Shown: positions 1 through 64,000 of the stretch, piece by piece
How the letters are laid out: each line of letters opens with the position of its first letter
Numbering within the stretch: position 1 is the first letter of the stretch
Origin: Persicimonas caeni
Lineage (GTDB): Bacteria > Myxococcota_A > Bradymonadia > Bradymonadales > Bradymonadaceae
NCBI RefSeq assembly: GCF_006517175.1
Contig: NZ_CP041186.1
Coordinates: 3,437,074-3,501,073 of the forward strand
Direction: 5' to 3'
Length of the DNA: 64,000 nucleotides
The notes under the pieces: model-generated
Seen by the model: only the letters and a program-made list of their open reading frames with translations
What the model was told of the DNA's origin: nothing
Database searches by the model: none
Made by a program: the position numbers and the translations under genes

Positions 1-1
1 G

Positions 2-1795
<1,794 letters not shown>

Positions 1796-1960
1796 GAGCT
1801 GGTTTCAATACCTTATTTGGTCCCTGACTTCGTGAAATTGCCGATGCCTGCGTTGAAAATGCTCGACGATAGCCTCCGGCATCGCCTGCGCTTTTCGCTT
1901 TGGCCTCGACAATTTCATTTTGTCAGTGCCTCAAAACGGTTTTGAAACCCACTCTAAGTA

Positions 1961-2040
1961 CAACGCAAGAACACACCCCAAATCGCAACGCAAGAACACA
2001 CCCTAAATCGCAACGCAAGAACACACCCCAAATCGCAACC
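1961..2040. repeat. 25-bp tandem repeat, three copies
   Basis: Three head-to-tail copies start at 1961, 1986 and 2011; each begins CAACGCAAGAACACACCC. They lie in the relatively AT-rich spacer 1796-2221 between dnaE2 and the convergent lipoprotein gene. Apart from this repeat and the hairpin at 2117-2164 I see nothing functional in that spacer; the 84-codon open frame there is mostly repeat and has no ribosome binding site. Confidence 0.8.
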
Positions 2041-2116
2041 CCAAAATCCTTAATTGCTCAAATAGAGGGCGTCGCAAACCCGCAAGGCATCCCAAAAACA
2101 AAAACAAACACAAAAA

Positions 2117-2164
2117 AGCTGGCGTTTCATCTCTGCTTTGCCTTGCAGAAATGAAACGCCAGCT
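2117..2164 (-). terminator. Rho-independent terminator of the 2222-5212 gene
   Basis: A perfect 14-bp inverted repeat (AGCTGGCGTTTCAT at 2117-2130, complement at 2151-2164) is extended by five more pairs around an eight-base loop. Read on the minus strand the stem is followed by a run of six T, placing a strong intrinsic terminator about 60 bases after the stop codon of the lipoprotein gene. Confidence 0.85.
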
Positions 2165-2221
2165 ATGTGGGCAGCTAAGGATTTAGGGGCTGCGAGTTGT
2201 CGGTTTGGCTAGCCTGTCAAT

Positions 2222-5212
2222 TCAGTAGATGGCGATGCGCTCGATCTCGAACCAGCCGTCGGCAAAGTTGCCCGCCTGGTCTTTGAAGCGCTCGACCGGG
2301 TCGAGGCGGATGGCGTTGATCTGGCCTTGCCACGGCTGCTGCGGCGAGGTCGGGGTGACGGTCAGGTCGAAGGTGAGGTCCTGGAACTGCAGCAAGAAGA
2401 TCGGGCCTTGCGTGAAGCTTCGCCAGGCGTCGAAGGCGCCGTAGTTCGAGTCCCACATGAACGTGACCGTGTCGTCGTTGTAGTTGTTCGAGGTGCGCAG
2501 CCGCACCTCCACGGTGCTGAACCGGCTGGCGTCGATGGGCTGGGGGAACCAGTACTCGATGCGCGGGTCGTCGCCGGTGGCGGTCGACTCAAAGCGCATG
2601 ATGCCGCCCGAGACGGTCGCCGTGGGGGTGGCCAGGTGGTCTTTGGCCTCCCAGCCCTCGGTGTCGGTGTCGTGCGAGAAGGTCCACTCGAACACGTCGT
2701 TGCCGACCACGCGCCACTTCTCGAGGGTGGCGGTGCCGTCGAGCGTCGCCTCGAGCTTGATCGCCGGGTATTGCGCCGGGTCGAGGTCCCACAGGTGCAC
2801 CGTCTTGGAGGTCAGGCCGGCCGAGTTGCCCGGGATGGCCGTGTCGGGGATGGGCTGGCCGGCGGCGTCGAGCACGCGCAGCGACACGTCGCCCGAGCCG
2901 ACCCACTGGACCTTCTCCCAGAACTGCTTGCCGCCGAACATGCCGAAGTCGATGGTGTCGGTGACCACCGTGGCGGTGCCATTCGCCCCGTAGGACAGCG
3001 TGCCCGAGGCATACGGGGTGTACGAGCCTCCCGAGCAGCCGCCGGCGTCGACGTAGCTGGAGAAGTTGACGCGGATGGTGGTCTGCCCGTCGTTGACGTA
3101 CTGGTCGAGGTTCGGAATCGACAGTGTGCTCGAGCCCGAGCACGCGCTCGGGTTGACCGTGCCGATATGGGTCCCCTCGATACTCACGGTGGCGTACTCC
3201 GAGGAGCTGTTGAAGTCTCCGTCGAGGCTGATCCGAATCTGCCCGGTCGTCCCGGTGGGCACGGACGGCAGGTTCGAGTAGTTGAGAGTGACCGCCGAGG
3301 TGCTCGACCCCGTGTCCGACCCGCTGTAATTGATTTGCACGGGCGTGATCGAGTCGTTGCTCACCACCGCGTCGGCCAGGGTGTTCAGCTCGAACTGGTC
3401 GTTCGTCGACTGCTGCCAGACCGCGCCGTACTCGTACGTCGAGTCGACGTGGACCGTCCAGATGGGCGACCACTCGCTCCAGCGGTAGTTGTTGTCGTCT
3501 TTGGAGCGAACTCGCCAGTAGTAGACGGTCTGGTCGTCCAGGTCGCTGGGCGGGGTGAACTGGGTGTCGATGGTCTCGCCGGTGCCCTTGGGGTCGGGGA
3601 AGCTCGGGTCGGTGTCGTACTGCATCTCGTAGATGATGCTGTCGAAGTCCGGGTCGAAGCTTCGCCAGCGGAACATCGGGGTGCGGTCGGTGGTCAGCTT
3701 GCCGTTCCACGGCGCGAGCTGCTCGGGCGTCGTCGGCTCGGTGTTCCAGGCGGGCATGTCGATGTCGTCGACCCACACCTCGTTCCACGGCACGTGGTTC
3801 GGGTCGAGGTAGGTCGAGCGGCTGTACTCCCACTCGAACACCCGGTTGGGGCCGTTGGGGCCGGTCGCCGAGACCGGGAAGCTGACCTGCTGCCAGGCGT
3901 TCTGACCCGACAATTCGATCTGCTGGACGCCGTCGATATAAAAGCGAAAGAAGTGCTCGCCGGGCTCGGTGTTGGTCTTGACCCAGAACGAAATCGTGGT
4001 GTCCTGGCGCACGCTCAGGCTCAGGGTGACGCTGGTCGTCTCGCCCTCGCCGTGCACCGAGCTCGAGCGCATGCAGTAGCTGCCGGCGTGGCAGTTGGCC
4101 GGGTCGGTCTCGATCTCCCAGTGGTTCGGGTTCGAGGTCTGGTCGCTGTTGAAGTCGTAGGGGAACAGCGAGAAGTCGCCGGTCTCGAAGTCCTCGTCGA
4201 CCTCGTACGACGGGGTGGCGTCGATGCAGGTGCCCGTGTCGATGAAGTCGCACACCTGGGTGGCGCAGTCGTCGTGGGTGCTGCAGGTCGCGCCGATGGC
4301 GCAGGCCCCGCAGGTCGAGCCGCCGCAGTCGACGTCGGTCTCGTCCTGGTTTTGCACGCCGTCGGTGCAGGTCTCGGCGTCGGCGGCCACGCATTGGTCG
4401 GTGTTGCCGCTGTCGCAGTTGCCCGTCGAGCAGTCGGAGGCTTGCGCGCAGGTTTGGCCCTCGGCGCAGGCCCCGCAGGTCGAGCCGCCGCAGTCGACGT
4501 CGGTCTCGTCCTGGTTTTGCACGCCGTCGTCGCACGAGGGCGCGTCGGCCAGGCATGTGCCGCTATTCGTGTCACAATAGCCGCTCAGGCAATCGCTCGA
4601 GGCGGTGCAGCCCTCGTCGACCTCGCAGGCCGCGCAGGTCGCCCCGCCGCAGTCGACGTCGGTCTCGTCCTGGTTTTGGGTGCCGTCGGTGCAGGTCTCG
4701 GTCGTCGCGTCGACGCACTGGTCGGTGTTGTTGGCGTCGCAGTTGGAGGTGTCGCAGTCCGACGCCTCTTCGCACTGCTGGCCCGTCGAGCACGGCTCGC
4801 AGACCGATCCGCCGCAGTCGACATCGGTCTCGTCCTGGTTTTGGGCGCCGTCGTCGCAGGTTTCACCCGCGCCGCCGACACACTCGGCGGTGTCGCCCTG
4901 CTCGTCGCAGATCTTGTCGGAGTTCGCGCAGTCGACGCCCGCCTCCCAGACCTTGCAGCCGTTCGCGTCGACCGTGCACGCCTCGATGACGCTCTCGTCG
5001 CAGCGCATCGCGCCGATGATCGAGCACTCGTGCTCGCACTGCAGGTTGTTGCCCCCGTCGCCGCCGCCGGCGTCGTTGTTGCCGGCGTCTGCGCCGTTGT
5101 TGGTGTTGTTCGAGGAGCTGTTGTTGCCCCCGCCGTCGTCCCCACATCCGGCCGCGGCAAACGCCGCCACCATCAAGGCAATCCATAACAAACGAAACGT
5201 GCTGCGCATCAT
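2222..5212 (-). CDS. Large secreted lipoprotein with four Cys-rich repeats
   Basis: About 996 residues. The start at 5212 is chosen because AGGAG lies six bases upstream; an upstream in-frame start at 5248 has no such site. The N-terminus is a lipoprotein signal peptide ending AAAGC, followed by an Asn/Ser/Asp/Gly-rich linker. Roughly residues 110-330 hold four near-identical cysteine modules of the form [23 protein letters not shown], each followed by a second Cys-rich stretch of the DCxxxxC kind. After that come beta-rich regions including a fibronectin-like segment ([18 protein letters not shown]). Such modules are common in myxobacterial surface proteins, but the ligand is unknown. The gene stands alone, with a promoter candidate at 5309-5337 and a terminator at 2117-2164. 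Function not recognised; surface attachment or sugar binding is a guess. Confidence 0.85.
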
Positions 5213-5308
5213 CCTACACTCCTGCTGAGTCAGCGTTCTCGAAGACACACGCGCCCCCTGCTCGCCCGTGCCATCCTGTACCGTTCACGGCTTCAAGTTA
5301 ACACAACC

Positions 5309-5337
5309 TTGATACGCGTTTCTGGTACAAAGTTCAA
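5309..5337 (-). promoter_or_regulatory. Sigma-70-like promoter for the Cys-repeat lipoprotein
   Basis: On the minus strand TTGAAC (-35) is followed after exactly 17 bases by TATCAA (-10). Each hexamer matches four of six consensus bases. Predicted transcription would start near 5302, giving a leader of about 90 bases. Confidence 0.45.
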
Positions 5338-5581
5338 GATTTTCAGGGGGGTAGTCGTGGCGCCTGGCCAGGTTCGCTCAATGATTGAGCTGCGGTTCGT
5401 TTTCGCAGTTCGGCGAGGCAGCCGCCCCACCGGGCTTGTCCCGGTGGACGGAAAGCCTGAAAGCTAGATGCGCGCCCACCCACCTCCATGGCGCGCGCAG
5501 CGCGCCGAGTTGACGGCCGGCACCGGTCACGGCGTCCGGCTCACGATCCAACACAAATGGCGAAAGCGCACAACCTGCCCG

Positions 5582-5720
5582 GGGCGCGCGGCGTCCTCGC
5601 CCGCCCTGGGGCGTCCCCGCCCCAGCCGGGCCGCGCGGCGTCCTCGCCCGCCCTGGGGCGTCACCGCCCCAGCCGGGCCGCGCGGCGTCCTCGCCCGCCC
5701 TGGGGCGTCCCCGCCCCAGC
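5582..5720. repeat. 47-bp GC-rich tandem repeat, three copies
   Basis: GCGTCCTCGCCCGCCC recurs at 5591, 5638 and 5685, a strict 47-bp period, and each copy contains the self-complementary CTGGGGCG/CGCCCCAG. First member of a gene-free stretch of about 1.8 kb (5213-7008) made almost entirely of repeats. Long open frames here (for example 5488-6825) lack a ribosome binding site and follow the repeat periods, so I do not call them genes. Confidence 0.8.
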
Positions 5721-5734
5721 TTGCGTGTCTTCCT

Positions 5735-6194
5735 GCAAGGCACACGCCTTGCCCAAACACGTGCGGGGCCCGAGACGGACCCCGCGACGACGAGGTGCCA
5801 GACACCGTGTTGTGGTCGGCGAACCCGTCCATCGAGGCCCACGAAGTGGGTTGACGGTGAGGTGTCAGGCACCGTGTTATGCGGCCGTGATCGTCGTCGT
5901 GATCGTGATCGTGATCGGCCGTTTGTCTCGCCGCGAACGACAACCGCCGATCACGACGACGATCACGATCACGATCACGGAGCCGTCGACGCGGTGTCAG
6001 GCACCGTGTTGTGCGGCCGTGATCGTCGTCGTGATCGTGATCGGCCGTTTGTCTCGCCGCGAACGACAACCGCCGATCACGACGACGATCACGATCACGG
6101 AGCCGTCGACGCGGTGTCAGGCGCCGTGTTGTCGCGTGTCTGAGGCAAGGCACGCGCCTTGCTCGAACACGTGCGGGGCCCGAGACGGACCCCG
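5735..6194. repeat. Block flanked by a 50-bp direct repeat
   Basis: A 50-base sequence beginning GCAAGGCAC and ending GAGACGGACCCC occurs at 5735-5784 and again at 6145-6194 with only a few differences. Each copy has a small palindrome (GCAAGGCACACGCCTTGC in the first). The pair encloses the hairpin units at 5861-6112. Confidence 0.75.
5861..6112. repeat. Two tandem long-hairpin units (132 and 120 bp)
   Basis: Units start at 5861 and 5993, each opening with GGTGTCAGGCACCGTGTT; a third copy of this motif at 6113 and a variant near 5798 lack the rest of the unit. Each unit contains a long arm built from GATCGT/GTGATC steps, a central segment CGTTTGTCTCGCCGC and the complementary arm. The second unit is 12 bp shorter because each arm lost one six-base step, so pairing is kept. 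Confidence 0.8.
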
Positions 6195-6339
6195 GCTCCC
6201 TCCAAAAAAGCGCCCGCATCGCTGGGGAAAGGGGGAGGTATGCCATTGCCGGGGCGTTGAGTCACCCCGGCGGTCTCGAACGGCCTCGTCACCCCTGGAC
6301 GGGCGATCGCTGATCAAACCTGGGCGCCTGGCGGATCTT

Positions 6340-6660
6340 GCTTGGGTACAAACACAGCTCGGCGGGCTACAGACACAGCTCGGCGGGCTACAGACACAGC
6401 TCGGCGGGCTACAGACACAGCTCGGCGAGCTACAGACACAGCTCGGCGGGCTACAGACACAGCTCGGCGGGCTACAGACACAGCTCGGCGAGCTACAGAC
6501 ACAGCTCGGCGAGCTACAGACACAGCTTGGCGGGCTACAGACACAGCTCGGCGGGCGCCTTACGAGTGACGCCGGGCTACAGACGGGTGTCGGCGGGCTA
6601 CAGACGGGTGTCGGCGGGCGCCTTACGGGTGTCGGCGGGCGCCTTACAAGCGACGCCGGC
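6340..6660. repeat. 21-bp tandem repeat array, about 15 units
   Basis: The period is 21 bp, with core GGCGGGCTACAGACACAGCT (20 of the 21 bases) repeated about ten times to 6552, then diverged 21-bp relatives (ACAGACGGGTGTCGGCGGG) to about 6660. The period is a multiple of three, so open frames run through it on both strands (LQTQLGG reading forward). There is no ribosome binding site, signal peptide or non-repetitive flank to support a protein. Confidence 0.8.
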
Positions 6661-6665
6661 CTTCT

Positions 6666-6823
6666 ATTGAAGGAACTAGCATTGAAGGGCGGACGAGTTG
6701 CGACTCCTGTGCGTCACATACGCTCGGGTCGCAGAAGAGGTGTAAACTCTCCTGCGACCCGAACGTCGCCGCACGCAATGGAGGAACGAATCGTCCGCCC
6801 TTCAATACTAGTTCTACTTCAAT
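6666..6823. mobile_element. MITE-like imperfect palindrome
   Basis: The arms at about 6666-6733 and 6752-6823 are complementary over most of their length: ATTGAAG, ACTAG, ATTGAAGGGCGGACGA and GGGTCGCAG on the left recur inverted on the right. The whole 158-bp structure would fold as one long hairpin with a loop near 6734-6751. No protein is encoded, and no clear target duplication is seen. Confidence 0.55.
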
Positions 6824-6979
6824 AGCAGACGCTTGTGACCTGCAAGGCGTGGAGCTCACTTCGATAGCGACCCGAACGTCGCCGCACGCAATGGAGGAAC
6901 GAATCGTCCGCCCTTCAATACTAGTTCTACTTCAATAGCAGACGCTTGTGACCTGCAAGGCGTGGAGCTCACTTCGATA
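6754..6979. repeat. 113-bp direct duplication
   Basis: Copies at 6754-6866 and 6867-6979 appear identical. The unit is the right arm of the palindrome at 6666-6823 plus about 43 bp beyond it. A third partial copy (CAGACGCTTGTG) begins at 6981 and runs to within a few bases of the stop codon of the 7009-7995 gene. Confidence 0.85.
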
Positions 6980-7008
6980 GCAGACGCTTGTGTCCTGCAA
7001 GGCGCGTA

Positions 7009-7995
7009 TCAAAGCTTCGTGGTGTACGGAAAGCGATAATGGATCATCAAAAAGCCCTCGCCGACGTGCCACAGGGCGTCGTCGTCGTCGCCTTCGAGGA
7101 TGGAGCCGCCGATATTTTGGGGCAGGTAGAAGTTCGAGTCCCAGCCCAGGCTCATGCCCCAGGTCTCCGAGAACATCGTGCCCAATTCGACGCCGACGCT
7201 GGCGCCCGGGCGCAGAAAGTGGGTCGACTCGAAGACGTCAGAGTCGATGTAGGCGTAGGTGAGCAGCGCGCCGGCGCCCACGCTTAGCCGCGTCGACGAG
7301 GTCTTGACGAGGGAGAGGCCCAGGCGAGCGAGCTCCCAGGTGGCGCCGTAGACGCCGGTATTCTTGGTCTTGGGGGAGAAGTAGATATTGCGCGGGATCA
7401 GCGCCACGGCCGCCGGGGCGTAGCGGATCTCGGTGTCGGGCTTGAACATGCCCCGGTACTTACGAGGCACGAGGTGGCGGTTTTTGCGGTAGAACTCGTA
7501 GTCGATGATCGCGGCGGCGTCGAAGCGAAGCCCGTAGTGCCAGGGCTGGTCTTCGTAGATCGGGCCCGACAGCAGCGCACCGCCGCTCAGCGGGTTGCCG
7601 AAGGCGTAGAACGCCGGGCCCACGCCCACGTCGACCGTGGCGGTGACCTCGCGCGAGCGCTTTCGGCGAGGCTTTCGGCTGCTCGTTTTGGTGGACCTCG
7701 AGGAGGGCTTTTTGACCGAGGTGTTCTTCGACTTTTTGGAGCGCGAGCGCGACCGGGAGCGCGAGCGGGATTTCGACTTCGAGTCGGACTCCGAGGAGCT
7801 GTCCGTCTCGTAGGAGCGCCGGGTGCGGGCTCCGGCGTGGCCCTCGTCGGTCGAGCCGGGCGCCGCGCCGCCCGAGCGGGCGAGCTCGGCGTCGGGCGCC
7901 GACTCGGCGCTGGCCACGCCCTGGTGGGCCAACAACATGCTCGTCGCCGCCGCGAGCGCCACCACAGTCATTCGACTCATCTTTGCGTACTTCAT
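7009..7995 (-). CDS. Predicted outer-membrane beta-barrel protein
   Basis: About 328 residues from MKYAKMSRMTVV; this start has GAGGGCAGG upstream, while the in-frame start 24 bases earlier has none. A signal peptide ends near GVASAES. A long Ser/Arg/Lys-rich low-complexity segment (SKSRSRSRSRSRSKKSK, about residues 75-125) precedes a C-terminal domain of about 190 residues with alternating beta pattern (VDVGVGPAFYAFG, GASVGVELGTMF, WGMSLGWDSNFYLP) ending in an aromatic-rich strand, as in OmpA-like barrels. The basic linker is odd for an exported protein and could bind LPS or nucleic acid; that is inference. Divergent from the 8231 gene. Specific function unknown. Confidence 0.8.
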   Translation of the reverse strand: MKYAKMSRMTVVALAAATSMLLAHQGVASAESAPDAELARSGGAAPGSTDEGHAGARTRRSYETDSSSESDSKSKSRSRSRSRSRSKKSKNTSVKKPSSRSTKTSSRKPRRKRSREVTATVDVGVGPAFYAFGNPLSGGALLSGPIYEDQPWHYGLRFDAAAIIDYEFYRKNRHLVPRKYRGMFKPDTEIRYAPAAVALIPRNIYFSPKTKNTGVYGATWELARLGLSLVKTSSTRLSVGAGALLTYAYIDSDVFESTHFLRPGASVGVELGTMFSETWGMSLGWDSNFYLPQNIGGSILEGDDDDALWHVGEGFLMIHYRFPYTTKL

Positions 7996-8085
7996 CTGCC
8001 TGCCCTCGAAGCCATACAATCGGTCAGTTCCACGTTCTCAGTTGTACGGTGAGACTGTCCCGACGCCAAAGAAATTCACTATCTC

Positions 8086-8102
8086 TTGGCACGATTTTGG
8101 CA
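8086..8102 (+). promoter_or_regulatory. Sigma-54 (-24/-12) promoter candidate
   Basis: The sequence TTGGCACGATTTTGGCA places GG at 8088-8089 and GC at 8100-8101, the 12-base offset required for RpoN promoters, and matches the consensus TGGCACG-N4-TTGCA except for one base. It points at the gene starting at 8231, with a predicted start near 8113. A TTGACA at 8135-8140 could be part of a second, sigma-70 promoter but has no clear -10. Confidence 0.55.
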
Positions 8103-8230
8103 AGCTGCCTCGCCTGTCATCTATTGCCCGCGTTTTGACATGTGTCTATTAATTTTAATGCACCGCGGGTTGTTTTGGTGTAAAGCGGTCGCGCCATTTC
8201 GACGTAATCACGCTGCGAGGGAGTTGAAAC

Positions 8231-8767
8231 GTGGACACACAGGCCAAGATCGAACTCTTGAAACAAGACAGTTTCGCGTTTGATGTCGACTTAACCCTCA
8301 ACGAGCTCGATTGGACGCGCGTGCTCGGCCCGAACGGGCTGGGGAGGCAGTTGCTCCAGAAGATGGCCACGCTTGGAGCAGAGTCGTTCCAGTTCGGCGA
8401 GATCGATCACGTCGAGAACGGCACCTGCGAGATCTTTTCGTTCGAGGTCGAAGGCAGCCGCTTCGAGCTGCGCCTCGACTACGAGCAGCCCATCACCGCC
8501 ACCCTGCAGACGGCGGTGCGCCAGGTGCTCGACGGGGTCAACCGCGCGCTTCGCCGCCAGACGGTGCCGTACCGGTTCGTCTGCGTGCGCGACACGTGCA
8601 CCGGCGCCGGGTGCACCTACCGGCTCATGCAGCTTCCCACCCAGTGGCTGCGCGAGATGGAAGACGCGCTCAATATCGTCGCCGGGTTGAGCCTCGAGGA
8701 CTACGAGATGCAGCCGCCCTACGGCGGGCGTCCGCAGGCCGGCGGCGGCTTTATCGACGCGCGCTAG
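8231..8767 (+). CDS. Conserved hypothetical protein, 178 aa
   Basis: GTG start preceded by GAGGGAG at good distance. The protein is soluble and mixed alpha/beta, with no signal peptide or membrane segment. Two cysteines lie in DTCTGAGCTYRLM (about residues 118-130), which might hold a metal or form a disulfide. I do not recognise the family. It sits alone between the outer-membrane-type gene and ligA, with a sigma-54-type promoter candidate 130 bases upstream, so expression may be conditional. Its stop codon is 24 bases from the end of convergent ligA. Confidence 0.75.
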   Translation: MDTQAKIELLKQDSFAFDVDLTLNELDWTRVLGPNGLGRQLLQKMATLGAESFQFGEIDHVENGTCEIFSFEVEGSRFELRLDYEQPITATLQTAVRQVLDGVNRALRRQTVPYRFVCVRDTCTGAGCTYRLMQLPTQWLREMEDALNIVAGLSLEDYEMQPPYGGRPQAGGGFIDAR

Positions 8768-8791
8768 CTTGCATCTAGACCCGACAAGCAT

Positions 8792-10879
8792 CTAGAGACC
8801 CGACAAGAGCTCGCCGAACGCCTCTTCGTCCAAGATCTCGACGCCGAGTTCCCGCGCCTGGTCGAGCTTGCTGCCCGGGTTGTCACCCACGACCACATAA
8901 TCGGTCTCTCCGCTGACGCTGGAGGTGGCGCGCGCGCCGAGATCTTCGACGCGCCGCTTCGCCTCGCTGCGCGTGAAGTCGGCGAGGCTCCCCGTAAAGA
9001 CGAACTTCTTGCCCTCGAGCGGGCGCTCTGCTTCGCCGCCTGCCGACGGTGGCTCTTCGAGCTCCAAGCCCATGTCGAAGAGGCGCTCGAGGGCGCGCTC
9101 GTTTTGCTCCTCGTCGAAGAAGTCGACCACGCTGCCGGCGATCTCCGAGCCCACACCCGACACCTCCAACAACGCCTCTTCGTCCGCATCACGAAGGGCG
9201 TCGAGCGAGCCGAACGCCTCGGCTAAGAGGCGAGCGGTATGCTGGCCGACCATGGGGATGCCGAGGGCGAACAAAAAGCGATGGAGGCGGACCTTTTTGG
9301 AGCCCTGGATATTGTCGTAGAGCTTTCGGGCAGACTTGTCGGCGAAGCGCTCGAGGCCGGCGATAGCGTCGACGTCGAGTTCGTACAGGTCGGGGATGGA
9401 GCGGACCATCTCGCGCGAGACGAGCTGCTCGACGGTCTCTTCGCCCAGGCCCTCGATGTCCATGGCGTTGCGCGCGGCGAAGTGCTGGATGCGCCCGCGT
9501 AGCTGCGCCGGGCAGCTCATGCCGTTGGGGCAGAAGTGATTGGGCCCCTCGCGCACGACCTCGGCGCCGCAGCTCGGGCAGTGCTCGGGCATCTCGAAGG
9601 GCTCGCCGCGCTCGTCCTCGCCGCCCTTCTCGTTGGCTGTATCAATTCGCTCGACGACCTCCGGGATCACGTCGCCGGCGCGCTGGATGCGCACGGTGTC
9701 GCCCACGCGCACGTCTTTGGCGTGGACCTCCTCGATATTGTGCAAGGTCGCCCGGCTGACGGTCACCCCGCCCACGTCGACCGGGTCGAGCAGCGCCACG
9801 GGGGTGAGCTTGCCGGTGCGGCCGACCTGCACGACGATCTGCTCGAGGGTGGTGATCTCCTTTTTGGGCGTGAACTTCCACGCCAGCGCCCACCTGGGGC
9901 TGCGCGAGCGCACGCCCAGGCGCTCACGGTGGGCGAACTCGTTGACCTTGATGACCATCCCGTCGATCTCGTAGTCGAGCTCGTCGCGCACCTCCTCGAG
10001 GCTGGCGTAGAACGCCTCGACCTCCTCGAGGGTCTCGCAGCGGCGGCTGTGCTCGTCGATCTTGAGGCCCCACCTGGGAAAGCGGTCGAGCACGCGGCAC
10101 TCGGTCTCGGCGACCGGCGCGGAGGCGTCCATCACGTCGTAAAAGAAGATGTCGAGCGGACGCTGGGCGACCTGCGACGGGTCGAGCAGGCGCACGGTGC
10201 CGGCGGCGGCGTTTCGCGGGTTGGCGAACGGGTCGTCGCCGCGCTCGATGCGCCGCTTGTTGAGCTCCTGGAAGCCCGACTTGGGCATGAGCACCTCGCC
10301 GCGCACCGCCAAAAAGTCGGGATAATCGTCGCCCTGCAGCCGCAGGGGCACCGCGTGGATGGTGCGCACGTTGTCGGTGACGAGCTCGCCTTCTTCGCCG
10401 TTGCCGCGGGTAGAGGCGCGGGTAAGCTCGCCATTTTCATAGAGAATCTCGACGGAGAGGCCGTCGAATTTGGGCTCGCACACGTAGGTAAACTCGCCGC
10501 CGTCGAGGTTGTCGCGGATGAACTTGTCGAACCCGGCGACGTTGTCGGCCTCGAACTCGGCGTTGAGGCTGAGCATCGGGGCGACGTGCTCGACACGCTC
10601 GAGCGAGTCGAGCGGCTCGGCGCCGACGCGGCGGGTGGGCGAATTCGGCGACTGCAGCTCGGGGAAGGCCTCCTCGAGCGCTTCGAGCCGACGGAAGAGC
10701 TGGTCGTAGGCGCGATCGGCGATCACCGGGTCGTTTTGGACGTAGTAGCGGTAATCGTGGAAGTCGAGCGCCTCGCGAAGCCTCTCGACCTGCTCTCTGG
10801 CTTGGTCGTCGCTCAAGGTGTCGACGTCGTCGAAGTCGAGCTGCGGATCTCTGACAAAGGGATTGTCGGCATTCATCAT
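8792..10879 (-). CDS. ligA: NAD-dependent DNA ligase
   Basis: Full-length LigA (695 residues; family about 670-700), which seals nicks in replication and repair using NAD+. The Ia domain is N-terminal (HDYRYYVQNDPVIADRAYD); adenylation lysine K137 lies in CEPKFDGLS. The OB-fold is followed by a four-cysteine zinc site (CPSCGAEV...HFCPNGMSCPAQL), helix-hairpin-helix repeats and a C-terminal BRCT domain (KKFVFTGSLADFTRSEAKR). GGAG lies three and six bases before two consecutive ATG codons, so the start could be either. It appears monocistronic, convergent with the 8231 gene. Confidence 0.97.
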   Translation of the reverse strand: MMNADNPFVRDPQLDFDDVDTLSDDQAREQVERLREALDFHDYRYYVQNDPVIADRAYDQLFRRLEALEEAFPELQSPNSPTRRVGAEPLDSLERVEHVAPMLSLNAEFEADNVAGFDKFIRDNLDGGEFTYVCEPKFDGLSVEILYENGELTRASTRGNGEEGELVTDNVRTIHAVPLRLQGDDYPDFLAVRGEVLMPKSGFQELNKRRIERGDDPFANPRNAAAGTVRLLDPSQVAQRPLDIFFYDVMDASAPVAETECRVLDRFPRWGLKIDEHSRRCETLEEVEAFYASLEEVRDELDYEIDGMVIKVNEFAHRERLGVRSRSPRWALAWKFTPKKEITTLEQIVVQVGRTGKLTPVALLDPVDVGGVTVSRATLHNIEEVHAKDVRVGDTVRIQRAGDVIPEVVERIDTANEKGGEDERGEPFEMPEHCPSCGAEVVREGPNHFCPNGMSCPAQLRGRIQHFAARNAMDIEGLGEETVEQLVSREMVRSIPDLYELDVDAIAGLERFADKSARKLYDNIQGSKKVRLHRFLFALGIPMVGQHTARLLAEAFGSLDALRDADEEALLEVSGVGSEIAGSVVDFFDEEQNERALERLFDMGLELEEPPSAGGEAERPLEGKKFVFTGSLADFTRSEAKRRVEDLGARATSSVSGETDYVVVGDNPGSKLDQARELGVEILDEEAFGELLSGL

Positions 10880-10947
10880 TTGCTCCCGTCATAGCAGTTC
10901 GAGCGCAATGTCAGCACGAGACGTGCGGGTTAAAGCGGGCTTGTCTG

Positions 10948-10995
10948 GCCAAGCGCGAGCCAAGCGCAGGCCAAGCACGGGCCAAGCGCAGGCCA
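10948..10995. repeat. 11-bp short tandem repeat, about four copies
   Basis: GCCAAGCGCAG-type units begin at 10948, 10959, 10970 and 10981 in the intergenic space upstream of ligA. No function is apparent. Confidence 0.6.
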
Positions 10996-11114
10996 CCGGG
11001 GAGGCATATTAGATCCAAGGGTGATTTGCTGCGTTGGTACGGAGAGGCGCGAGTCTTGTTGGCACGGGACTTGCTGCTTATCTGGGTAGACGAACCACCT
11101 GAGGAGAACGAGCT

Positions 11115-11378
11115 ATGGCGAACAAACACCAGCAAAAGTCGTCCGACGCAGAACGCTACCGCCTCGCCGGCACCATCGCGCGGCTGGTCAACGAAGGGTC
11201 CTCGAACGACGTGCGCGTCTTTTACGGCGACCGCCTTGTATGCGCCTCATACGACCGTGGGCGCACTCTGGTGCTCAACTCGGCGTCTCGCGAGGGGTTG
11301 GGGCTCATCGAGACGATCCAGCGGGTCTGGAACGCCGCGGTGCGTGCGCGCAAGGCTCGGCAGGCGGGGACCGAGTAA
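11115..11378 (+). CDS. Small conserved hypothetical protein, 87 aa
   Basis: ATG start with GAGGAGAACGAGCT immediately upstream. The product is small, basic and soluble (MANKHQQKSSDAERYRLAG), with a central segment predicted beta (VRVFYGDRLVCASYDRG) and a C-terminal helix. I do not recognise a family. It is isolated: the next 230 bases hold only an inverted repeat, GTGACG-CTG-CGTCAC at 11559-11573, which could be an operator. A real gene is supported by the ribosome binding site and codon bias like its neighbours. Confidence 0.65.
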   Translation: MANKHQQKSSDAERYRLAGTIARLVNEGSSNDVRVFYGDRLVCASYDRGRTLVLNSASREGLGLIETIQRVWNAAVRARKARQAGTE

Positions 11379-11558
11379 GCCGGTACGCAAAAAGTTCACA
11401 GCAGTGACGCCCATCGCGAACGGGGCAATCGTTGCACCAGCCATGACATGAATGTCCGAAATTTGGCGACGCGACCGTCAGTTTCTTGAAGGCTGGAGGC
11501 CCTTGGCGGGCGAGCGCGGCCGAGAAGATGCTTCACGGCGCTTCGCCCTAGCCTTAAA

Positions 11559-11573
11559 GTGACGCTGCGTCAC
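11559..11573. promoter_or_regulatory. Perfect 6-bp inverted repeat, possible operator
   Basis: GTGACGCTGCGTCAC is a palindrome with a three-base centre, about 40 bases upstream of the DUF2007 gene. No regulator can be named. Confidence 0.3.
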
Positions 11574-11611
11574 GCCCTCCGGCGCTGGCTTGTTTTCGCG
11601 ATGTGAGCTTT

Positions 11612-12082
11612 ATGTCGAATAGCCTGATCACCGTTGCCACGTTCAGCCAACCCATTGAAGGACATCTGGTCCGCGCGCGCCTCGAGACCGAGGGGATTCC
11701 CTGTTTTCTGGCCGACGCGCACACCATCAGCGCCAACTGGTTTTACTCGAACGCCATCGGGGGCGTGAAGTTGCAGGTGCGCGCCGCCGACGCCCAGCGC
11801 GCGCGAGTGCTCGTCGAGGAGGAGTTGGAGCGCCACCAGAGCGAACGCGACGATATCGACTGGACGGCCGTCGACCCCGACTGGACCTTCGACGGCAGCC
11901 AGGCCGACGACGACGCCCACAGTTGCCCCTCATGCGGGTCGACCGAGGTCTTCTACGAGAAATTCTCCCGGCCGCTCATCTTCCTGTCGATTTTGCTGCT
12001 GGGCATCCCGGTGCCCTTTTTGAGCCGACGCTGGTCGTGCCGCGGCTGCGGCAGGTCGTGGAAGATGAAGCTGTTTCGCTGA
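11612..12082 (+). CDS. DUF2007 protein with C-terminal zinc ribbon
   Basis: The N-terminal ~70 residues match the DUF2007 'putative signal transducing' fold ([28 protein letters not shown]...[20 protein letters not shown]). The C-terminus carries two CxxC pairs, [14 protein letters not shown] and CRGCGRSW, separated by a short hydrophobic stretch ([15 protein letters not shown]), which suggests a small zinc-ribbon that may touch the membrane. Start chosen at the ATG at 11612; a GTG three codons earlier (11603) is also possible and neither has a strong ribosome binding site. Biochemical role unknown. Confidence 0.8.
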
Positions 12083-12230
12083 ATCGACGCTCACCCGGCT
12101 CGCGGGTTGCCTTCTCGACGAGGCCGGATTTCTCTGTTATAACGACGCGCCGAAGAAGCGCACGAGACGGGCGGTTCGACTCGATAGGCCGCTCGAGAGT
12201 TCTATAAATACCACACGGAGTATCGCTGTT

Positions 12231-12638
12231 ATGCGCCGTAAGATGATGTACAGCAAGATTCACCGCGCCACAGTGACTCACGCCGACCTCCACTACGAGG
12301 GAAGCGTCACGATCGACACCGATCTTCTCGAGGCAGCCGATATCCTGCCCTACGAGTGGATCTGCATCTGGAACGTCACCCAGGGCACTCGCCTCGAAAC
12401 CTACGCCATCCCCGGCCCGTCGGGCTCGGGCGTCATTTGCGTCAACGGCGCTGCCGCCCACCTGAACGACCCGGGCGACATCGTCATCCTGTGCACCTAC
12501 GTGCAGATGGACGGCGAAGAGGCGCGCAACCACGTCGGCAAATGCGTGCGCGTCGACGAGAACAACAAAATCGTGAGCACGGAGCCCGAGACTCCGGGCC
12601 CGAAGATGCCCGCCAAATACGACGCCACCGGCAGCTGA
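12231..12638 (+). CDS. panD: Aspartate 1-decarboxylase
   Basis: PanD makes beta-alanine from aspartate for pantothenate and CoA synthesis. The 135-residue product has the proenzyme self-cleavage site HYEGS with Gly24-Ser25, the same position as in E. coli; Ser25 becomes the pyruvoyl cofactor. The Lys ([14 protein letters not shown]), the Tyr near 58 region ([21 protein letters not shown]) and the C-terminal segment are typical. A TATAAA at 12203-12208 could serve as -10 box just upstream. No other pantothenate genes adjoin. A strong terminator follows at 12665-12694. Confidence 0.95.
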
Positions 12639-12664
12639 GCCGGCCGGCGCAACGCGGCTTCTCC

Positions 12665-12694
12665 AAAAGGCGGACGCTTGTCGTCCGCCTTTTT
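12665..12694. terminator. Bidirectional intrinsic terminator after panD
   Basis: AAAAGGCGGAC pairs with GTCCGCCTTTT around a short loop and continues into a T run; an A run precedes it. It lies between the convergent panD and RidA genes and can serve both strands. Confidence 0.85.
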
Positions 12695-12709
12695 TGTGTC
12701 TTGGGGGAG

Positions 12710-13126
12710 TTACTGAGGCGCGTAGGCGACGACCTTCAGTTCGACCAGCAGATTGGGGTGGGGAAGTTGGTGCACGGCCACGGTGGTGCGCGTGGGGCCG
12801 GTCTCGGCGTCGAAGTAGCGGTTGTAGACCTCGTTGAACCCGCCGTAGTCGTCCATGTCGACGAGGAAGACGGTGATGTCGACCACGTCGCCCAGCCCGG
12901 AGCCGGCCTCGTTGAGGATGCGGTCGATATTGTCGAGCACGGCCTCGGCCTGCTCGCCGATATTCTTTTCGACTGTGCCGTCCTCGTGGATGGTCACGCC
13001 CTTGTGGGTGTTGTCGGCGCGACGGCACGACACGCCGGACACAAAGATCAGGTCACCGACGCGCCGCGCGTGCGGGTAGTGGGCCAGGGGCTGGGCGAGT
13101 TCTTCGACAGTATATGATTTGGTCAT
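12710..13126 (-). CDS. RidA-family deaminase, probable 2-aminomuconate deaminase
   Basis: RidA/YjgF/UK114-fold protein of about 138 residues. The start is set at the ATG at 13126, two bases after the stop of the upstream dehydrogenase; an in-frame TTG at 13144 would overlap it. The N-terminal GVSCRRADNTHKGV and KNIGEQAEAVLDNIDRIL segments resemble 2-aminomuconate deaminase (AmnD/NbaF type) more than housekeeping RidA, and the conserved terminal block RTTVAVHQLPHPNLLVELK is present. With the adjacent muconic-semialdehyde dehydrogenase it would act in the 2-aminomuconate branch of kynurenine or aminophenol breakdown. Substrate is inferred from context plus motif resemblance. Confidence 0.8.
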   Translation of the reverse strand: MTKSYTVEELAQPLAHYPHARRVGDLIFVSGVSCRRADNTHKGVTIHEDGTVEKNIGEQAEAVLDNIDRILNEAGSGLGDVVDITVFLVDMDDYGGFNEVYNRYFDAETGPTRTTVAVHQLPHPNLLVELKVVAYAPQ

Positions 13127-13128
13127 GG

Positions 13129-14583
13129 CTACAGCTTGGTGCAAACAGTCTTCAATTCGCTATAGAAGTCGAGCGAGTGCATGCCGCCCTCGCGGCCGAC
13201 GCCGCTGAGCTTCACGCCGCCGAACGGGGTGCGAAGGTCGCGTAAAAACCAGGTGTTGAGCCAGACCATGCCGGTCTCGACCCGGGCGGCGACCTTATGG
13301 GCGCGCTCGAGGTTTTGCGTCCAGATCGCCGCGGCGAGTCCGTAGTCGCTGTCGTTGGCGAGCGCGATCGCCTCGTCGTCGGTGTCGAACGGGCGGATGT
13401 GGCAGACCGGCCCGAAGACTTCCTCGCGCATACACCGCGCGTCGTCGGCCAGGCCAGTCCAAATCGTGGGCTCGACGTAAAACCCGTTCGAGTAGGGCGC
13501 GTCGAGTTCGGGGATGCCGCCGCCGGTGACCACCGTGGCGCCCTCCTCGCGGGCGAGTTCGTAGTACGAGAGGACCTTCTGGCGGTGCTCCTCGGAGATG
13601 AGCGGGCCGAACCCGGTCGCCTCGTCGAACGGGTCGCCCATCTTCAGGTCCTCGGCCTTCTCTTTGAGCGCGGCCACGAAGTCGTCGAAGATGGGGCGCT
13701 CGACATAGACGCGCTCGGAGCACAGGCAGACCTGCCCGCAGTTGGCGAAGACCGAGCGCGTCGTGCCGGCCACGGCGGCGTCGAAGTCGCAGTCGGCGAA
13801 GATGAGCGCCGGGTTCTTGCCGCCGAGCTCGAACGAGAGCGACTTGAGCGATTCGGCCGAGGCTTTCTGGATGATCTGGCCGGTGCGGCTCTCGCCGGTG
13901 AACGTGATCGCCGAGATGCCCGGGTGGCGCGTAATCGCTTCGCCGGCGGAGTTGGGGCCGAGCCCGTTGACGACGTTGTAGACGCCGGGCGGCACGCCCA
14001 CCTCGTCGAAGACCTCTCCAAGCAGCGTGGCCGTGCCGGGCGTCTCCTCCGACGGCTTGACCACCACCGTGTTGCCCATGGCGAGCGCCGGGCCGAGCTT
14101 CCAGGTGAGCAAGAGCAGCGGCAGGTTCCACGGCGAGATGACCCCGACCACGCCGACCGGCTCGCGGAGCACGTAGCTCAGGGCCTTGCCGCCGTCGGAG
14201 GTGTCCATCGTGTACGACTGCGACTCGAGGTTGCGCGCCAGGTTCGCGAAGAACTTCAGGTTGGCCGCCCCGCGCGGGATATCGACCTTGGAGGCGAAGC
14301 GCTTGGGCTTGCCGGTGTCGGCGATTTCGGCGGCCAGAAAGTCGTCGAAGCGCGCCTCGATCCCCTCGGCGACCTTCTCCAACAGGTCGAGTCGCTCGAG
14401 CCTAGGCATCGTGCCCCAGGGGCCTTCGAGGGCGCGCTGGGCGGCCGCGACGGCGCGATCGACCTCCTCTTCGCCGCCCTCGGCGACCTTGCCGACCAGC
14501 TCGCCGGTGACGGGGTTGATGTTGTCGAAGGTGCGTCCCGACGTGGAGGGGACGAATTCGCCGTTGATGAAGTGTTTGAACAT
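13129..14583 (-). CDS. Aldehyde dehydrogenase, 2-amino/hydroxymuconic semialdehyde type
   Basis: NAD-dependent aldehyde dehydrogenase of 484 residues, the usual family length. Catalytic motifs are intact: ISPWNLPLLLLTWKLGPALA (cofactor), FELGGKNPALIF (general base Glu), FANCGQVCLCSER (nucleophile Cys) and EEVFGPVCHI. The C-terminal WFLRDLRTPFGGVKLSG is characteristic of the 2-hydroxymuconic / 2-aminomuconic semialdehyde dehydrogenases (XylG, AmnC, eukaryotic ALDH8A1). It is cotranscribed with the RidA-type deaminase two bases downstream, favouring 2-aminomuconate semialdehyde as substrate. The leader is odd: the 45 bases upstream are 10-bp repeats and CCACCCTCC, with no Shine-Dalgarno. Confidence 0.9.
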   Translation of the reverse strand: MFKHFINGEFVPSTSGRTFDNINPVTGELVGKVAEGGEEEVDRAVAAAQRALEGPWGTMPRLERLDLLEKVAEGIEARFDDFLAAEIADTGKPKRFASKVDIPRGAANLKFFANLARNLESQSYTMDTSDGGKALSYVLREPVGVVGVISPWNLPLLLLTWKLGPALAMGNTVVVKPSEETPGTATLLGEVFDEVGVPPGVYNVVNGLGPNSAGEAITRHPGISAITFTGESRTGQIIQKASAESLKSLSFELGGKNPALIFADCDFDAAVAGTTRSVFANCGQVCLCSERVYVERPIFDDFVAALKEKAEDLKMGDPFDEATGFGPLISEEHRQKVLSYYELAREEGATVVTGGGIPELDAPYSNGFYVEPTIWTGLADDARCMREEVFGPVCHIRPFDTDDEAIALANDSDYGLAAAIWTQNLERAHKVAARVETGMVWLNTWFLRDLRTPFGGVKLSGVGREGGMHSLDFYSELKTVCTKL

Positions 14584-14590
14584 GGAGGGT

Positions 14591-14625
14591 GGGTCTAGGG
14601 GTCTAGGGGTCTAGGGGTCTAGGGT
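14591..14625. repeat. 10-bp tandem repeat, GGGGTCTAGG type
   Basis: About three and a half copies of a GGGGTCTAGG unit occupy the short gap between the aldehyde dehydrogenase start and the end of the WYL gene. Each copy contains CTAG, a YTAR tetranucleotide like those flanking the nearby IS element. Confidence 0.7.
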
Positions 14626-14639
14626 CTTGGAAGGCCCGG

Positions 14640-15389
14640 TCACCCGTCGAGGAGGCTCATTTGGGGGTTGTCGTCGTTGGAGTCGTCGGGCTTTTGGGTC
14701 GGCTTGGAGGCTTCGGCCGGCTTCGGTTTGGGCTCCGCTTGCGTCTTCGCCTTGGTTTCGGCTCCCTGGCGTCGCCTGTGCTTGCTCCAGCCGCCCATCG
14801 GCCGCAGGTCGGCGATTCGGCTGATGCGAAAGACGCGCTCGTCGCGGCGAAGATGGCAGTAGGCGTGCAGGTACGTCTCGGCGTCGAGGCTGATAGGGGT
14901 GACTCGCCGATGGGTCAATTCGCCGCGGCCGCGGCTGTAGTAGTCCATCTCGAGGTCGTGGTTGCCGCCGATGGCCCAGCGAATGAGCTCGTCGTAGCTC
15001 GAGTTTTCGCCGATCTGATCGACGTCGCTCGACGATTGCTGCGACCACTCCGGGTCGATCGTGCTGCCGAGCCACAACAAGATCTCGTAGGCCTCGACCT
15101 CGATGTCCATGACCTCTTTGGGGCCGAAGGAGGCGAGGGTCTTTCGCAGCACGGTCTCGAGCGGCCGCTTGGGCGCGCGCGTTCCGCCGTGCTCGCGTAG
15201 GTTCTCGAGAATCAGGCACGCCAGGGCCACGACCCCGCGCTCTTCGGACGTGCGCAGCGCGACCTCCGCCGGCGAGGGCGGAAACTCCATCTCCTCCTCG
15301 CCCTCGTCGACCCGCGCCGAGGCTTTGTCGAGCTTCTCGGCGATGCGTCCCCTGATGGTCGGGATACTAAATGGCCCGTCTTTCGGCAC
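14640..15389 (-). CDS. WYL-domain protein
   Basis: The C-terminal half of the folded part contains a WYL sensor domain (LEMDYYSRGRGELTHRRVTPISLDAETYLHAYCHLRRDERVFRISRIADL), a fold that binds ligands or nucleic acids in regulators. No N-terminal HTH is obvious; the first ~120 residues are helical. The tail is Lys/Pro/Ala-rich and ends in MSLLDG. The start is the GTG at 15389, because AGGAG lies seven bases upstream; a TTG at 15413 has no site. The IS701-like element begins about 90 bases upstream, so its promoter region may be altered. Probably a regulator or accessory factor; target unknown. Confidence 0.8.
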   Translation of the reverse strand: MPKDGPFSIPTIRGRIAEKLDKASARVDEGEEEMEFPPSPAEVALRTSEERGVVALACLILENLREHGGTRAPKRPLETVLRKTLASFGPKEVMDIEVEAYEILLWLGSTIDPEWSQQSSSDVDQIGENSSYDELIRWAIGGNHDLEMDYYSRGRGELTHRRVTPISLDAETYLHAYCHLRRDERVFRISRIADLRPMGGWSKHRRRQGAETKAKTQAEPKPKPAEASKPTQKPDDSNDDNPQMSLLDG

Positions 15390-15480
15390 GAAAATGCTCC
15401 TGGTAGTACGCAAATGAGGGTAAACTCGCCCGGATCATGGCAAAATCGGGTGGAAATGCCAATAGGGGAAGGGTGACTAA

Positions 15481-16944
15481 TACTACCTGATTACCTTCTC
15501 GCGAATCCGCATGAACACTCGCCGTCCGACATCACGAAGCTTCGATCTCGGTCGGAGCTCTGCTGACTCAGTCGGCGGCGGTGATTCATGCGGGCCATAC
15601 GGTCGTCTACAGTGGATACAATGGCCTAGTCGCTCCATGAGTGCCTCTTCAAGGTTTCGCCTGACGCGGCCAATCGACGGCGCGCGCTTCAGGGGGAAAA
15701 ACCTGGCGGTGAAGCGCCAGGTAGTACATCGCGGCCATGCACAGGACAAATGATGGTGAAACCCGCGCCACATCCGGCCCTGGTAGTCCTTGAGGCCAAG
15801 CTCCTGTTTCAGGTCTTGGTAGTCACGCTCGATTCTCCAGCGCAGCATGGCCAGACGGACAAGTCGTCTGATCGAGGTACGCTGCGAGAGGTTCGAAAAC
15901 CAGTAGTGGCGCGGCTCCTTTTCGCCCTCGGGCCACTCGATGAGAAGCCATTGCTCTTCTTCGAGTTCTTTCCCGAAATGGCGACCCTGAGCAGGTACGA
16001 CGCGAAGAGCGGCAAAGCGCGAGCTAAGCTCGCCCTTGGTGCCCTCGCGCCAGGTGATGGTGCAAAAAGCTTTGTCAGGCAAGGCTTTGGCCACCTCAAA
16101 AAGGGACATTGCCTCCTGGTCGTGGTGACGAAGCTTATTGGGCCGCATGACCGTCACATTCTTTCGTGTGCCGCCCATGTACTCGAGGCCTCGCATCTGC
16201 AGGCTCTTTCGAAACTCCTGATTGGCCCCAAAGTCGGCATCAGCCACCACGACCTTCTGGGCGCAGCCGGCATCGAGGAGGCGGTCGATCTGGTCGACCG
16301 CCATTTGAGGCTTGGAGCGAAACTCGATGTCTTCAGGCACACCAACTTCGGCTCGCCGGTCTGGATCGAAAGCCCACTCCTCGGGCAAAAACAGGTCCAT
16401 GATCAGCGGCAGGCTCAAGGTCGAGGTCGACAGATGCACGCTGACCAAGACCTGACAGTTGGCCAGTTTGCCAAGCTCGCCGCAGTACTGATGGGCCACG
16501 CCCACGCTTTTGTCGCCCTTCTTGGGAATCCCCGACGAGTCGATAATCCAGGCACTGGCATTGGGCATGATCTGGTAGGCCAGCGCCCAGAGCCGCTCAG
16601 TGACCGCCTCGGTAGGCCACTCATTGAGCGTCGAGCGGGTCAGCTTCTGGCGATAGGCATCCGCCTTGTGCGGCGCTGGTGCCAGATGAGCGCCCGAGAC
16701 CTCGCTGTTTTTGCGGTCGATCGTCAGCAGGCGCGACTGGACATACAGACCCAGGTTATCTCGCGTGGTCTTGTATCCGATGCCATCGAAGGCGTAGTCG
16801 ACGAAAGCATCGAAGTCGCGAAAGTCCGAAAGCGCAGGCGTGGTCGTATCCATCGGCGTCCTCCCAGAAAGAGCGGGGGTCCAACACGGAGTCGACCTGA
16901 ATGTCGGCGCAATTCTCATTTCACGAAGCTAATCAGGTAGTATT
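15481..16944. mobile_element. IS701-family-like insertion sequence
   Basis: The 1,464-bp element is bounded by perfect 13-bp inverted repeats, TACTACCTGATTA at 15481-15493 and its complement at 16932-16944. Flanking tetranucleotides are CTAA on the left and TTAG on the right: both fit the YTAR target reported for IS701 elements but they are not identical, so there is no clean target duplication. It carries one transposase gene on the minus strand, with a frameshift near its 3' end. Confidence 0.85.
15483..16853 (-). CDS. IS701-like transposase, frameshifted near the 3' end
   Basis: DDE transposase: AWIIDSSGIPKKGDKSVGVAHQYCG (first Asp), VVADADFG (second Asp) and RWRIERDYQDLKQELGLKDY with the third acidic residue. 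The start at 16853 is set by GGGAGG before ATG; a longer in-frame start lacks a site. After GFHHHLS (about 15745) the present frame reads an arginine/tryptophan-rich tail to a stop inside the terminal repeat at 15483. The adjacent frame reads CMAAMYYLALHRQVFPPEAR and stops at 15649, as expected for the family. Adding one C would restore LSLCMAAMYYLALH and a 401-residue enzyme, so a single-base deletion, or a sequencing error, is likely. Confidence 0.88.
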   Translation of the reverse strand: MDTTTPALSDFRDFDAFVDYAFDGIGYKTTRDNLGLYVQSRLLTIDRKNSEVSGAHLAPAPHKADAYRQKLTRSTLNEWPTEAVTERLWALAYQIMPNASAWIIDSSGIPKKGDKSVGVAHQYCGELGKLANCQVLVSVHLSTSTLSLPLIMDLFLPEEWAFDPDRRAEVGVPEDIEFRSKPQMAVDQIDRLLDAGCAQKVVVADADFGANQEFRKSLQMRGLEYMGGTRKNVTVMRPNKLRHHDQEAMSLFEVAKALPDKAFCTITWREGTKGELSSRFAALRVVPAQGRHFGKELEEEQWLLIEWPEGEKEPRHYWFSNLSQRTSIRRLVRLAMLRWRIERDYQDLKQELGLKDYQGRMWRGFHHHLSCAWPRCTTWRFTARFFPLKRAPSIGRVRRNLEEALMERLGHCIHCRRPYGPHESPPPTESAELRPRSKLRDVGRRVFMRIREKVIR

Positions 16945-16958
16945 AGTGACCCTTAGTA

Positions 16959-17121
16959 CTACTTGGTCAACTTCGTGGCCCGCACCTGAGCGAGACCAGG
17001 GCCACGAGCGCGAGAAGGCATTCTGACAGCGATGCCGGTGCGCATCATGGAAGAATGACGCCGAAGCGATCGTGGTTCTGGGCCGCTCCAGGGCGGGTTC
17101 ACCGAAAGTGACCAAGTAGTA
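16959..17121. mobile_element. MITE copy A, derived from the IS701-like element
   Basis: A 163-bp non-coding element bounded by TACTACTTGGTCA and its complement, flanked by TTAG and CTAA. Its left end matches the right end of the adjacent IS over about 21 bases with four transitions (TACTAC...CTTCGTG), and its right end matches the IS left end (TACTAC...GAACCCGC versus GAATCCGC). It begins only 14 bp from the IS. Confidence 0.8.
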
Positions 17122-17196
17122 CTAAGTAACCCTAAGTAACCCTAAGTAACCCTAAGTAACCCTTAGTCACCTTAAGTAACCCTTAGTCACCCTTAG
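17122..17196. repeat. 10-bp tandem array, CCTAAGTAAC type
   Basis: About seven units of CCTAAGTAAC / CCTTAGTCAC follow MITE copy A and run into the 3' end of the coiled-coil gene. Every unit contains a YTAR tetranucleotide (CTAA or TTAG). Confidence 0.85.
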
Positions 17197-17605
17197 CCTC
17201 TTTCTTAAACTCCTCCAACGCCATCTCCGCCTCCATCTCGTCGAACTCGCGCTCCAAGACCGCCTCGTCGGGGTCGACCAGACCGCTCTCCTTCCAACGC
17301 TCGAGCAGGGCTTCGGCGCGGGCGACCTCTTCGCCCGAGGGCCGGCGGCTCTCTTTGACGAGCATGCGCTTTTCGGTGGCCATGAGATCGAGCTTGTCCT
17401 CGAGTTCGCGACGCTCGGCGATGAGCTGGCGGGCACGCCCGCGCGCCTCGTCGGCCAGGTCGGGCATGCCTTTGTCCTCGGCCAGGCGCACCCGCTTCTT
17501 CCACAGCTCGATCTCGTCCTCGAGGCCATCGGCGTGCTCACGCGCCTTCTTCTCCTTCTGGACGAGGTAGGTCATGTGCGCATGAATAACCGGATCGATG
17601 GGCAT
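17183..17605 (-). CDS. Small coiled-coil protein, 140 aa
   Basis: Highly charged, almost wholly helical protein with heptad character (REHADGLEDEIELWKKRVRL, RARQLIAERRELEDKLDLM). No membrane segment or signal peptide. It resembles PspA-like or Smc-like coils only in composition, so no function is assigned. ATG start at 17605. The last codons (AAG GGT GAC TAA, for KGD-stop) are part of the 10-bp repeat array at 17122-17196, so the present C-terminus and stop codon were supplied by the array. An ancestral, longer C-terminus may have been lost. Confidence 0.7.
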   Translation of the reverse strand: MPIDPVIHAHMTYLVQKEKKAREHADGLEDEIELWKKRVRLAEDKGMPDLADEARGRARQLIAERRELEDKLDLMATEKRMLVKESRRPSGEEVARAEALLERWKESGLVDPDEAVLEREFDEMEAEMALEEFKKEAKGD

Positions 17606-17616
17606 ATCATCTTCTC

Positions 17617-17648
17617 GTGATCGTAGTCGTGATCGTGATCGTGATCGG
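17617..17648. repeat. Dispersed GATCGT arm sequence
   Basis: GTCGTGATCGTGATCGTGAT followed by CGGC is the same as the left arm of the hairpin units at 5861-6112, without the central segment and opposite arm. It lies just upstream of the coiled-coil gene. Confidence 0.6.
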
Positions 17649-17803
17649 CAGTTCCCTCAGTGCATCCGCGCTTCAGCACCTCAGAAACCTATCACAGCCG
17701 CAACACTCTTCACATACGAAGGGAATTCCACTAACAACTGCATCGTTCGAACACTGGTCAAATATTACCGCCAACTACCAAGCCGCTAAAGAGACGTACA
17801 ACC

Positions 17804-18898
17804 ATGAGTGTTTCCGCCGGTGTCGTTGGACTCCCCAACGTCGGAAAATCGACCATCTTCAACGCGCTGACCGAGGCTGGCGCTGATTCGGCCAACTACC
17901 CCTTCTGCACCATCGATCCCAACGTGGGCATCGTGCCGGTGCCCGATCCGCGCCTGGACATCATCAACGCGCATATCACCACCCAGGAGGTCATCCCGAC
18001 CGTCGTCGAGATCGTCGACATCGCCGGGCTGGTCAAAGGGGCTTCGGAGGGTGAAGGCCTGGGCAACAAATTCTTGGCCAATATCCGCGAAGTCGACGCC
18101 ATCTTGCACGTGGTGCGCTGCTTCGAGGACTCCGACGTGACCCACGTCGAGGGCGGCGTCGACCCCGCGCGCGACGTCGACATCATCAACACCGAGTTGA
18201 TCTTGGCGGACATGCAGACCGTCGATAAGCGCCTCGAGAAGGCCAAGCGGGCGGCCAAGAGCCAGGACAAAGAGGAGATCGCCCGGGTCAAAGTGCTCGA
18301 GAAGGTCATCGAGACCCTCAACGAAGGCTTGCCCGCGCGCTCGCTGGAGCTGAACGACAACGAGCGGCGCCTCGTGCACGACTGTCACCTGCTCACCATG
18401 AAGCCGGTGCTCTACGTCGCCAACGTCGACGAGAACGATCTCGAGGGCCAGTCCGAGCACGTCCAGACGCTTCGCAACCTCGCCGAGGGCGAGAAGAGCG
18501 GCGTGGTCGTGTTGTGCGGCTCCATCGAATCGGAGCTCGCCGAGCTCGAAGATGCCGAAAAGCGAGAGATGCTCGAAGGCCTGGGCATCGACGAGCCCGC
18601 CCTCAACGTGCTGGTGCGCGCCGCCTACAAGCTTCTGGGGCTGCAGAGCTTCTTCACCGCCGGTGAAAAAGAGGTCCGCGCCTGGACCATCCCGGTAGGC
18701 GCCACCGCCCCGCAGGCCGCCGGCGTCATCCACACCGACTTCGAAAAGCGGTTCATCCGCGCCGAGGTCTACACCGTCGACGCGCTCGAAGAGCACGGCG
18801 ACGAGGCGGGCATCCGCTCGGCCGGTAAGCTGCGCTTGGAGGGCAAGGATTACGTGGTGAAGGATGGCGACATCATGCATATCCGCCACAACGCGTAG
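17804..18898 (+). CDS. ychF: Redox-responsive ATPase YchF (Obg-like ATPase 1)
   Basis: TRAFAC-class P-loop protein of 364 residues, the standard YchF length; binds ATP in preference to GTP and associates with ribosomes. G1 is GLPNVGKST (residues 9-17), G3 is DIAGL, and the G4 position reads NVDE in place of NKxD, the feature linked to ATP preference. A coiled-coil insert (about 125-190) and a C-terminal TGS domain ([32 protein letters not shown]) follow. The start has a weak GAGACG site. It is enclosed by the two MITE copies, which lie in opposite orientation about 680 bases upstream and 130 bases downstream. Confidence 0.96.
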
Positions 18899-18937
18899 CC
18901 CCTCCGCCTCGCAAACTACACTTGGCACCTCCCCGCT
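18899..18937. repeat. Left half of an interrupted palindromic repeat
   Basis: CCCCTCCGCCTCGCAAACTA and the following GGCACCTCCCCG match the beginning of the complete element at 59150-59306. The matching right half, TACGGGGAGGGGT, is found near 19317-19330. Everything between appears inserted into the loop of its first hairpin. Confidence 0.6.
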
Positions 18938-18939
18938 AG

Positions 18940-19028
18940 GGTGACTTAAGGTGACTAAGGGTTACTTAGGGTGACTAAGGGTGACTTAAGGTGACTAAGG
19001 GTGACTTAAGGTGACTAAGGGTGACTAA
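18940..19028. repeat. 10-bp tandem array, GGTGACTAAG type
   Basis: About nine units of GGTGACTTAA / GGTGACTAAG / GGTTACTTAG, the reverse orientation of the array at 17122-17196, lead into MITE copy B. Confidence 0.85.
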
Positions 19029-19193
19029 TACTACTTGGTCACTTTCGGTGAACCCGCCCTGGAGCGGCCCAGAACCACGATCGCTTCGGCGTCATTCTTC
19101 CATGATGCGCACCGGCATCGCTGTCAGAATGCCTTCTCGCGCTCGTGGCCCTGGTCTCGCTCAGGTGCGGGCCACGAAATTGACCAAGTAGTA
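19029..19193. mobile_element. MITE copy B with CTAA target duplication
   Basis: A 165-bp inverted copy of MITE A, nearly identical in sequence. It is bounded by TACTACTTGGTCA and its complement, and flanked on both sides by CTAA (19025-19028 and 19194-19197), a direct duplication of the YTAR class. It is non-coding. Confidence 0.85.
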
Positions 19194-19197
19194 CTAA

Positions 19198-19315
19198 GGG
19201 GGACTAAGGGTTACTTAGGGTGACTAAGGGTTACTTAGGGTGACTTAGTGACCTTTAGAGCCTAGCGAGCGGAGCGAGCGGCTTAGTGACCCTTAGTCCC
19301 CCTTAGTCCCCCTTC
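19198..19315. repeat. 10-bp array continued, between MITE B and the FadL-like gene
   Basis: Further GGTTACTTAG / GGTGACTAAG units, interrupted by GAGCGGAGCGAGCGGC, then inverted units CCTTAGTCCC up to the half-palindrome at 19317. No gene is seen in 18899-19330. Confidence 0.75.
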
Positions 19316-19330
19316 CCCTACGGGGAGGGG

Positions 19331-20707
19331 TTATTCGAACATGTAGTTCACGCCCATGCCGAACACGAAGTAGCGCGACGAGTACTCCCCGTTGCCCACC
19401 ACGGTGGCGAGTTCGTTTTCGGCGTCGGTGGGGTTGATCTGGCGCATATTCGACGTGTCGATGTTGCGGTCGGAGAAGAAGTAGTAGGCGGTGCCGGCGT
19501 CGAGTTGCCAGCCGTCGAAGGCCCAGCTCATGCCCGCGGCGACGGTGTGCTTGTCGCTGTCGGGTGAGAAGACGCTGTAGTACTCGTCGGGAACGGCGCC
19601 GGTCTCGAAGTTGTAGCCGGCCCGAAGCGTCAGCGCCTCGTCGACCTTGAAGTCGCCGCCCAGGCGCACCGAGAACGTGTCCTTCCAGTTTTCGGGGATG
19701 GTCAGCGGCCCGACCGGAATCGAGCCGATGCCCGGCACGCCTTCGACTTCGATGTCGTTGGGGGTCGCCTTGATCTCTTTGAACGCCGACCACCCCTCCC
19801 ACACCCCTGCCAGCTCGATGTCGATCGGATCGTCGACGTAGCGAAGCGCCACGCGCGCCACCGCCGGCAGCACCATGCTCGCCGCCAGGGTGTTGTTGGT
19901 CAGCCGGGCGTTGTCGAACTCCGGGTGACTCGGCATGCGCACGGTCAGCTCGGCGTCGCCGTCCTCGAAGAAGACGGGCGACTGCGCCGAGATTGCAGCC
20001 TCCATCGACGGACCCAACTTCACCCAGAACCCGATATTGCCCGCCGGGGCGAAGAAGTCGGAGAGTTCGATTTTGCTCAAGATGTCGAGGTCTTCGTCCT
20101 CGGGGCGGCCGTGCAGGCCGGTGTAGGCCGAGGTCGTGCTCACCAGCCGAAACGATGCGAAGGCGTTCTGTACGCCCAGTCCTACCCGCGCCCCGTCACC
20201 CAGCTTGTAGCTCACCGCAGCGTGCAAAAAGCCCATCGCCGAGCCGACGTTGTCGATGAGGGTGTAGCGCTGCGGGCCGTTCTCGGGGAACGTCGCACCC
20301 GCCATGTACGGCGTATAGAAGCCGAACGCCCAGCTCAGGTCGTCGTTGCCGGTGGGGCCGCCGATCAGAATCTGCGGGATCGGCTGGGGCGCCGCCGAGC
20401 TCTCGACTCGCCCGTACTCGATCGTGTCGCCGCCCTGAGTGACGCGCGGGGCCCGCTGGAAGTCGAAGGCCAAGTCGACCACGGCCAGGTCGACCGTCAG
20501 CTCCATCCCCTCGCTCAACGTGAGGTTGGCGGGGTTGTACCACAGGCTGTTCAGGTTGCCCTCGCCGCTGGCCACAAATGCGCCGGCGCGTCCCAGGGGG
20601 CGCACGCCGCGGCCGGGCAAGTAGAAGCCGCCGGCGAAGGCTTCGCTGGCGATAAGCAAGATCGCCAGAACGGCGACGAGGGATGTGGTGAGTCTTTGGT
20701 ATTTCAA
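19331..20707 (-). CDS. OmpP1/FadL-family outer-membrane transport protein
   Basis: Beta-barrel protein of 458 residues related to FadL, which takes up long-chain fatty acids or other hydrophobic compounds across the outer membrane. The signal peptide MKYQRLTTSLVAVLAILLIASEAFA is followed by GGFYLPGRGVRPLGRAGAFVA, the hallmark N-terminal plug segment with GRAGA, then SLWYNPANLTL. The C-terminus ends in alternating strands with terminal Phe-Glu (FVFGMGVNYMFE), suitable for BAM-dependent assembly. Start is a TTG with GAAGAGAAGACG upstream. It lies 61 bases downstream of the 1,117-residue lipoprotein on the same strand, so the two probably form an operon. Substrate unknown. Confidence 0.9.
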   Translation of the reverse strand: MKYQRLTTSLVAVLAILLIASEAFAGGFYLPGRGVRPLGRAGAFVASGEGNLNSLWYNPANLTLSEGMELTVDLAVVDLAFDFQRAPRVTQGGDTIEYGRVESSAAPQPIPQILIGGPTGNDDLSWAFGFYTPYMAGATFPENGPQRYTLIDNVGSAMGFLHAAVSYKLGDGARVGLGVQNAFASFRLVSTTSAYTGLHGRPEDEDLDILSKIELSDFFAPAGNIGFWVKLGPSMEAAISAQSPVFFEDGDAELTVRMPSHPEFDNARLTNNTLAASMVLPAVARVALRYVDDPIDIELAGVWEGWSAFKEIKATPNDIEVEGVPGIGSIPVGPLTIPENWKDTFSVRLGGDFKVDEALTLRAGYNFETGAVPDEYYSVFSPDSDKHTVAAGMSWAFDGWQLDAGTAYYFFSDRNIDTSNMRQINPTDAENELATVVGNGEYSSRYFVFGMGVNYMFE

Positions 20708-20768
20708 CGTCTTCTCTTCGTCTTTCTTTGTCAGCCGCGTGTCGGTGAATCCGGGGTCTTTACGCCGA

Positions 20769-23700
20769 TCACTCGATTCCCCTTACGATATCGTAGAGTT
20801 GCTCGATGCCGTGCACGTCGTCGCCAAGCCAGGCGGCGAGTTCGCGGAAGACCTGCTCGTAGTCCTCGGCCGAGTACGGCTGCTGGGAGGCGGGGTCGAC
20901 GCGGAAGTAATCGGCGACGATGCCGAAGACCGTGCCGAAGGGCACGGAGCCGTCGGGGCGGTTCGAGAACCCGCGCTCGAACATGTCGAGGCCGTGGCCT
21001 TCGGTGTCGCGCTCGACCGAGTCGCGCAGGAGCTGGAGCACGTGGCTCGTCAGCGGCAGCTTGCCGTACGGCTCGACCTCCCAGTCGCGGTTGGGATCGA
21101 GCACGGTGGCCAAAAAGTGCGACAGCGGCACCCAGGTATCTTGGTGCAGCGTGTAGACCATGAGCACATAGGCGGCCATGGCGGCCTGGTTGCGGCCGGC
21201 CTGCGCGCCCAGAAGATAGGTCATCAGGTCGTCGGTCAGCGCCTTGTTCTCTTGGCTCGAGGCGAGCTCCTCGCTCAAGTCGACCAGCGCCGGCAAGGTG
21301 CGCGAGTTCCACATGTCGACCACGTTCTGCATCTGCTCGTCGGTGAGCCATTCGGTCAGCCGGCCTTGCTGGCGAGCCTCGGCGGCCTTCTCGGACAGGT
21401 GACGCGTCAACTTCGCCGTCAGCGCGATGCTGCCCGGGTCCTGGAAGCGCGGCTGCTCGCCGTCGGGCCACTCGGCGGCCAGCATCACGTCGTATAGCGC
21501 GCCCATCATATTCTCGAAGGCGGCCTCGGCGGCGGGGTTATTTTCGACGCGCTCGGACATCTGGTCGGCGGCCTCCATCAGAAGGTGCAGGCGGCTCAAC
21601 TCGCGTACGGTGCGCCCGTCGGCGAGGGTGATCATGGCTTCGCCGTTGCGGCCGGTGAACCCGTCGTCGGTGCGCGTGGCGTTGTGGACGAGCAGGCGAA
21701 GCTGCTCGTTGAAGTCGATGCCGCTGTCGCTCTTGAAGCGGTCGGCGGCCACCGACAGGCGGTACAGCGCCTCGAACAACGTGCCGCGCTGCAGGATCTC
21801 GGCGAGCGCCGGCTCGTAGCTGCGCAGGTTCGCGCCCTTCATGGGTGAGGTGGCGCCGTTGGCGGTCGAGTACAGGTCGGTGCGGCTCGAGTAGTGGTTG
21901 TGCATCACCGTGAACATTTCGCCCAGCAGCGCCTCTTTGTCGTGCTTGCTGAACGCACAGGCGAGCGGCGCCATCGTGTCGTAGAGGCCGCTGGCCTCGG
22001 AGGCGTACAGGATGTCGGCGTGGTGCTGCGACATCGCGTAGCCGTCCTTGCACACCGGCGGGTCGACCTCGAGATCGACCCCGGCGATGGAGCCGGTAAG
22101 CTCGGGCAAGTTGAACAGGCGGGTGATCTGGTCGGGCGTGGCGCGTCGGTCGAGCTTGGCGCCCAGAAGCGGGCTGAGCGTCGAGACGAGGCCTGCCACC
22201 GAGCTGGCGCCGCCGATAAGGTCGATCAGGGGCTGCAGGCCGTCGATCTCGGCGACGTAGTCGGCCAGGTCGAGCTCGCCGCCGATGGAGCGCACCATCG
22301 CGCCGGCCGAGTCGGGCAGGTCGATCAGCGGCGGCAGGCTGCTCAGCCAACCGGGCTCGACGATCGCCAGGCCGTAGGGCGTCTGGTGGGCGTCTCGAAG
22401 CAGGTGCATCAACCGCTGGAGCATGCTGCGGTTGGACACCGCCTCGGGGGCGTCGAAGTCCATCGGCTCGGAGAAGACTTCACTGATGGGGCAGGCGCGG
22501 ATGCACTGGTAGCGCTGCAGCGCGCGCTGGGGCGCGTAGCGCTCACGACAACTCTGCGGATTGCCGTCGTCGAAAGAGTCGAAGGTCGGGAAGCGCGCCT
22601 TGCAATCTTGGAAGCACGAGTCGTACGGCCCGTCTTTGGCCGGCACGGCCGGGTTCTGGTCTCTGTGCTGTACGAGCGTCACCAGCGGCTCGCCGGTATA
22701 GCGCGACACGGGCTGGCGAAGCGCCCAGAAGAAGTCTTGCCACAGCTCGGGGTCGGCCGCGATGCGCTCGAGCACCGGCAGAAGGTCGTGGGCGACCGTC
22801 TCGTTGTCTTCCATCCCGGCGTCGGGATGGCTGTCCATGATCTCGGCGGCCTCGTCGAGGGCGAACATCACCCCGGCGAGCTCCGAGCTGCTCTCGTCCA
22901 TGAAGTCGGCCAGGCTTGCGAGCACCTCGTCGAGCCGGTCGATGTCGAGGGTGTGGAGCAGCGAGTACATCAGGTCGGTGACCGGATTGTCGGCCGAATA
23001 GCCGGCGAACGGCCCCTGGGCGTCGCTCTTGACTTCACGCGGGCCGAGCACCGCCGGGGCGGCGTCGACCATATCCCACAAGATGCCCCGCTGGGTGAGC
23101 TGACCCAATTGGCGAGTCATGAAGTGCAGCCCGGTCTTGCTCAGGTCGACGTATTCGAAGACATAGTCGCCGCCGGCCGCCGAGCCGCGTCCGTAGGTGT
23201 CGCGATTCAAGAGTGACTGCTCGTTGGTGCGCGTCTCGAAAGGAGGCACGTCGCGCGACTCGCCAGTGCTGAGCACGAAGTTGCCGTCGCTGTCGACGTC
23301 GGCCAGCCCGTCGCCGTCGCTGTCGACAAAGGGCACCGGCAGGCCGCTGGAGGTCTTCTTGACCATCGGGATGCCGCGCCGGTCGTATTGGACCGCCCAC
23401 AGCGGCTCGCTTCCCTGCAGGTTGAAGCGCAGGTCCTCACTGACCAGCACCGTCTTCATCGAGAAGGCGATGGTGTCGCGGGCCTCGATATGCTGCTCTT
23501 CACGAAGGCTGATGGTCAGTGAGCCCATCAAGTCGGACAGGGCCGTCGACTCGGACAAGGCTGCATTGCCCTGCCGGTCGACGCCGTCGGAGCTCAACAA
23601 GATGTCGGTGGTGCGAGTGGCCACCTCCGACATGCGCGGATAGCCCAAAAGGTGACCCAAGAAGTTCTTGCCGTTGACCGGGCTCAAGAAGTCTTCGGGG

Positions 23701-24122
23701 TGCGGGCGGTTTTCGATCGCCAGCGCCTCCATCAACCCGGTGTCGGCGGCGGCCTGCAAAAAGACCACGCGCAGCTTGCGGGTCAGCCCCTGCATCAGCC
23801 CGTCGTCGATGAGCGCGAGCACGTCCTGCAAGAACCGGTCGACCTCGCCGAGCTTGTCGGGCGGGGCGATGGTGTCGACGGCGGTGACAAAATCGTGGCG
23901 GTTTCGCACCAGCATCTGGGTTTTCTGCTCGCGCTTCTCGGCGGCGCGCTTAGCATCTTTGTGCCAGACGCCGAAGAGTTCCTCACCCAGCGTGCCGCGC
24001 TGGTATTCGGCGCGCTCGAAGTCGTACTCCTGGGTGCAGCCCAACGAAGTGGCGGCCAGCCCAGCGACGGCGGCGACGACCAAGAGCCGAAAAACGTTCG
24101 CAAAGCGCTCGTTCTGTTCCAT
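20769..24122 (-). CDS. Giant predicted lipoprotein, 1,117 aa
   Basis: N-terminus MEQNERFANVFRLL with a hydrophobic segment ending SLGC gives a lipoprotein signal peptide; Tyr/Arg-rich mature start (TQEYDFERAEYQRG). The rest is mostly helical with acidic calcium-like loops (DSDGDGLADVDSDG, about residues 270-285) and a Cys cluster (CFQDCKAR...CRERYAP...CIRACP). I do not recognise a family. Its probable operon partner is the FadL-like barrel downstream, so a periplasmic or surface partner in uptake of hydrophobic material is plausible but unproven. The divergent spacer 24123-24458 must hold its promoter; I see no convincing match there. Confidence 0.8.
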   Translation of the reverse strand: MEQNERFANVFRLLVVAAVAGLAATSLGCTQEYDFERAEYQRGTLGEELFGVWHKDAKRAAEKREQKTQMLVRNRHDFVTAVDTIAPPDKLGEVDRFLQDVLALIDDGLMQGLTRKLRVVFLQAAADTGLMEALAIENRPHPEDFLSPVNGKNFLGHLLGYPRMSEVATRTTDILLSSDGVDRQGNAALSESTALSDLMGSLTISLREEQHIEARDTIAFSMKTVLVSEDLRFNLQGSEPLWAVQYDRRGIPMVKKTSSGLPVPFVDSDGDGLADVDSDGNFVLSTGESRDVPPFETRTNEQSLLNRDTYGRGSAAGGDYVFEYVDLSKTGLHFMTRQLGQLTQRGILWDMVDAAPAVLGPREVKSDAQGPFAGYSADNPVTDLMYSLLHTLDIDRLDEVLASLADFMDESSSELAGVMFALDEAAEIMDSHPDAGMEDNETVAHDLLPVLERIAADPELWQDFFWALRQPVSRYTGEPLVTLVQHRDQNPAVPAKDGPYDSCFQDCKARFPTFDSFDDGNPQSCRERYAPQRALQRYQCIRACPISEVFSEPMDFDAPEAVSNRSMLQRLMHLLRDAHQTPYGLAIVEPGWLSSLPPLIDLPDSAGAMVRSIGGELDLADYVAEIDGLQPLIDLIGGASSVAGLVSTLSPLLGAKLDRRATPDQITRLFNLPELTGSIAGVDLEVDPPVCKDGYAMSQHHADILYASEASGLYDTMAPLACAFSKHDKEALLGEMFTVMHNHYSSRTDLYSTANGATSPMKGANLRSYEPALAEILQRGTLFEALYRLSVAADRFKSDSGIDFNEQLRLLVHNATRTDDGFTGRNGEAMITLADGRTVRELSRLHLLMEAADQMSERVENNPAAEAAFENMMGALYDVMLAAEWPDGEQPRFQDPGSIALTAKLTRHLSEKAAEARQQGRLTEWLTDEQMQNVVDMWNSRTLPALVDLSEELASSQENKALTDDLMTYLLGAQAGRNQAAMAAYVLMVYTLHQDTWVPLSHFLATVLDPNRDWEVEPYGKLPLTSHVLQLLRDSVERDTEGHGLDMFERGFSNRPDGSVPFGTVFGIVADYFRVDPASQQPYSAEDYEQVFRELAAWLGDDVHGIEQLYDIVRGIE

Positions 24123-24458
24123 GATTCAAGCCAGAGTTCGACCGGATCACGTGTACGTCCGCGGGGGAAAAAGCGCGGGGTCACAGGCGCTTGGGACGGC
24201 ACGTCTCCTTTCCAATTTTGTTTGCATGTATGTCGTGCAAAGAGTATCAGAAGGGACCGGCGGTTGAAAGTTGCACGCGCACCGACCGCATATTCCGTTT
24301 TGCACGGCTCAGTTGCTAACGGTGTCGCCTCTGTGCAAAGATGGCCGTCGCGCACGCTCTCGCGTGCCACACTCTGTCGTTATGAATCGCCCCATTTGGG
24401 TCGGAGCCCTTCGATATCCGCTTCGACCGATCGCCATTGAGGTATTTTGGACTTCGTC

Positions 24459-25538
24459 ATGACCAATCCCTTCGGATTTCGAGTCGCGAGAGTTCTGCTA
24501 CTCGTCGCTGCCGCGCTTTTGACGGCAGGGGCTGCCTGTGAGAAGCCGGCGGTGACCGAGATGAAGAAGCCGGTCCAGGCCGGCGGTGTGCAGTTTAACG
24601 TGACTGGCTACGACGTCCGCTATCTGGAGTTGAACGCCGACGGCAAGACGGTCGAGTACCCCGAGCCGGTGCTCGCCATCAACGTCGAGGTGACCAACCA
24701 AAAAGATCAGCCGCTGACGTACACCCCGTCGCATCGCACGCAGCAGGTCACCGAGGCGAACGCGCCGCTGCTCTACCAAGATCCGGGCAAGGAAGCCGAC
24801 TTGCCGCCGGCCTCCAAGCAGACGATCAACGGCGTTTTCCTCGAAGAGGGCCAGCTCGACGAGCAGGTCACCCAGTCGAAGACGCTCGCCAAGGGCGAAA
24901 GCCTCACCGATGTCTTCTTGTTCGAGGTGCCCGAGGCCAAAGAGGCCGCGCTCATCTTGAGCCTGCCGCCGACCATGCACCACGGGGCGGTGCCGGTGCT
25001 CTTCCGCATTCCCTATCAGTACCAGAAGCCCAAAGGACCCACGGTCCACGAGATGGGCAAAACGGTCAGCGCCGGCCCGGTCGGATTCACCGTCGAGAAG
25101 GCCGAAGTCGCCTACATCAAGACCAAGCACACCATCGAGGGTGAGGGCTACAGCTCCAACCCGCGCCTCAAGATCAGCTATAAGGTGGAGAACACCGGCA
25201 AAGAGCCGATCACCTACTCGCCCGAGCACAACGTCGAAGGCGCCCGTGGTGCCGCGCTCTACAGCGGTGGAGAGACGTTCAACCGCGTCAAGATGCCCTC
25301 GAACGCCGAGGCCGAAGGGCAGATCACGGACAGCACCGAAATCAAACCGGGCAAATCGGTCACCGACTTCGTCCTCTTCGAGCGTCCGTCCAAAGAAGTG
25401 AAGAGCGTCACGTTCGTCTACCCGGCCGACCGCTTCGGTGGCGAGGGCCTCGTTCGTGTCGAGGTTCCCTACGAGTACAAGGACCCCGAGCTCCCCAAAG
25501 AGCTCAAAAAGAAGAAGGCCGAGAAGAAAGACGATTAG
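24459..25538 (+). CDS. Lipoprotein with two DUF4352-like repeats
   Basis: About 359 residues. N-terminal hydrophobic segment ends LLTAGAAC, a tolerable lipobox with Gly at -3. Two homologous beta-sandwich halves follow: VQAGGVQFNVTGYDVRYLEL...VLAINVEVTNQKDQPLTYTP and VSAGPVGFTVEKAEVAYIKT...LKISYKVENTGKEPITYSP, each with a later FLFE/VLFE strand. The pattern resembles DUF4352/telokin-like surface domains. The tail is Lys-rich (KKKKAEKKDD). The ATG at 24459 is preferred; a TTG four codons earlier is possible. The stop is two bases before the Smr gene, indicating an operon. Confidence 0.8.
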   Translation: MTNPFGFRVARVLLLVAAALLTAGAACEKPAVTEMKKPVQAGGVQFNVTGYDVRYLELNADGKTVEYPEPVLAINVEVTNQKDQPLTYTPSHRTQQVTEANAPLLYQDPGKEADLPPASKQTINGVFLEEGQLDEQVTQSKTLAKGESLTDVFLFEVPEAKEAALILSLPPTMHHGAVPVLFRIPYQYQKPKGPTVHEMGKTVSAGPVGFTVEKAEVAYIKTKHTIEGEGYSSNPRLKISYKVENTGKEPITYSPEHNVEGARGAALYSGGETFNRVKMPSNAEAEGQITDSTEIKPGKSVTDFVLFERPSKEVKSVTFVYPADRFGGEGLVRVEVPYEYKDPELPKELKKKKAEKKDD

Positions 25539-25540
25539 TC

Positions 25541-26518
25541 TTGAGTGACAAGAAGAAGAAAGAAAAATCACCGTTTGCCGGCGCACTGGCCGACAAACTC
25601 AAAGGCCTCGACATCGAGCCTGCCGAACGAGACGAGGCCGTCGAGGACAACGCCTCCCGTTCGTCCGAAAGCACCACCTCCTCCAAGCGCCAGCCGTCGG
25701 GGCGAGACTCCAACCCTCGCCCCGAACTCGACGCCCCCTCCGCATCCGAACTCGATAAAGGCGAGTTGAGCGACGAAGAGCTCTTCGCCAAAGCCGTCGA
25801 AGAGCTTGCGCCCGAGGATGTCTACCGCGGCAAATTTCACGGCCAGGGGCCCGAGTTTCCCGAAGAGAACCGCCCCGGCACACCCGAGGGACGAACGTCG
25901 GCGGCTCCTGGGGTCTCGCAGGAGAACGAAGGCGACTCCCCCGAAGATCGAGCAGCCGCCGACGAGGAGGCGCGACAAGATCTCGACATGCTTCGCGAGA
26001 TGCGCCAGTTCGAGAAGGCCGTCGGCCCCGTCGATAAGCTCGTGCGCAACGACAAGTACCGGCGCAAGAGCTCTCCCGACCCAAAAAAGGACGCCGAGCG
26101 CGCGCTGTCGTACAGAAGCGAATCGCCCGACATGATCACCCCGGCGCTTCCCAAGTCCGGCGACGGGCTCAACAACGTCGGCCCGCTCGACGCCGCCCAA
26201 AAGGAGATGCTCGACCGCTACAAAAAGCGCAGCCGGCGCCACGACGTCCCCGAGATCAACTTTCGTGGCGACTCGGTCGAGGACGCGCTTCGCCAGCTCG
26301 AGCTCTTCGCCCACCAGCATTGGAAGGGCGGCGCGCGCTTCGTGCGCATCATTCACGGCCGCGGACTGCAGTCCGACGGCGACCCGGTGCTCAAGCCGGC
26401 AATTCTGCGCTGGCTCGAAGGCCCCGGCTTCCGCTACGTTCGCGGCTACGTCCCCGAGGTCAACTCGGCAGGCGACTACGGTAGCTTGATTGTCGAATTA
26501 GAACGCCGGGATCCTTAG
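25541..26518 (+). CDS. Smr-domain protein
   Basis: About 325 residues with TTG start (MSDKKKKEK), two bases after the preceding stop. Residues 1-220 are charged and disordered, with Glu/Asp/Ser-rich stretches. The C-terminal ~90 residues form an Smr domain: VPEINFRGDSVEDALRQLELF, then FVRIIHGRGLQSDGDPVLKPAILRWL and YGSLIVELER. The HGRG motif matches the family signature HGxG linked to nuclease or nucleic-acid binding in MutS2 and stand-alone Smr proteins; the DLHG-type motif is represented by NFRG, a deviation. Role in RNA or DNA turnover is inferred. Followed by a terminator at 26577-26600. Confidence 0.88.
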   Translation: MSDKKKKEKSPFAGALADKLKGLDIEPAERDEAVEDNASRSSESTTSSKRQPSGRDSNPRPELDAPSASELDKGELSDEELFAKAVEELAPEDVYRGKFHGQGPEFPEENRPGTPEGRTSAAPGVSQENEGDSPEDRAAADEEARQDLDMLREMRQFEKAVGPVDKLVRNDKYRRKSSPDPKKDAERALSYRSESPDMITPALPKSGDGLNNVGPLDAAQKEMLDRYKKRSRRHDVPEINFRGDSVEDALRQLELFAHQHWKGGARFVRIIHGRGLQSDGDPVLKPAILRWLEGPGFRYVRGYVPEVNSAGDYGSLIVELERRDP

Positions 26519-26576
26519 GCGGAGCGGCTGCTTGCTGCCTGCGGAACTCGCCCCGCTTTCTGGGGCGCCCGTGCAG

Positions 26577-26600
26577 CCCCAAGGCTCGCCTTGGGGTTTT
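26577..26600 (+). terminator. Intrinsic terminator after the Smr gene
   Basis: CCCCAAGG-CTCG-CCTTGGGG followed by TTTT. It separates the lipoprotein/Smr operon from mog, whose start is about 30 bases further. Confidence 0.8.
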
Positions 26601-26629
26601 GAGCGTCAACCATCACATCCGATCTCTTC

Positions 26630-27172
26630 ATGACAGATCAAACCATCAAAATCGGCATCGTCACCGTCAGCGACCGCGCCTACCGCGGCGAGTATGAAGA
26701 CCGCGGCGGACCGGCCATTCGCCAGTGGCTTCAAAAGGGGTTGGTCTCGGAGTGGGAGGAGGAGTTTCGGCTCATCCCCGACGAGTACTCCCAGATTACG
26801 GCCACGCTCGAGGAGCTGGTCGACGAAGCGGGCTGCCACCTGGTGCTCACCACCGGTGGCACCGGGCCCGCCCCGCGTGACGTCACCCCCGACGCCACCG
26901 TCGAGGTCGCTGACAAGGTGCTCGACGGCTTCGGCGAGAAGATGCGCGCCATCAGCCTGCAATACGTGCCCACCGCGATTCTGTCGCGCCAGGTGGGCGT
27001 GGTCCGCGGCCGCTCGCTCATCGTCAACCTGCCCGGCAATCCCAAGGCGGTCGCCGAAATCCTGGACGAGCTCTTCGAGGTCATCCCCTACACCATCGAA
27101 CTGCTCGAAGGCCCGCGCATGCAGTGCGATCCGGACGTGGTCGTGCCTTTCCGGCCGAAGCACGCGAAGTAG
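26630..27172 (+). CDS. mog: Molybdopterin adenylyltransferase (MogA/MoaB family)
   Basis: Adenylates molybdopterin during molybdenum cofactor synthesis. The 180-residue protein has the MPT-binding fold with IVTVSDRAYRGEYEDRGGP at the N-terminus, the nucleotide motif TTGGTGPAPRDVTPDAT (about residues 74-90) and VVRGRSLIVNLPGNPKAVAEIL near the end. The DRGGP and RDVTP segments point to MogA rather than MoaB, but the two are hard to separate by eye. No other moa/moe genes are adjacent. It begins directly after a terminator, so it needs its own promoter, not identified. Confidence 0.93.
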   Translation: MTDQTIKIGIVTVSDRAYRGEYEDRGGPAIRQWLQKGLVSEWEEEFRLIPDEYSQITATLEELVDEAGCHLVLTTGGTGPAPRDVTPDATVEVADKVLDGFGEKMRAISLQYVPTAILSRQVGVVRGRSLIVNLPGNPKAVAEILDELFEVIPYTIELLEGPRMQCDPDVVVPFRPKHAK

Positions 27173-27189
27173 AAGGAGACAATTCACCA

Positions 27190-27255
27190 CGGGGCGCACG
27201 GAGGCACGGGGAAAGGCAAGAATCAAAGCAGTTCCCCGTGTCCCCGTGTTCCCCG
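27190..27255. terminator. Long inverted repeat between convergent genes
   Basis: The left arm (CGGGGCGCACGGAGGCACGG, 27190-27209, continuing GGA) pairs with the right arm (TCCCCGTGTCCCCGTGTTCC, 27233-27252, continuing CCG) with few mismatches. It sits between mog and the convergent Cys-rich gene and probably ends transcription from both sides. Similar CACGG-repeat palindromes are dispersed in many bacterial genomes. Confidence 0.6.
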
Positions 27256-27268
27256 GGGTGAACCCTCC

Positions 27269-27712
27269 CTACCGACGACGCTTCAGCCCAAACTCCTTTT
27301 CGAGCACCTCGAGCTTACGGAAGTACTCGTCGCGCGAGAACTTCTGGTTGAGGATGTGGAACTCCTTTTTGCTCAGGCCCACGCACCCGAAGCAGAAGAC
27401 GCAGTCTGAGCAATCTTCGCTCATGATCAGATACGACGAGTTCGAGCAGTTCCGTGAATTCACGCAATAGCTGCACTCGTGACACCCGACGCAGCCTTTG
27501 CAGTGGGTGCACTCGCTGCATTGTTCACACGCGTCGCAGTAGGTGCAGTTGAAGCAATCGACGCTGTCGGTGGTGAACATGCACCCGTAGCAGCGCTGCG
27601 ATCCCTCGCATTTGTAAGAGCCTGGATTCTCTCGGTTTGCCTTGGTTTCTTTGACCAATTCGCGCAGGGCGCGCTCGAAGCCAGATTTGCTCAGCGGGAT
27701 GTCTTCGGCCAT
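27269..27712 (-). CDS. Cysteine-rich protein with 19 Cys in CxxC spacing
   Basis: 147 residues with 19 cysteines, almost all between residues 35 and 115 in a CxxC/CxxxC ladder (CYGCMFTTDSVDCFNCTYC, CEQCSECTHCKGC, CSDCVFCFGC). The N-terminus (KSGFERALRELVKETKANRE) and C-terminus (FSRDEYFRKLEVLEKEFG) are helical and Cys-free. The invariant-looking tail GLSKKEFHILNQKF suggests a real conserved family; similar proteins have been annotated misleadingly as 'CaiB/BaiF'. The Cys ladder should bind several metals or iron-sulfur clusters; no signal peptide, so cytoplasmic. Function unknown. Confidence 0.8.
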   Translation of the reverse strand: MAEDIPLSKSGFERALRELVKETKANRENPGSYKCEGSQRCYGCMFTTDSVDCFNCTYCDACEQCSECTHCKGCVGCHECSYCVNSRNCSNSSYLIMSEDCSDCVFCFGCVGLSKKEFHILNQKFSRDEYFRKLEVLEKEFGLKRRR

Positions 27713-27774
27713 TGATTGATCCTATCTATGCGAAAGTTGCGTCCGTGTTAACGCAATTTTTTGAGTATAACCTG

Positions 27775-27803
27775 TTGACGACACGTCGTTTCTACTGTAA
27801 TTA
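27775..27803 (+). promoter_or_regulatory. Strong sigma-70 promoter for the structured RNA
   Basis: TTGACG (27775-27780), exactly 17 bases, then TAATTA (27798-27803). It is the best sigma-70 promoter I noticed in the window. Between the boxes and overlapping the -35 lies an inverted repeat, ACGAC-AC-GTCGT (27778-27789), that could be an operator. Confidence 0.75.
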
Positions 27804-27810
27804 TCGTTTT

Positions 27811-28028
27811 TAGCTGAGGTGATTAGGGCAGTTTTCCCCCGAGCTGCTCTAGGTGTTTCTCCTCATGTAGGTCGTTCATTCTCCCCCCAAGCAATGGGCG
27901 GCCGACTTTGCATCTGCTTCCCCCCGAGTAGATGCACCTCGCGTGAGCGAGGCTTTGCAGTCACTGAGCCACCTCCCCCCGACGGTGACTGCGGGCCCCC
28001 GGCCGAAAGGTCGGGGGCTTTTTTTTGG
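27811..28028 (+). ncRNA. Putative ~218-nt small RNA with four C-rich hairpin loops
   Basis: A stand-alone unit: strong promoter, no open reading frame with a ribosome binding site, and a strong terminator. It folds into a row of stems. Stem 27825-27831/27844-27850 has loop TTTTCCCCCGAG. Stem 27871-27880/27893-27906 has loop CTCCCCCCAAGC. Stem 27910-27917/27928-27935 has loop TTCCCCCCGA. A GNRA-capped stem lies at 27937-27952. Stem 27957-27964/27985-27992 has CCTCCCCCCGAC in its loop. Last is the terminator. Four of the loops expose the same C5-C6 motif followed by GA or AA, as in the actinobacterial 6C RNA and other sRNAs that pair with G-rich Shine-Dalgarno sites. Alternative: an attenuator leader of the helicase gene at 28169. 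Confidence 0.72.
27995..28028 (+). terminator. Strong intrinsic terminator of the structured RNA
   Basis: GCCCCCGGCC-GAAA-GGTCGGGGGC followed by eight T: a 10-bp stem with one G-U pair, GNRA tetraloop and long T tract. No protein-coding gene lies upstream on this strand to account for it. Confidence 0.92.
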
Positions 28029-28168
28029 CAGAATGATCATTTTGGCAACTTGTCTCGATGAGCGCACCCTCGGAAACGGCCGCAACTCCCCAGGTCCTCG
28101 GCACTATACAAGCATTCAGTGTTTATGGCACATTGGGCCAAAAGCATCCATAACCTTCCGAACCGACG

Positions 28169-30628
28169 ATGCGCAACATCAATACACCTCAGGGCGAACT
28201 CCGCGACCTCATCAAACGCTGGCAGAAGGGCAAAGGCGTCGGCCGCCACTTCACGGCGCTGAAGCATATCCCGGCGCGGGAAGCTCAATATGCGGATTTT
28301 CCGGCCGGACTCAATGAAGCCTTGCAGCAGATGCTCCGCAGGCGCGGCATCGAGCGGCTCTGGAGCCACCAGGCCAAGGCCGTCGGTCACGCGCTCGCCG
28401 GTGAAGACGTGGTGGTGGTCACACCCACCGCGAGTGGCAAGAGCCTGTGTTATAACCTGCCGGTGCTCGATGCGATGTACCGCAACGCTAGCGCATTGTA
28501 CCTGTTTCCGACGAAGGCGCTCAGCCAAGACCAGACCGCGGAACTCAACCAACTCATTGGGGCAGCGCCGGGTGCGGCGAGCGCGTGGGAAGCGCAGGTC
28601 TACGACGGGGACACCCCGCCCGATGTGCGACGGCGGATCCGCCGCAACGGGCGGCTGGTGGTCACCAACCCCGACATGCTGCACGCCGGCATCCTGCCGC
28701 ACCACGAGAAGTGGGCGAACTTCTTTCGCAGCCTCGAGTACATCATCGTCGACGAGATTCACACCTACCGTGGCGTCTTCGGAAGCCACGTGGCCAACGT
28801 GATGCGCCGGCTCAACCGGGTATGCGCCCACTACGGCTCGAATCCGACGTTCGTGGCGACCAGCGCCACCATCTCGAACCCGCGCGAGCTCGCTACCACG
28901 CTGGCCGATCGTCCGTTCGAGCTGGTCGACGAGAACGGGGCGCCGTCGGCCGAGCGCTACGTCTGCTTTTTCAACCCACCCATCGTCGACCCGCAGCAGA
29001 TGCGCCGCCAGAGCCCGTTGACCGCCGCCGAGCGCGTGGCCAAACAGACCATCAAGGGCGGCTGCGGCACGATCGTCTTTGCCCGAAGTCGCCAGTCTGT
29101 CGAGGTCGTCGTCCACCGCCTCAAGGACCGGCTCCGACGCGAGCGGGGCAACAAGAACCTCGAAGATCGTGTGGCGAGCTACCGCGGCGGCTACCTGCCG
29201 GACCTGCGCCGATCCATCGAGCGGGGCCTTCGCGAAGGGTATCTGTTGGGCGTCATCTCGACTAACGCTCTCGAGTTGGGCATCGATATCGGCAGCTTGG
29301 ACGTGTGCATCTTGGCCGGCTATCCCGGCTCGGTCGCCTCGACCTGGCAGCAGATCGGCCGGGCAGGGCGCTCGGGCGGCGTCAGCCTGGCGGTCGTCGT
29401 CGCCGGCGATGCGCCCGTCGACCAGTTCATCATCAACCACCCCGAGTACTTTATCGGCCAGTCGCCCGAAGAGGCGCGCATCGACCCCAAAAACCTGCTC
29501 ATCGCCGTCGAGCACCTCAAATGCGCCGCCTACGAGCTCGGCTTCAAGGTCGGCGAGGGTTTCGGTGAGCTGTCGCCGACCGAGACCGAGGAGGCGCTCG
29601 AATTCTTGGAGGCCGAGACCAATATGGTCCACCGGGTCGACGGGCGCTGGAAGTGGTCCTCGCAGACCTATCCCGCCAGCGAGATCAACCTGCGCAATAT
29701 CGCCGAAGAGAATTTCGTGGTGATCGACGTCACCCACCAACAGCCCAACGTGGTCGCCGAGGTCGACTTCGAGGGCGCCCACACCGCCCTGTACCCCAAC
29801 GCGGTCTATCAGATCTCGGGCGAGCCCTACCGAGTCGAGCGCCTCGACTACGACGAGCGACGCGCCTACGTGCGCCGCAGCAACGACGGCTACTACACCA
29901 CCGCCATGCACTACGCCTCGGTGCACGTGCTCGACGTGTTCAAGGAGCGCGAGGCCGCCCCCGGGCGCATCGGCTTCGGCGAGGTGCGCGTGACCGACCG
30001 CTTCGTGGGCTACAAAAAGATCAAATTCGGCACCGGCGAGAATATCGGCTACGGCGAGATCAATCTGCCCGAGCTCGACCTGCACACGATGGCCTACTGG
30101 CTCGAGCTCCCGTGCGAGAATTTCCCCGACCTGTCCTCGGACCCGGAGCGGTGGGCTCGCGTGGTCAACGGCGCCGGCAAAGTGCTGCAGACGGCGGCGA
30201 GCCTGCGGCTGATGTGCGACCCGCGCGACCTCGACCTGTGTATCGGCTCGGTCGCCGACGATCGCTGGCTGAGCGAGGGCTTCGAGGGGCTGACCCTTCG
30301 CGACGCCGACGGCCAGACCCACTCTTTCGACGAAGACGCCGCCGCTGCCTCCTTCCACGATCACCACCACGAGATGAAGACGGGGCGTATTGGCCCGGTG
30401 TTATACGACCCGACCGTCTTTATCTACGACAAGTATCCGGGCGGCGTCGGCTTTGGCGAAGGCCTATTCGACAACCACCGCGACTTCGTCAAGATGGCCC
30501 GCGAGCTCATCGAGGACTGCAGCTGCGAGCGCGGCTGCCCCTCGTGCGTCGGCCCTCCCCACGAGAGCCGCGGCGAGATCAAGACCGCCGTGTCGCAGCT
30601 TTTGGGACGCCTGGCGTATGTGATGTGA
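28169..30628 (+). CDS. MrfA/YprA-like superfamily 2 helicase with C-terminal DUF1998 zinc site
   Basis: DEAD/DEAH-type helicase of 819 residues. Motif I is PTASGKS (about residues 89-95), Ia FPTKALSQDQ, II DEIH (with downstream TYRGVFGSHVANVMRRL), III ATSATISNP, V STNALELGIDIG and VI QQIGRAGRSG. The C-terminal third is DUF1998 with four cysteines DCSCERGCPSCVG, the zinc-binding signature of B. subtilis MrfA, a helicase needed for mitomycin C repair without UvrA. Length and order match (MrfA is about 750). The N-terminal HIPAREAQYADFP is typical of this group. A TATACA near 28105-28110 may be its -10 box. Predicted role: processing of DNA adducts or crosslinks. Confidence 0.9.
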   Translation: MRNINTPQGELRDLIKRWQKGKGVGRHFTALKHIPAREAQYADFPAGLNEALQQMLRRRGIERLWSHQAKAVGHALAGEDVVVVTPTASGKSLCYNLPVLDAMYRNASALYLFPTKALSQDQTAELNQLIGAAPGAASAWEAQVYDGDTPPDVRRRIRRNGRLVVTNPDMLHAGILPHHEKWANFFRSLEYIIVDEIHTYRGVFGSHVANVMRRLNRVCAHYGSNPTFVATSATISNPRELATTLADRPFELVDENGAPSAERYVCFFNPPIVDPQQMRRQSPLTAAERVAKQTIKGGCGTIVFARSRQSVEVVVHRLKDRLRRERGNKNLEDRVASYRGGYLPDLRRSIERGLREGYLLGVISTNALELGIDIGSLDVCILAGYPGSVASTWQQIGRAGRSGGVSLAVVVAGDAPVDQFIINHPEYFIGQSPEEARIDPKNLLIAVEHLKCAAYELGFKVGEGFGELSPTETEEALEFLEAETNMVHRVDGRWKWSSQTYPASEINLRNIAEENFVVIDVTHQQPNVVAEVDFEGAHTALYPNAVYQISGEPYRVERLDYDERRAYVRRSNDGYYTTAMHYASVHVLDVFKEREAAPGRIGFGEVRVTDRFVGYKKIKFGTGENIGYGEINLPELDLHTMAYWLELPCENFPDLSSDPERWARVVNGAGKVLQTAASLRLMCDPRDLDLCIGSVADDRWLSEGFEGLTLRDADGQTHSFDEDAAAASFHDHHHEMKTGRIGPVLYDPTVFIYDKYPGGVGFGEGLFDNHRDFVKMARELIEDCSCERGCPSCVGPPHESRGEIKTAVSQLLGRLAYVM

Positions 30629-30722
30629 GCACGCCTCGACCCAACATTTCCAATCCGTGCCAACCCGTGGCACAATACTCCTCACATTGTGTGAACCACC
30701 CAACCAGATGGAGTAACGATCA

Positions 30723-31358
30723 ATGAAGTACCGGGCCGCCCTCATTGTCGCACTCAGCCTTGGCGTGACGAGCGTCGCCGATGCGCGTACCCCGCGCGTC
30801 CAGCAGATTCCCAATGGTGCGACGTTCTCGTGCACCACGTGTCACACCGCCTCGTTTCCGACCGGGCCGCAAAACGGCGAGCGCAACGTATTTGGCCAGC
30901 AGGTCGAGCAGAATCTGACCGGCGGCGGTGATATCTCCGCTCAAAAAGTCGACTGGCAGGCCATCTATGAGCTGGACGCCGACGGTGACGGGTTTACCAA
31001 TGGTGAAGAACTCGGCGATCCCAACGGCGAATGGGCCGAGGGAGACGACGCCCCGGCCGACTACGAGCCGTCGAACCCGGCCGATGCGAACGATACGCCC
31101 GAGATCGGCGGTGAGGACGCCGGCGGCTCCGAAGACGCCGGCGGCCCAGGCGCCGATGCCGGTGGCTCCGACGACGCGGGCATGACGGCCGACACCGGCT
31201 CTGCGGACACGGGCGGTACCGACAATGGCGGCAGCACCGACGACGGCGGCTCTGACGAGGGCTGCTCGGCCACCGGCACGAGCGATCCTCTGTCGACTGG
31301 CGCCCTCGTCGCCCTCTTTGGTCTTGGACTTGCCGCCCTTCGGCGTCGATTTTCCTAG
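30723..31358 (+). CDS. Secreted temptin-like protein with CxxCH motif and MYXO-CTERM-like anchor
   Basis: 211 residues. A signal peptide ends SVADA. The mature N-terminus has GATFSCTTCHTASFP and NVFGQQV, then DADGDGFTNGEELGDPNGEW: the arrangement of the temptin Cys/Cys domain with a calcium-like loop. The CTTCH could alternatively carry heme c. A long Asp/Gly/Ser/Thr linker (about residues 120-180) leads to GCSATGTSDPLSTGALVALF and terminal RRR, matching the MYXO-CTERM sorting signal (Cys, membrane helix, Arg cluster) that is processed for surface anchoring in Myxococcota. Probably a surface-displayed protein; partner unknown. Confidence 0.85.
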   Translation: MKYRAALIVALSLGVTSVADARTPRVQQIPNGATFSCTTCHTASFPTGPQNGERNVFGQQVEQNLTGGGDISAQKVDWQAIYELDADGDGFTNGEELGDPNGEWAEGDDAPADYEPSNPADANDTPEIGGEDAGGSEDAGGPGADAGGSDDAGMTADTGSADTGGTDNGGSTDDGGSDEGCSATGTSDPLSTGALVALFGLGLAALRRRFS

Positions 31359-31421
31359 GAGAGGCGCGTAACGTGGGGTTTCGCGCCGGCATTGAGCACT
31401 ACTGGCGCGCACTAAAAAGCC

Positions 31422-31976
31422 ATGGCAAAACTCGTACGTCCCACATCCCGCTACAAAGCGAGCTACTTGAGCGCCCTTCGCGAATTCCATCGTGAGGGGC
31501 GCTATACCTACCACGACCTCGACGAACTCGACGGCGACTTCGAAGCTCACGTCGCCGACGAGCGAAAGCGTATTCACCCCGAGAATATCGCCGTCTATCG
31601 CGTCCCCGAAACGATCTACTGGCTGGTCGACGGCGACGAGTTCATCGGCCGGCTCGAGCTACGCCACGAGCTCAACGACCACCTGCTCGAAGTCGGCGGT
31701 CATATCGGCTATTCGATCCGCCCCGGCCGCCGCCGTGAGGGCTACGGCACCACCATCCTCGAGTTGGCTCTGCAAAAGGCCTGCGAATGCGGCATGCAGC
31801 GAGTGCTGCTGACCTGCGATCCCGACAACGTCGCCTCGCGCAAGATCATCGAGAAAAACGGCGGGGAGTTCGAAAACCGCGTCGACGTGGTGCGCGACGG
31901 CATGGAGTACCACAAGCTTCGTTTTTGGATCGACGTGGAGAGCCAACTCAGTGGGCGAGAAAGCTGTCGCGCCTGA
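31422..31976 (+). CDS. GNAT-family N-acetyltransferase
   Basis: 184 residues with a GNAT core: VGGHIGYSIRPGRRREGYGTTILELALQKA contains the acetyl-CoA motif RxxGxGT and precedes GMQRVLLTCDPDNVASRKIIEKNGGEFEN, the usual Asn/Ser-containing motif B. It resembles acetyltransferases of the RimJ/RimL or YjaB kind acting on small molecules or protein N-termini; substrate unknown. Its 3' end overlaps the next gene by 26 bases, so translation may be coupled. Confidence 0.9.
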   Translation: MAKLVRPTSRYKASYLSALREFHREGRYTYHDLDELDGDFEAHVADERKRIHPENIAVYRVPETIYWLVDGDEFIGRLELRHELNDHLLEVGGHIGYSIRPGRRREGYGTTILELALQKACECGMQRVLLTCDPDNVASRKIIEKNGGEFENRVDVVRDGMEYHKLRFWIDVESQLSGRESCRA

Positions 31977-32568
31977 CGCCACACACCCGCGCCCGGCCAT
32001 GAAGATCACCGCCGAGACAACTCGCCGTTTGTGGAGCAAGATGAACGCCCACTACGGCACCATAGTCGTGCCCAAGGCGCGCTCGCCGTTGATGAAGCTA
32101 GCGGGCGCAGGGTTGCACCTCGTGCGCATCATGGACCGCCACACGTTCATGAACCGGTACACAACGGTGGTCGGCCGGCGTATCTATCCGTGGTTTACGG
32201 TCGGCGACGGGAGCGACGACGATCTTTGGTACCAGATCGTCGTCGGCGTCCACGAGCATCAACACGTCGTCCAGGCTCGCCGCGACGGCCTGCTCGGCTT
32301 TAGCGTGCCCTACGTGCTCAGCCCGCGGCGGCGCGCGCTCATCGAGGCCGAGGCTTATCGCTGCAACCTCGAGATGAACTGGTGGCGAACGGGACAAGTG
32401 GGCGACCCGGCGCGCCTGGCCGCCAAGCTCGAGCAGTACGGGTGTCGCGACAGCGATGTTCGCGCGGCCAACGACTACCTTGAAAACGCAGCCGACGAGA
32501 TTCGCGCCGGCAAGATCGTCAACGAGGCCTCCCTCTTCGCGATCGATTGGCTCGAGGCGCAGGGGTGA
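31951..32568 (+). CDS. Putative HExxH zinc-metalloprotein
   Basis: About 205 residues; GTG start inside the preceding gene with GGAGAG eight bases upstream. An internal ATG at 31999 has no site. The central motif VGVHEHQHVVQARRDG contains HExxH, and EAEAYRCNLEMNW about 30 residues later offers an acidic third ligand, the gluzincin arrangement. No signal peptide or membrane helix is clear, although residues 30-60 are somewhat hydrophobic. The scaffold is too small for known thermolysin-like enzymes and I do not recognise the family. Coupling to the acetyltransferase suggests a shared pathway. Enzymatic activity is inference from the motif. Confidence 0.7.
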   Translation: MGEKAVAPDATHPRPAMKITAETTRRLWSKMNAHYGTIVVPKARSPLMKLAGAGLHLVRIMDRHTFMNRYTTVVGRRIYPWFTVGDGSDDDLWYQIVVGVHEHQHVVQARRDGLLGFSVPYVLSPRRRALIEAEAYRCNLEMNWWRTGQVGDPARLAAKLEQYGCRDSDVRAANDYLENAADEIRAGKIVNEASLFAIDWLEAQG

Positions 32569-32679
32569 ACTTCCCTCACCGCGCCCTTTGCACTAAGCTG
32601 CGATGCACCGACCGAACAGTCAGCCGACCACCGGAAGGTGCATCCGGCAAGGTGCATTCAGCCGGCGAGGAGACACCAC

Positions 32680-34095
32680 ATGCGTAACATCGAAGAAAGC
32701 CAGGGCGACCTGCTGAAGGTGGGCATGTGGCTGCTCGCCGCCCTCACCCTACTCTCGGCGCTCGTCTCGTTTGGCTACAACATTTTGCTCTCCAAACTCG
32801 ACGGCCACTGGGGTGAATTCGGGCTGCTTCAATGGACCTACAACAGTACGTGGCGCCTGTCGCGATGGACCCATTTTGCGGTGCTCTCCGTCGGCGGAGG
32901 ACTCGCCTGCTGGCTCCGCGCTCCCCAGTTTCGCCTCGCCAGGCGCCTGCTCTTTGGTGCGGTGGGCGCCGGCTTGCTCAGCCTCGCCCTGGGCCCCACA
33001 CTAACACTTATCGACCGAAGCACGCTCGGCCACCAAGCCATCTTTTATACGTGGCAATTCAGTTGGTTGGCCTACTCCGGCTTGATCGTCGCCGGTGTCG
33101 CTGCCATCGGGTCGAACTTGGAGGACCGGCCCTCGACGCCCATCTGGGCACTAGCGGCCATCGCGCTCGCCTTCTTCGCGCTGCCGAGTCTCGCCAGTCT
33201 CTTCGGAGACAGCGCTCGAAGCGCCACACAAGCCCAAGGCAGTTGGCTCGAATTGCTCGACGCCCATGTAGTCGCTATTGGTGAACTCGTCACCGGTGTG
33301 ATGATGACGGTGGTGGCGTTGCGGGCAAACGCCGCACGGGCCGAGGGGGACGGCGCGACGCCGCACCACACGTTGCGTAGCGCTATTTTTCTGCTCGTCA
33401 CTGGTCTGATAGCCCGGGTAGCGACAGGTATTTGGACGATCGTCGAAGCCTACACCAAGGAGGCCAGTTTCGGCGGGCCGAGCCAGCGATTGCTACTCGA
33501 GGAGATCTCTACGCGCGGGCCGGCCAGCGTGCTCGCCGCGCTGTTGCCGTTGGTCGGCGTCTGGCTGTTGTGGAGAGGGACGCGGCACACCGAAGCCGAA
33601 GCCTCGAGCCGCCTGGGCTGGGCGTTCGGCCTGTGGCTGCTGGCGTTAGGCGTCGAGCTGGCATCGATCGGTTATGCAACTTGGGCCACCACGACCTTGG
33701 ACTACTTCAACACCAGTGATGCTCTGCTGACGGTCATACTGACGAGCGCAGGGGCTTCGCTTCTCGGGGTCTTCGCCATGATGGCGCTCTTCTGGGGGGT
33801 GGCTGCTCTCGCCGCGCGTTTCGACGGGGAACACTGGCAGAATTTGGCCGCGCGCGCCGGCGGACTACCAAAATTGTTGGGTGTCTCGATGGTGGTGGGT
33901 ATCGCCGCCAGCTCGATGCTCCGCGCGCTGACTACCGGCTTTGGCACGCCTTCGCTCGGCCTGCTGGCCCTCGTGGGCATCTTTGTCCTCGGCTTTGCGC
34001 TGTATGTCGCGTGGCAGGTCTTCGCAACACTCTTTGGAATCGCTAGCCAACTGTTGGCACCTGCGACTCGCTTAACTCGAGATGTGAGCATCTGA
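32680..34095 (+). CDS. Polytopic membrane protein, about 11-12 segments
   Basis: About 471 residues from the ATG at 32680, which follows CGAGGAG at good spacing; an upstream in-frame ATG has no site. Hydrophobic helices are spread evenly through the protein (VGMWLLAALTLLSALVSFGY, AIALAFFALPSLASLF, LLVTGLIARVATGIWTI and others), with few charged loops and no recognised motif. The overall look is of a heme-copper-oxidase-like or transporter-like bundle, but conserved His pairs are not evident. It precedes a single-pass protein by two bases (operon). Family unknown. Confidence 0.75.
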   Translation: MRNIEESQGDLLKVGMWLLAALTLLSALVSFGYNILLSKLDGHWGEFGLLQWTYNSTWRLSRWTHFAVLSVGGGLACWLRAPQFRLARRLLFGAVGAGLLSLALGPTLTLIDRSTLGHQAIFYTWQFSWLAYSGLIVAGVAAIGSNLEDRPSTPIWALAAIALAFFALPSLASLFGDSARSATQAQGSWLELLDAHVVAIGELVTGVMMTVVALRANAARAEGDGATPHHTLRSAIFLLVTGLIARVATGIWTIVEAYTKEASFGGPSQRLLLEEISTRGPASVLAALLPLVGVWLLWRGTRHTEAEASSRLGWAFGLWLLALGVELASIGYATWATTTLDYFNTSDALLTVILTSAGASLLGVFAMMALFWGVAALAARFDGEHWQNLAARAGGLPKLLGVSMVVGIAASSMLRALTTGFGTPSLGLLALVGIFVLGFALYVAWQVFATLFGIASQLLAPATRLTRDVSI

Positions 34096-34097
34096 TT

Positions 34098-34619
34098 ATG
34101 TTCTCTGCGCCACAAGGAAGATCGGGTTTTACGCTGAAGACGGTCATCGCGTTCGCGCTGACCTTCGGCGGCATCGCCTACTTCATCATCAACTCCTCCG
34201 AGCAGCCCGGCTCGCCGGCGCTGCAGCAGGGACAGCGCGTGATGTATCAGGTGATGGGCAAGGAGACCTTACAGGCGGCGGGCTTCTACAAGGCCTACCC
34301 GTCGGGTCGGCCCTCGGACTTCGTCAACTTCCTGCAGACCTCGCAGGGCCGGCGCTTGTGGCCAAAGAGCGTCAGCGAGCACCGCGACGCCCAGATTCCC
34401 GGCGCCAACCGCGGGCCGTCGCGGGTGCTCAAGCCGGACGACCTGAGCTTCTCGGCCCACAAGCCCGCTCCGTCGGCAGGCAGGCAGATCGTCTACGTTC
34501 CCCTCGACGACACCGGCCAGATGGAGGTGCGAGGCTACGAGCGCGCCGACGCCAAGCCCGTCTTCGTCTACACCTGGGAGTTTCCGACCGATGCCGGGAA
34601 GGTGGCGTTGAGTCGATGA
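34098..34619 (+). CDS. Single-pass inner-membrane protein, possibly pilin-like
   Basis: 173 residues. The N-terminus APQGRSGFTLKTVIAFALTF resembles a type IV prepilin leader (short basic leader, Gly, Phe-Thr-Leu, then a hydrophobic helix), but the usual Glu at position five is Lys, as tolerated only in a few minor pseudopilins. The remainder is soluble and beta/alpha mixed without cysteines. It starts two bases after the polytopic membrane protein, so they likely work together. Alternative: an ordinary membrane-anchored periplasmic protein. Confidence 0.65.
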   Translation: MFSAPQGRSGFTLKTVIAFALTFGGIAYFIINSSEQPGSPALQQGQRVMYQVMGKETLQAAGFYKAYPSGRPSDFVNFLQTSQGRRLWPKSVSEHRDAQIPGANRGPSRVLKPDDLSFSAHKPAPSAGRQIVYVPLDDTGQMEVRGYERADAKPVFVYTWEFPTDAGKVALSR

Positions 34620-34702
34620 GTTGCTCGCAGCCGTCGGGCAATTAGCTTCGGGCCAACCTGTCGAGCGTTCTAGACGATCTCGCCACCAGCCCGGAGCCCA
34701 TC

Positions 34703-36157
34703 ATGACCTCTCCAACCCCGACACATGCCTCGTCAACCCGAGCCAGTCACGCTGTCGGCTTTCGATCACTGCACCGTGAAACGCATATCGATGCTCTGCC
34801 CGTCGACGGCGAGGTTCCGGAGTGGTTGTCGGGTAGGCTGGTGCGCAACGGACCGGCGCGCTTCGAGGTCGAGGACCGCTCGTACCGGCACTGGTTCGAC
34901 GGGCTGGCGATGCTGCACGCGTTCGGCATCGAGGGCGGCAAGGTCTCCTACGCCAACCGCTTTCTGCACAGCGACGCGTTCGTGCGCGCCGGCCAAGAGG
35001 GGCGCATTGCCCTCTCCGAGTTCGCCACCGACCCGTGTCGGTCGATCTTTGGGCGCATCATGTCGATGTTCTCGCCCGACCTGACCGACAACGCCAGCGT
35101 CAACGTCACCCGGCTCGCCGATCGTTATGTGGCGATGACCGAGACGCCCATGCCCATCGAGTTCGACCCCGACACGCTGCGAACCCTGGGGCATATCGAC
35201 TACGCAGGCGGCGTCGAGGCCGACGCGACCACCGCCCACCCGCACTACGAGCGTGACAGCGGCCGCGAACTCAACTACGCGCTGCGCTTTGGACGCACCA
35301 GCAAGTACAAGATCGTCGCCACCGATCCGAAGAGCCTCGAGCGCGAGCTCGTGGGCAGCCTCGAGGTCGACCGGCCCGCCTACATGCACAGCTTCGGGAT
35401 GACCGAGAATTACGTCGTGTTGAGCGAGTGGCCCCTGGTGGTCAATCCCCTCGAGATGCTCGCCAGCAACAAGCCCTTCATCGAGAACTACCGCTGGAAG
35501 CCCGAGCGAGGCACGCGGTTTCGGGTATTTCGCAAGCACGACGGCGCCTTGGTCGGCGACTACCACGCCGAGCCGCGCTTTGGCTTCCACCACGTCAACG
35601 CCTTCGAGGACAACAAGCACCTGGTCGTCGACGTGATCACGTACCCCGACGCCACGATCATCGACGAGCTCTACCTGGACCGGGTGCGCCACTCCGCGCC
35701 GGCCAACCCAGCCGGGAAACTCGAGCGTTTTCGCCTCTACGACGGCAACCCCCGGGCCGAGTCCCGCTTGGTGAGCCAGGAGCCCATCGAGCTGCCGCGC
35801 ATCAATCTGGGCCGCTCGGCGACGCGGGCTTACGGGTGTGTGTGGGGCATTGGGGTCTCGGAGCCGGGCCGCTTCATCGATCAGATCGTGCGCATCGACC
35901 TGCCTAGCGGCGAGGCGACACGATGGCGCGAGGAGGGTTGCTATCCGGGCGAGCCGGTCTTCGTCGAGCGGCCGCAGGCCGAGGCCGAGGACGACGGGGT
36001 GCTCCTGTCGGTGGTGCTCGACGCCCGGCGCGAGCGCTCCTTTCTGCTGGTGCTCGATGCCCACACCCTCCAGGAGAGGGCGCGTGCACAGGTCCCGCAC
36101 CATATCCCCTTTGGATTTCACGGACAGTTTTACGGGGAGTCGCCGACCAACGGCTAA
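34703..36157 (+). CDS. Carotenoid oxygenase (RPE65/CCD family)
   Basis: Non-heme iron dioxygenase of 484 residues that cleaves carotenoid double bonds, giving apocarotenoids or retinal. The four iron-binding histidines are recognisable near residues 178 (TTAHPHYE), 228 (AYMHSFGMTENYVV), 296 (FGFHHVNAFED) and 473 (PFGFHGQF), together with VPEWLSGRLVRNGPARFE at the start. The EYxxLSEWPLVVNP-like segment and the overall length resemble beta-carotene 15,15'-dioxygenases more than plant-type cleavage enzymes. No carotenoid synthesis genes adjoin. Its last four bases overlap the convergent histidine kinase gene. Confidence 0.92.
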   Translation: MTSPTPTHASSTRASHAVGFRSLHRETHIDALPVDGEVPEWLSGRLVRNGPARFEVEDRSYRHWFDGLAMLHAFGIEGGKVSYANRFLHSDAFVRAGQEGRIALSEFATDPCRSIFGRIMSMFSPDLTDNASVNVTRLADRYVAMTETPMPIEFDPDTLRTLGHIDYAGGVEADATTAHPHYERDSGRELNYALRFGRTSKYKIVATDPKSLERELVGSLEVDRPAYMHSFGMTENYVVLSEWPLVVNPLEMLASNKPFIENYRWKPERGTRFRVFRKHDGALVGDYHAEPRFGFHHVNAFEDNKHLVVDVITYPDATIIDELYLDRVRHSAPANPAGKLERFRLYDGNPRAESRLVSQEPIELPRINLGRSATRAYGCVWGIGVSEPGRFIDQIVRIDLPSGEATRWREEGCYPGEPVFVERPQAEAEDDGVLLSVVLDARRERSFLLVLDAHTLQERARAQVPHHIPFGFHGQFYGESPTNG

Positions 36158-38289
36158 CCGACCAGCATCGACGAGAGCACCGACAGGAGCCGCTGGGGCG
36201 TGGTCGGCTTTCGCAGCACGAGCGTCGAGGCGTCCTTCCACTCGTCGGCCCACATCGTCTCGGCGTGTCCGGTCAGCAGGATGGCCGGCAGCGCCGGCTC
36301 CTCCGCCCGGAGTTGCGTCAAGATCCCCACGCCGTCGGTCGCGGGTATTCGGATGTCCGAGATCAACGCCGCGATCTCGTCTTGGTGGGCCTGCCACAAC
36401 TCGAGCGCCTGGGCGCCGTCTTTCGCCACATAAACCTCCACCCCCATGCGCTCCAAGCAGCGCTGCGTGCTTCGACGCACGAGGGGGTGCTCTTCGACCA
36501 GCAGCACCGTCACGTCGATGTCGACCGGCTGTTCGGGCAGCCGGCGTTCGACGGGAGTCATGCGGCACTGCTCTTCGGTCGCCTCGGGAAGCCACACGCG
36601 AAACTCGCTGCCTTCGCCAGGGGTGCTGTCTACTTCGATAAACCCGCCGCTCTGGGCGACGATGCCGTGCGCGGTCGCCAGGCCCAAGCCTGTGCCTTCA
36701 CCTTCGGCTTTGGTCGTAAAGAACGGCTCGAAGACCTTGTCGAGGGTGGGGGCGTCCATGCCGATGCCGTCGTCGCGCACCGTGATAACGCCGTAGACGC
36801 CCGGGGGCCTCGCCGCCGGGTCATCCGCGAACACGCGAGCGCGGCGAGTCTCCACGCGGATGTTGCCGTCGTCTTCGAGCGCGTCTCGGGCGTTGATGAG
36901 CAAGTTGACCAGCACCTGCTCGATCTGTCCCGGATCGACGAAGACCTCCAGCGCCCCGGCGCCAAGCTCGACCTCGAGGTCGACCGAGGCGTCGACCAGT
37001 CGTCGAAACAACTTCTCGGGGCGCCCGACGAGCATGTCGAGGCAGGTCACGCGGGCGTCGAGGCGTTGCGAGCGGCTGAAAGCCAGCAGCTGGCGGGTCA
37101 GGCCGGCCGATTGCTTGGCGGCCTCGGCGATGTCGGTGACGTCTTGGCGACGTGGATCTGCTTGGTCCAGATCTTGGAGCAGAAACTCCGCGCAGGTGGT
37201 GATCACGCTGAGCATATTGTTGAAGTCGTGGGCCACACCGCTGGCGAGTCGGCCCAACGAGTCGAATTTCTGGGCCTGCCACAGCTGTCGGCGAGTCGAC
37301 TCGAGTTCGTCGCGCGCGTGGCGCTGCTCGGTGTGGTCGCGAAAGATTGATTGGACGACAAGCGAATCGCCCAGCTCGATGCGGCGCGCCGAAGCCACCC
37401 CGTAGAGCTCTCGGTCATCGCTGGTGAGCACGACCACCTCGACGCTCGATGGAGCTCCCCGCAGCGCCTGCTCGAAGCAGCCGAGAGCGTCCTCGGTGCA
37501 ATCGGGCCGCAGCACGTCGATGAAGCGCGCCCCGCGCAGCTGGTCGAGGGTGTAGCCCAGGGCATCCAGCGTGCGCTGGTTGGCGTCGAGGATGCACCCG
37601 TCCTCGTCGAAGAACAGGATCGGATCGTTGGACTCCTCGACGAGCACTTCGTTGTGGCGGCGCGCGATCGACAGCTGCCGAAGCGCGGCCTCGCCGCGTT
37701 CGCTCAGCTTCTGGCTGGTCTCGGTCAGATCGGAGACGTGTTCGCCAAGCTCCTTGCACACTCGCTCGGAGCGTCGCAGCTCGGCGCGCAGCCGCAGTTG
37801 GTCCTGCATCTGGCGCTGTAACGCCTGCATCGCCTCGAGTTGGCGCGGCGTGAGCGTTCGCGGACGCGTGTCGATGATGCAAAGGGTGCCCAGCGGCAGG
37901 TCGTCGTCGAGCACGAGCGGAAACCCGGCGTAGAACCGAATGTGGGGTTCGCCGACGACCAGCGGGTTGTGCCGGAATCGCTCGTCCTGATGCGCATCCT
38001 CGACGATGAACGGTTCGTACTGGTTGATGGCGTGACCGCAAAACGACACGTCACGGCTCGTCTCGGTCACGTCGAGCCCCACACATGCCTTGAACCACTG
38101 TCGGTCCTCATCGACCAGCGAGCACAAGGCGATGGGCACGTCGCAGATAAAGGACGCCAACTCCACGAGATCGTCGAAGTTGCGCTCGGCTTCGGTGTCC
38201 AAGATGTCGAGCGCTCGGAGCGCTTCGAGGCGCTCTGACTCGCTCGGAGGAATCGGCGGTAGGGCGTACGCGAGGTTGTGATCCGTCAT
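36154..38289 (-). CDS. Hybrid sensor histidine kinase (GAF-PAS-HisKA-HATPase-REC)
   Basis: 711 residues, cytoplasmic, no membrane segment. Order: GAF (about 20-165: FICDVPIALCSLVDEDRQWFKA, FCGHAINQYEPFIVEDA), PAS (about 215-335: SNDPILFFDEDGCILDANQRTLDALGY), HisKA with phospho-acceptor in SGVAHDFNNML (about residue 353), HATPase with N box NLLINARDAL, G1 DDGIGM and G2 GEGTGLGLATAHG, then a C-terminal receiver (VLLVEEHPLVRR, phospho-acceptor Asp in ISDIRIP, Lys in LRKP). The receiver acidic pair reads EE. The output partner is unknown; it may pass phosphate to a separate regulator. Convergent and overlapping by four bases with the carotenoid oxygenase, so the two transcripts can pair at their ends. 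Confidence 0.93.
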   Translation of the reverse strand: MTDHNLAYALPPIPPSESERLEALRALDILDTEAERNFDDLVELASFICDVPIALCSLVDEDRQWFKACVGLDVTETSRDVSFCGHAINQYEPFIVEDAHQDERFRHNPLVVGEPHIRFYAGFPLVLDDDLPLGTLCIIDTRPRTLTPRQLEAMQALQRQMQDQLRLRAELRRSERVCKELGEHVSDLTETSQKLSERGEAALRQLSIARRHNEVLVEESNDPILFFDEDGCILDANQRTLDALGYTLDQLRGARFIDVLRPDCTEDALGCFEQALRGAPSSVEVVVLTSDDRELYGVASARRIELGDSLVVQSIFRDHTEQRHARDELESTRRQLWQAQKFDSLGRLASGVAHDFNNMLSVITTCAEFLLQDLDQADPRRQDVTDIAEAAKQSAGLTRQLLAFSRSQRLDARVTCLDMLVGRPEKLFRRLVDASVDLEVELGAGALEVFVDPGQIEQVLVNLLINARDALEDDGNIRVETRRARVFADDPAARPPGVYGVITVRDDGIGMDAPTLDKVFEPFFTTKAEGEGTGLGLATAHGIVAQSGGFIEVDSTPGEGSEFRVWLPEATEEQCRMTPVERRLPEQPVDIDVTVLLVEEHPLVRRSTQRCLERMGVEVYVAKDGAQALELWQAHQDEIAALISDIRIPATDGVGILTQLRAEEPALPAILLTGHAETMWADEWKDASTLVLRKPTTPQRLLSVLSSMLVG

Positions 38290-38445
38290 ATGCTTTCGCT
38301 TCGACTCGGGGTGCTGCGTCCCCTCGAATTGTCGTGATACTCAAGATTCTCGACGGGCACACTAAACTAACTCTGTAGGTTCGCTTCGATCAACGCCAAA
38401 GCACTTATTTTGCTGCCGGTTGCAGAGCTTCGGCACGAATTTAGA

Positions 38446-38470
38446 TCCAACGCCATTCGTCTGCGTTGGA
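38446..38470. promoter_or_regulatory. 8-bp inverted repeat upstream of the VIT/vWA gene
   Basis: TCCAACGC (38446-38453) and GCGTTGGA (38463-38470) are perfect complements around a nine-base centre. There is no T tract, so an operator or mRNA-leader hairpin is likelier than a terminator. It lies 62 bases before the start codon. Confidence 0.4.
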
Positions 38471-38531
38471 ACAATCTGTAAGAATGACTGTCATACTGAC
38501 TGCTCATGTGACGCCACCCGGAGAACCCGCG

Positions 38532-40844
38532 ATGCTCGCGCGCACCCTCAAGCTCTTCTCGCTGCTCGTCTGCCTGATCCTGCCCGCCCAGGCGAGCGCC
38601 ATCGGCCTGATCATCCCCAACAACTCCGACGTGCGCCCGTTCGACGTCGAGAGTCATCGCGTCGAGATCACCGTCACGAACAACGCGGCGGTCACGAAGG
38701 TCACTCAGGTGTTCAAGAACCACACCTCACGGGCCATCGAGGGTCAGTTCGTCTTCCCGCTGCCGCGCGGCGCGACGGTGAGCGACTTCTCGTTGTGGAT
38801 CAACGGCAAGAAGACCAAAGGCGCCGTGCTCGACAAGAAGCAGGCGCGCCAGATCTACGAGTCGATCGTGCGGCGCACCAAAGATCCGGGGCTCGTCGAG
38901 TACATGGACGGGCGGCTCTTTCGGGCGAGCATCTTTCCGATCCCTGCAGGCGGCACGCAGAAGCTCGAGTTGAAATTCGGTCAGGTCTTGAAGCGCCGCG
39001 GCGGCTTGTACCGCTACAACTACCCGCTCGCCGCGGGCAGCGACTACGTGACCGCGAAGACCGAAAAGGACTTCACCCTCACCGCCAAAGTCCAGTCGCC
39101 CATCCCGATCACGACCGCCTACTCGCCGACTCACAAAGTGAGCCTGCAACGCGACGGCGCCAAGAAGCTCTTGGTGGGCACCGAGAAGTTCCACACCGAG
39201 CTCGACAAGGACTTCGAGCTGTACCTGGGCTACTCCAAGGAGACCATCGGGCTGAACGCGATGACCTGGGACACCGACGGCGACGGCGGCGAAGATCCGT
39301 ACTTCATGATGGCGATCGCCCCGCGGGTCGACTCGGCGGCGCACGAAGAGATCGGCCAGACCTACACCTTCGTGATGGACACCTCCGGGTCGATGAACGG
39401 CGACAAGATCGAGCAGGCCCGAAAGACCTTGGCCTACTGCCTCGAGCACCTCGAGGCGCAGGACAACTTCAATGTCATCCGGTTCTCCACGGGCGTCGAG
39501 ACGCTCTTCAACGAGCCGCAACAGGCGAGCGACGACGCCAAAAAGCGCGGCGTGGCCTTCGCCAAGGGCCTGGACGCCGCCGGGGGCACCGCGATCTCGG
39601 CCGCCCTCGAAAAGGCGCTCGCCCAAAAGCCCGCCAAAGGCCAACCCCACCAGATCATCTTCGTGACCGACGGTATCCCCACCGTCGGCGAGACCCAGGC
39701 GCCCAAGATTCTTGCCCAAGCGCGCACGAAGCTCGACTCGAACGAGCGCTTGTTCACCTTCGGCGTCGGCTTCGACGTCAACACCCGCCTGCTCGACGGG
39801 CTCGCCAACGACGGGCGCGGCCTAAGCGACTACGTCAAACCGGGCGAGAACATGGAAGACGCCGTCTCGGCGCTCTACGACCGCATCTCCTCGCCGGTGC
39901 TCTCGGATATCCAGATCGATTTCGGCGGCGCAAAAGCCTACGACATCTACCCCAACCCCACGCCCGACCTGTTCCAGGGCGACCAGGTCGTGCTCTTCGG
40001 CCGGCACAAAAAGGCGTTCAAAAAGAAGATCAAGGTGACGGGAAAGACCGGGGGACAGAAGAAGACGTATAAGTTTGGGGGTGGGAAGAGGAAGGAAAAG
40101 GGTGGAGAGGGGGAGGAAGATGTCGAGGAGTACGACACGGCGCCCTTGGAGTTCATCCCGAAGCTGTGGGCGACTCGAAAGGTGGGCTTCTTGCTCGACC
40201 AGATTCGCATCAACGGCGAGCAGAAGGAGCTCAAAGACGAGGTGGTGCGCCTGGCCAAGAAGTTCGGGCTGGTGACGCCATACACGAGCTACCTGGCCGT
40301 CGACGACAGCGAGTTGGAGGAGGCGCAGCCGCAGGTGCAGAATCGCTCCGGGGCGACCGGGAATACTCGATCGGATAACGTGAGCAAGTTCTACAATTTC
40401 GACGACACCAACGTCGAGGGAAGCCTCGTAAAGCCTGACGGCCATAGCATAAGGGGACGAGCAGCCTCTTCGCCGAAAAAGCGCCGAGCACGCAAAGAGT
40501 CGCTATCGCAAGACCTCGGCGGCTTCGGCGGCTTCGGCAAATCGACCGGCGAGAGCGCCGTGCAGGCCTCCGAGGCGACGCGCGACCTCAAAGAAGCCGA
40601 CAAGGTCGCCGAAGACAACCAGTCGACGCGGCGCTGGATCTCGGGCAAGACATTCGCGCTCGAAGAAGGGGTGTGGGTCCAAGAAGGCCTGAAGAGCGAC
40701 GCAAAGGCGACGAAGGTGAAGATGTACAGCAAGAAGTACTTCCAGCTCGTCCAAGATCACCCCGAGCTCGGCAAGATCGCCAAGCTTGGCGACAAGGTGC
40801 TGGTGAAGCTGGGCGGGACGGTCTATCGCATCGTGCCCGAATGA
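38532..40844 (+). CDS. VIT plus von Willebrand A domain secreted protein
   Basis: About 770 residues. The start at 38532 is set by GGAGAACCC before ATG; an earlier in-frame ATG has none. Signal peptide MLARTLKLFSLLVCLILPAQASA. A VIT domain follows (about 20-140: VTNNAAVTKVTQVFKNHTSRAIEGQFVFPLP), then a vWA domain (about 275-450) with intact MIDAS DTSGSMNG and TDGIP, as in inter-alpha-trypsin-inhibitor heavy-chain-like bacterial proteins; MIDAS binds a divalent metal and a protein ligand. A Lys/Gly/Glu-rich low-complexity strip (GGGKRKEKGGEGEED) lies near residue 520. The C-terminal third is unassigned. Presumably exported to the periplasm or surface; role in adhesion is inference. Confidence 0.9.
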   Translation: MLARTLKLFSLLVCLILPAQASAIGLIIPNNSDVRPFDVESHRVEITVTNNAAVTKVTQVFKNHTSRAIEGQFVFPLPRGATVSDFSLWINGKKTKGAVLDKKQARQIYESIVRRTKDPGLVEYMDGRLFRASIFPIPAGGTQKLELKFGQVLKRRGGLYRYNYPLAAGSDYVTAKTEKDFTLTAKVQSPIPITTAYSPTHKVSLQRDGAKKLLVGTEKFHTELDKDFELYLGYSKETIGLNAMTWDTDGDGGEDPYFMMAIAPRVDSAAHEEIGQTYTFVMDTSGSMNGDKIEQARKTLAYCLEHLEAQDNFNVIRFSTGVETLFNEPQQASDDAKKRGVAFAKGLDAAGGTAISAALEKALAQKPAKGQPHQIIFVTDGIPTVGETQAPKILAQARTKLDSNERLFTFGVGFDVNTRLLDGLANDGRGLSDYVKPGENMEDAVSALYDRISSPVLSDIQIDFGGAKAYDIYPNPTPDLFQGDQVVLFGRHKKAFKKKIKVTGKTGGQKKTYKFGGGKRKEKGGEGEEDVEEYDTAPLEFIPKLWATRKVGFLLDQIRINGEQKELKDEVVRLAKKFGLVTPYTSYLAVDDSELEEAQPQVQNRSGATGNTRSDNVSKFYNFDDTNVEGSLVKPDGHSIRGRAASSPKKRRARKESLSQDLGGFGGFGKSTGESAVQASEATRDLKEADKVAEDNQSTRRWISGKTFALEEGVWVQEGLKSDAKATKVKMYSKKYFQLVQDHPELGKIAKLGDKVLVKLGGTVYRIVPE

Positions 40845-41032
40845 GTGTCGGCACGAAGACCCCGGCGGGTGTACGAGGCTGTCGCAAAGGGACGCCGTCG
40901 TTCGGAGGGAGCGTTTGCAGCGCTGGTGGCAGGATCGTGTAGGAGAACCGCAAAGGTCGCCAAGGGCGCTAAGGAAGCAAAGGGGGGCGTTTGCTTCGGT
41001 TGCCCCTCTCTTCCGACATGCGGCTACGCGGA

Positions 41033-41305
41033 GCGACCACCCGCCCCGAAGACCCCGGCGGGCTCGTCCCGCCGGTGAATCAGCCTGTGCAGCTAACGAG
41101 GCGACCACCCGCCCCGAAGACCCCGGCGGGCTCGTCCCGCCGGTGAATCAGCCTGTGCAGCTAACGAGGCGACCACCCGCCCCGAAGACCCCGGCGGGCT
41201 CGCCCCGCCGGTGAATCAGCCTGTGCAGCTAACGAGGCGACCACCCGCCCCGAAGACCCCGGTGGGCTCGTCCCGCCGGTGAATCAGCCTGTGCAGCTAA
41301 CCGGC
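41033..41305. repeat. 68-bp tandem repeat, four copies
   Basis: CCGCCCCGAAGACCCCGG recurs at 41041, 41109, 41177 and 41245, a 68-bp period; each unit has the palindrome GGCGGGCTCGTCCCGCC. A partial relative lies near 40855. First of two arrays in the 1.5 kb gene-free region 40845-42390. The stretch 41306-41940 between them holds no supportable gene. Confidence 0.85.
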
Positions 41306-41944
41306 CGTCCAGGCCCATCACGACGGCATACCGGTGCGTCTACCGACAAAATTCGCCGGCATGGGCGCTGCGGATTTTCTTATGATGTCGACAGGTCAAC
41401 GGGCAAGGCCCGCCCCGTTTTGAAGCCACCTCGGATAGGTCATACGCTGAGCGCATGCCCACCCCGACGCCACGACCTACGAATTACAACGACGCCGCTG
41501 CGGCACTCCCATGGCACAGGCTCATCTTCACGCCACGTCTGAACTTCGACGCATCAACAAGCCCGCACCGGGCAAATCCGACCGTTTCGCCACAAGGACG
41601 AAACTGCCGGCTCGGCCTCCGCCGAGCGCGTCGAAGAGGTACGGGCCGACATCACCTCGAAGATACGCTCGCTACGAAAGCTTTGTTTTGCGGATCGGGA
41701 AACCGTTCCGCCGCAGTCCGAGCCCACCGGCTCAGCCACCCGGGCAGTGAGCCAAAACGAACTTCGACTCACCCGCCCGTTTGAAATTTGTGGGGAAATT
41801 CGTGGCCACGATACATCCACCCCTCATTATGGTTTTCGGCAAAATCCGAAATTTGTTGCGTCTTTTTTCTGAAATCGGGTCGTGAAGGGGTGCTGGAGGC
41901 GAAATTTTCTAAAGGCGTGTTCGCAGAAGCATCAACTCCGAGCA

Positions 41945-42345
41945 AAGACGCGTTCCGGAAAAACGGAAAGACCATCTTCTCAGCTCGATCGCTTCTGGCG
42001 AAACCGGAAAGGCCATTCTGTGAGCGACGACGCGTCTGGCGAAACCGGAAAGGCCGCTGGCTCAGCCCGATGGCTTCTGGCGAAACCGGAAAGACCATTT
42101 TGTGAGCAAGGACGCGTTCCGGAAAACCGGAAAGGCCATTTTCCCAGCGCGACGACGTGTCCTGGTTGCGTAGAGGCGCGATTTGTCAGCGCGACGACGT
42201 TCCGGGTTGCGTAGAGGCGCGATTCGTCAGCGCGACGACGTTCCGGGTTGCGTAGAGGCGCGAGTTCTCAGCGGGATGACGTTCCGGGTTGCGTAGAGGC
42301 GTGGTTTCTCCGCCCGACGACGTTCCTGGCGGCTTAGAGGCGGGC
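41945..42345. repeat. 41-bp diverged tandem array, about ten units
   Basis: Anchor points recur every 41 bases: CCGGAAAG-type at about 41964, 42005, 42046, 42087 and 42128, then CAGCG-type at 42145, 42187, 42228 and 42269. The first half is built on GCGAAACCGGAAAGGCCATT, the second on GACGTTCCGGGTTGCGTAGA, but the period is shared. The array ends about 45 bases before the stop of the EI24-like gene. Confidence 0.8.
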
Positions 42346-42390
42346 TTTGCCTGCGATCGGGCGCTTCGGAACGGCCAGAAGCGCGATTCG

Positions 42391-43188
42391 CTAATCTTCT
42401 TCCAGCGCAATACCCAACGCCGTGCCCCCAATCACCGCGATCGGCATGCAGATGAAGTTCATCAGCGGCACCCACAACAACAAGCTGGTCCCCAGGCCGA
42501 ACGAGCCGGTCAGCGGCAGGTTATCCCAGATGAGGCCGAACTTGTCGCGAAGCTTCACCCCGTGGCGCTGCAGGGTCGGGTCGGTGTACTCGAGGGCGAC
42601 GAAAAAGGCGCTCACGCACGCGCTCAGCACCGTGGAGGTGACGTTTCCGATGCCGGGGATGAAGTTGAGCAGCAAGATGGGGAGCATCAGCGAGGCGTAC
42701 ATAAGCCCGATGAACGCGCTCGAGCCGATGGACCGAAGCAGGTCGCCCACGATCGACTCGTCGGGGCCGGAGACGTCGTCGACCCCGCGCAGGATGCGCT
42801 CGGTGTGCTCGGACAAGAAGTCGTGGAACGGGCTCGCCACGATGCCGCCGGCCACCAGCACGACGACATACGAGAGCACCACCGCCGCCAGAAGGCACAG
42901 CACGTAGACGAAATACCACAGCACGATGAGCAGGTAGCTCAATAGCCCGTCGACTACCGGCTTCTCCCACAGCCAGTCGACGATGTCGCCGGCGTTGGTC
43001 AGCAGCAAATAGGCGCTGATCGCGAACAGCACCGCGTTGATGAGCGCCGGCACGATCACGAACGGCACCAGCTTTTTGTTCTCTTTGAGAAAACGCGCCG
43101 CCCGAAAGGGCAGCGTAAGCCCGCGAGTGACCTGACGAATCGTCGATCCGCGCCGGGCCTGCTTCAAATCTTCGAGTAACTCGTGCAT
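42391..43188 (-). CDS. EI24/CysZ-family membrane protein
   Basis: 265 residues with about six hydrophobic helices (VPFVIVPALINAVLFAISAY, YLLIVLWYFVYVLCLLAAVVL, SYVVVLVAGGIVASPFHDFLSEH, ALIGL-type pairs). The sequence ASPFHDFLSEHTERILRG and the early LPFRAARFLKENKKLVPF are the landmarks of the EI24 domain that includes sulfate permease CysZ. No sulfur-assimilation genes adjoin, so sulfate transport is only a possibility. The 41-bp repeat array lies immediately downstream. Confidence 0.85.
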   Translation of the reverse strand: MHELLEDLKQARRGSTIRQVTRGLTLPFRAARFLKENKKLVPFVIVPALINAVLFAISAYLLLTNAGDIVDWLWEKPVVDGLLSYLLIVLWYFVYVLCLLAAVVLSYVVVLVAGGIVASPFHDFLSEHTERILRGVDDVSGPDESIVGDLLRSIGSSAFIGLMYASLMLPILLLNFIPGIGNVTSTVLSACVSAFFVALEYTDPTLQRHGVKLRDKFGLIWDNLPLTGSFGLGTSLLLWVPLMNFICMPIAVIGGTALGIALEED

Positions 43189-43304
43189 GCCTGTGCTCCC
43201 TTGTGCGAGCCGCGCGGATTATTAATGATGCCGCTCGTGTTCCGACCAACCGATAACTCAGGCTCCCGCACAACGCTGCGTAGTCCACTTTGAACTATAG
43301 ATCC

Positions 43305-46300
43305 ATGCATCTAAAACCAAACCGCGTAAAGCTTCTTCTGACGGCCATCGCCGCCGCGTCTCTGTTGAGCGCGTCGCCGGCGTGGGCTCAACAACAAGAC
43401 GATCGTTCGGCCCAAGCCGAGGTCGAAGCGCTGCTCGGCGAGGTCGCCAACGAAGCTCGCCCCGCCGTGGCGATGGGCAAGGTGCGCGCCCTGGAGCGCT
43501 TTGCACCGTACGTGCCCAACGGCTTCTTCGCAAAAGCGCTCGAAGCCGCCGCCCAGAAGACGCCTTCGCCGCTGGTCCGGTTCCGGCTGCTGCGCGCCGC
43601 CGAGGGCGCACGACTCGACAGCCGTGACTTCACCCACGGCAAAGACGGCATGAACGGCCCGATGGGCAAACAGGGCTGCGTGACCGACTGGACGCTCGTG
43701 GGACCCTTCGACAACCCGTCGATGGAAGCGTTTCACGTGAAACTCGGCCCCGAAGAGGGCGCCTCCGGCCCGTATGCGGGCAAGATGACCGAGGTCGATT
43801 GGCGCGCCAACCCCGATTACGACCGGCTGTGCCAATTTGATCTCGACTACACCGTCGAGCCCAACACCGCCGCGGTGGTCTATCTGGCCAGCGAAATCGA
43901 CGCCAAGCGCGCCGGCGAGGCGAGGCTCTTGTTGGGTGCCGACGGGGCGTTCAAGGTGTGGCTCAACGGCAAGCCCGTGGCCTATCGCGGCGAAGATCTG
44001 GGGCTGGGCATCGACGGCGAGGCCTGGAAGATCGACCTCGAGAAGGGCAAGAACCAGCTTCTGGTCAAGCTCGGCTCGACCGGCGACGGCAGCCTCGGGC
44101 TGACCGCCCGTGTGGTCGACCCGCAGCTTCGACCGATCGACGACCTCGCTTCTGCGGGGACGTGGAACGCGGGGAAGGTCGAAAAGGTCGAGAAGGACAA
44201 GCTGAAGCCGACCGGGCAGGGCATCGCGGCTCGAGCCGCTAAGCAAGCCGCCAAGGTGAGTAAGCGGGTCAGAGCGAGTGAGATGGCCGACGCCGTGTGG
44301 GCTGCGTGGCTGTGGAGCCAGGTCGAGCCCCTCGACGCGGCCACCCCGTGGCGAAGCACCGGCGACAAAATCGTCGCCGCGGCGAAAAAGAAAGCCGGCG
44401 CGGTTCCGGCACGCGAACTCGCCATGGCCGCCGAGCTCTTCGAAGAGCACTGGAAGAAGCTCGACCTGCTGCAGCGCGCCCATAAGCTCGCCCCGTCCGA
44501 CCCATGGATCGCCGCGCGCTTGGCCGCCGAGTACGGCGCGAGCATCGCCACGGCGACGCAACTCAAGGAGCGCGAGGTCCTCGACGAGTTGCGCGCCCAG
44601 CACCCCGGCTTTTTGGCGGCCTACGCCTCGCTGGCCGACTGGTACGCCAACCGCGGCTTCGCCGAAAAGGCGCTGCGCGTGCTCGAGGCCTACAATGCCG
44701 ACGACCGCATGAAGGTGTCGGCGTACGTGGGGCGTCTGGCCTATCTGACCTACCAAGTGGGCAAGCGCGAGCAGGCCGAGAAGCTGTACCGCAAGATGGA
44801 GAAGCTGTCGGCGTTTAACACCTCCTACGCCTGGAAGCGCGCCGGCGACCTCATCGCCAAAGGCGAGCACGACGAGGCGCTCGCGATTATCCGCGACCAG
44901 CGCGAATTCGCGCCCCATTCGCTGCGCTGGGGCATCCGTGAGGCCGAGACGCTGCGCGCCAAGGGTGACACAAAGGCCGCGCTCGCCGAGCTCGACGAGC
45001 TTCTGGCCGAGCGCCCGGGCAACACCGGCCTGTACCGCCGCAAAGCCGAGATGCTCGTCGCGCTCGACAGGACCGACGAGGCCGTGGCGGTCGTCGACCA
45101 GGCGATCGCCCAGAAGCCGCAGGACGCCCAGCTTCGCCAGTTCAAGCGCTTCCTCGAGCCGAACGCGAACCGCTTTTACGAGCCGTGGATGGTCGAGGAT
45201 ATCCAGAAGATCGCCAAAAAGGCGCCCGCCGGCTCGTTCAACTACGACACCATCGTCGACCAGAAGCTCGTGCGCGTGGCCCCCAACGGGTTGGCCACCG
45301 AGGTGATCCAGCGCGCTGATCGCGTCATCACCAGCGAGGGCATCGACTCGGCCAAGTTCCACCGGGTGAGCTACCAGACCGGCGACGAGCAGGTCGAGGT
45401 GCTCTCGGTCAAGGTGCATAAGGCCGACGGCACCGTCTCCGAGGACTACGACCAGTGGCACTCGGGCGGCTCGCGCAAAGGCTCGACGACCTACAACGAC
45501 GGCGCCTACGTCAACCTGCGCGCCAACAACGTCGAGGTGGGCGATATCGTCGAGTTCCGCTATCGCGTCAGCCAGATCGCCAACGAAAACTTCCGCGGCG
45601 ACTATTTCGGCGACGTCACCTACATCAACAGCACCAAGCCGATCGCGTTTGCGCGCTACGCGGTGCATTACCCAAGGAGCTGGGACCTGTATTTCCGCGC
45701 GCCCAAGGCCGAGCACAAGAAGCTCGAAGACGCGCTGCCGGGCGACGCCAAGCTCGAGAAGAACTATCGGGTGACCGCTTTCGAGATGAGCGATATCGAG
45801 GACGTCGAGACCGACCCCGGCCAGCCCGGCTACACCGATGTTTACGACTACGTGTTGGTCTCGAATAAGAAGACCTACGATGAGGTCGGCAACTGGTGGT
45901 GGAACCTCATCAAAGAGCAGCTCATCGTCGACGAGACGATTCGCAACAAGGTCGCCGAGCTGACCGAGGGCCTGAAGACCGAGGAACAGAAGGTCGAGGC
46001 GATCCACAACTACGTGGTCAAGAATACCCGCTACCTGCACGTCGGTCTGGGGATCCACGGCTGGAAGCCCTACCGGACGACGACCTGCTTCCGGAACCGC
46101 TACGGCGACTGCAAGGACAAAGCAGCGCTGCTCAAGGTGATGCTCGACGAGGCGGGCGTGCCCGCCAAGATGGTGCTGGTGCGCACCCGCAAGCTTGGCA
46201 CCGTCGAGAAGTTCCCGGCCTCCATGCATATCTTCAACCACGCCATCACCTACGTGCCGAGCATGGATCTGTATCTGGACGGCACGGCCGAATATAACGG

Positions 46301-47033
46301 CACCACCGAGCTGACCCCGATGGACCAGGGCGCCCAGGCGCTCATCGTCGACGACGGCGGCGCGGCCAAGATGGTCACGCTGCCCATCGACGAGCCCACC
46401 GACAACCTGCTCCGCCGGGAGATGACCGTCGACCTGACTGGCGACTCGCCGCTGACCGAGGGGCGCCTGGTCGCCCGCGGCCAAAACGCGGTGTACTACC
46501 GCCGCTCGCTCGAAGATCCGGAGCGGCGCGACGAGGTCTTCGAGAAGCAATTGGCCGGGGTTTACCCGGGCGCCGAACTCATCAGCGCCACGTACAAGAA
46601 CCTGGGCGACCTCGAGAAACCGGTCGAAATCTCCTTCAAGTTCAAGGGCGGGCGCCTCGAGCGCTCGAACCACGGCAGAGAGTTCATCTTCCCGTACGGA
46701 GCGCCCAAAGATCTGCTGTCGGCCTACGCCAAGCAGGCCTCGCGCACCCAGGATTTGACGATTCGCCTGCCGTTCGAAAACCACACCACGATGCGCTACC
46801 GCCTGCCGGCCACCGAGAGCTTCGAGCAGGTCCCCCGAGACACCAAAGTCGAGAGCAAGTTCGGCACGGTCACCATCGACTTCGACAAGAAGTCCGACCA
46901 CCTGTCGGTCGACATTCGCTACAACATCGCTGTCCAGCGGATCAAAGCCGAGGATTACCCGAAGTTCCGACAGTTCGTGTCCGAGATGACCGCGGCGCTC
47001 AACGAGACGATTGGCATTGGTAAAGAGCAATGA
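43305..47033 (+). CDS. DUF3857/transglutaminase-like exported giant protein, intact triad
   Basis: About 1,242 residues from the ATG at 43305 (MHLKPNRVKLLLTAIAAASLL); a TTG five codons earlier is less likely. Signal peptide ends PAWAQQ. The middle carries TPR-like helices (about 380-610). A DUF3857 beta domain (about 650-850) is followed by a transglutaminase-like core: Cys in YGDCKDKAALLKVMLDEAGVPA, His in IFNHAITYVP and Asp in LYLDGTAEY, a complete Cys-His-Asp triad. A C-terminal beta domain closes it. Such proteins sit in the periplasm or outer membrane of Bacteroidota and Myxococcota; substrates are unknown. Its stop overlaps the start of the next gene (ATGA), so the paralogue pair is translationally coupled. 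Confidence 0.88.
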   Translation: MHLKPNRVKLLLTAIAAASLLSASPAWAQQQDDRSAQAEVEALLGEVANEARPAVAMGKVRALERFAPYVPNGFFAKALEAAAQKTPSPLVRFRLLRAAEGARLDSRDFTHGKDGMNGPMGKQGCVTDWTLVGPFDNPSMEAFHVKLGPEEGASGPYAGKMTEVDWRANPDYDRLCQFDLDYTVEPNTAAVVYLASEIDAKRAGEARLLLGADGAFKVWLNGKPVAYRGEDLGLGIDGEAWKIDLEKGKNQLLVKLGSTGDGSLGLTARVVDPQLRPIDDLASAGTWNAGKVEKVEKDKLKPTGQGIAARAAKQAAKVSKRVRASEMADAVWAAWLWSQVEPLDAATPWRSTGDKIVAAAKKKAGAVPARELAMAAELFEEHWKKLDLLQRAHKLAPSDPWIAARLAAEYGASIATATQLKEREVLDELRAQHPGFLAAYASLADWYANRGFAEKALRVLEAYNADDRMKVSAYVGRLAYLTYQVGKREQAEKLYRKMEKLSAFNTSYAWKRAGDLIAKGEHDEALAIIRDQREFAPHSLRWGIREAETLRAKGDTKAALAELDELLAERPGNTGLYRRKAEMLVALDRTDEAVAVVDQAIAQKPQDAQLRQFKRFLEPNANRFYEPWMVEDIQKIAKKAPAGSFNYDTIVDQKLVRVAPNGLATEVIQRADRVITSEGIDSAKFHRVSYQTGDEQVEVLSVKVHKADGTVSEDYDQWHSGGSRKGSTTYNDGAYVNLRANNVEVGDIVEFRYRVSQIANENFRGDYFGDVTYINSTKPIAFARYAVHYPRSWDLYFRAPKAEHKKLEDALPGDAKLEKNYRVTAFEMSDIEDVETDPGQPGYTDVYDYVLVSNKKTYDEVGNWWWNLIKEQLIVDETIRNKVAELTEGLKTEEQKVEAIHNYVVKNTRYLHVGLGIHGWKPYRTTTCFRNRYGDCKDKAALLKVMLDEAGVPAKMVLVRTRKLGTVEKFPASMHIFNHAITYVPSMDLYLDGTAEYNGTTELTPMDQGAQALIVDDGGAAKMVTLPIDEPTDNLLRREMTVDLTGDSPLTEGRLVARGQNAVYYRRSLEDPERRDEVFEKQLAGVYPGAELISATYKNLGDLEKPVEISFKFKGGRLERSNHGREFIFPYGAPKDLLSAYAKQASRTQDLTIRLPFENHTTMRYRLPATESFEQVPRDTKVESKFGTVTIDFDKKSDHLSVDIRYNIAVQRIKAEDYPKFRQFVSEMTAALNETIGIGKEQ

Positions 47034-50000
47034 AATACACATCACGCATTAGCTTCACCCTCGCTGCAGCCCTATTCGCCGCGAGTTGCACATCCGGCCC
47101 GCAGACGCGGACTGACCGCTACGACTTCCCGGCTGAGACCCGCGCGAGCCGCACGCTCGACACCTGGTTTGCCAATAACGGCGACGGGGTCGACTACAGC
47201 GCGCCCGTCGACAAAAAGGCGCCCATCGAGCAGGTCTTCGCGCTCGCGGAGGTCGCCCATTGGGATGGAGACGTCGAGCGCGCCGGCGAGTTGTACTTGC
47301 GCATGCTCCAGCGCGAGCCGGCCCACCCGCTCAATCGCTTTGCGGCGGCGCGCCTCTATGCGCTTCGCGACGAGCTAGTCGACTTCCACGACCGTCTCGA
47401 GCCGGTGCTGGCCGAGATTCAATTCGGCGACGTCGAGCCGATGGCGGCGGTCTATCTGTCGCTCATCGGCCAGCAGGTGAGCTGGAACGGCTGGAAGAAG
47501 TCCGATACTGAGGAGCCCTTTTCGGGCGACGCGCTCGGCTTTCCGTCGCGTTGGATGACCACGCCGGTGCTGTCGCACTGGAGACTGCTCGATTTCGACC
47601 GCAAATTCGGCGTCGAGGACGAGTCGGCCTTCCAGCACAAGTACCTATCGCCTTACGTCGCCGAGGACGTGCCCGCCAATTACGAGACGGTGCGCCCCTT
47701 TGTGGCTAACGGCATCAACCTGTCGCCGAGCTTTGACCGCTCCGGGGTCCACTATATGGAGACCTTCGCGACGGTGGAGCCGCCCGGTCCAGGTGACAAA
47801 CAGGGCGAAGACAAGCGTAGCTACCTGCTCTACACGAGCTTTTCGGGCGCGGCCAAAGTTTGGATCGACGGCGAGCTGGTCATCGAGCGTGAAGAGGGCG
47901 AGTACGGAACGAGCAAGCGCCTTCGCCGCATCGAGCTCAGCCCCGGCGAGCACCGCATTCTGGTCAAGCTCGCCTACCAGCGCGGCTACCGCGATTGGTT
48001 CGACTTCGCGCTGCTCGAAGACGACGCTACGGCGCTGTCCGGTAGCGGCGTCACCTTCCGCGAGATGCCCCAAGAAGGCGCGTCGCAAGGCACGGTCACG
48101 CTCGCTTCGGACCAAAAGCTCCCCTCGGAGCTCGAGCCGCTGATGGTCGCCCCCGAGGACGTCGAGGACGCCAGCGATACCGAGCTCTTTTTGACGGCCA
48201 GCGCCAGCTACATGGACCTCGAGCCGACGTATTTTGACGCCGCCTTCAAGGAGCTGATGCGTCGACACAAGGACTTCGCGCCCGGCTACGTACTGCGCTC
48301 GAAGCAGACGCAGACCTTGTGGGAAGTGCCGTCGCGCATCCGCGATTCGCGCACGCTTTCCGATATCCGCCGCGCCCACCGCCTCGACCCCGACAGCATC
48401 GACAACTCGGTGCGTCTCATCGAGTGGCTGCGCTCCCAGGGCACCAATGAGCGCGAGCTTCGCGAGTTGCTCGAGGCGACGCGTGACGCCGCGGTCACCG
48501 AAGATGGTGAGCTTCGCAACGTCGAGCCGCTCATCGAGTGGGCCGATTGGCTCAGCGACCAGGGCTATGCGGAGTCGGCCGAGAAGGCGTGGAAGGCAGT
48601 GCTCGACGTCGCCCCCGCGAATTGCAAGGCCGCCGGTGAGCTGCAGCAGCTCTACTACCATCGCAGTTACTTTCCGCCGCTCGACGGCCTGATCGCCGAG
48701 CCCGAGAAGTGCCCGTCGCTCGCCGAGACGCTCGCATTCGAGCGAAACGACATGCCCGACGAGCGCTTGGCGGTCTATCGCAAGCGCGCCAAGCGCTATC
48801 CGTACAATAGCTCGGCGCAGATCAACTACGCCGACGAGCTCATCGCGCAGGGGCGTGCCGGCGAGGCCAAGAAGGTCTTGCTCGCCGGCAAAGAGCGCAT
48901 GCCGTGGGCGCTCAACGTGTGGAACAAGCTCGCCAACCAGACCTTGGCCGAGGAAGGCAAGGACGCGGCGGTTGCCGTGATTCAGGAGGCGATCGACCAC
49001 AACGGGAGCTCCGGCTGGCTGCAGTGGCGCATGTCGATCCTCGAGAACGATATCCCGCTCGAGAGCCTGATGCCCGACGGCCTGGAAGCTGCGCGCGTCG
49101 AGGTCGAGCGCGCCAAAGAGCAGGGCGAGGGGTATGCGAGTGACGAGGCGTACTACGTGGTCGACTTCGCGGCGCGCAAATACTTCGACGACGGCTCCTC
49201 GGTCACGCTCACCCATAACTTGGTGCGCGTGCTGACCAAGAACGCCATCGACCGCTTCGGCGAGTTCGACGCGCCCAACGATGCACGCCTGGTCCTCGCA
49301 CGCACCGTCAAAGCCGACGGCTCGACGCGCGTGCCGCAGGAGACGACGGGCAAAGACACGCTCAGCATGCCGGGCCTAGCACCCGGCGACTTTGTCGAGA
49401 CGGCCTATGTGCAGTACTCGCCGCCCGAGTCGCTGTCGAAGACGGCGCGCGACGGCATGCGCTTCTTCTTCAAGATGGCGAACATCTCGAGCTTGCACAG
49501 CGAGTACGTCATCTTGGGGACCGACGGCGAATTCTTGCGCGAGAACGGCGCGCCCGAGGCCGAGAAGATCAAGACGGAAGAAGGCGAGGGCGTGCGCTTT
49601 GTGCGCACCGACAGCCCGCGTCCGCGCTCCGAGCCTTCGACGGTGTCGTGGGACGAGTATCTTCCGTGGGTCCAGTTGTTCCGCAAAGGCACGACCGTGG
49701 GCGAATTCGAGGCATCGCGCCGCGCCTACGTCGATACGATCCGCGACAGCATGAAGATCAGCCGCGGGCTCGACGCCCAGATCGCCAAGTGGCGTAAAGG
49801 GCTCGAGCCGGGCAGCGATGAAGAGGTCAAAGAGCTCTTCTACCGCGTCTCGAAGTGGTTCCCCGACCCGTCTTTGACAGATTTTGGCAAAGATGCCAGC
49901 CACGCGCTGGCCGAGCGCGACGGCAGTCCGCTGCTGGTGCTCAAGGCCGCCTACGACAAAGCCGGCATCCCGGCGCACATCTACATGGCCAAGAGCAGAT

Positions 50001-50869
50001 TCGCCCACCCGAAGGAGTTCCCCACCGGCGAGATGGGCAAGTACCGCTCGCCGCTGCTCGAAGTGCAGATGCCCGACGGCAAGAGCGCGTGGCTGTCGCC
50101 CTCGGGCCCGGACGCGATGTTCGGCGCCATCGGCCTGTCGGTGCTCGGTCAGCCGGCGGTGTGCATCACCTGTGAGGAGCCGACGAAGAAGACGGTCCCC
50201 GCCGACGGCCACCGCGATCCTACGCGCACCGTCGACGTGTCGGCCGAGTTGACCGAAAACGGCACACTCAGCGGCACCGCTACGATGACCTACGAGGGCA
50301 TCCGGGCGTTCGTCATCCGCTCGAGCCTGCGCAGCCGCGCCGACGAGAGCGCGCGCCGCAAGTACGTCGACCTGATGCTGTCGAACCAGGTGCCGGGCGC
50401 CTCGCTCGCAAGCTTCGAGATCGAGGGCGAAAAGACGCCCGACAAGCCGCTGGTCATCAGCGCCAAATTCGAGCGCCCCTTCTTCGCCCGCGAGGTCAAG
50501 CCGGGCGTGATGAAGGTCGAAACGGCCCTGTTCCGCGAGCCGGTCGCCCAAGCTTACGCCGAACTATCGACGCGCACGACCCCGATGATGGTGCGCTACC
50601 AGCGCGACCACGACTACTCGTTTCACGTGAAACTTCCGGAGGGATGGCGCGCCAAACTGCGCAGCCAGACGGGCGAGTGGACCTTGGACAGCAAGTGGGG
50701 CAAGTTCAGCCGCTCGGCCGGCCTGACCGCCGGCCAATTGGGCATCACCTCGAGCATCGACATGCCCATCCAGCGCGTGCAACCCGACGAGTACAAGAAG
50801 TTCCAGCAATGGGCCGTCGGCGTCGAGCGCAGCTCGTTGCTCTTCCTGACGCTGGAGAAGCAAAACTAA
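47030..50869 (+). CDS. DUF3857 lipoprotein with degenerate transglutaminase core
   Basis: 1,279 residues; starts within the stop codon of its paralogue (four-base overlap). Lipoprotein signal MKYTSRISFTLAAALFAASC. Same architecture as the upstream gene: TPR-like repeats, DUF3857, transglutaminase-like fold, terminal beta domain. The catalytic core aligned to its neighbour reads ERDGSPLLVLKAAYDKAGIPA where the partner has YGDCKDKAALLKVMLDEAGVPA: the Cys is Asp, the His position is Ser and the Asp position is Ser. It is therefore probably a catalytically dead partner or scaffold of the first protein. A long hairpin terminator follows. Confidence 0.85.
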   Translation: MKYTSRISFTLAAALFAASCTSGPQTRTDRYDFPAETRASRTLDTWFANNGDGVDYSAPVDKKAPIEQVFALAEVAHWDGDVERAGELYLRMLQREPAHPLNRFAAARLYALRDELVDFHDRLEPVLAEIQFGDVEPMAAVYLSLIGQQVSWNGWKKSDTEEPFSGDALGFPSRWMTTPVLSHWRLLDFDRKFGVEDESAFQHKYLSPYVAEDVPANYETVRPFVANGINLSPSFDRSGVHYMETFATVEPPGPGDKQGEDKRSYLLYTSFSGAAKVWIDGELVIEREEGEYGTSKRLRRIELSPGEHRILVKLAYQRGYRDWFDFALLEDDATALSGSGVTFREMPQEGASQGTVTLASDQKLPSELEPLMVAPEDVEDASDTELFLTASASYMDLEPTYFDAAFKELMRRHKDFAPGYVLRSKQTQTLWEVPSRIRDSRTLSDIRRAHRLDPDSIDNSVRLIEWLRSQGTNERELRELLEATRDAAVTEDGELRNVEPLIEWADWLSDQGYAESAEKAWKAVLDVAPANCKAAGELQQLYYHRSYFPPLDGLIAEPEKCPSLAETLAFERNDMPDERLAVYRKRAKRYPYNSSAQINYADELIAQGRAGEAKKVLLAGKERMPWALNVWNKLANQTLAEEGKDAAVAVIQEAIDHNGSSGWLQWRMSILENDIPLESLMPDGLEAARVEVERAKEQGEGYASDEAYYVVDFAARKYFDDGSSVTLTHNLVRVLTKNAIDRFGEFDAPNDARLVLARTVKADGSTRVPQETTGKDTLSMPGLAPGDFVETAYVQYSPPESLSKTARDGMRFFFKMANISSLHSEYVILGTDGEFLRENGAPEAEKIKTEEGEGVRFVRTDSPRPRSEPSTVSWDEYLPWVQLFRKGTTVGEFEASRRAYVDTIRDSMKISRGLDAQIAKWRKGLEPGSDEEVKELFYRVSKWFPDPSLTDFGKDASHALAERDGSPLLVLKAAYDKAGIPAHIYMAKSRFAHPKEFPTGEMGKYRSPLLEVQMPDGKSAWLSPSGPDAMFGAIGLSVLGQPAVCITCEEPTKKTVPADGHRDPTRTVDVSAELTENGTLSGTATMTYEGIRAFVIRSSLRSRADESARRKYVDLMLSNQVPGASLASFEIEGEKTPDKPLVISAKFERPFFAREVKPGVMKVETALFREPVAQAYAELSTRTTPMMVRYQRDHDYSFHVKLPEGWRAKLRSQTGEWTLDSKWGKFSRSAGLTAGQLGITSSIDMPIQRVQPDEYKKFQQWAVGVERSSLLFLTLEKQN

Positions 50870-50892
50870 CCAGGGTGAACTGCAAAGGGCGC

Positions 50893-50968
50893 AAAGGGCG
50901 CGAAGGAAGCAAAGGAGAAAGAGCTTACGAGCTTTTGGCGTCCTTTGCGTTCTTCGCGCCCTTTTCGG
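50893..50968. terminator. Long hairpin terminator between convergent genes
   Basis: The left arm (AAAGGGCGCGAAGGAAGCAA, 50893-50912, continuing AGGA) pairs with TCCTTTGCGTTCTTCGCGCC (50941-50960, continuing CTTT) with few mismatches; the inner part AAGAGCT/AGCTTTT also pairs. It is followed by TTCGGTTT. The GCAAAGG-GCGCGAAGG type palindrome is dispersed in many bacterial genomes; a partial relative lies at about 40930-40980. Confidence 0.7.
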
Positions 50969-50982
50969 TTTAGCGCTGCTGT

Positions 50983-51729
50983 TTATCCAACGGTGTACGT
51001 CTGGCCCTGCTGGGCGAAGTCGAGCTCATCGATGGGCTGGAAGCCCTCGGGGAGGTGGACGACGAGCATCTTTTGGCGAAGCTCTTCGGGCAGGCCCATG
51101 AGCTTGTCGAGCGGGGTGTGGCCCGGCCCGAAGCTCGTCTCGTGCATGATGAAGTCGGCGTCGCCCAGCCACTCGATGAGTTCGGGATCGTAGGCCGTAT
51201 CACACGAATAACCCAGCGTGTGCTCGCCGTCGCTGATGCGCATCGCCATCGTGGGCAGGTGGTGCGTCGTGCACCGTGTGGTGATCTCGAACGGGCCGAT
51301 CTTGTGCGGTTCGCCCCACTCGATGATGTCGAGGTCGTAGTAATCGTCGGGGGTGAGATCGTCGTAGGTCTCCCCGTTGTACGACCGTCCCAACGACACG
51401 GCCAGGCGTCCGTCCCACAGCCGCTCGCCGGCCTCTGGCGAGGTGTAGATCTTCATCTTTCCGCCGCTGACGTAGCGCCGGTAGGCCAGCGTCATCTCGA
51501 GGCCATTGACGTGGTCGCCGTGCAGGTGCGTGATCACGATTGCGTCGATCGTGTCGACGTCGACCTCCTCTCCCTTATGCTCGAACGCGTGGTCTTGCAG
51601 CGCGTTGCGGTAGCTATCGGGACAGTCGACCGCGAGCAGAAAGTCATCCTTCTGCAGCAAGAAATTCGTCCCGTAGTGCTCGCGAGAAAAGGCGTTTCCG
51701 ACGCCATTCATCAAAATCTGAAAACTCAT
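50983..51729 (-). CDS. Metallo-beta-lactamase-fold hydrolase, RNase Z-like
   Basis: About 248 residues from MSFQILMNGVGNAFS. The zinc motif THLHGDHVNG, later His in CTTHHLPTMAMRI, Asp in SCDTAYDPE and His in MHETSFGPGH give a full two-metal site. It resembles RNase Z/arylsulfatase-type hydrolases but lacks the exosite arm, and a canonical RNase Z gene lies at 58215. An open frame extends upstream to 52263 through the hairpin array (repeating ALEALPPKPP), but this is array translation with no start signal, so the ATG at 51729 is chosen; its ribosome binding site is weak. Substrate unknown. Confidence 0.85.
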   Translation of the reverse strand: MSFQILMNGVGNAFSREHYGTNFLLQKDDFLLAVDCPDSYRNALQDHAFEHKGEEVDVDTIDAIVITHLHGDHVNGLEMTLAYRRYVSGGKMKIYTSPEAGERLWDGRLAVSLGRSYNGETYDDLTPDDYYDLDIIEWGEPHKIGPFEITTRCTTHHLPTMAMRISDGEHTLGYSCDTAYDPELIEWLGDADFIMHETSFGPGHTPLDKLMGLPEELRQKMLVVHLPEGFQPIDELDFAQQGQTYTVG

Positions 51730-51829
51730 CGGTGGACCCGTTGGGCTGGTGTCGCAAGATGCCCTCTTTGTCTCACGAATCGCCGCGCCGGTCCAGAGAT
51801 TCGAAAGGCTCCTCGGTCGCCTCGGCGGC

Positions 51830-52228
51830 AGTGCTTCGAGCGCTGGTGGTTTTGGAGGCAGCGCTTCGAGCGCTGGTGGTTGTGGAGGCAGCGCTTCGAG
51901 CGCTGGTGGCTTTGGAGGCAGCGCTTCGAGCGCTGGTGGTTTTGGAGGCAGCGCTTCGAGCGCTGGTGGTTTTGGAGGCAGCGCTTCGAGCGCTGGTGGT
52001 TTTGGAGGCAGCGCTTCGAGCGCTGGTGGTTTTGGAGGCAGCGCTTCGAGCGCTGGTGGTTTTGGAGGCAGCGCTTCGAGCGCTGGTGGTTTTGGAGGCA
52101 GCGCTTCGAGCGCTGGTGGTTTTGGAGGCAGCGCTTCGAGCGCTGGTGGTTTTGGAGGCAGCGCTTCGAGCGCTGGTTCCAGACCAAGATGGTCTGCCTC
52201 CAATGGCTCGACCAGACCAGGACGGTCT
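51830..52228. repeat. Left REP-like hairpin array: 12 type-A plus 2 type-B
   Basis: Type A: hairpin AGCGCT-TCG-AGCGCT every 30 bp, first at 51830 (one variant base) and last at 52160, separated by the 15-base linker GGTGGTTTTGGAGGC. Type B: hairpin AGACCA-AGA-TGGTCT at 52181 and a variant at 52214, period 33, linker GCCTCCAATGGCTCGACC. Read on its opposite strand, type B is preceded by the same TTGGAGGC as type A, so the A and B blocks are inverted relatives meeting near 52175. Confidence 0.92.
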
Positions 52229-52345
52229 GCCTCCAATGGGTCCACGATCCAAACAGCCACCATAAAGAAATTTCGCCCCTAGACCCCCGCCACGCCCCGA
52301 TCTCCGCCAAACGCACGCAACAAATCGCCCGTTTCTGCCGAAAAC

Positions 52346-52371
52346 CAGAGTGCAGCATCCACTACACTCTG
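52346..52371. promoter_or_regulatory. Inverted repeat over the RAYT leader
   Basis: CAGAGTG (52346-52352) and CACTCTG (52365-52371) form a 7-bp stem with a 12-base loop, ending one base before the AGGAG-containing leader of the RAYT gene. It could limit translation or bind the protein; not demonstrated. Confidence 0.4.
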
Positions 52372-52385
52372 ATCAGGAGAAACTC

Positions 52386-53036
52386 GTGAAAAACTACTTC
52401 GACTACTCAGGCCCGCAACGCTTCCGTCGCGGGGAGTCGCTTCCGCACCTCGAGGTCGATGGCGGGATCTACTTCGTGACCATTTGCCTCCAGGATTCCA
52501 TCCCCAAAAAACAACTCGCCCGCTTCAAAGCAGAGCGTGAAGAAGAGCTGGAGCGTCTCAAAAAGCAGAAGAAACTCACCAGCAAGACTCGCCAACTGGT
52601 CGACGATGGATACTTCGAGAAGGTCGACGGAGTCCTCGACCAGGGCCACGGATCGATGCTACTGCAGCGCGACGATGTAGCGCAGATCGTCGCCGACGCC
52701 TTCGAGTACTTCCACCGCGACCGCTACGACCTCGACATGTGGTCGATTATGGGTTCGCACGCCCATCTGACGCTCCAAACGCGCCGCGGGCATTGGTTGT
52801 CCGACATCATGCACTCGTGGAAGTCCTTCACCGGCAACGAGATCAACAAGCTCGTCGGGCGGGAAGGCAAGCTCTGGCAGGCGGACTTCTACGACCGACT
52901 GCTTCGGTCGGAAGAAGAGCTGGCCGAGAAGCGCAAGTATGTTTGGAGGAACCCGGAGGCCGCGGGGTTTAAGGAGTGGAAATGGCGCAGACAATACCCC
53001 GACCGGTGGTCCAAAGACGAGGAGAAAGCCAGCTAG
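52386..53036 (+). CDS. REP-associated tyrosine transposase (RAYT, Y1/HUH family)
   Basis: 216 residues; GTG start with AGGAG six bases upstream (an earlier in-frame GTG at 52350 has none). HUH motif H125-A-H127 in WSIMGSHAHLTLQ; catalytic Tyr185 in KYVWRNPEAAGF. Also typical are GGIYFVTICLQD, the SWKSFTGNEINKL block and LWQADFYDRLLRSEEEL. RAYTs are single-copy domesticated IS200/IS605-like enzymes that bind and cleave REP hairpins as single strands. Loop Ala between the His residues and Ser in place of Asn before them are deviations from MPNHVHLL but keep the metal ligands. A Lys/Glu-rich helix (FKAEREEELERLKKQKKL) is inserted near residue 45-65. The right array begins about 20 bases after the stop. 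Confidence 0.92.
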   Translation: MKNYFDYSGPQRFRRGESLPHLEVDGGIYFVTICLQDSIPKKQLARFKAEREEELERLKKQKKLTSKTRQLVDDGYFEKVDGVLDQGHGSMLLQRDDVAQIVADAFEYFHRDRYDLDMWSIMGSHAHLTLQTRRGHWLSDIMHSWKSFTGNEINKLVGREGKLWQADFYDRLLRSEEELAEKRKYVWRNPEAAGFKEWKWRRQYPDRWSKDEEKAS

Positions 53037-53056
53037 GAAAGGTCGCCATTGCAGGC

Positions 53057-53314
53057 AGCGCTTCGAGCGCTGGTGGTTTTGGAGGCAGCGCTTCGAGCGC
53101 TGGTGGTTTTGGAGGCAGCGCTTCGAGCGCTGGTGGTTTTGGAGGCAGCGCTTCGAGCGCTGGTTCCAGACCAAGATGGTCTGCCTCCAATGGCTCAACC
53201 AGACCAGGATGGTCTGCCTCCAATGGCTCGACCAGACCAAGATGGTCTGCCTCCAATGGCTCGACCAGACCAGGATGGTCTGCCTCCAATGGCTCGACCA
53301 GACCAGGATGGTCT
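53057..53314. repeat. Right REP-like hairpin array: 4 type-A plus 5 type-B
   Basis: Type A hairpins (AGCGCT-TCG-AGCGCT) at 53057, 53087, 53117 and 53147; type B (AGACCA-NGA-TGGTCT) at 53168, 53201, 53234, 53267 and 53300. Units and spacing are the same as in the left array, but the proportions differ (4:5 here, 12:2 on the left). It ends about 25 bases before the stop codon of the first lipoprotein. Confidence 0.92.
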
Positions 53315-53340
53315 GCCTCCAATGGCTCGACCACTGGATC

Positions 53341-54231
53341 CTACTGCTCGATACGCACCCCGCCCGATGCTTTCAGCGTGTTCTCGAGGCGCTCTTTCAT
53401 GTTCAGGCACTCGCCCGAGTCGGTGTTGTTGGTCACCAGCACCTGCGTCCCGCTTGTCTTCAGGTCGCCGTCGCGCAGGCAGCTTGTCAGTGGGACGTTC
53501 TCGAGGAAGCGCGCGACGTCGAACGTGAACACCACCCGGCCGTCTTCGGGGACGTCGATGCCGCCGTCGGGCTCGACGTCGACCTCGCCGCTGAAGCCGA
53601 CGCGGATGGCGAGTTCGCGCGCGTTGTTCTCCTCGTCGCGAAACGCGGCGTTCACGATCCAAGTGTTGCCCACGATCAGGTCGCCCGACGACACACCGCG
53701 GGTGGTCGACTTCGCTTCGTCGAACTCGACGTCGATCTCTTGGTAGCGAAGCGCCGGGATGGGCACCTCGCCGATGTTCGGCGTCAGTTCGCCTGTGGCG
53801 ACGTCGAGCACGAACGGCCCCTCGATCTTGAGCTCGGCGTTGTTGGAGATGTCGTCGTCGCTCGCGTCGACCTCATCGTCGAATTGCGAGTCGCATTTGA
53901 CCTCAGGGGCCAGTTGCGCCTCGATATCGTCGCACTCGACGTATTGGGGCAACTCGAACTCGATCTCTTCGACGAGCAGCCGACTCTCCGTCAACGTGTA
54001 GACGGTGCCGTTGTCGTCGGCAAAGACGAGGTCGTCGGACGAGTTGGACAGGGAACTGGTCGCGCCCAATGCGAAGGTGGCTTGGCCGGGGTCGAAATCG
54101 GAGTCGTCAATGTCGACGGTTTCGTCTTCGAGGCTGCACCCGACGCCGCCTGTGAGCAGAACGGCAAGCACAACGGCGAGCGTCGGCGAGCTGACGTTTA
54201 GGGAGCGCGCGAGCGATCTCAGATACGGCAT
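53341..54231 (-). CDS. Lipoprotein, paralogue 1 of a tandem family
   Basis: 296 residues; start preceded by GGAGGCCTT. Hydrophobic segment ends GGVGC (loose lipobox), followed by an acidic linker. The family core has an early ATSS...VYTLTESRLLVEEIEFELP, CDD-containing segment, IEGPFVLDVATGELTP with VPIPALRYQEIDVEFDE, and the closing LTSCLRDGDLK...C. This beta-rich core is shared with the next two genes and loosely resembles DUF4382 domains. Possibly a surface or periplasmic binding protein; function unknown. The stop lies 25 bases from the right hairpin array. Confidence 0.8.
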   Translation of the reverse strand: MPYLRSLARSLNVSSPTLAVVLAVLLTGGVGCSLEDETVDIDDSDFDPGQATFALGATSSLSNSSDDLVFADDNGTVYTLTESRLLVEEIEFELPQYVECDDIEAQLAPEVKCDSQFDDEVDASDDDISNNAELKIEGPFVLDVATGELTPNIGEVPIPALRYQEIDVEFDEAKSTTRGVSSGDLIVGNTWIVNAAFRDEENNARELAIRVGFSGEVDVEPDGGIDVPEDGRVVFTFDVARFLENVPLTSCLRDGDLKTSGTQVLVTNNTDSGECLNMKERLENTLKASGGVRIEQ

Positions 54232-54332
54232 AAGGCCTCCGAGGGTAACGTCGATAGGTCATGTCATCTGACACGATCAAATGTCGACGTTTTTGCCCCG
54301 GAGGCCAGCGTTGATGCTCGGATTCGTGGGAT

Positions 54333-55214
54333 TTACATCGTTTCGGGCGGCGGCTCGATCTTCAGACGCAGCGAGTCCTCGAAGTTCGACTCGAACTGTG
54401 CCTCGGCGTCACCACAATCGTCGATCGCCTCGTCGTCGAGGGTGACCAGACCGTCTCGAGACTTCAGCGAGCCGGCCATCAGACAGTCGGTGACCGGAAT
54501 GGAGTCGAGCCAGTTGGCCACGTCGAGCTGCAAGACCAAGGTGCCGCCATCGGCGACTGCCGCTTGGGGCAGGTCATCGGCGCTGGCTTTGGCCTCGGCC
54601 TTGAACGAGAAGTCGAGCATCAGCTCGCGCTTGCTGTTCATGAACTCGAAATCGGAGAAGGCGACCACGGTGTGATCGATGATGTCGGCGTCCCGTGGCA
54701 CGGTGTTGTCTTCGATGCGGGCCGTGTCGACCTCCAGGTCCACCGTCGTGTAACCGATGGCCGGAATCCGAATCGTCGAGAGGTCCGGCGTGCTGGTGCC
54801 TTCGAGCACGTTGAAGACGAACGGGCCGTCGATCTTGATCTGGTCCTCGCCGCCCAGCGCGCCGTCGTCGTCGCACTGAACGCGCGCGTCGAACTCACCG
54901 CCGATGTCGCCGCAAGAGATATTCGCCGGAAGATCGAACTCCAACTCCTCGACCGCGATGGTCAGCGAGGTCATCGAGTAGAGGGTACCCGACGGGTCTT
55001 CGAACTCCAGTTGGTTGGCCATGGTGTTCGTCGAACTCATCGCCTCGAGGCGCACCTGGGCGGTGCCAAACTCCTGCGGCGAGTCTCCATCGCCATTGTC
55101 ACCGCAACCGGCGGCGAGCCAACTCGCCACCAGGGCCACACCCAGGCACGCCCCTAACGCAGGGGCGGACAAGCGGTTCGACCAAGGAACACGACATCGG
55201 GCTAAATTCGACAT
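54333..55214 (-). CDS. Lipoprotein, paralogue 2 of the tandem family
   Basis: About 293 residues from the ATG at 55214 (MSNLARCRVPWSNRL), preceded by CCGGAGGCGTT; longer in-frame starts lack a site. Lipobox SWLAAGC then an acidic linker. Core motifs match paralogue 1: YSMTSLTIAVEELEFDLP, IDGPFVFNVLEGTSTPDL, IPAIGYTTVDLEVD and closing VTDCLMAGSLK...C. The leader sequence GGAGGC(G/C)TTATG is nearly the same in paralogues 1 and 2. Function unknown. Confidence 0.82.
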   Translation of the reverse strand: MSNLARCRVPWSNRLSAPALGACLGVALVASWLAAGCGDNGDGDSPQEFGTAQVRLEAMSSTNTMANQLEFEDPSGTLYSMTSLTIAVEELEFDLPANISCGDIGGEFDARVQCDDDGALGGEDQIKIDGPFVFNVLEGTSTPDLSTIRIPAIGYTTVDLEVDTARIEDNTVPRDADIIDHTVVAFSDFEFMNSKRELMLDFSFKAEAKASADDLPQAAVADGGTLVLQLDVANWLDSIPVTDCLMAGSLKSRDGLVTLDDEAIDDCGDAEAQFESNFEDSLRLKIEPPPETM

Positions 55215-55305
55215 AACGCCTCCGGTTACAGCAACAACACGACCTGTGATGGGCAGCCGCAGGGGGTTACCCTGCGGGCCGCGATAGGAAGCAAAGATTG
55301 GGTGG

Positions 55306-56169
55306 CTAGCGTGTGATTCCGACGAGCAGCGACTCTTCGAAGTTCGTCTCGAATTCGCCTTCGGCGTCGGAACATTCGCCACCGACGTCGTCATCGACCA
55401 CAACGCGGCCGTTGGCCGACTTCAAGTCGCCGTCGGCCAGACACTGGGTGATGCGCACGTCGTTGAACCAGTTGGTGACGTCGAGGCGCAGCACCAAGGT
55501 GTCACCATCTCGGAGTGCGTCGAGCAGTCCCTCTTCGTCCTGCCCTTCGCCGTACTTCGCTTCGGTGTCGAAGCTGAAGCGAGCGTCGAGCTCCTGCTTG
55601 GTGTTGTTGCGCTCGAAGTCGGCGAGCATGCGCACCGTCTCGCCGCGGATGAACTGCGGAAACTCGTCTTGGTCGTCGTCGATGTTGTTGACCTCGAGAT
55701 CGATCTCGTCGTAGCTGAGCGCGGGGATTGTTAGCCCCGAGATATCGGGCACCGTCTCGCCGGTCAGCAGGTTGACGGCGATCTTGCCCTCGACTTTGAT
55801 CTCGTCGTCCTCGCCCTCGAGCTCGCCCTCGTCACACTCGACGCGGCCGCTGATTTGGTCTTCGACATCATCACAGTCGACGCCGTCGGGCAGGTCGAGC
55901 TCGATCTCGTCGATCGCCACCCACAATTCGGTGATCGTGTAGGTGGTGCCCTGCGGGTCCTGCAGCTCGATTCGGTCGGCCGTTCCCATGTCACTGGTCG
56001 CGGCGAGCGCCAAGTTGATCGAGCCAAAGTCCTGTTGCGCATCGTCGTCATCGTCACCACAACCGGCGGCGAACATGCCCACCACCAGCGCAGCGCCGAG
56101 CCACGCGTGCATCGGCCGTCCGTACTTGCCTGTCGTCATGCTACTTCTCAGTCGGTCCAGGAGAGACAT
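55306..56169 (-). CDS. Lipoprotein, paralogue 3 of the tandem family
   Basis: About 287 residues from the ATG at 56169 (MSLLDRLRSSMTTGK), preceded by GGAGGAGCTT. Lipobox MFAAGC followed by DDDDD. Same core: YTITELWVAIDEIELDLPDGVDCDD, VEGKIAVNLLTGETVPDI, IPALSYDEIDLEVN and closing ITQCLADGDLK...C. The two conserved cysteines per protein probably form a disulfide in the exported form. Gaps between the four genes are similar (about 90-100 bases), in keeping with array-like duplication and co-transcription. Confidence 0.82.
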   Translation of the reverse strand: MSLLDRLRSSMTTGKYGRPMHAWLGAALVVGMFAAGCGDDDDDAQQDFGSINLALAATSDMGTADRIELQDPQGTTYTITELWVAIDEIELDLPDGVDCDDVEDQISGRVECDEGELEGEDDEIKVEGKIAVNLLTGETVPDISGLTIPALSYDEIDLEVNNIDDDQDEFPQFIRGETVRMLADFERNNTKQELDARFSFDTEAKYGEGQDEEGLLDALRDGDTLVLRLDVTNWFNDVRITQCLADGDLKSANGRVVVDDDVGGECSDAEGEFETNFEESLLVGITR

Positions 56170-56266
56170 AAGCTCCTCCACAATTTGAGAGAAAAACGCA
56201 CTTGCACAGAAACACAGAGATGGCTCCACCGTCCCCCCGGATGCAGTGGAGCCACTCTGGTTGTTG

Positions 56267-57874
56267 TCACGGCGACGGCTTGAGCTCCGTGACGCTGCCA
56301 TCGGCTTGAATCGCCAAGATGGCAAACCCCGGCCCATCGGTGCCGTTGGTCTGGTCGAGATCTCCGGGGGTCAGGAACCCGGAGGCGACCAGCGTCAACG
56401 CCTCACCTTCGAAGACGCTCAGATCGACATCGACCTGGGCGAGCACCGACGACTGATCGGCTGGGGTGACTTGCAACCCGACCGGAGCCGGGTCGACCAT
56501 GAAAAACTCACTGAATTGTCCGTAGTTGAGGTCATCGACCAGCGTCTGCTTGCCGGCGGCGGTGACCACATCGATGGCCGGGGCGTCGGTCACCCCGTGA
56601 AATGCCTTGAGCTGGACCATGTCCCAGCTGTCGGAGACCTCGCGCACCACCCCGAATTTGACGTCGAAGGCGATGTCTTCGCCTCCCGGGTTGGGCTCGA
56701 ACTGGCTCGGGTCACTCACCCCCGTGGCAATGCCGGCGTAGGTCGCCCCGGCGGCCAAGGTGGGCGTGGCCACAAAGATGGCGTCTTCATCCGACGCACT
56801 GTCAGACGGCGCGATCGCCACGTCGACCGCGATGCCCGACGGGTAGCTCAACGCCGCGGTGGCCTGCCGATAGGTCAGGTCGTCTCCCACCAACTCGCCT
56901 TCGATATACACGTCGACGGTGTCGAACGCCGCATCGGGGCTGTTGTGGACGACCTGCACGCGGCCGGCCTGCATCAGCTCGATGCCCTCGCCGCCCTCGG
57001 CGGGGTAGGCCACAAGCGCGAATTCGGGGCGATCGCTGTTGTCGGTGTTCAAAAAGCCCGAGGCGGCGATGACGAACGCCTGGCCGCCGCCCAGATTGGG
57101 CGTCTGGAACGAGTCGATCCGCCGGTCCTCGCGCGCCGGGTTGGTCACATCGAGGGTGTGGATCCCGTTGGGGATATCGACGTAGTTGGAGAATTCGGCG
57201 TAGTTCAGCCCGCTCAACAGCGTGGTAGTGCGGTCGACGACGATGTCGACCGGCGGGGTGTCGGGGCTGCTGTGAAAGATCGTGGCCTGGTCGACTCCGT
57301 CGTCACTCGACTCGACGCGTGCCTCCTCGAGTAGCGTCAGGCCCAGCGAGATGTCGCCGTTGGCCGGCGTGGTCGGCGTGTTCTGCGGATCGAGCACCCC
57401 GTTGACCGCGGCGACGAATTGGCCGCCATCGTCGAGACTGATCGGCCCGAGCTCGACGATGCGGTCGTCGAAGCTGTCGCTGGTGCCCGGCGCCAGCGCG
57501 ATCGTCAGATCGGTGTCGGCAGGCACCTGCTCGAAAGCGGTGGCCGTGCGGTAGCGAAAATCGTCGATGAACAGGTTGCCGTTGACGTAGACGTCGACGA
57601 CCTGCGCCGCCGGATCGGGCGACTCGTGGATCACCTGCAGCAGGGCGCTCGGGCCGGTGAAGGCGTCCTCCTCGGCGTCGTCGTCGGCGTCCACCGGCTC
57701 GGCATCGCCCACGTCGGCGCCTGCGTCATCACCAGCGTCGCCCACGCCTACATCGGCGACTGGTTGCTCGTCGTCATCATCGTCATCACAGCCCACTGCT
57801 CCCAGCGCCAGCGCTCCGGCCAGCACCAGCGGCCACAGTCGCAGTCGCCTCGTCATCTCCCGTCGTGTACGCAT
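56267..57874 (-). CDS. Lipoprotein with four DUF4397-like repeats
   Basis: 535 residues. Start ATG preceded by GGGGGGAACG. Signal peptide with lipobox GAVGC, then a long Asp/Ala linker. Four repeats of about 110 residues open with LLQVIHESPDPAAQVVDVYV, QATIFHSSPDTPPVDIVVD, RVQVVHNSPDAAFDTVDVYI and LKAFHGVTDAPAIDVVTA, the start of DUF4397 domains, each followed by a YxEF/YRQA strand. DUF4397 is common in surface proteins, with unknown ligand. It heads the run of four co-oriented lipoprotein genes. Its G6 ribosome binding site is complementary to the C6 loops of the RNA at 27811-28028. Confidence 0.88.
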   Translation of the reverse strand: MRTRREMTRRLRLWPLVLAGALALGAVGCDDDDDDEQPVADVGVGDAGDDAGADVGDAEPVDADDDAEEDAFTGPSALLQVIHESPDPAAQVVDVYVNGNLFIDDFRYRTATAFEQVPADTDLTIALAPGTSDSFDDRIVELGPISLDDGGQFVAAVNGVLDPQNTPTTPANGDISLGLTLLEEARVESSDDGVDQATIFHSSPDTPPVDIVVDRTTTLLSGLNYAEFSNYVDIPNGIHTLDVTNPAREDRRIDSFQTPNLGGGQAFVIAASGFLNTDNSDRPEFALVAYPAEGGEGIELMQAGRVQVVHNSPDAAFDTVDVYIEGELVGDDLTYRQATAALSYPSGIAVDVAIAPSDSASDEDAIFVATPTLAAGATYAGIATGVSDPSQFEPNPGGEDIAFDVKFGVVREVSDSWDMVQLKAFHGVTDAPAIDVVTAAGKQTLVDDLNYGQFSEFFMVDPAPVGLQVTPADQSSVLAQVDVDLSVFEGEALTLVASGFLTPGDLDQTNGTDGPGFAILAIQADGSVTELKPSP

Positions 57875-58214
57875 CGTTCCCCCCAGTTTTCCCTTCCATC
57901 AGCCACCTGGCAGCGTCTACAACAGCTATCATCAACACGCTGCCCCGATTCGATTGTCCATTCTCACAACCCGCAGGCCCCCGCCTCTGGTTGCGAACTG
58001 CTCTGGTGTTCCCCTCGGTATTTCGGGTACATCGGTAAACCTCGACGTATTCGCGGGTTTGACTAGGGATGTTTTCGATTTTTTTCAAAAACTCCCCGTC
58101 ATCACTCGATTTACGCCCCCTTGCCGCCGCACGACCCGGCTGTTATGTTCCGCGCCCGTTCCATCGGGCGAAATCCGACTCGCCCGCCACTGTCGCAAGC
58201 TCAGGACTGCATCT
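57875..58214. other. Divergent spacer, nothing assigned
   Basis: A 340-base gap between divergent lipoprotein and rnz genes. It should hold both promoters; I could not identify hexamer pairs with proper spacing and saw no stable palindrome. Confidence 0.5.
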
Positions 58215-59138
58215 ATGTCTGTACGTGTCGTTTTTCTGGGGACCGGAAGCGGAAAGCCGATGCCGCACCGTGGGGTGTCGTCGGTGGCGCTATTCCGCGA
58301 CGGAAAGATGTACATGTTCGACTGCGGCGAGGGTACCCAGGTCCAGTTGTCGAAGTCGTCACTGCGCCCCGGCGCGCTCGAGTCGGTCTTTTTGACCCAC
58401 TTCCACGGCGACCACGTCAACGGACTGCCCGGCTTTGTGGGCTCACTGACGCTGAACCGACGCGAAGATGCCCTCGACATCTACGGCCCCAGCGGGCTGA
58501 ACCACTGGTTCAAGGCGCTGCGCGACCTGCACATTTTGTGGCCGAGCTTTCCGGTCCACGCCCACGAGCACAAAGAGCCGGGCGTGATCTGCAAGCAGAG
58601 CGACTACCGCGTCGAAGTCCGCCGGCTCCGCCACCGCGTGGAGACCTGGGGCTACGCCTTCATCGAAGAAGACCGCCCCGGCCGCTTCGACCTCGACGCC
58701 GCCAAGGCACTAGGCGTGCCGCCCGGCCCGCTGTACGGCCGCCTGCAACAAGGCGAGACGGTTGAACTCGACGACGGCCGCACAGTTGCTCCCGACCAGG
58801 TGCTCGGCCCGTCACGCCCCGGCCTCAAGATCGCCTACATCACCGACACCTCGCCGTGCGACGGCGCCATCGAGTTGGCCAAAGACGCCGATTTGGTCAT
58901 CCACGAGGCAACCTACCCCGCCGGCAACGAGAAGTTGGCCCACGAACGCGGCCACTCCACCGCCGCCGACGCCGCCCACTGCGCCCGCAAAGCCGGCGCC
59001 AAGAGGCTCGTGCTCACGCACCTGTCCCAGAAGTATATCCGCCCCAAAGAATTCTTGGCAGGCGCCCGGGATATCTTCCCGAACACCGATGTCGCCGAGG
59101 ATTTGATGGAGTTGGAGATCAAGCGCCGCGATCAGTAG
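58215..59138 (+). CDS. rnz: Ribonuclease Z
   Basis: 307 residues, typical of the short bacterial RNase Z that trims tRNA 3' ends. The zinc motif THFHGDHVNGLPG is near residues 60-72; further ligands are in the segment YITDTSPCDGAIELAKDADLVIHEATY and in VLTHLSQKY. The exosite-like region with DLDAAKALGVPPGPLYGRLQQGETVELDDG (about 155-185) is the hallmark. The open frame extends upstream, but MSVRVVFLGTGSGKPMP is the family N-terminus, so the ATG at 58215 is chosen. No tRNA genes are nearby. Confidence 0.95.
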   Translation: MSVRVVFLGTGSGKPMPHRGVSSVALFRDGKMYMFDCGEGTQVQLSKSSLRPGALESVFLTHFHGDHVNGLPGFVGSLTLNRREDALDIYGPSGLNHWFKALRDLHILWPSFPVHAHEHKEPGVICKQSDYRVEVRRLRHRVETWGYAFIEEDRPGRFDLDAAKALGVPPGPLYGRLQQGETVELDDGRTVAPDQVLGPSRPGLKIAYITDTSPCDGAIELAKDADLVIHEATYPAGNEKLAHERGHSTAADAAHCARKAGAKRLVLTHLSQKYIRPKEFLAGARDIFPNTDVAEDLMELEIKRRDQ

Positions 59139-59149
59139 CAGCGGAGTGG

Positions 59150-59306
59150 GTTGTTGGGGCCCCCTCCGCCTCGCAAACTGTGCTCGGCACCTCCCCGACG
59201 CGGGGAGGGGTGGCGAGCCTGAACGCCTTCACGTCTTGCCACCCCTCCCCGGCGCGGGGAGGTGGCGGCGCAGCGAAGCGAAGCCGTCGGAGGGGGCACC
59301 AACAAC
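59150..59306. mobile_element. Palindromic MITE-like element, 157 bp
   Basis: Bounded by 19-bp inverted repeats GTTGTTGGGGCCCCCTCCG and CGGAGGGGGCACCAACAAC with one mismatch. Inside are two hairpins of the CACCTCCCCG...CGGGGAGG type. A split copy is seen at 18899-18937 and 19317-19330. Non-coding; lies between convergent rnz and polA. Confidence 0.75.
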
Positions 59307-59318
59307 CCTCCCCCTTCA

Positions 59319-62078
59319 TCACTTCGCATCCAGCCAGTTGTCACCCACGCCCAGGTCGACCTCGAGCGGCACGTCCATCTCGCAGACGCCCTCCATGCCC
59401 TCGCGCACGATGTCGCGCGCCTCATCGACGAAGTCGTCCTCGACCTCGAAGACCAATTCATCGTGCACCTGAAGCAGCATGCGCATGGGAAGCTCGTCGG
59501 CCTCGATCTGCTTTTGCAGGTTGACCATGGCGTACTTGATGATGTCGGCGGCGGTGCCCTGAATCGGGGTGTTGACCGCGGCGCGCTCGGCGAAGGCCTG
59601 CTGGCGGCGGCTCGTTTGAGTGAGCTCGGGGAGCAGCCGGCGGCGGCCGAACATCGTCTCGGCGTAGCCCGTGTCGCGGGCGCGTTCGACGAGTTCGTCG
59701 AAGAAGTCGGTGACCTTGGCGTACTTCTCGAAGTAGTTGTCGATGTACTGCTTGGCGTCCGATTGCGAGATGTCGAGCTCGCGGGCGAGTCGGCGCGAGC
59801 CCATGCCGTAGAGGACGCCGAAGTTGATCGTCTTGCCGGCGCCTCGCTGCTCGGGGGTCACCTCGTCGAACTCGACGTCGAAGATCTGCGAGGCGGTCAG
59901 CCGGTGGATATCCGCGCCGGACCCGTACGCCTCGAGCAGGAGCGGGTCTTGGGACATATGCGCTAGGATGCGAAGCTCGATCTGCGAGTAATCGGCCACC
60001 AGAAGCTTCGAGCCAGCGTCGGGCACGAACGCCTTGCGGATTTGACGGCCGCGCGCGGTGCGCATCGGGATATTTTGCAGGTTCGGGTTCGACGAGGAGA
60101 GCCGGCCGGTGGCCGTGACCGCCTGGTTGAAGTCGGTGTGGATGCGTCCGGTGTCCTCGCGGATGAGCTCCGGCAGTGCGTCGACGTAGGTGCCTTTGAG
60201 CTTCGAGAACGAGCGGTACTCCAAGATCAGCTCGGGGAGCTCGTGCAGCTCGCTTAGCTCCTCGAGCACCGACGCCGCGGTCGACGGGCCGGTCTTGGTG
60301 CGCTTTTTGACCGGCAGGCCGAGCTTGTCGAAGAGCACTTCGCGAAGCTGCTTGGGGCTATTCGGGTTGGTCGGGCCGCCAGAGAGCTCGTCGATCTGGT
60401 CTTGCAGCTCTTGGAGCTCCTTTTCGAACTCCTCGCTCAGCTCACCGAGCATGTCGTGGTCGATGCGCACGCCCGTGGCTTCCATGATGCCGAGTACGCG
60501 GGTCAACGGAACCTCGAGCTTGTCGTGCAGCTCGTCCAATTCCGCGTCGATGAGCTCGGGCTCGAGCTCGTTGCAGATCATCAGCGTCAGATCTGCGTCC
60601 TCGGCGGCATACGGCGTTGCCTCCTCGAGGTCGACCTGGTCGAAGGTGACCTGATTTTTGCCCTTCCCGGCCACATCTTCGAAGGTGATCGTGTTGTAGT
60701 TGAACAGATCGCGCGCCAGCGTATCGAGGCTGTGCGAGTTTTTACCCGGATCGAGCAGGTAACTCATCAGCATCGTGTCGTATTTGATGGCGGTTAGATC
60801 AATGCCGTACTTGCGAAGCACCAGCCACTCGTACTTCAGGTGCTGGCCGACGACCTTCTTGTCGTCGCCTTCCAAGTAGGGGCGCACCTTCTCGAGCACC
60901 GTGTCGATGTCCAACTGCGTGGGCGCTCCGTCATAAGCGTGCGCACACGGGATATAGACGGCCTCGCCTTGGTTCCAAGCGAAGCTCATGCCGCAAATCT
61001 TGGCGTCGAGCGGGTCGAGGCTCGTCGTCTCCAGGTCGAACGCGAACCGGTCGACGTCGTCGAGGGCGGCCAAGACCTCGTCGAGCTCCTCTTCGGTGAA
61101 GATCGCCCGATAATTCTTGTCGCTCGACTCGTGGTCGTGGGTCTCGGGGCCGATGCTCGAGAAGTCGAACGCCATCTGGTCTTCTTCGAGCCAGTCGTGC
61201 TCGTCCATCCACTGGCGCACCTCGCGAAGCGGCGTCTCGAACTCGAGCTCGGAGAAGAGCGCGGTCAGATCGTCCATGTCCGGGGGCGTGAGCTTGAGGC
61301 GGTCGAGATCGAGCTCGACGTCGCAGTCGTCGCGCAGGGTGACCAAGTCGAGCGACAGGCGAGCCTGATCGGCGAACTCGGTCAGGTTTTGCTTGCGCTT
61401 TTTGCCACCGACTTTGTCAATGTTGGCAAGCAGGGTCTCCAGGTCGCCAAACTCGTCGATGAGCCGCCCGCCGGTTACCTCTCCGATGCCTGGCACCCCC
61501 GGAATATTGTCGGAGCTATCCCCGGCGAGTGCCAAGACGTAGCGCACTTTGTCAGGCGAGACGTTGAACCGCTCTTGGACGTCCTCGGGCGTGTACTTCT
61601 TGTCACGCATCGTATCCAGCATGCTCACGTGATCGGAGAGCAGCTGCATCAGGTCTTTGTCGGCGCTGATGATGCAGACCTCGAGTCCCTCTTCGCGCGC
61701 CTTCTTGGTCATCGTGGCGATGACGTCGTCGGCCTCCACCCCGGCCTGCTCTTTGAGCGGGATGCGCATCGCCTCGACCACCTTGTGAAAGTACGGAAGC
61801 TGCACCTTCAGGTCGTCGGGCATCTTCGAGCGGTTGGCCTTGTACTCCTCGTACATCTCCTTGCGGAAGTTGGTCTTCTCGGCGCTGTGCGCGTCGAAGG
61901 TGACCGCGATGTACTTGGGATCTTCGGCGCGCAACAGCTTGATGAGCATCTGCGTGAAGCCGTAGATGCCGTTGGTCGGCAGGCCCTTAGAGGTCGTCAA
62001 GGGGTTGCGGATGGCGTAGAAGGCCCGAAAAATATACGAGGAGCCGTCGACGATGTAGAGGGTGTTGGAGTTGGGCAT
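59319..62078 (-). CDS. polA: DNA polymerase I
   Basis: 919 residues, the standard size. N-terminal 5'-nuclease domain (IVDGSSYIFRAFYAIRN, GDSSDNIPGVPGIGEVTG), central 3'-5' exonuclease with Exo I FAFDLETTSLD and Exo III YAAEDADLTL present; Exo II reads GQHLKYEWLVL where GQNLKYDxxxL is usual, so proofreading may be weaker. C-terminal polymerase: DYSQIELRILAHMS, the O-helix-like RGAGKTINFGVLYGMG and QVHDELVFE. Acts in Okazaki-fragment processing and repair. It appears to be monocistronic, convergent with rnz. Confidence 0.97.
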   Translation of the reverse strand: MPNSNTLYIVDGSSYIFRAFYAIRNPLTTSKGLPTNGIYGFTQMLIKLLRAEDPKYIAVTFDAHSAEKTNFRKEMYEEYKANRSKMPDDLKVQLPYFHKVVEAMRIPLKEQAGVEADDVIATMTKKAREEGLEVCIISADKDLMQLLSDHVSMLDTMRDKKYTPEDVQERFNVSPDKVRYVLALAGDSSDNIPGVPGIGEVTGGRLIDEFGDLETLLANIDKVGGKKRKQNLTEFADQARLSLDLVTLRDDCDVELDLDRLKLTPPDMDDLTALFSELEFETPLREVRQWMDEHDWLEEDQMAFDFSSIGPETHDHESSDKNYRAIFTEEELDEVLAALDDVDRFAFDLETTSLDPLDAKICGMSFAWNQGEAVYIPCAHAYDGAPTQLDIDTVLEKVRPYLEGDDKKVVGQHLKYEWLVLRKYGIDLTAIKYDTMLMSYLLDPGKNSHSLDTLARDLFNYNTITFEDVAGKGKNQVTFDQVDLEEATPYAAEDADLTLMICNELEPELIDAELDELHDKLEVPLTRVLGIMEATGVRIDHDMLGELSEEFEKELQELQDQIDELSGGPTNPNSPKQLREVLFDKLGLPVKKRTKTGPSTAASVLEELSELHELPELILEYRSFSKLKGTYVDALPELIREDTGRIHTDFNQAVTATGRLSSSNPNLQNIPMRTARGRQIRKAFVPDAGSKLLVADYSQIELRILAHMSQDPLLLEAYGSGADIHRLTASQIFDVEFDEVTPEQRGAGKTINFGVLYGMGSRRLARELDISQSDAKQYIDNYFEKYAKVTDFFDELVERARDTGYAETMFGRRRLLPELTQTSRRQQAFAERAAVNTPIQGTAADIIKYAMVNLQKQIEADELPMRMLLQVHDELVFEVEDDFVDEARDIVREGMEGVCEMDVPLEVDLGVGDNWLDAK

Positions 62079-62126
62079 TGAACTGCAGGGGTCTGGGGGT
62101 TTGGGTGCTCGGGGTCTCGGTTGGAG

Positions 62127-63797
62127 CTACAAGTAGCTCAGCAGCAGCAAAATCCCAAGGGTGAAGAAGACGAGGGTGGCCACGACGATGAAGATCTGCA
62201 ATCCGGCCACCCAGTTGGCCTCGTTGATGCTCTTGTCGAGCTGGGCGTAAGCCTCGTCGCCCTCTTCGTCGAGAGACATCTCGAGCTCGACGTCGCGGAG
62301 CATCTGGTTTTGCTGCTGATAGCTTTTGACGCCCATGAGTACGAGGTAGCCGACCACCGCCAGGCCGATCAAAAGCGCGATGGCGGTGAGGATCATTAGG
62401 TCGCCTTTGACGTCGTCCTTCCACGCGGCGAGCTTCTCGCGAGCGGCTTTCTGGCTGTTGATCAGCAGCGGCGGCGCGTCGAAGTGGCGCGGCACTGCCT
62501 CGAGCATCGCCACGATCCAGAGCCGAAGCTTCGCGGTGTCGACCGTCGTCACGAAGACGTCCGAGCCGGCGACGGCGTCAAAATAGGGATCGTCGGTGCG
62601 TTCGGCCACATAATCGGCGAGCTTCTGGGCGGCTTGCTGGTAATCGTCGAGTCCCCGTCCCTCGGCTGCGACCAGATACTCGATGTCCCAGGCGCCGCCG
62701 GCGTCGTAGATGCTCTTGTAGACCTGCACTCGGTAGAGCAATCCCTCCTCGTCGAGCGCGGGCACCTTCGCCCGAACGCCGCTTCGGTCGGGGCGAATGC
62801 CAAAGGCAGCCGCGTCCACCCAGTCGTCGCCGTTGTACAGGTCGACCATCACGCCGCCCGACTGGAATAGGCTGTACACCACGCCGTCGGCCGGCTCGCC
62901 GGAGACGGCCAGCGGCTCGTTCATCTGGAGCGCCACCTGCGTCGGGACCGTCGTCACGTGCAGCTTGGCGGAGCTGGGTTCTTCGCCTTCACGCTCGGGC
63001 TTCGTCGCCAGCGTCCAAGTTTGGTCGGTCATGGCGACGATATCGAGCCGCGCGAGGCCCATCTCATCGGTGCGAAGCTCTTTGGGGAGGTCCCCTTGGC
63101 GCATGCCTTCGGCTTTCTCGAAGACGAGTGCGACCGACACGGGCTCTTTGGTCTCACGATCGACGGTGCGCAGGAAGACTTCACTTCGCAATCCGCGCGA
63201 GACTCGGCCGTCGGCCGGCAGCAACTCGATCTGGATGGGGCCTTCTGAACTCGCGACCGTTTTCGTGCCTCGGCGGCCGTCGTCTTTCGGAAGCCGCTCG
63301 GTGCGCCGGGGCCAGTAGTCGACCGGAGCCGTTCGCTCGGCGACGGCGATTTTGGAGCCGGTGCGAAAGTTTTCGACGTTCGAACCATCGGCACGCACGA
63401 CCAGAGCCTGCTCACCGGCTGTCCAATCCTCCGGGACCGTTGCCTTCAGGTGGACGTGTCCGCTGGGCGCGGTCCGGGCCTTGGCGACGCCGGTGGAGGG
63501 GAGCGCGAGCAAGCTGTCGAGCTTTTCGTCGCTCTCGTAGGTTCCGTCGACCAGCGTCAACTCGATGCCCGCCCCGCGGATGAACTGGCCGCTCGGCGCG
63601 TCGAGCACCACCCCGCGCATGGCGTTGGGCCGCCCTTTTTCGAAGGTTTGATCCCCTTGGATATAGGCTGCGTATTCGACTTGGAGCAACGAGACCCAAA
63701 CATACACGCCAATCAGCGCCGCCAGGCACACCACGTACAGGCCGATGGCCGTGTGGCGAAACGTCGGGCTGGTCAGCTTTTGGGCCCAGTTGTTCAT
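62127..63797 (-). CDS. Membrane protein with large extracytoplasmic beta domain
   Basis: 556 residues. One N-terminal helix (HTAIGLYVVCLAALIGVYVWVSLL), an extracytoplasmic region of about 400 residues with Ig/transthyretin-like beta segments (AMRGVVLDAPSGQFIRGAGIELTL, RVSRGLRSEVFLRTVDRETKEPVSVALVF), then two C-terminal helices (LMILTAIALLIGLAVVGYLVLM and IFIVVATLVFFTLGILLLLSYL) flanking a short cytoplasmic coil. No catalytic motif seen. Its ATG overlaps the stop of the upstream gene by four bases, so they are coupled. Possibly a cell-envelope sensor or export component; family not recognised. Confidence 0.8.
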   Translation of the reverse strand: MNNWAQKLTSPTFRHTAIGLYVVCLAALIGVYVWVSLLQVEYAAYIQGDQTFEKGRPNAMRGVVLDAPSGQFIRGAGIELTLVDGTYESDEKLDSLLALPSTGVAKARTAPSGHVHLKATVPEDWTAGEQALVVRADGSNVENFRTGSKIAVAERTAPVDYWPRRTERLPKDDGRRGTKTVASSEGPIQIELLPADGRVSRGLRSEVFLRTVDRETKEPVSVALVFEKAEGMRQGDLPKELRTDEMGLARLDIVAMTDQTWTLATKPEREGEEPSSAKLHVTTVPTQVALQMNEPLAVSGEPADGVVYSLFQSGGVMVDLYNGDDWVDAAAFGIRPDRSGVRAKVPALDEEGLLYRVQVYKSIYDAGGAWDIEYLVAAEGRGLDDYQQAAQKLADYVAERTDDPYFDAVAGSDVFVTTVDTAKLRLWIVAMLEAVPRHFDAPPLLINSQKAAREKLAAWKDDVKGDLMILTAIALLIGLAVVGYLVLMGVKSYQQQNQMLRDVELEMSLDEEGDEAYAQLDKSINEANWVAGLQIFIVVATLVFFTLGILLLLSYL

Positions 63798-63994
63798 TGC
63801 GCTCCGACCGCCGGTTGGTCGTCGATCTCCGCGGTGGGCAGGGCGGGCGCCGATTTCTTCAACTCGGCGTCGAGTTTCTCTTTGAGCGGCGTGGCGATCT
63901 CATCGACGAATCGCGTCTTCTCGGCGCCTTTGAGCGGCTCGGCCCGCGCGAAGTCGACCTTGCGTGGGTTGACGTACTTGCCGTGACGCTTCAT
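63794..63994 (-). CDS. Hypothetical protein, possibly cut by the window end
   Basis: At least 66 residues (MKRHGKYVNPRKVDFARAEP...PTAEIDDQPAVGAQ), charged and soluble. The frame stays open to base 64,000, so the real start may lie outside the window; the Met codon used is six bases from the edge and its ribosome binding site cannot be checked. Its last four bases overlap the start of the membrane protein. Function unknown. Confidence 0.55.
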   Translation of the reverse strand: MKRHGKYVNPRKVDFARAEPLKGAEKTRFVDEIATPLKEKLDAELKKSAPALPTAEIDDQPAVGAQ

Positions 63995-64000
63995 GCCGAA

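Follow-up and report, generated by a model that had tools for sequence, protein, structure and literature searches.

A candidate small RNA family with C-tract hairpin loops in Persicimonas caeni and its bradymonadal relatives

The genomes of Persicimonas caeni, a marine predator among bacteria, and of most members of its family contain a single gene for an RNA of about 200 bases whose hairpins are tipped with runs of C; these tips probably stick to G-rich mRNA start sites and so switch off translation. The P. caeni copy lies within the 64 000 nucleotide stretch of DNA analysed here (the window), and of 21 genomes at family level (Bradymonadales), 14 have homologues, normally as one copy per genome. 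A full-text literature search found no paper linking Bradymonadales with small RNAs, and a family supported by covariance gives a starting point for studying how these predators regulate genes post-transcriptionally.

The predicted transcript (approx. 215 nt; positions 27810–28026, plus strand) is delimited by a promoter and a terminator and supported by its fold and by the match to a covariance model built from relatives (R1, below). The near-consensus promoter described in the earlier note was located at 27775–27803 on the plus strand, where a sigma-70-like arrangement of TTGACG (27775–27780), a 17-nt spacer and TAATTA (27798–27803) is found; the chance expectation of promoter-like sites in the 1-kb scan is 0.3. 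Promoters could be aligned in 12 copies of the family with the consensus TTGAC[GC]-17-TAnnTT, although some −10 hexamers deviate. The sequence upstream is AT-rich, and the outer stem of the RNA begins 6–10 nt after the promoter. The diverged copy in G004 carries TTGACT-17-TAATTT. The same note's GNRA/T8 terminator was likewise confirmed, with a GAAA loop and eight T residues (27994–28026, plus strand; stem 27994–28019, T run 28019–28026), and a comparable terminator closes every complete family copy examined.

The fold of the window copy is better than those of 200 out of 200 shuffled sequences (z −5.5 for the whole RNA and −5.7 without the terminator). Its outer stem pairs a 5′ arm at 27814–27822 with a 3′ arm at 27858–27866 (both plus strand, as are all the elements that follow), corresponds to helix 1 of the family and includes two non-standard pairs in the R1 alignment. 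Within it lies hairpin 1 (27823–27852; family helices 2–3), with a C5 loop, TTTTCCCCCGAG, whose C-tract core columns are invariant in 13 of 13 copies. Just before the 3′ arm, where the family hairpin 2 is expected with its GCUCCUCCCUC loop, the window copy has a deletion, such that 5 nt stand in for 27 model positions in the R1 alignment. Family hairpins 3 (27870–27903; helix 5; loop TCTCCCCCCAAG) and 4 (27909–27936; helix 6; loop TTCCCCCCGA) follow, the former with six C columns invariant in 13 of 13 copies and the latter with changes on both sides in 10 of 11 pairs. Two further elements lie outside the family model: a small hairpin lacking a C loop (CCTCGC-GTGA-GCGAGG, 27937–27952), at the equivalent position of which the G004 copy has an unrelated small hairpin, and an extra C6 hairpin with loop CCTCCCCCCGAC (27956–27993) that occurs in the window copy only. 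All four C5/C6 hairpins reported previously are therefore present; the earlier note missed that hairpin 1 is nested in the outer stem.

Plain DNA similarity searches of relatives returned terminator look-alikes only. Reading the intergenic regions beside the gene for a Cys-rich protein across genomes of the same family revealed related RNAs in several of them. Because MAFFT alone misaligned the hairpins, a structural alignment was made by hand from seven relatives' copies, and R1 was built from six of these, with the window copy excluded; gaps were entered as N and rare insertions omitted, a choice that favours the structure. R1 matches one copy in each of 12 of 58 genomes, including the window genome and three genomes not used in R1. 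The window copy scores 40.8 bits (E = 2.3e-6 genome-wide) and is the sole match in the 8.05 Mb of its own genome; within the window the match spans 27814–27936 (E = 1.8e-8). It follows the family plan in its outer stem, hairpin 1, C-loop hairpins 3 and 4, promoter and terminator. Sequences outside the hand alignment (G009, G019, G020, G004, G015 and the window copy) also fit the structure.

A second model, R2, was run over 379 genomes sampled from the phylum, of which 21 belong to the same family: matches were confined to the same 12 genomes, and no copy was found in the 358 genomes outside the family. Searching with R2 near the neighbour gene added diverged copies in G015 (47.8 bits) and G004 (26 bits), neither of which is part of R2; a third model, R3, matches both genome-wide, but both sequences belong to it. 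Since the first genome-wide look missed these two copies, absence from the remaining seven family genomes is soft. Weak model matches were seen in G021 and G023, along with a second one in G015, and an R2 match in G007 (26.5 bits) was rejected, as it has no promoter and adjoins a ribosomal protein S4-like gene. As far as found, the RNA is restricted to one bradymonadal family.

The shared plan consists of an outer stem enclosing hairpin 1, with its C tract, and hairpin 2, followed by hairpins 3 and 4 and the terminator. The loop of hairpin 2 is GCUCCUCCCUC in most copies, and those of hairpins 3 and 4 are mostly C5–C9. In the window copy hairpin 2 is deleted, and G004 and G015 have it in changed form or not at all, so it is not a defining requirement of the family. 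Across 13 copies, changes on both sides are seen in 44 of 51 pairs (8 of 9 in the outer stem) and 95.1% of cells are paired; none of 500 shuffles was comparable, and sliding the pairing partners abolishes the signal. Although the alignment was fitted to the structure, this excess is far larger than we would expect such fitting to produce by itself. G–U pairs outnumber A–C pairs by 47 to 5, which identifies the plus-strand RNA as the strand under selection. In at least 15 loop columns, C is the only base among the sequences that are not gapped there, compared with an average identity of 66% in paired columns, so conservation in the aligned copies sits in the loops rather than in the stem sequences. 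Taken as comparative evidence, these features mark the locus as a conserved RNA gene and not a product of chance.

The earlier note had left open a new or a remote C-rich-loop sRNA, and it is the first of these that the data favour: besides the covariation, promoter, terminator and loops are conserved across 14 genomes. Neither the window nor seven relatives' loci gave any Rfam 15 match at gathering level. A remote 6C RNA (RF01066) is not borne out, with scores of 21.6 bits in the window and 20.7 in G002 against a gathering score of 47, and with a different architecture; the Rfam ar14 model scores 18.8 bits in the window against 58.8. As neither score is reached and Rfam 15 has no entry for the RNA, it represents a new family rather than a member of either.

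Among known RNAs, 6C, alpha-r14 and the staphylococcal C-rich sRNAs come closest. 6C in C. glutamicum has two hairpins in approximately 100 nt (PMC4046766), and repression of eccB4, which carries a six-G tract, by mycobacterial B11 (6C) needs the C-rich loops (PMC10470900). Both they and the bradymonadal RNA have stable stem-loops with around six exposed C residues, and 6C acts without known Hfq. C6 hairpins 3 and 4 locally resemble the two stem-loops of 6C, but they belong to a larger conserved structure of approximately 200 nt, in which two or three C hairpins come after an outer stem with a C hairpin and, in most copies, a CUCCUCCC hairpin. The loops of alpha-r14 mimic the anti-Shine-Dalgarno sequence and are conserved while the stems vary, and the CCUCCUCCC loops of NfeR1 silence ntrB (PMC10746234). 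Hairpin 2 of the bradymonadal RNA, with GCUCCUCCCUC in most copies, recalls alpha-r14, NfeR1 and cuckoo (CcsR). However, alpha-r14 and cuckoo have three CCUCCUCCC hairpins, whereas bradymonadal copies have at most one CUCCUCCC loop, the window copy none, and their remaining loops are pure C tracts. In S. aureus, RsaA represses mgrA by pairing with its Shine-Dalgarno region, and several ncRNAs contain a C-rich sequence (PMC3961350); the host is unrelated to Bradymonadales. The best reading by analogy is that the bradymonadal family works like the 6C and alpha-r14 sRNAs, with the mechanism a candidate one.

We consider it likely that this is a stand-alone, trans-acting sRNA of a new family whose C loops block G-rich start sites without Hfq. 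The RNA would be transcribed from its own sigma-70-type promoter and ended by its own terminator, and its rigid, covarying stems would display several C-tract loops together with, in most relatives, one further loop, CUCCUCCC, resembling the anti-Shine-Dalgarno end of 16S rRNA. Pairing of these loops with G-rich translation start regions would block ribosome binding with no need for Hfq. A search for Hfq (PF17209) was negative in all 19 genomes, including that of P. caeni, with 5 of 14 controls positive. Repression of translation is the outcome we favour because known C-loop sRNAs (B11 and NfeR1) act in this way. The loss of the CUCCUCCC hairpin from the window copy is counted against this reading.

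In the P. caeni genome, GGGGGGA occurs 2–11 nt before ATG at 84 sites, compared with 26 in a reversed control, an approximately threefold excess that makes possible targets available. One candidate is a lipoprotein-like gene starting near 57872 (minus strand), with the start region AAAACTGGGGGGAACGATG, for which the predicted duplexes of the G6 start site with each loop range from −16.6 to −18.6 kcal mol−1; most G6 sites would pair with the loops about as well. In Bradymonas sediminis, where the RNA was not found, enrichment of G6-ATG sites is as strong (55 versus 11 in the control). Counts of such sites do not tell genomes that have a detected RNA from those that do not, so this genome-scale comparison lends no support to masking and gives no sign of co-evolution. 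Among 18 plausible genes with G6 start sites, 10 look exported by their signal peptides, which is not significantly more than the 10 of 31 genes with other sites (p = 0.14). The excess of GGGGGGA just upstream of ATG over the reversed control extends to nearly all genomes of the family, including some in which the RNA was not found, and is a start-site preference.

A bolder and doubtful extension is that the RNA is a single-copy master regulator in predators that lack Hfq, carrying two anti-Shine-Dalgarno codes on one scaffold and matching 6C and alpha-r14 by convergence. C6 loops would then serve G-tract start sites and the CUCCUCCC loop classical Shine-Dalgarno sites, and gain or loss of hairpins would retune the mix between lineages. 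The family also offers a series of natural variants that have acquired or shed C loops. Should it act as we propose, G-tract/C-loop pairing would have an independent example in GC-rich bacteria without Hfq, which would suggest convergence on the same pairing code.

The main rival to pairing between C loops and G tracts, though an unlikely one, is that the RNA titrates or scaffolds a protein, its C-tract loops sequestering an RNA-binding protein in the manner of CsrB and CsrA. Near-identical loops on one scaffold with stems free to vary would suit a multivalent decoy equally well. However, CsrA-type decoys present GGA loops, which here would fall on the opposite strand, whereas promoter, terminator and G–U polarity all indicate the C-loop strand, and no C-tract-binding protein has been identified. 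Somewhat less probable still is a sponge that captures G-rich sRNAs or mRNA fragments instead of mRNA start sites. Invariant C loops could pair with any G tract, and the failure of G6 start sites to follow the detected presence of the RNA would fit such a role, but the host has no known G-rich sRNA partner. That the hairpins are chance, functionless products of C-rich DNA, which is common in some relatives, is effectively refuted by covariation, and the invariant loops, the conserved promoter and the generally single copy per genome leave this reading a negligible probability. A scan for three TCCCCC within approximately 110 nt found five places in the 8.05 Mb P. caeni genome, two of which are the RNA locus. 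Lujinxingia-type genomes (L068 and other contigs of G013, G016 and G018) contain many short-repeat arrays with TCCCCC units, which are unrelated to the RNA.

Gene order bears on a last alternative, that the RNA acts in cis, as a leader or attenuator, on the helicase gene downstream (28169–30628). In the window both lie on the same strand, with approximately 140 nt between the end of the RNA and the start of the helicase gene. Among relatives, however, the downstream gene varies and is mostly convergent, a point in favour of a free, trans-acting RNA, and the strong terminator at the end of every complete copy also speaks against a leader. The upstream neighbour in most copies is the divergent gene for the Cys-rich protein (27269–27712, minus strand), a 147-residue product with many CxxC motifs that is conserved in 30 of 39 relatives and has no Pfam or NCBIfam match. 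In Bradymonas sediminis (G008) only 143 nt separate this gene from the helicase gene and the gap holds no RNA, so the helicase is kept there without an adjoining RNA. Gene order therefore largely refutes the leader reading, to which we assign very little probability. The loss of C loops between conserved flanking genes, which the earlier note would have taken as evidence against a C-loop sRNA, is thus seen at this one site, but most of the family retains the RNA. A gene for a lipoprotein-like protein of approximately 750 residues also lies near the RNA, often convergent with it, in several genomes (L113, L114, L116, L118, L119, L123 and L124).

Follow-up and report, generated by a model that had tools for sequence, protein, structure and literature searches.

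A putative REPtron with GGAG-tagged hairpins in Persicimonas caeni and a RAYT residue that varies with the tag

What does a RAYT read in its REP, the guide or the stem? This open question, for which experimental recognition data come from three systems (PMC8266576), is touched by a natural swap of guides and stems in the genome of Persicimonas caeni, of which we analyzed a stretch of 64,000 nucleotides (the window). Here, direct tandems of two hairpin types, with periods of 30 bp (type A) and 33 bp (type B), lie on both sides of one gene.

The gene, the arrays, and the anatomy of the repeat

The upstream type A array (positions 51827 to 52177, plus strand) contains 12 REPs with the T-type stem CGCT-TCG, 11 of which carry a GGAG guide, the guide starts running from 51854 to 52154. 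It is faced by two type B REPs on the minus strand (52179 to 52234; A-type stem, ACCA/ACCG), whose guides occupy 52201-52198 and 52234-52231. On the other side of the gene, four type A REPs (53049 to 53164, plus strand), three with a guide (starting at 53081, 53111, and 53141), face five type B REPs (53166 to 53333, minus strand), with guide starts at 53188, 53221, 53254, 53287, and 53320. The guide is missing from the outermost type A copies (near 51827 and 53049). The last type A and first type B REPs upstream form a junction (52154 to 52201) with hairpins 2 nt apart, and a second junction lies at 53141 to 53188. The first-pass annotation had called these junctions, placed near 52175 and 53162, head-to-head, in agreement with the published naming, in which tags on the outside define the HH arrangement (PMC3733652). 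Prediction of cleavage sites by the CT/CA rule found no C in the type A linker and no single conserved dinucleotide in the flanks.

The gene between the arrays (52386 to 53036, plus strand, GTG start) encodes a protein of 216 amino acids that matches the RAYT family NF047646 with 71.2 bits (E value 8e-20), which is under the curated NCBIfam cut-off of 80 and also under the Pfam cut-off. A profile of relatives matched 4ER8, the structure of a RAYT bound to a REP hairpin, at 1.9e-8. An AlphaFold model of the protein (pLDDT, 91) likewise had 4ER8 as its best structural match (Z score, 14.9; 133 residues aligned). The sequence carries the HuH motif H125-A-H127 (codons at 52758 to 52766), a tyrosine, Y185 (52938 to 52940), at the aligned position of the catalytic one in E. 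coli TnpA_REP, and a W-Q-x4-D-R-x2-R motif. The guide-reading motif WQADFYDR extends from W164 to R171 (52875 to 52898), with R171 as the equivalent of E. coli H101. Two defining properties of RAYTs are thus found, namely, a HuH motif and a single catalytic Tyr in a Y1 fold, and REP-like hairpins on both sides of the gene that also occur dispersed over the genome.

The genome, a single contig of 8,047,206 bases, holds 22 NF047646 matches, among which the window RAYT and a paralogue with 62% identity form a close pair. This second RAYT (G000:C1:5453046-5453687; L047, L066) has REPs with a GGTG guide on its flanks, so that each of the guides GGAG and GGTG adjoins its own RAYT paralogue. We also observed a third, more distant RAYT (L073; G000:C1:4723057-4723425; 35% identical), whose neighboring array consists of GCGGGCG-TCCC-CGCCCGC hairpins with GGGG in front. 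Among the larger Y1 transposase copies (L031-L052, open frames of about 330 amino acids or more), many carry the palindrome CGGTGTC-W-GACACCG near one gene end; it seems tied to these genes rather than dispersed, since 1.66 Mb of tiles contained no more than three copies.

Types A and B had been described as sharing a ten-base flank in opposite orientation, next to 6-3-6 hairpins. The shared sequence is indeed there: at 52136-52210, and again at the 53141-53188 junction, type A (TTTTGGAGGCAGCGCTTCGAGCGCTGG, plus strand) and type B read on its complement (ATTGGAGGCAGACCATCTTGGTCTGG) have TTGGAGGCAG in common. The hairpin needs redrawing as 7-3-7, because the CAG assigned to the flank pairs with CTG to give 7 bp around a 3-nt loop, or 8 bp if the G·G mismatch adjoining the guide is counted. 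The shared flank therefore consists of the four-base guide GGAG, one base of the G·G mismatch, and CAG pairing with CTG. Among 64 distinct copies from 1.66 Mb, T at position -2 was conserved (62/64), but T at -1 only in 43/64, and the constancy of GGAG and CAG in this set was required by the scan pattern. When the guide was not required, perfect 7-bp/3-nt hairpins numbered 726 in 1.66 Mb, and GGAG preceded 80 of them, against 19 for the runner-up tetranucleotide. This excess places the guide at GGAG, followed by the mismatch and a stem starting at CAG; the active part of the flank is most likely GGAG rather than all ten bases. A few copies in this genome, GGAGCCAG, carry a C-G first pair in place of the usual mismatch (G000:C1:733063, 1003871, 2750399, and 3229440) and are possibly older copies.

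Together, these results identify both hairpin types as copies of one mobile-repeat family (REP1) with a common tag, GGAG, which is probably read by the neighboring RAYT. The locus as a whole is very probably a REPtron, that is, a gene for a HuH-Y1 single-strand-DNA transposase flanked by its own REPs, copies of which are scattered over the chromosome. The palindrome is no more than 2 nt away from the tetranucleotide, as in the published definition of REPs, which requires a GT(A/G)G tag (PMC3686654, PMC2817692), whereas the tag here is GGAG. Abundance and a mainly intergenic location are also part of the published picture; the copies counted here number 182. We regard the GGAG and GGTG families as a variant of the REP/RAYT system, since the fold and the layout are those of REP/RAYT, and the GT(A/G)G tag and the NCBIfam score are not.

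Guide base 2 and residue 101 among relatives

A single-protein search of genome contigs returned nothing, but an alignment-based search did find relatives. Viral contigs contained no relative, and plasmids contained one distant match. In a related genus (G008), a RAYT with 52% identity again lies beside tagged REPs, with 121 matches to GGAGNCAG..CTGG in that genome versus 10 for the control; a C-G pair stands there where REP1 has the G·G mismatch. A tblastn impression that the G008 gene was a pseudogene was discarded, as its core frame is open and its profile match contains no stop. The guides found among relatives were GTAG/GTGG, GGAG, GGTG, and GGGG. The 58 relatives compared point to a link between the tag used and a single residue of the RAYT.

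Among the 59 RAYTs with a callable guide, His occupied the equivalent of E. coli position 101 in 19 of 22 GT-guided proteins and in none of 37 GG-guided ones (P = 1e-12 by a Fisher test, which ignores relatedness). Ambiguous guides (L058, L222/L308, L323, and L352) and duplicates or near-duplicates (L328, L359, and L346) had been left out of this set, and the guides of L054, L066, and L219 were assigned by hand from inspected repeats. As the guide idea was formed by eye on the older loci, only a later set, 73 regions fetched from the genomes of these loci and put through a fixed guide caller, provides a fair test: here, His was present in 5/5 GT-guided and 0/15 GG-guided RAYTs (P = 6e-5 by the same test, again ignoring relatedness). 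The residue found in place of His beside GG guides was mostly Arg, and also Thr, Gln, or Cys.

E. coli H101 is among the residues that interact with GTAG (PMC6006769). We tentatively propose, at slightly under an even chance, that RAYTs are of two kinds, GT-guided and GG-guided, between which several switches have occurred, and that residue 101 (His for T; Arg, Thr, Gln, or Cys for G) is a main determinant of guide base 2. Arg by itself does not specify G, because three GTAG-guided RAYTs from one clade have Arg at this position and Arg has also been reported there for part of the members of subclasses whose REPs are tagged GT(A/G)G (PMC6006769). A more cautious wording is that none of the 59 RAYTs combined His with a GG guide.

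The link might instead reflect shared ancestry, the residue merely marking clades, which we consider a serious possibility, at somewhat under an even chance. In a tree built with the motif masked, guide and residue need five changes each; with only about five guide changes, two or three of them forced by starred branches, a significant phylogenetic test was out of reach, and a sign test on independent pairs was indeed not significant. These few independent changes speak for ancestry, as do the three Arg/GTAG exceptions and the fact that column 178 separates the guides almost as well. Against it, residue 171 was the best guide separator of 166 columns, followed by 178, 168, 169, and 29, and of these, 171, 168, 169, and 29 lie in or near the guide-contact regions of the E. 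coli protein (beta1 and around beta4; PMC8266576, PMC6006769). Moreover, the window clade, which has 100/100 support, forms a single GG group surrounded by GT neighbors, and His is absent from it and from other nested GG groups but present in the GT neighbors. Column 178 (52917-52919 in the window) has His in 32/37 GG-guided and 0/22 GT-guided RAYTs and Glu (E178) in the window RAYT; it is a possible second guide-linked position.

The covariation among the 59 RAYTs narrows the guide question to one residue, which can be swapped in vitro. GTRG-based searches would miss GGAG and GGTG REPs, and if the division into GT- and GG-guided RAYTs is true, GG-guided REPs are widespread among REPs and have escaped surveys of this kind. 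With a residue-guide rule, guides could be deduced from the protein sequence, and GG-type REPs that have been overlooked could be found.

One guide with many stems

The pattern GGAGGCAG-N11-CTGG, which fixes only the shared flank and the foot, occurs 182 times in the 8.05-Mb genome, compared with 2 occurrences of the reversed control, and in each of 56 relatives 0 to 10 times, about chance level. The copies have many stem types, at least six of them common. That the stems differ in sequence, as first described, holds only for p5, p6, and p8 of the eight positions; p2-p4 and p7 (C-G), and the TC of the loop, are nearly constant (64 distinct copies, 1.66 Mb), p2-p4 of the 5' arm being required by the scan. 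We counted covariation in unique copies from two genomes with a search pattern that left the inner stem positions free. In these copies, 88.8% of cells were paired and two-sided changes numbered 59 versus 19.6 in shuffles, and the pairing values were much lower when the partner was slid. Three stem pairs covary (p5, p6, and p8). The inner stem pairs thus change with compensation and the flank stays unchanged, as anticipated by the first-pass annotation.

The same annotation had named stems kept without their flank as the observation that would count against it. In 1.66 Mb, AGCGCT-TCN-AGCGCT has GGAGGC in 33 of 35 places, the two exceptions being an isolated hairpin and a degenerate outermost array copy. 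The stem core GGGCATCTTGCCC often occurs without the REP1 flank, mostly in the GGTG-guided second REP family, which has the flank TTCGGTGCG and counts 314 strict copies of TTCGGTGCGN...TCG in the genome. The presence of the same stem core under two flanks indicates that guide and stem are separable. The genome thus offers a natural swap: many stems go with one guide, and a single stem core goes with two guides, each guide next to its own RAYT paralogue.

The suggested BIME-like pairing is found genome-wide: we counted 44 facing pairs, with gaps between hairpins of mainly 1 to 3 or 24 nt. Taken with the RAYT gene between the arrays and the tetranucleotide at the REP guide position, these doublets bear out the proposed parallel between the flank and the guide recognized by RAYTs. 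Two different stems were present in 43/44 facing pairs of the strict REP1 set and in 13/13 facing pairs of the second family (sampled tiles). DNA folding of natural facing pairs preferred local hairpins in 21/37 cases and one long hairpin in the remainder, and that of identical pairs made in silico preferred local hairpins in 0/74. A preference for heterodimers is known, and unexplained, in many REP families (PMC3733652). Selection for heterotypic pairs, suggested by a raw shuffle (P = 0.00015), is not proposed here, since the excess was not significant once pairs were collapsed to distinct architectures (P = 0.22) and common descent suffices. At G000:C1:1511833-1511868 and 7438191-7438226, REP1 matches on both strands overlap and resemble fused facing copies.

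It is unlikely that specificity resides in the stem types, each having or having had its own RAYT, with the shared flank inherited from a common repeat ancestor. In its favor, published work pairs each RAYT with a REP family of its own (PMC6006769), and altering the stem lowered cleavage somewhat for Sm and Mb (PMC8266576). Yet at least six common stem types share GGAGGCAG, and in the scan GGAG REPs lie within 1.5 kb of only 1 of the 22 NF047646 matches, the window RAYT. The compensatory stem changes beside a constant flank and the single stem core under two guides also argue against it. Reading the repeats as terminators, RNA stabilizers, or protein-binding palindromes without a link to a transposase, amplified by replication slippage, would suit short G+C-rich hairpins in tandem, and 30-bp tandems can arise by slippage, but it is highly improbable given the genome-wide dispersal with the tag on the 5' side, the two RAYT paralogues, each amid its own tagged family, in a layout repeated in a related genus, and the absence of a T-run after the hairpins, on which the terminator reading was rejected.

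Most likely, the RAYT recognizes the REP as folded single-stranded DNA, by its guide together with the TC loop and the constant CAG/CTG at the foot. For the middle of the stem, pairing alone would matter, and one RAYT could therefore serve many stem types. On this model, the window RAYT would cleave and mobilize REPs, and Arg171 in place of His would allow guide base 2 to be G instead of T.

Comparison with known REP systems

The locus resembles the E. coli REPtron with TnpA_REP (group 2, PDB 4ER8) in that a HuH-Y1 RAYT with the same fold and W-Q-...-R guide motif is flanked by facing REP pairs with a tetranucleotide guide at the hairpin foot, and in that one RAYT goes with several REP subtypes (Y, Z1, and Z2 in E. 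coli). It differs in its guide (GGAG instead of GTAG), in its short stem, which lacks the E. coli bulge, and in the protein, which has Asp instead of Glu at position 100 and Arg instead of His at 101.

As for the REPINs of Pseudomonas fluorescens SBW25 (PMC3116915), the dispersed unit is an inverted REP doublet with an invariant outer part. In SBW25, the two ends are identical in sequence, and a single hairpin is the predicted fold of the doublet, whereas here the arms share guide and foot and their inner stems differ. Tag, palindrome, head-to-head dimers, heterodimers, and tandem clusters are common to our families and to the GTAG- and CGTC-tagged REP superfamilies (PMC3733652), but GGAG and GGTG are absent from the tags described there (GTAG with GY/GTR/GTM variants, or CGTC). 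Nearest to our system are the REPs with short hairpins that go with group 3 RAYTs, exemplified by those of Stenotrophomonas (REPtron Sm), which have a stem of about 8 bp, a 3-nt loop with an important base, a tetranucleotide alongside, and hundreds of copies; their tag is GT(A/G)G, whereas the REPs of the window have GGAG and a foot with a G·G mismatch.
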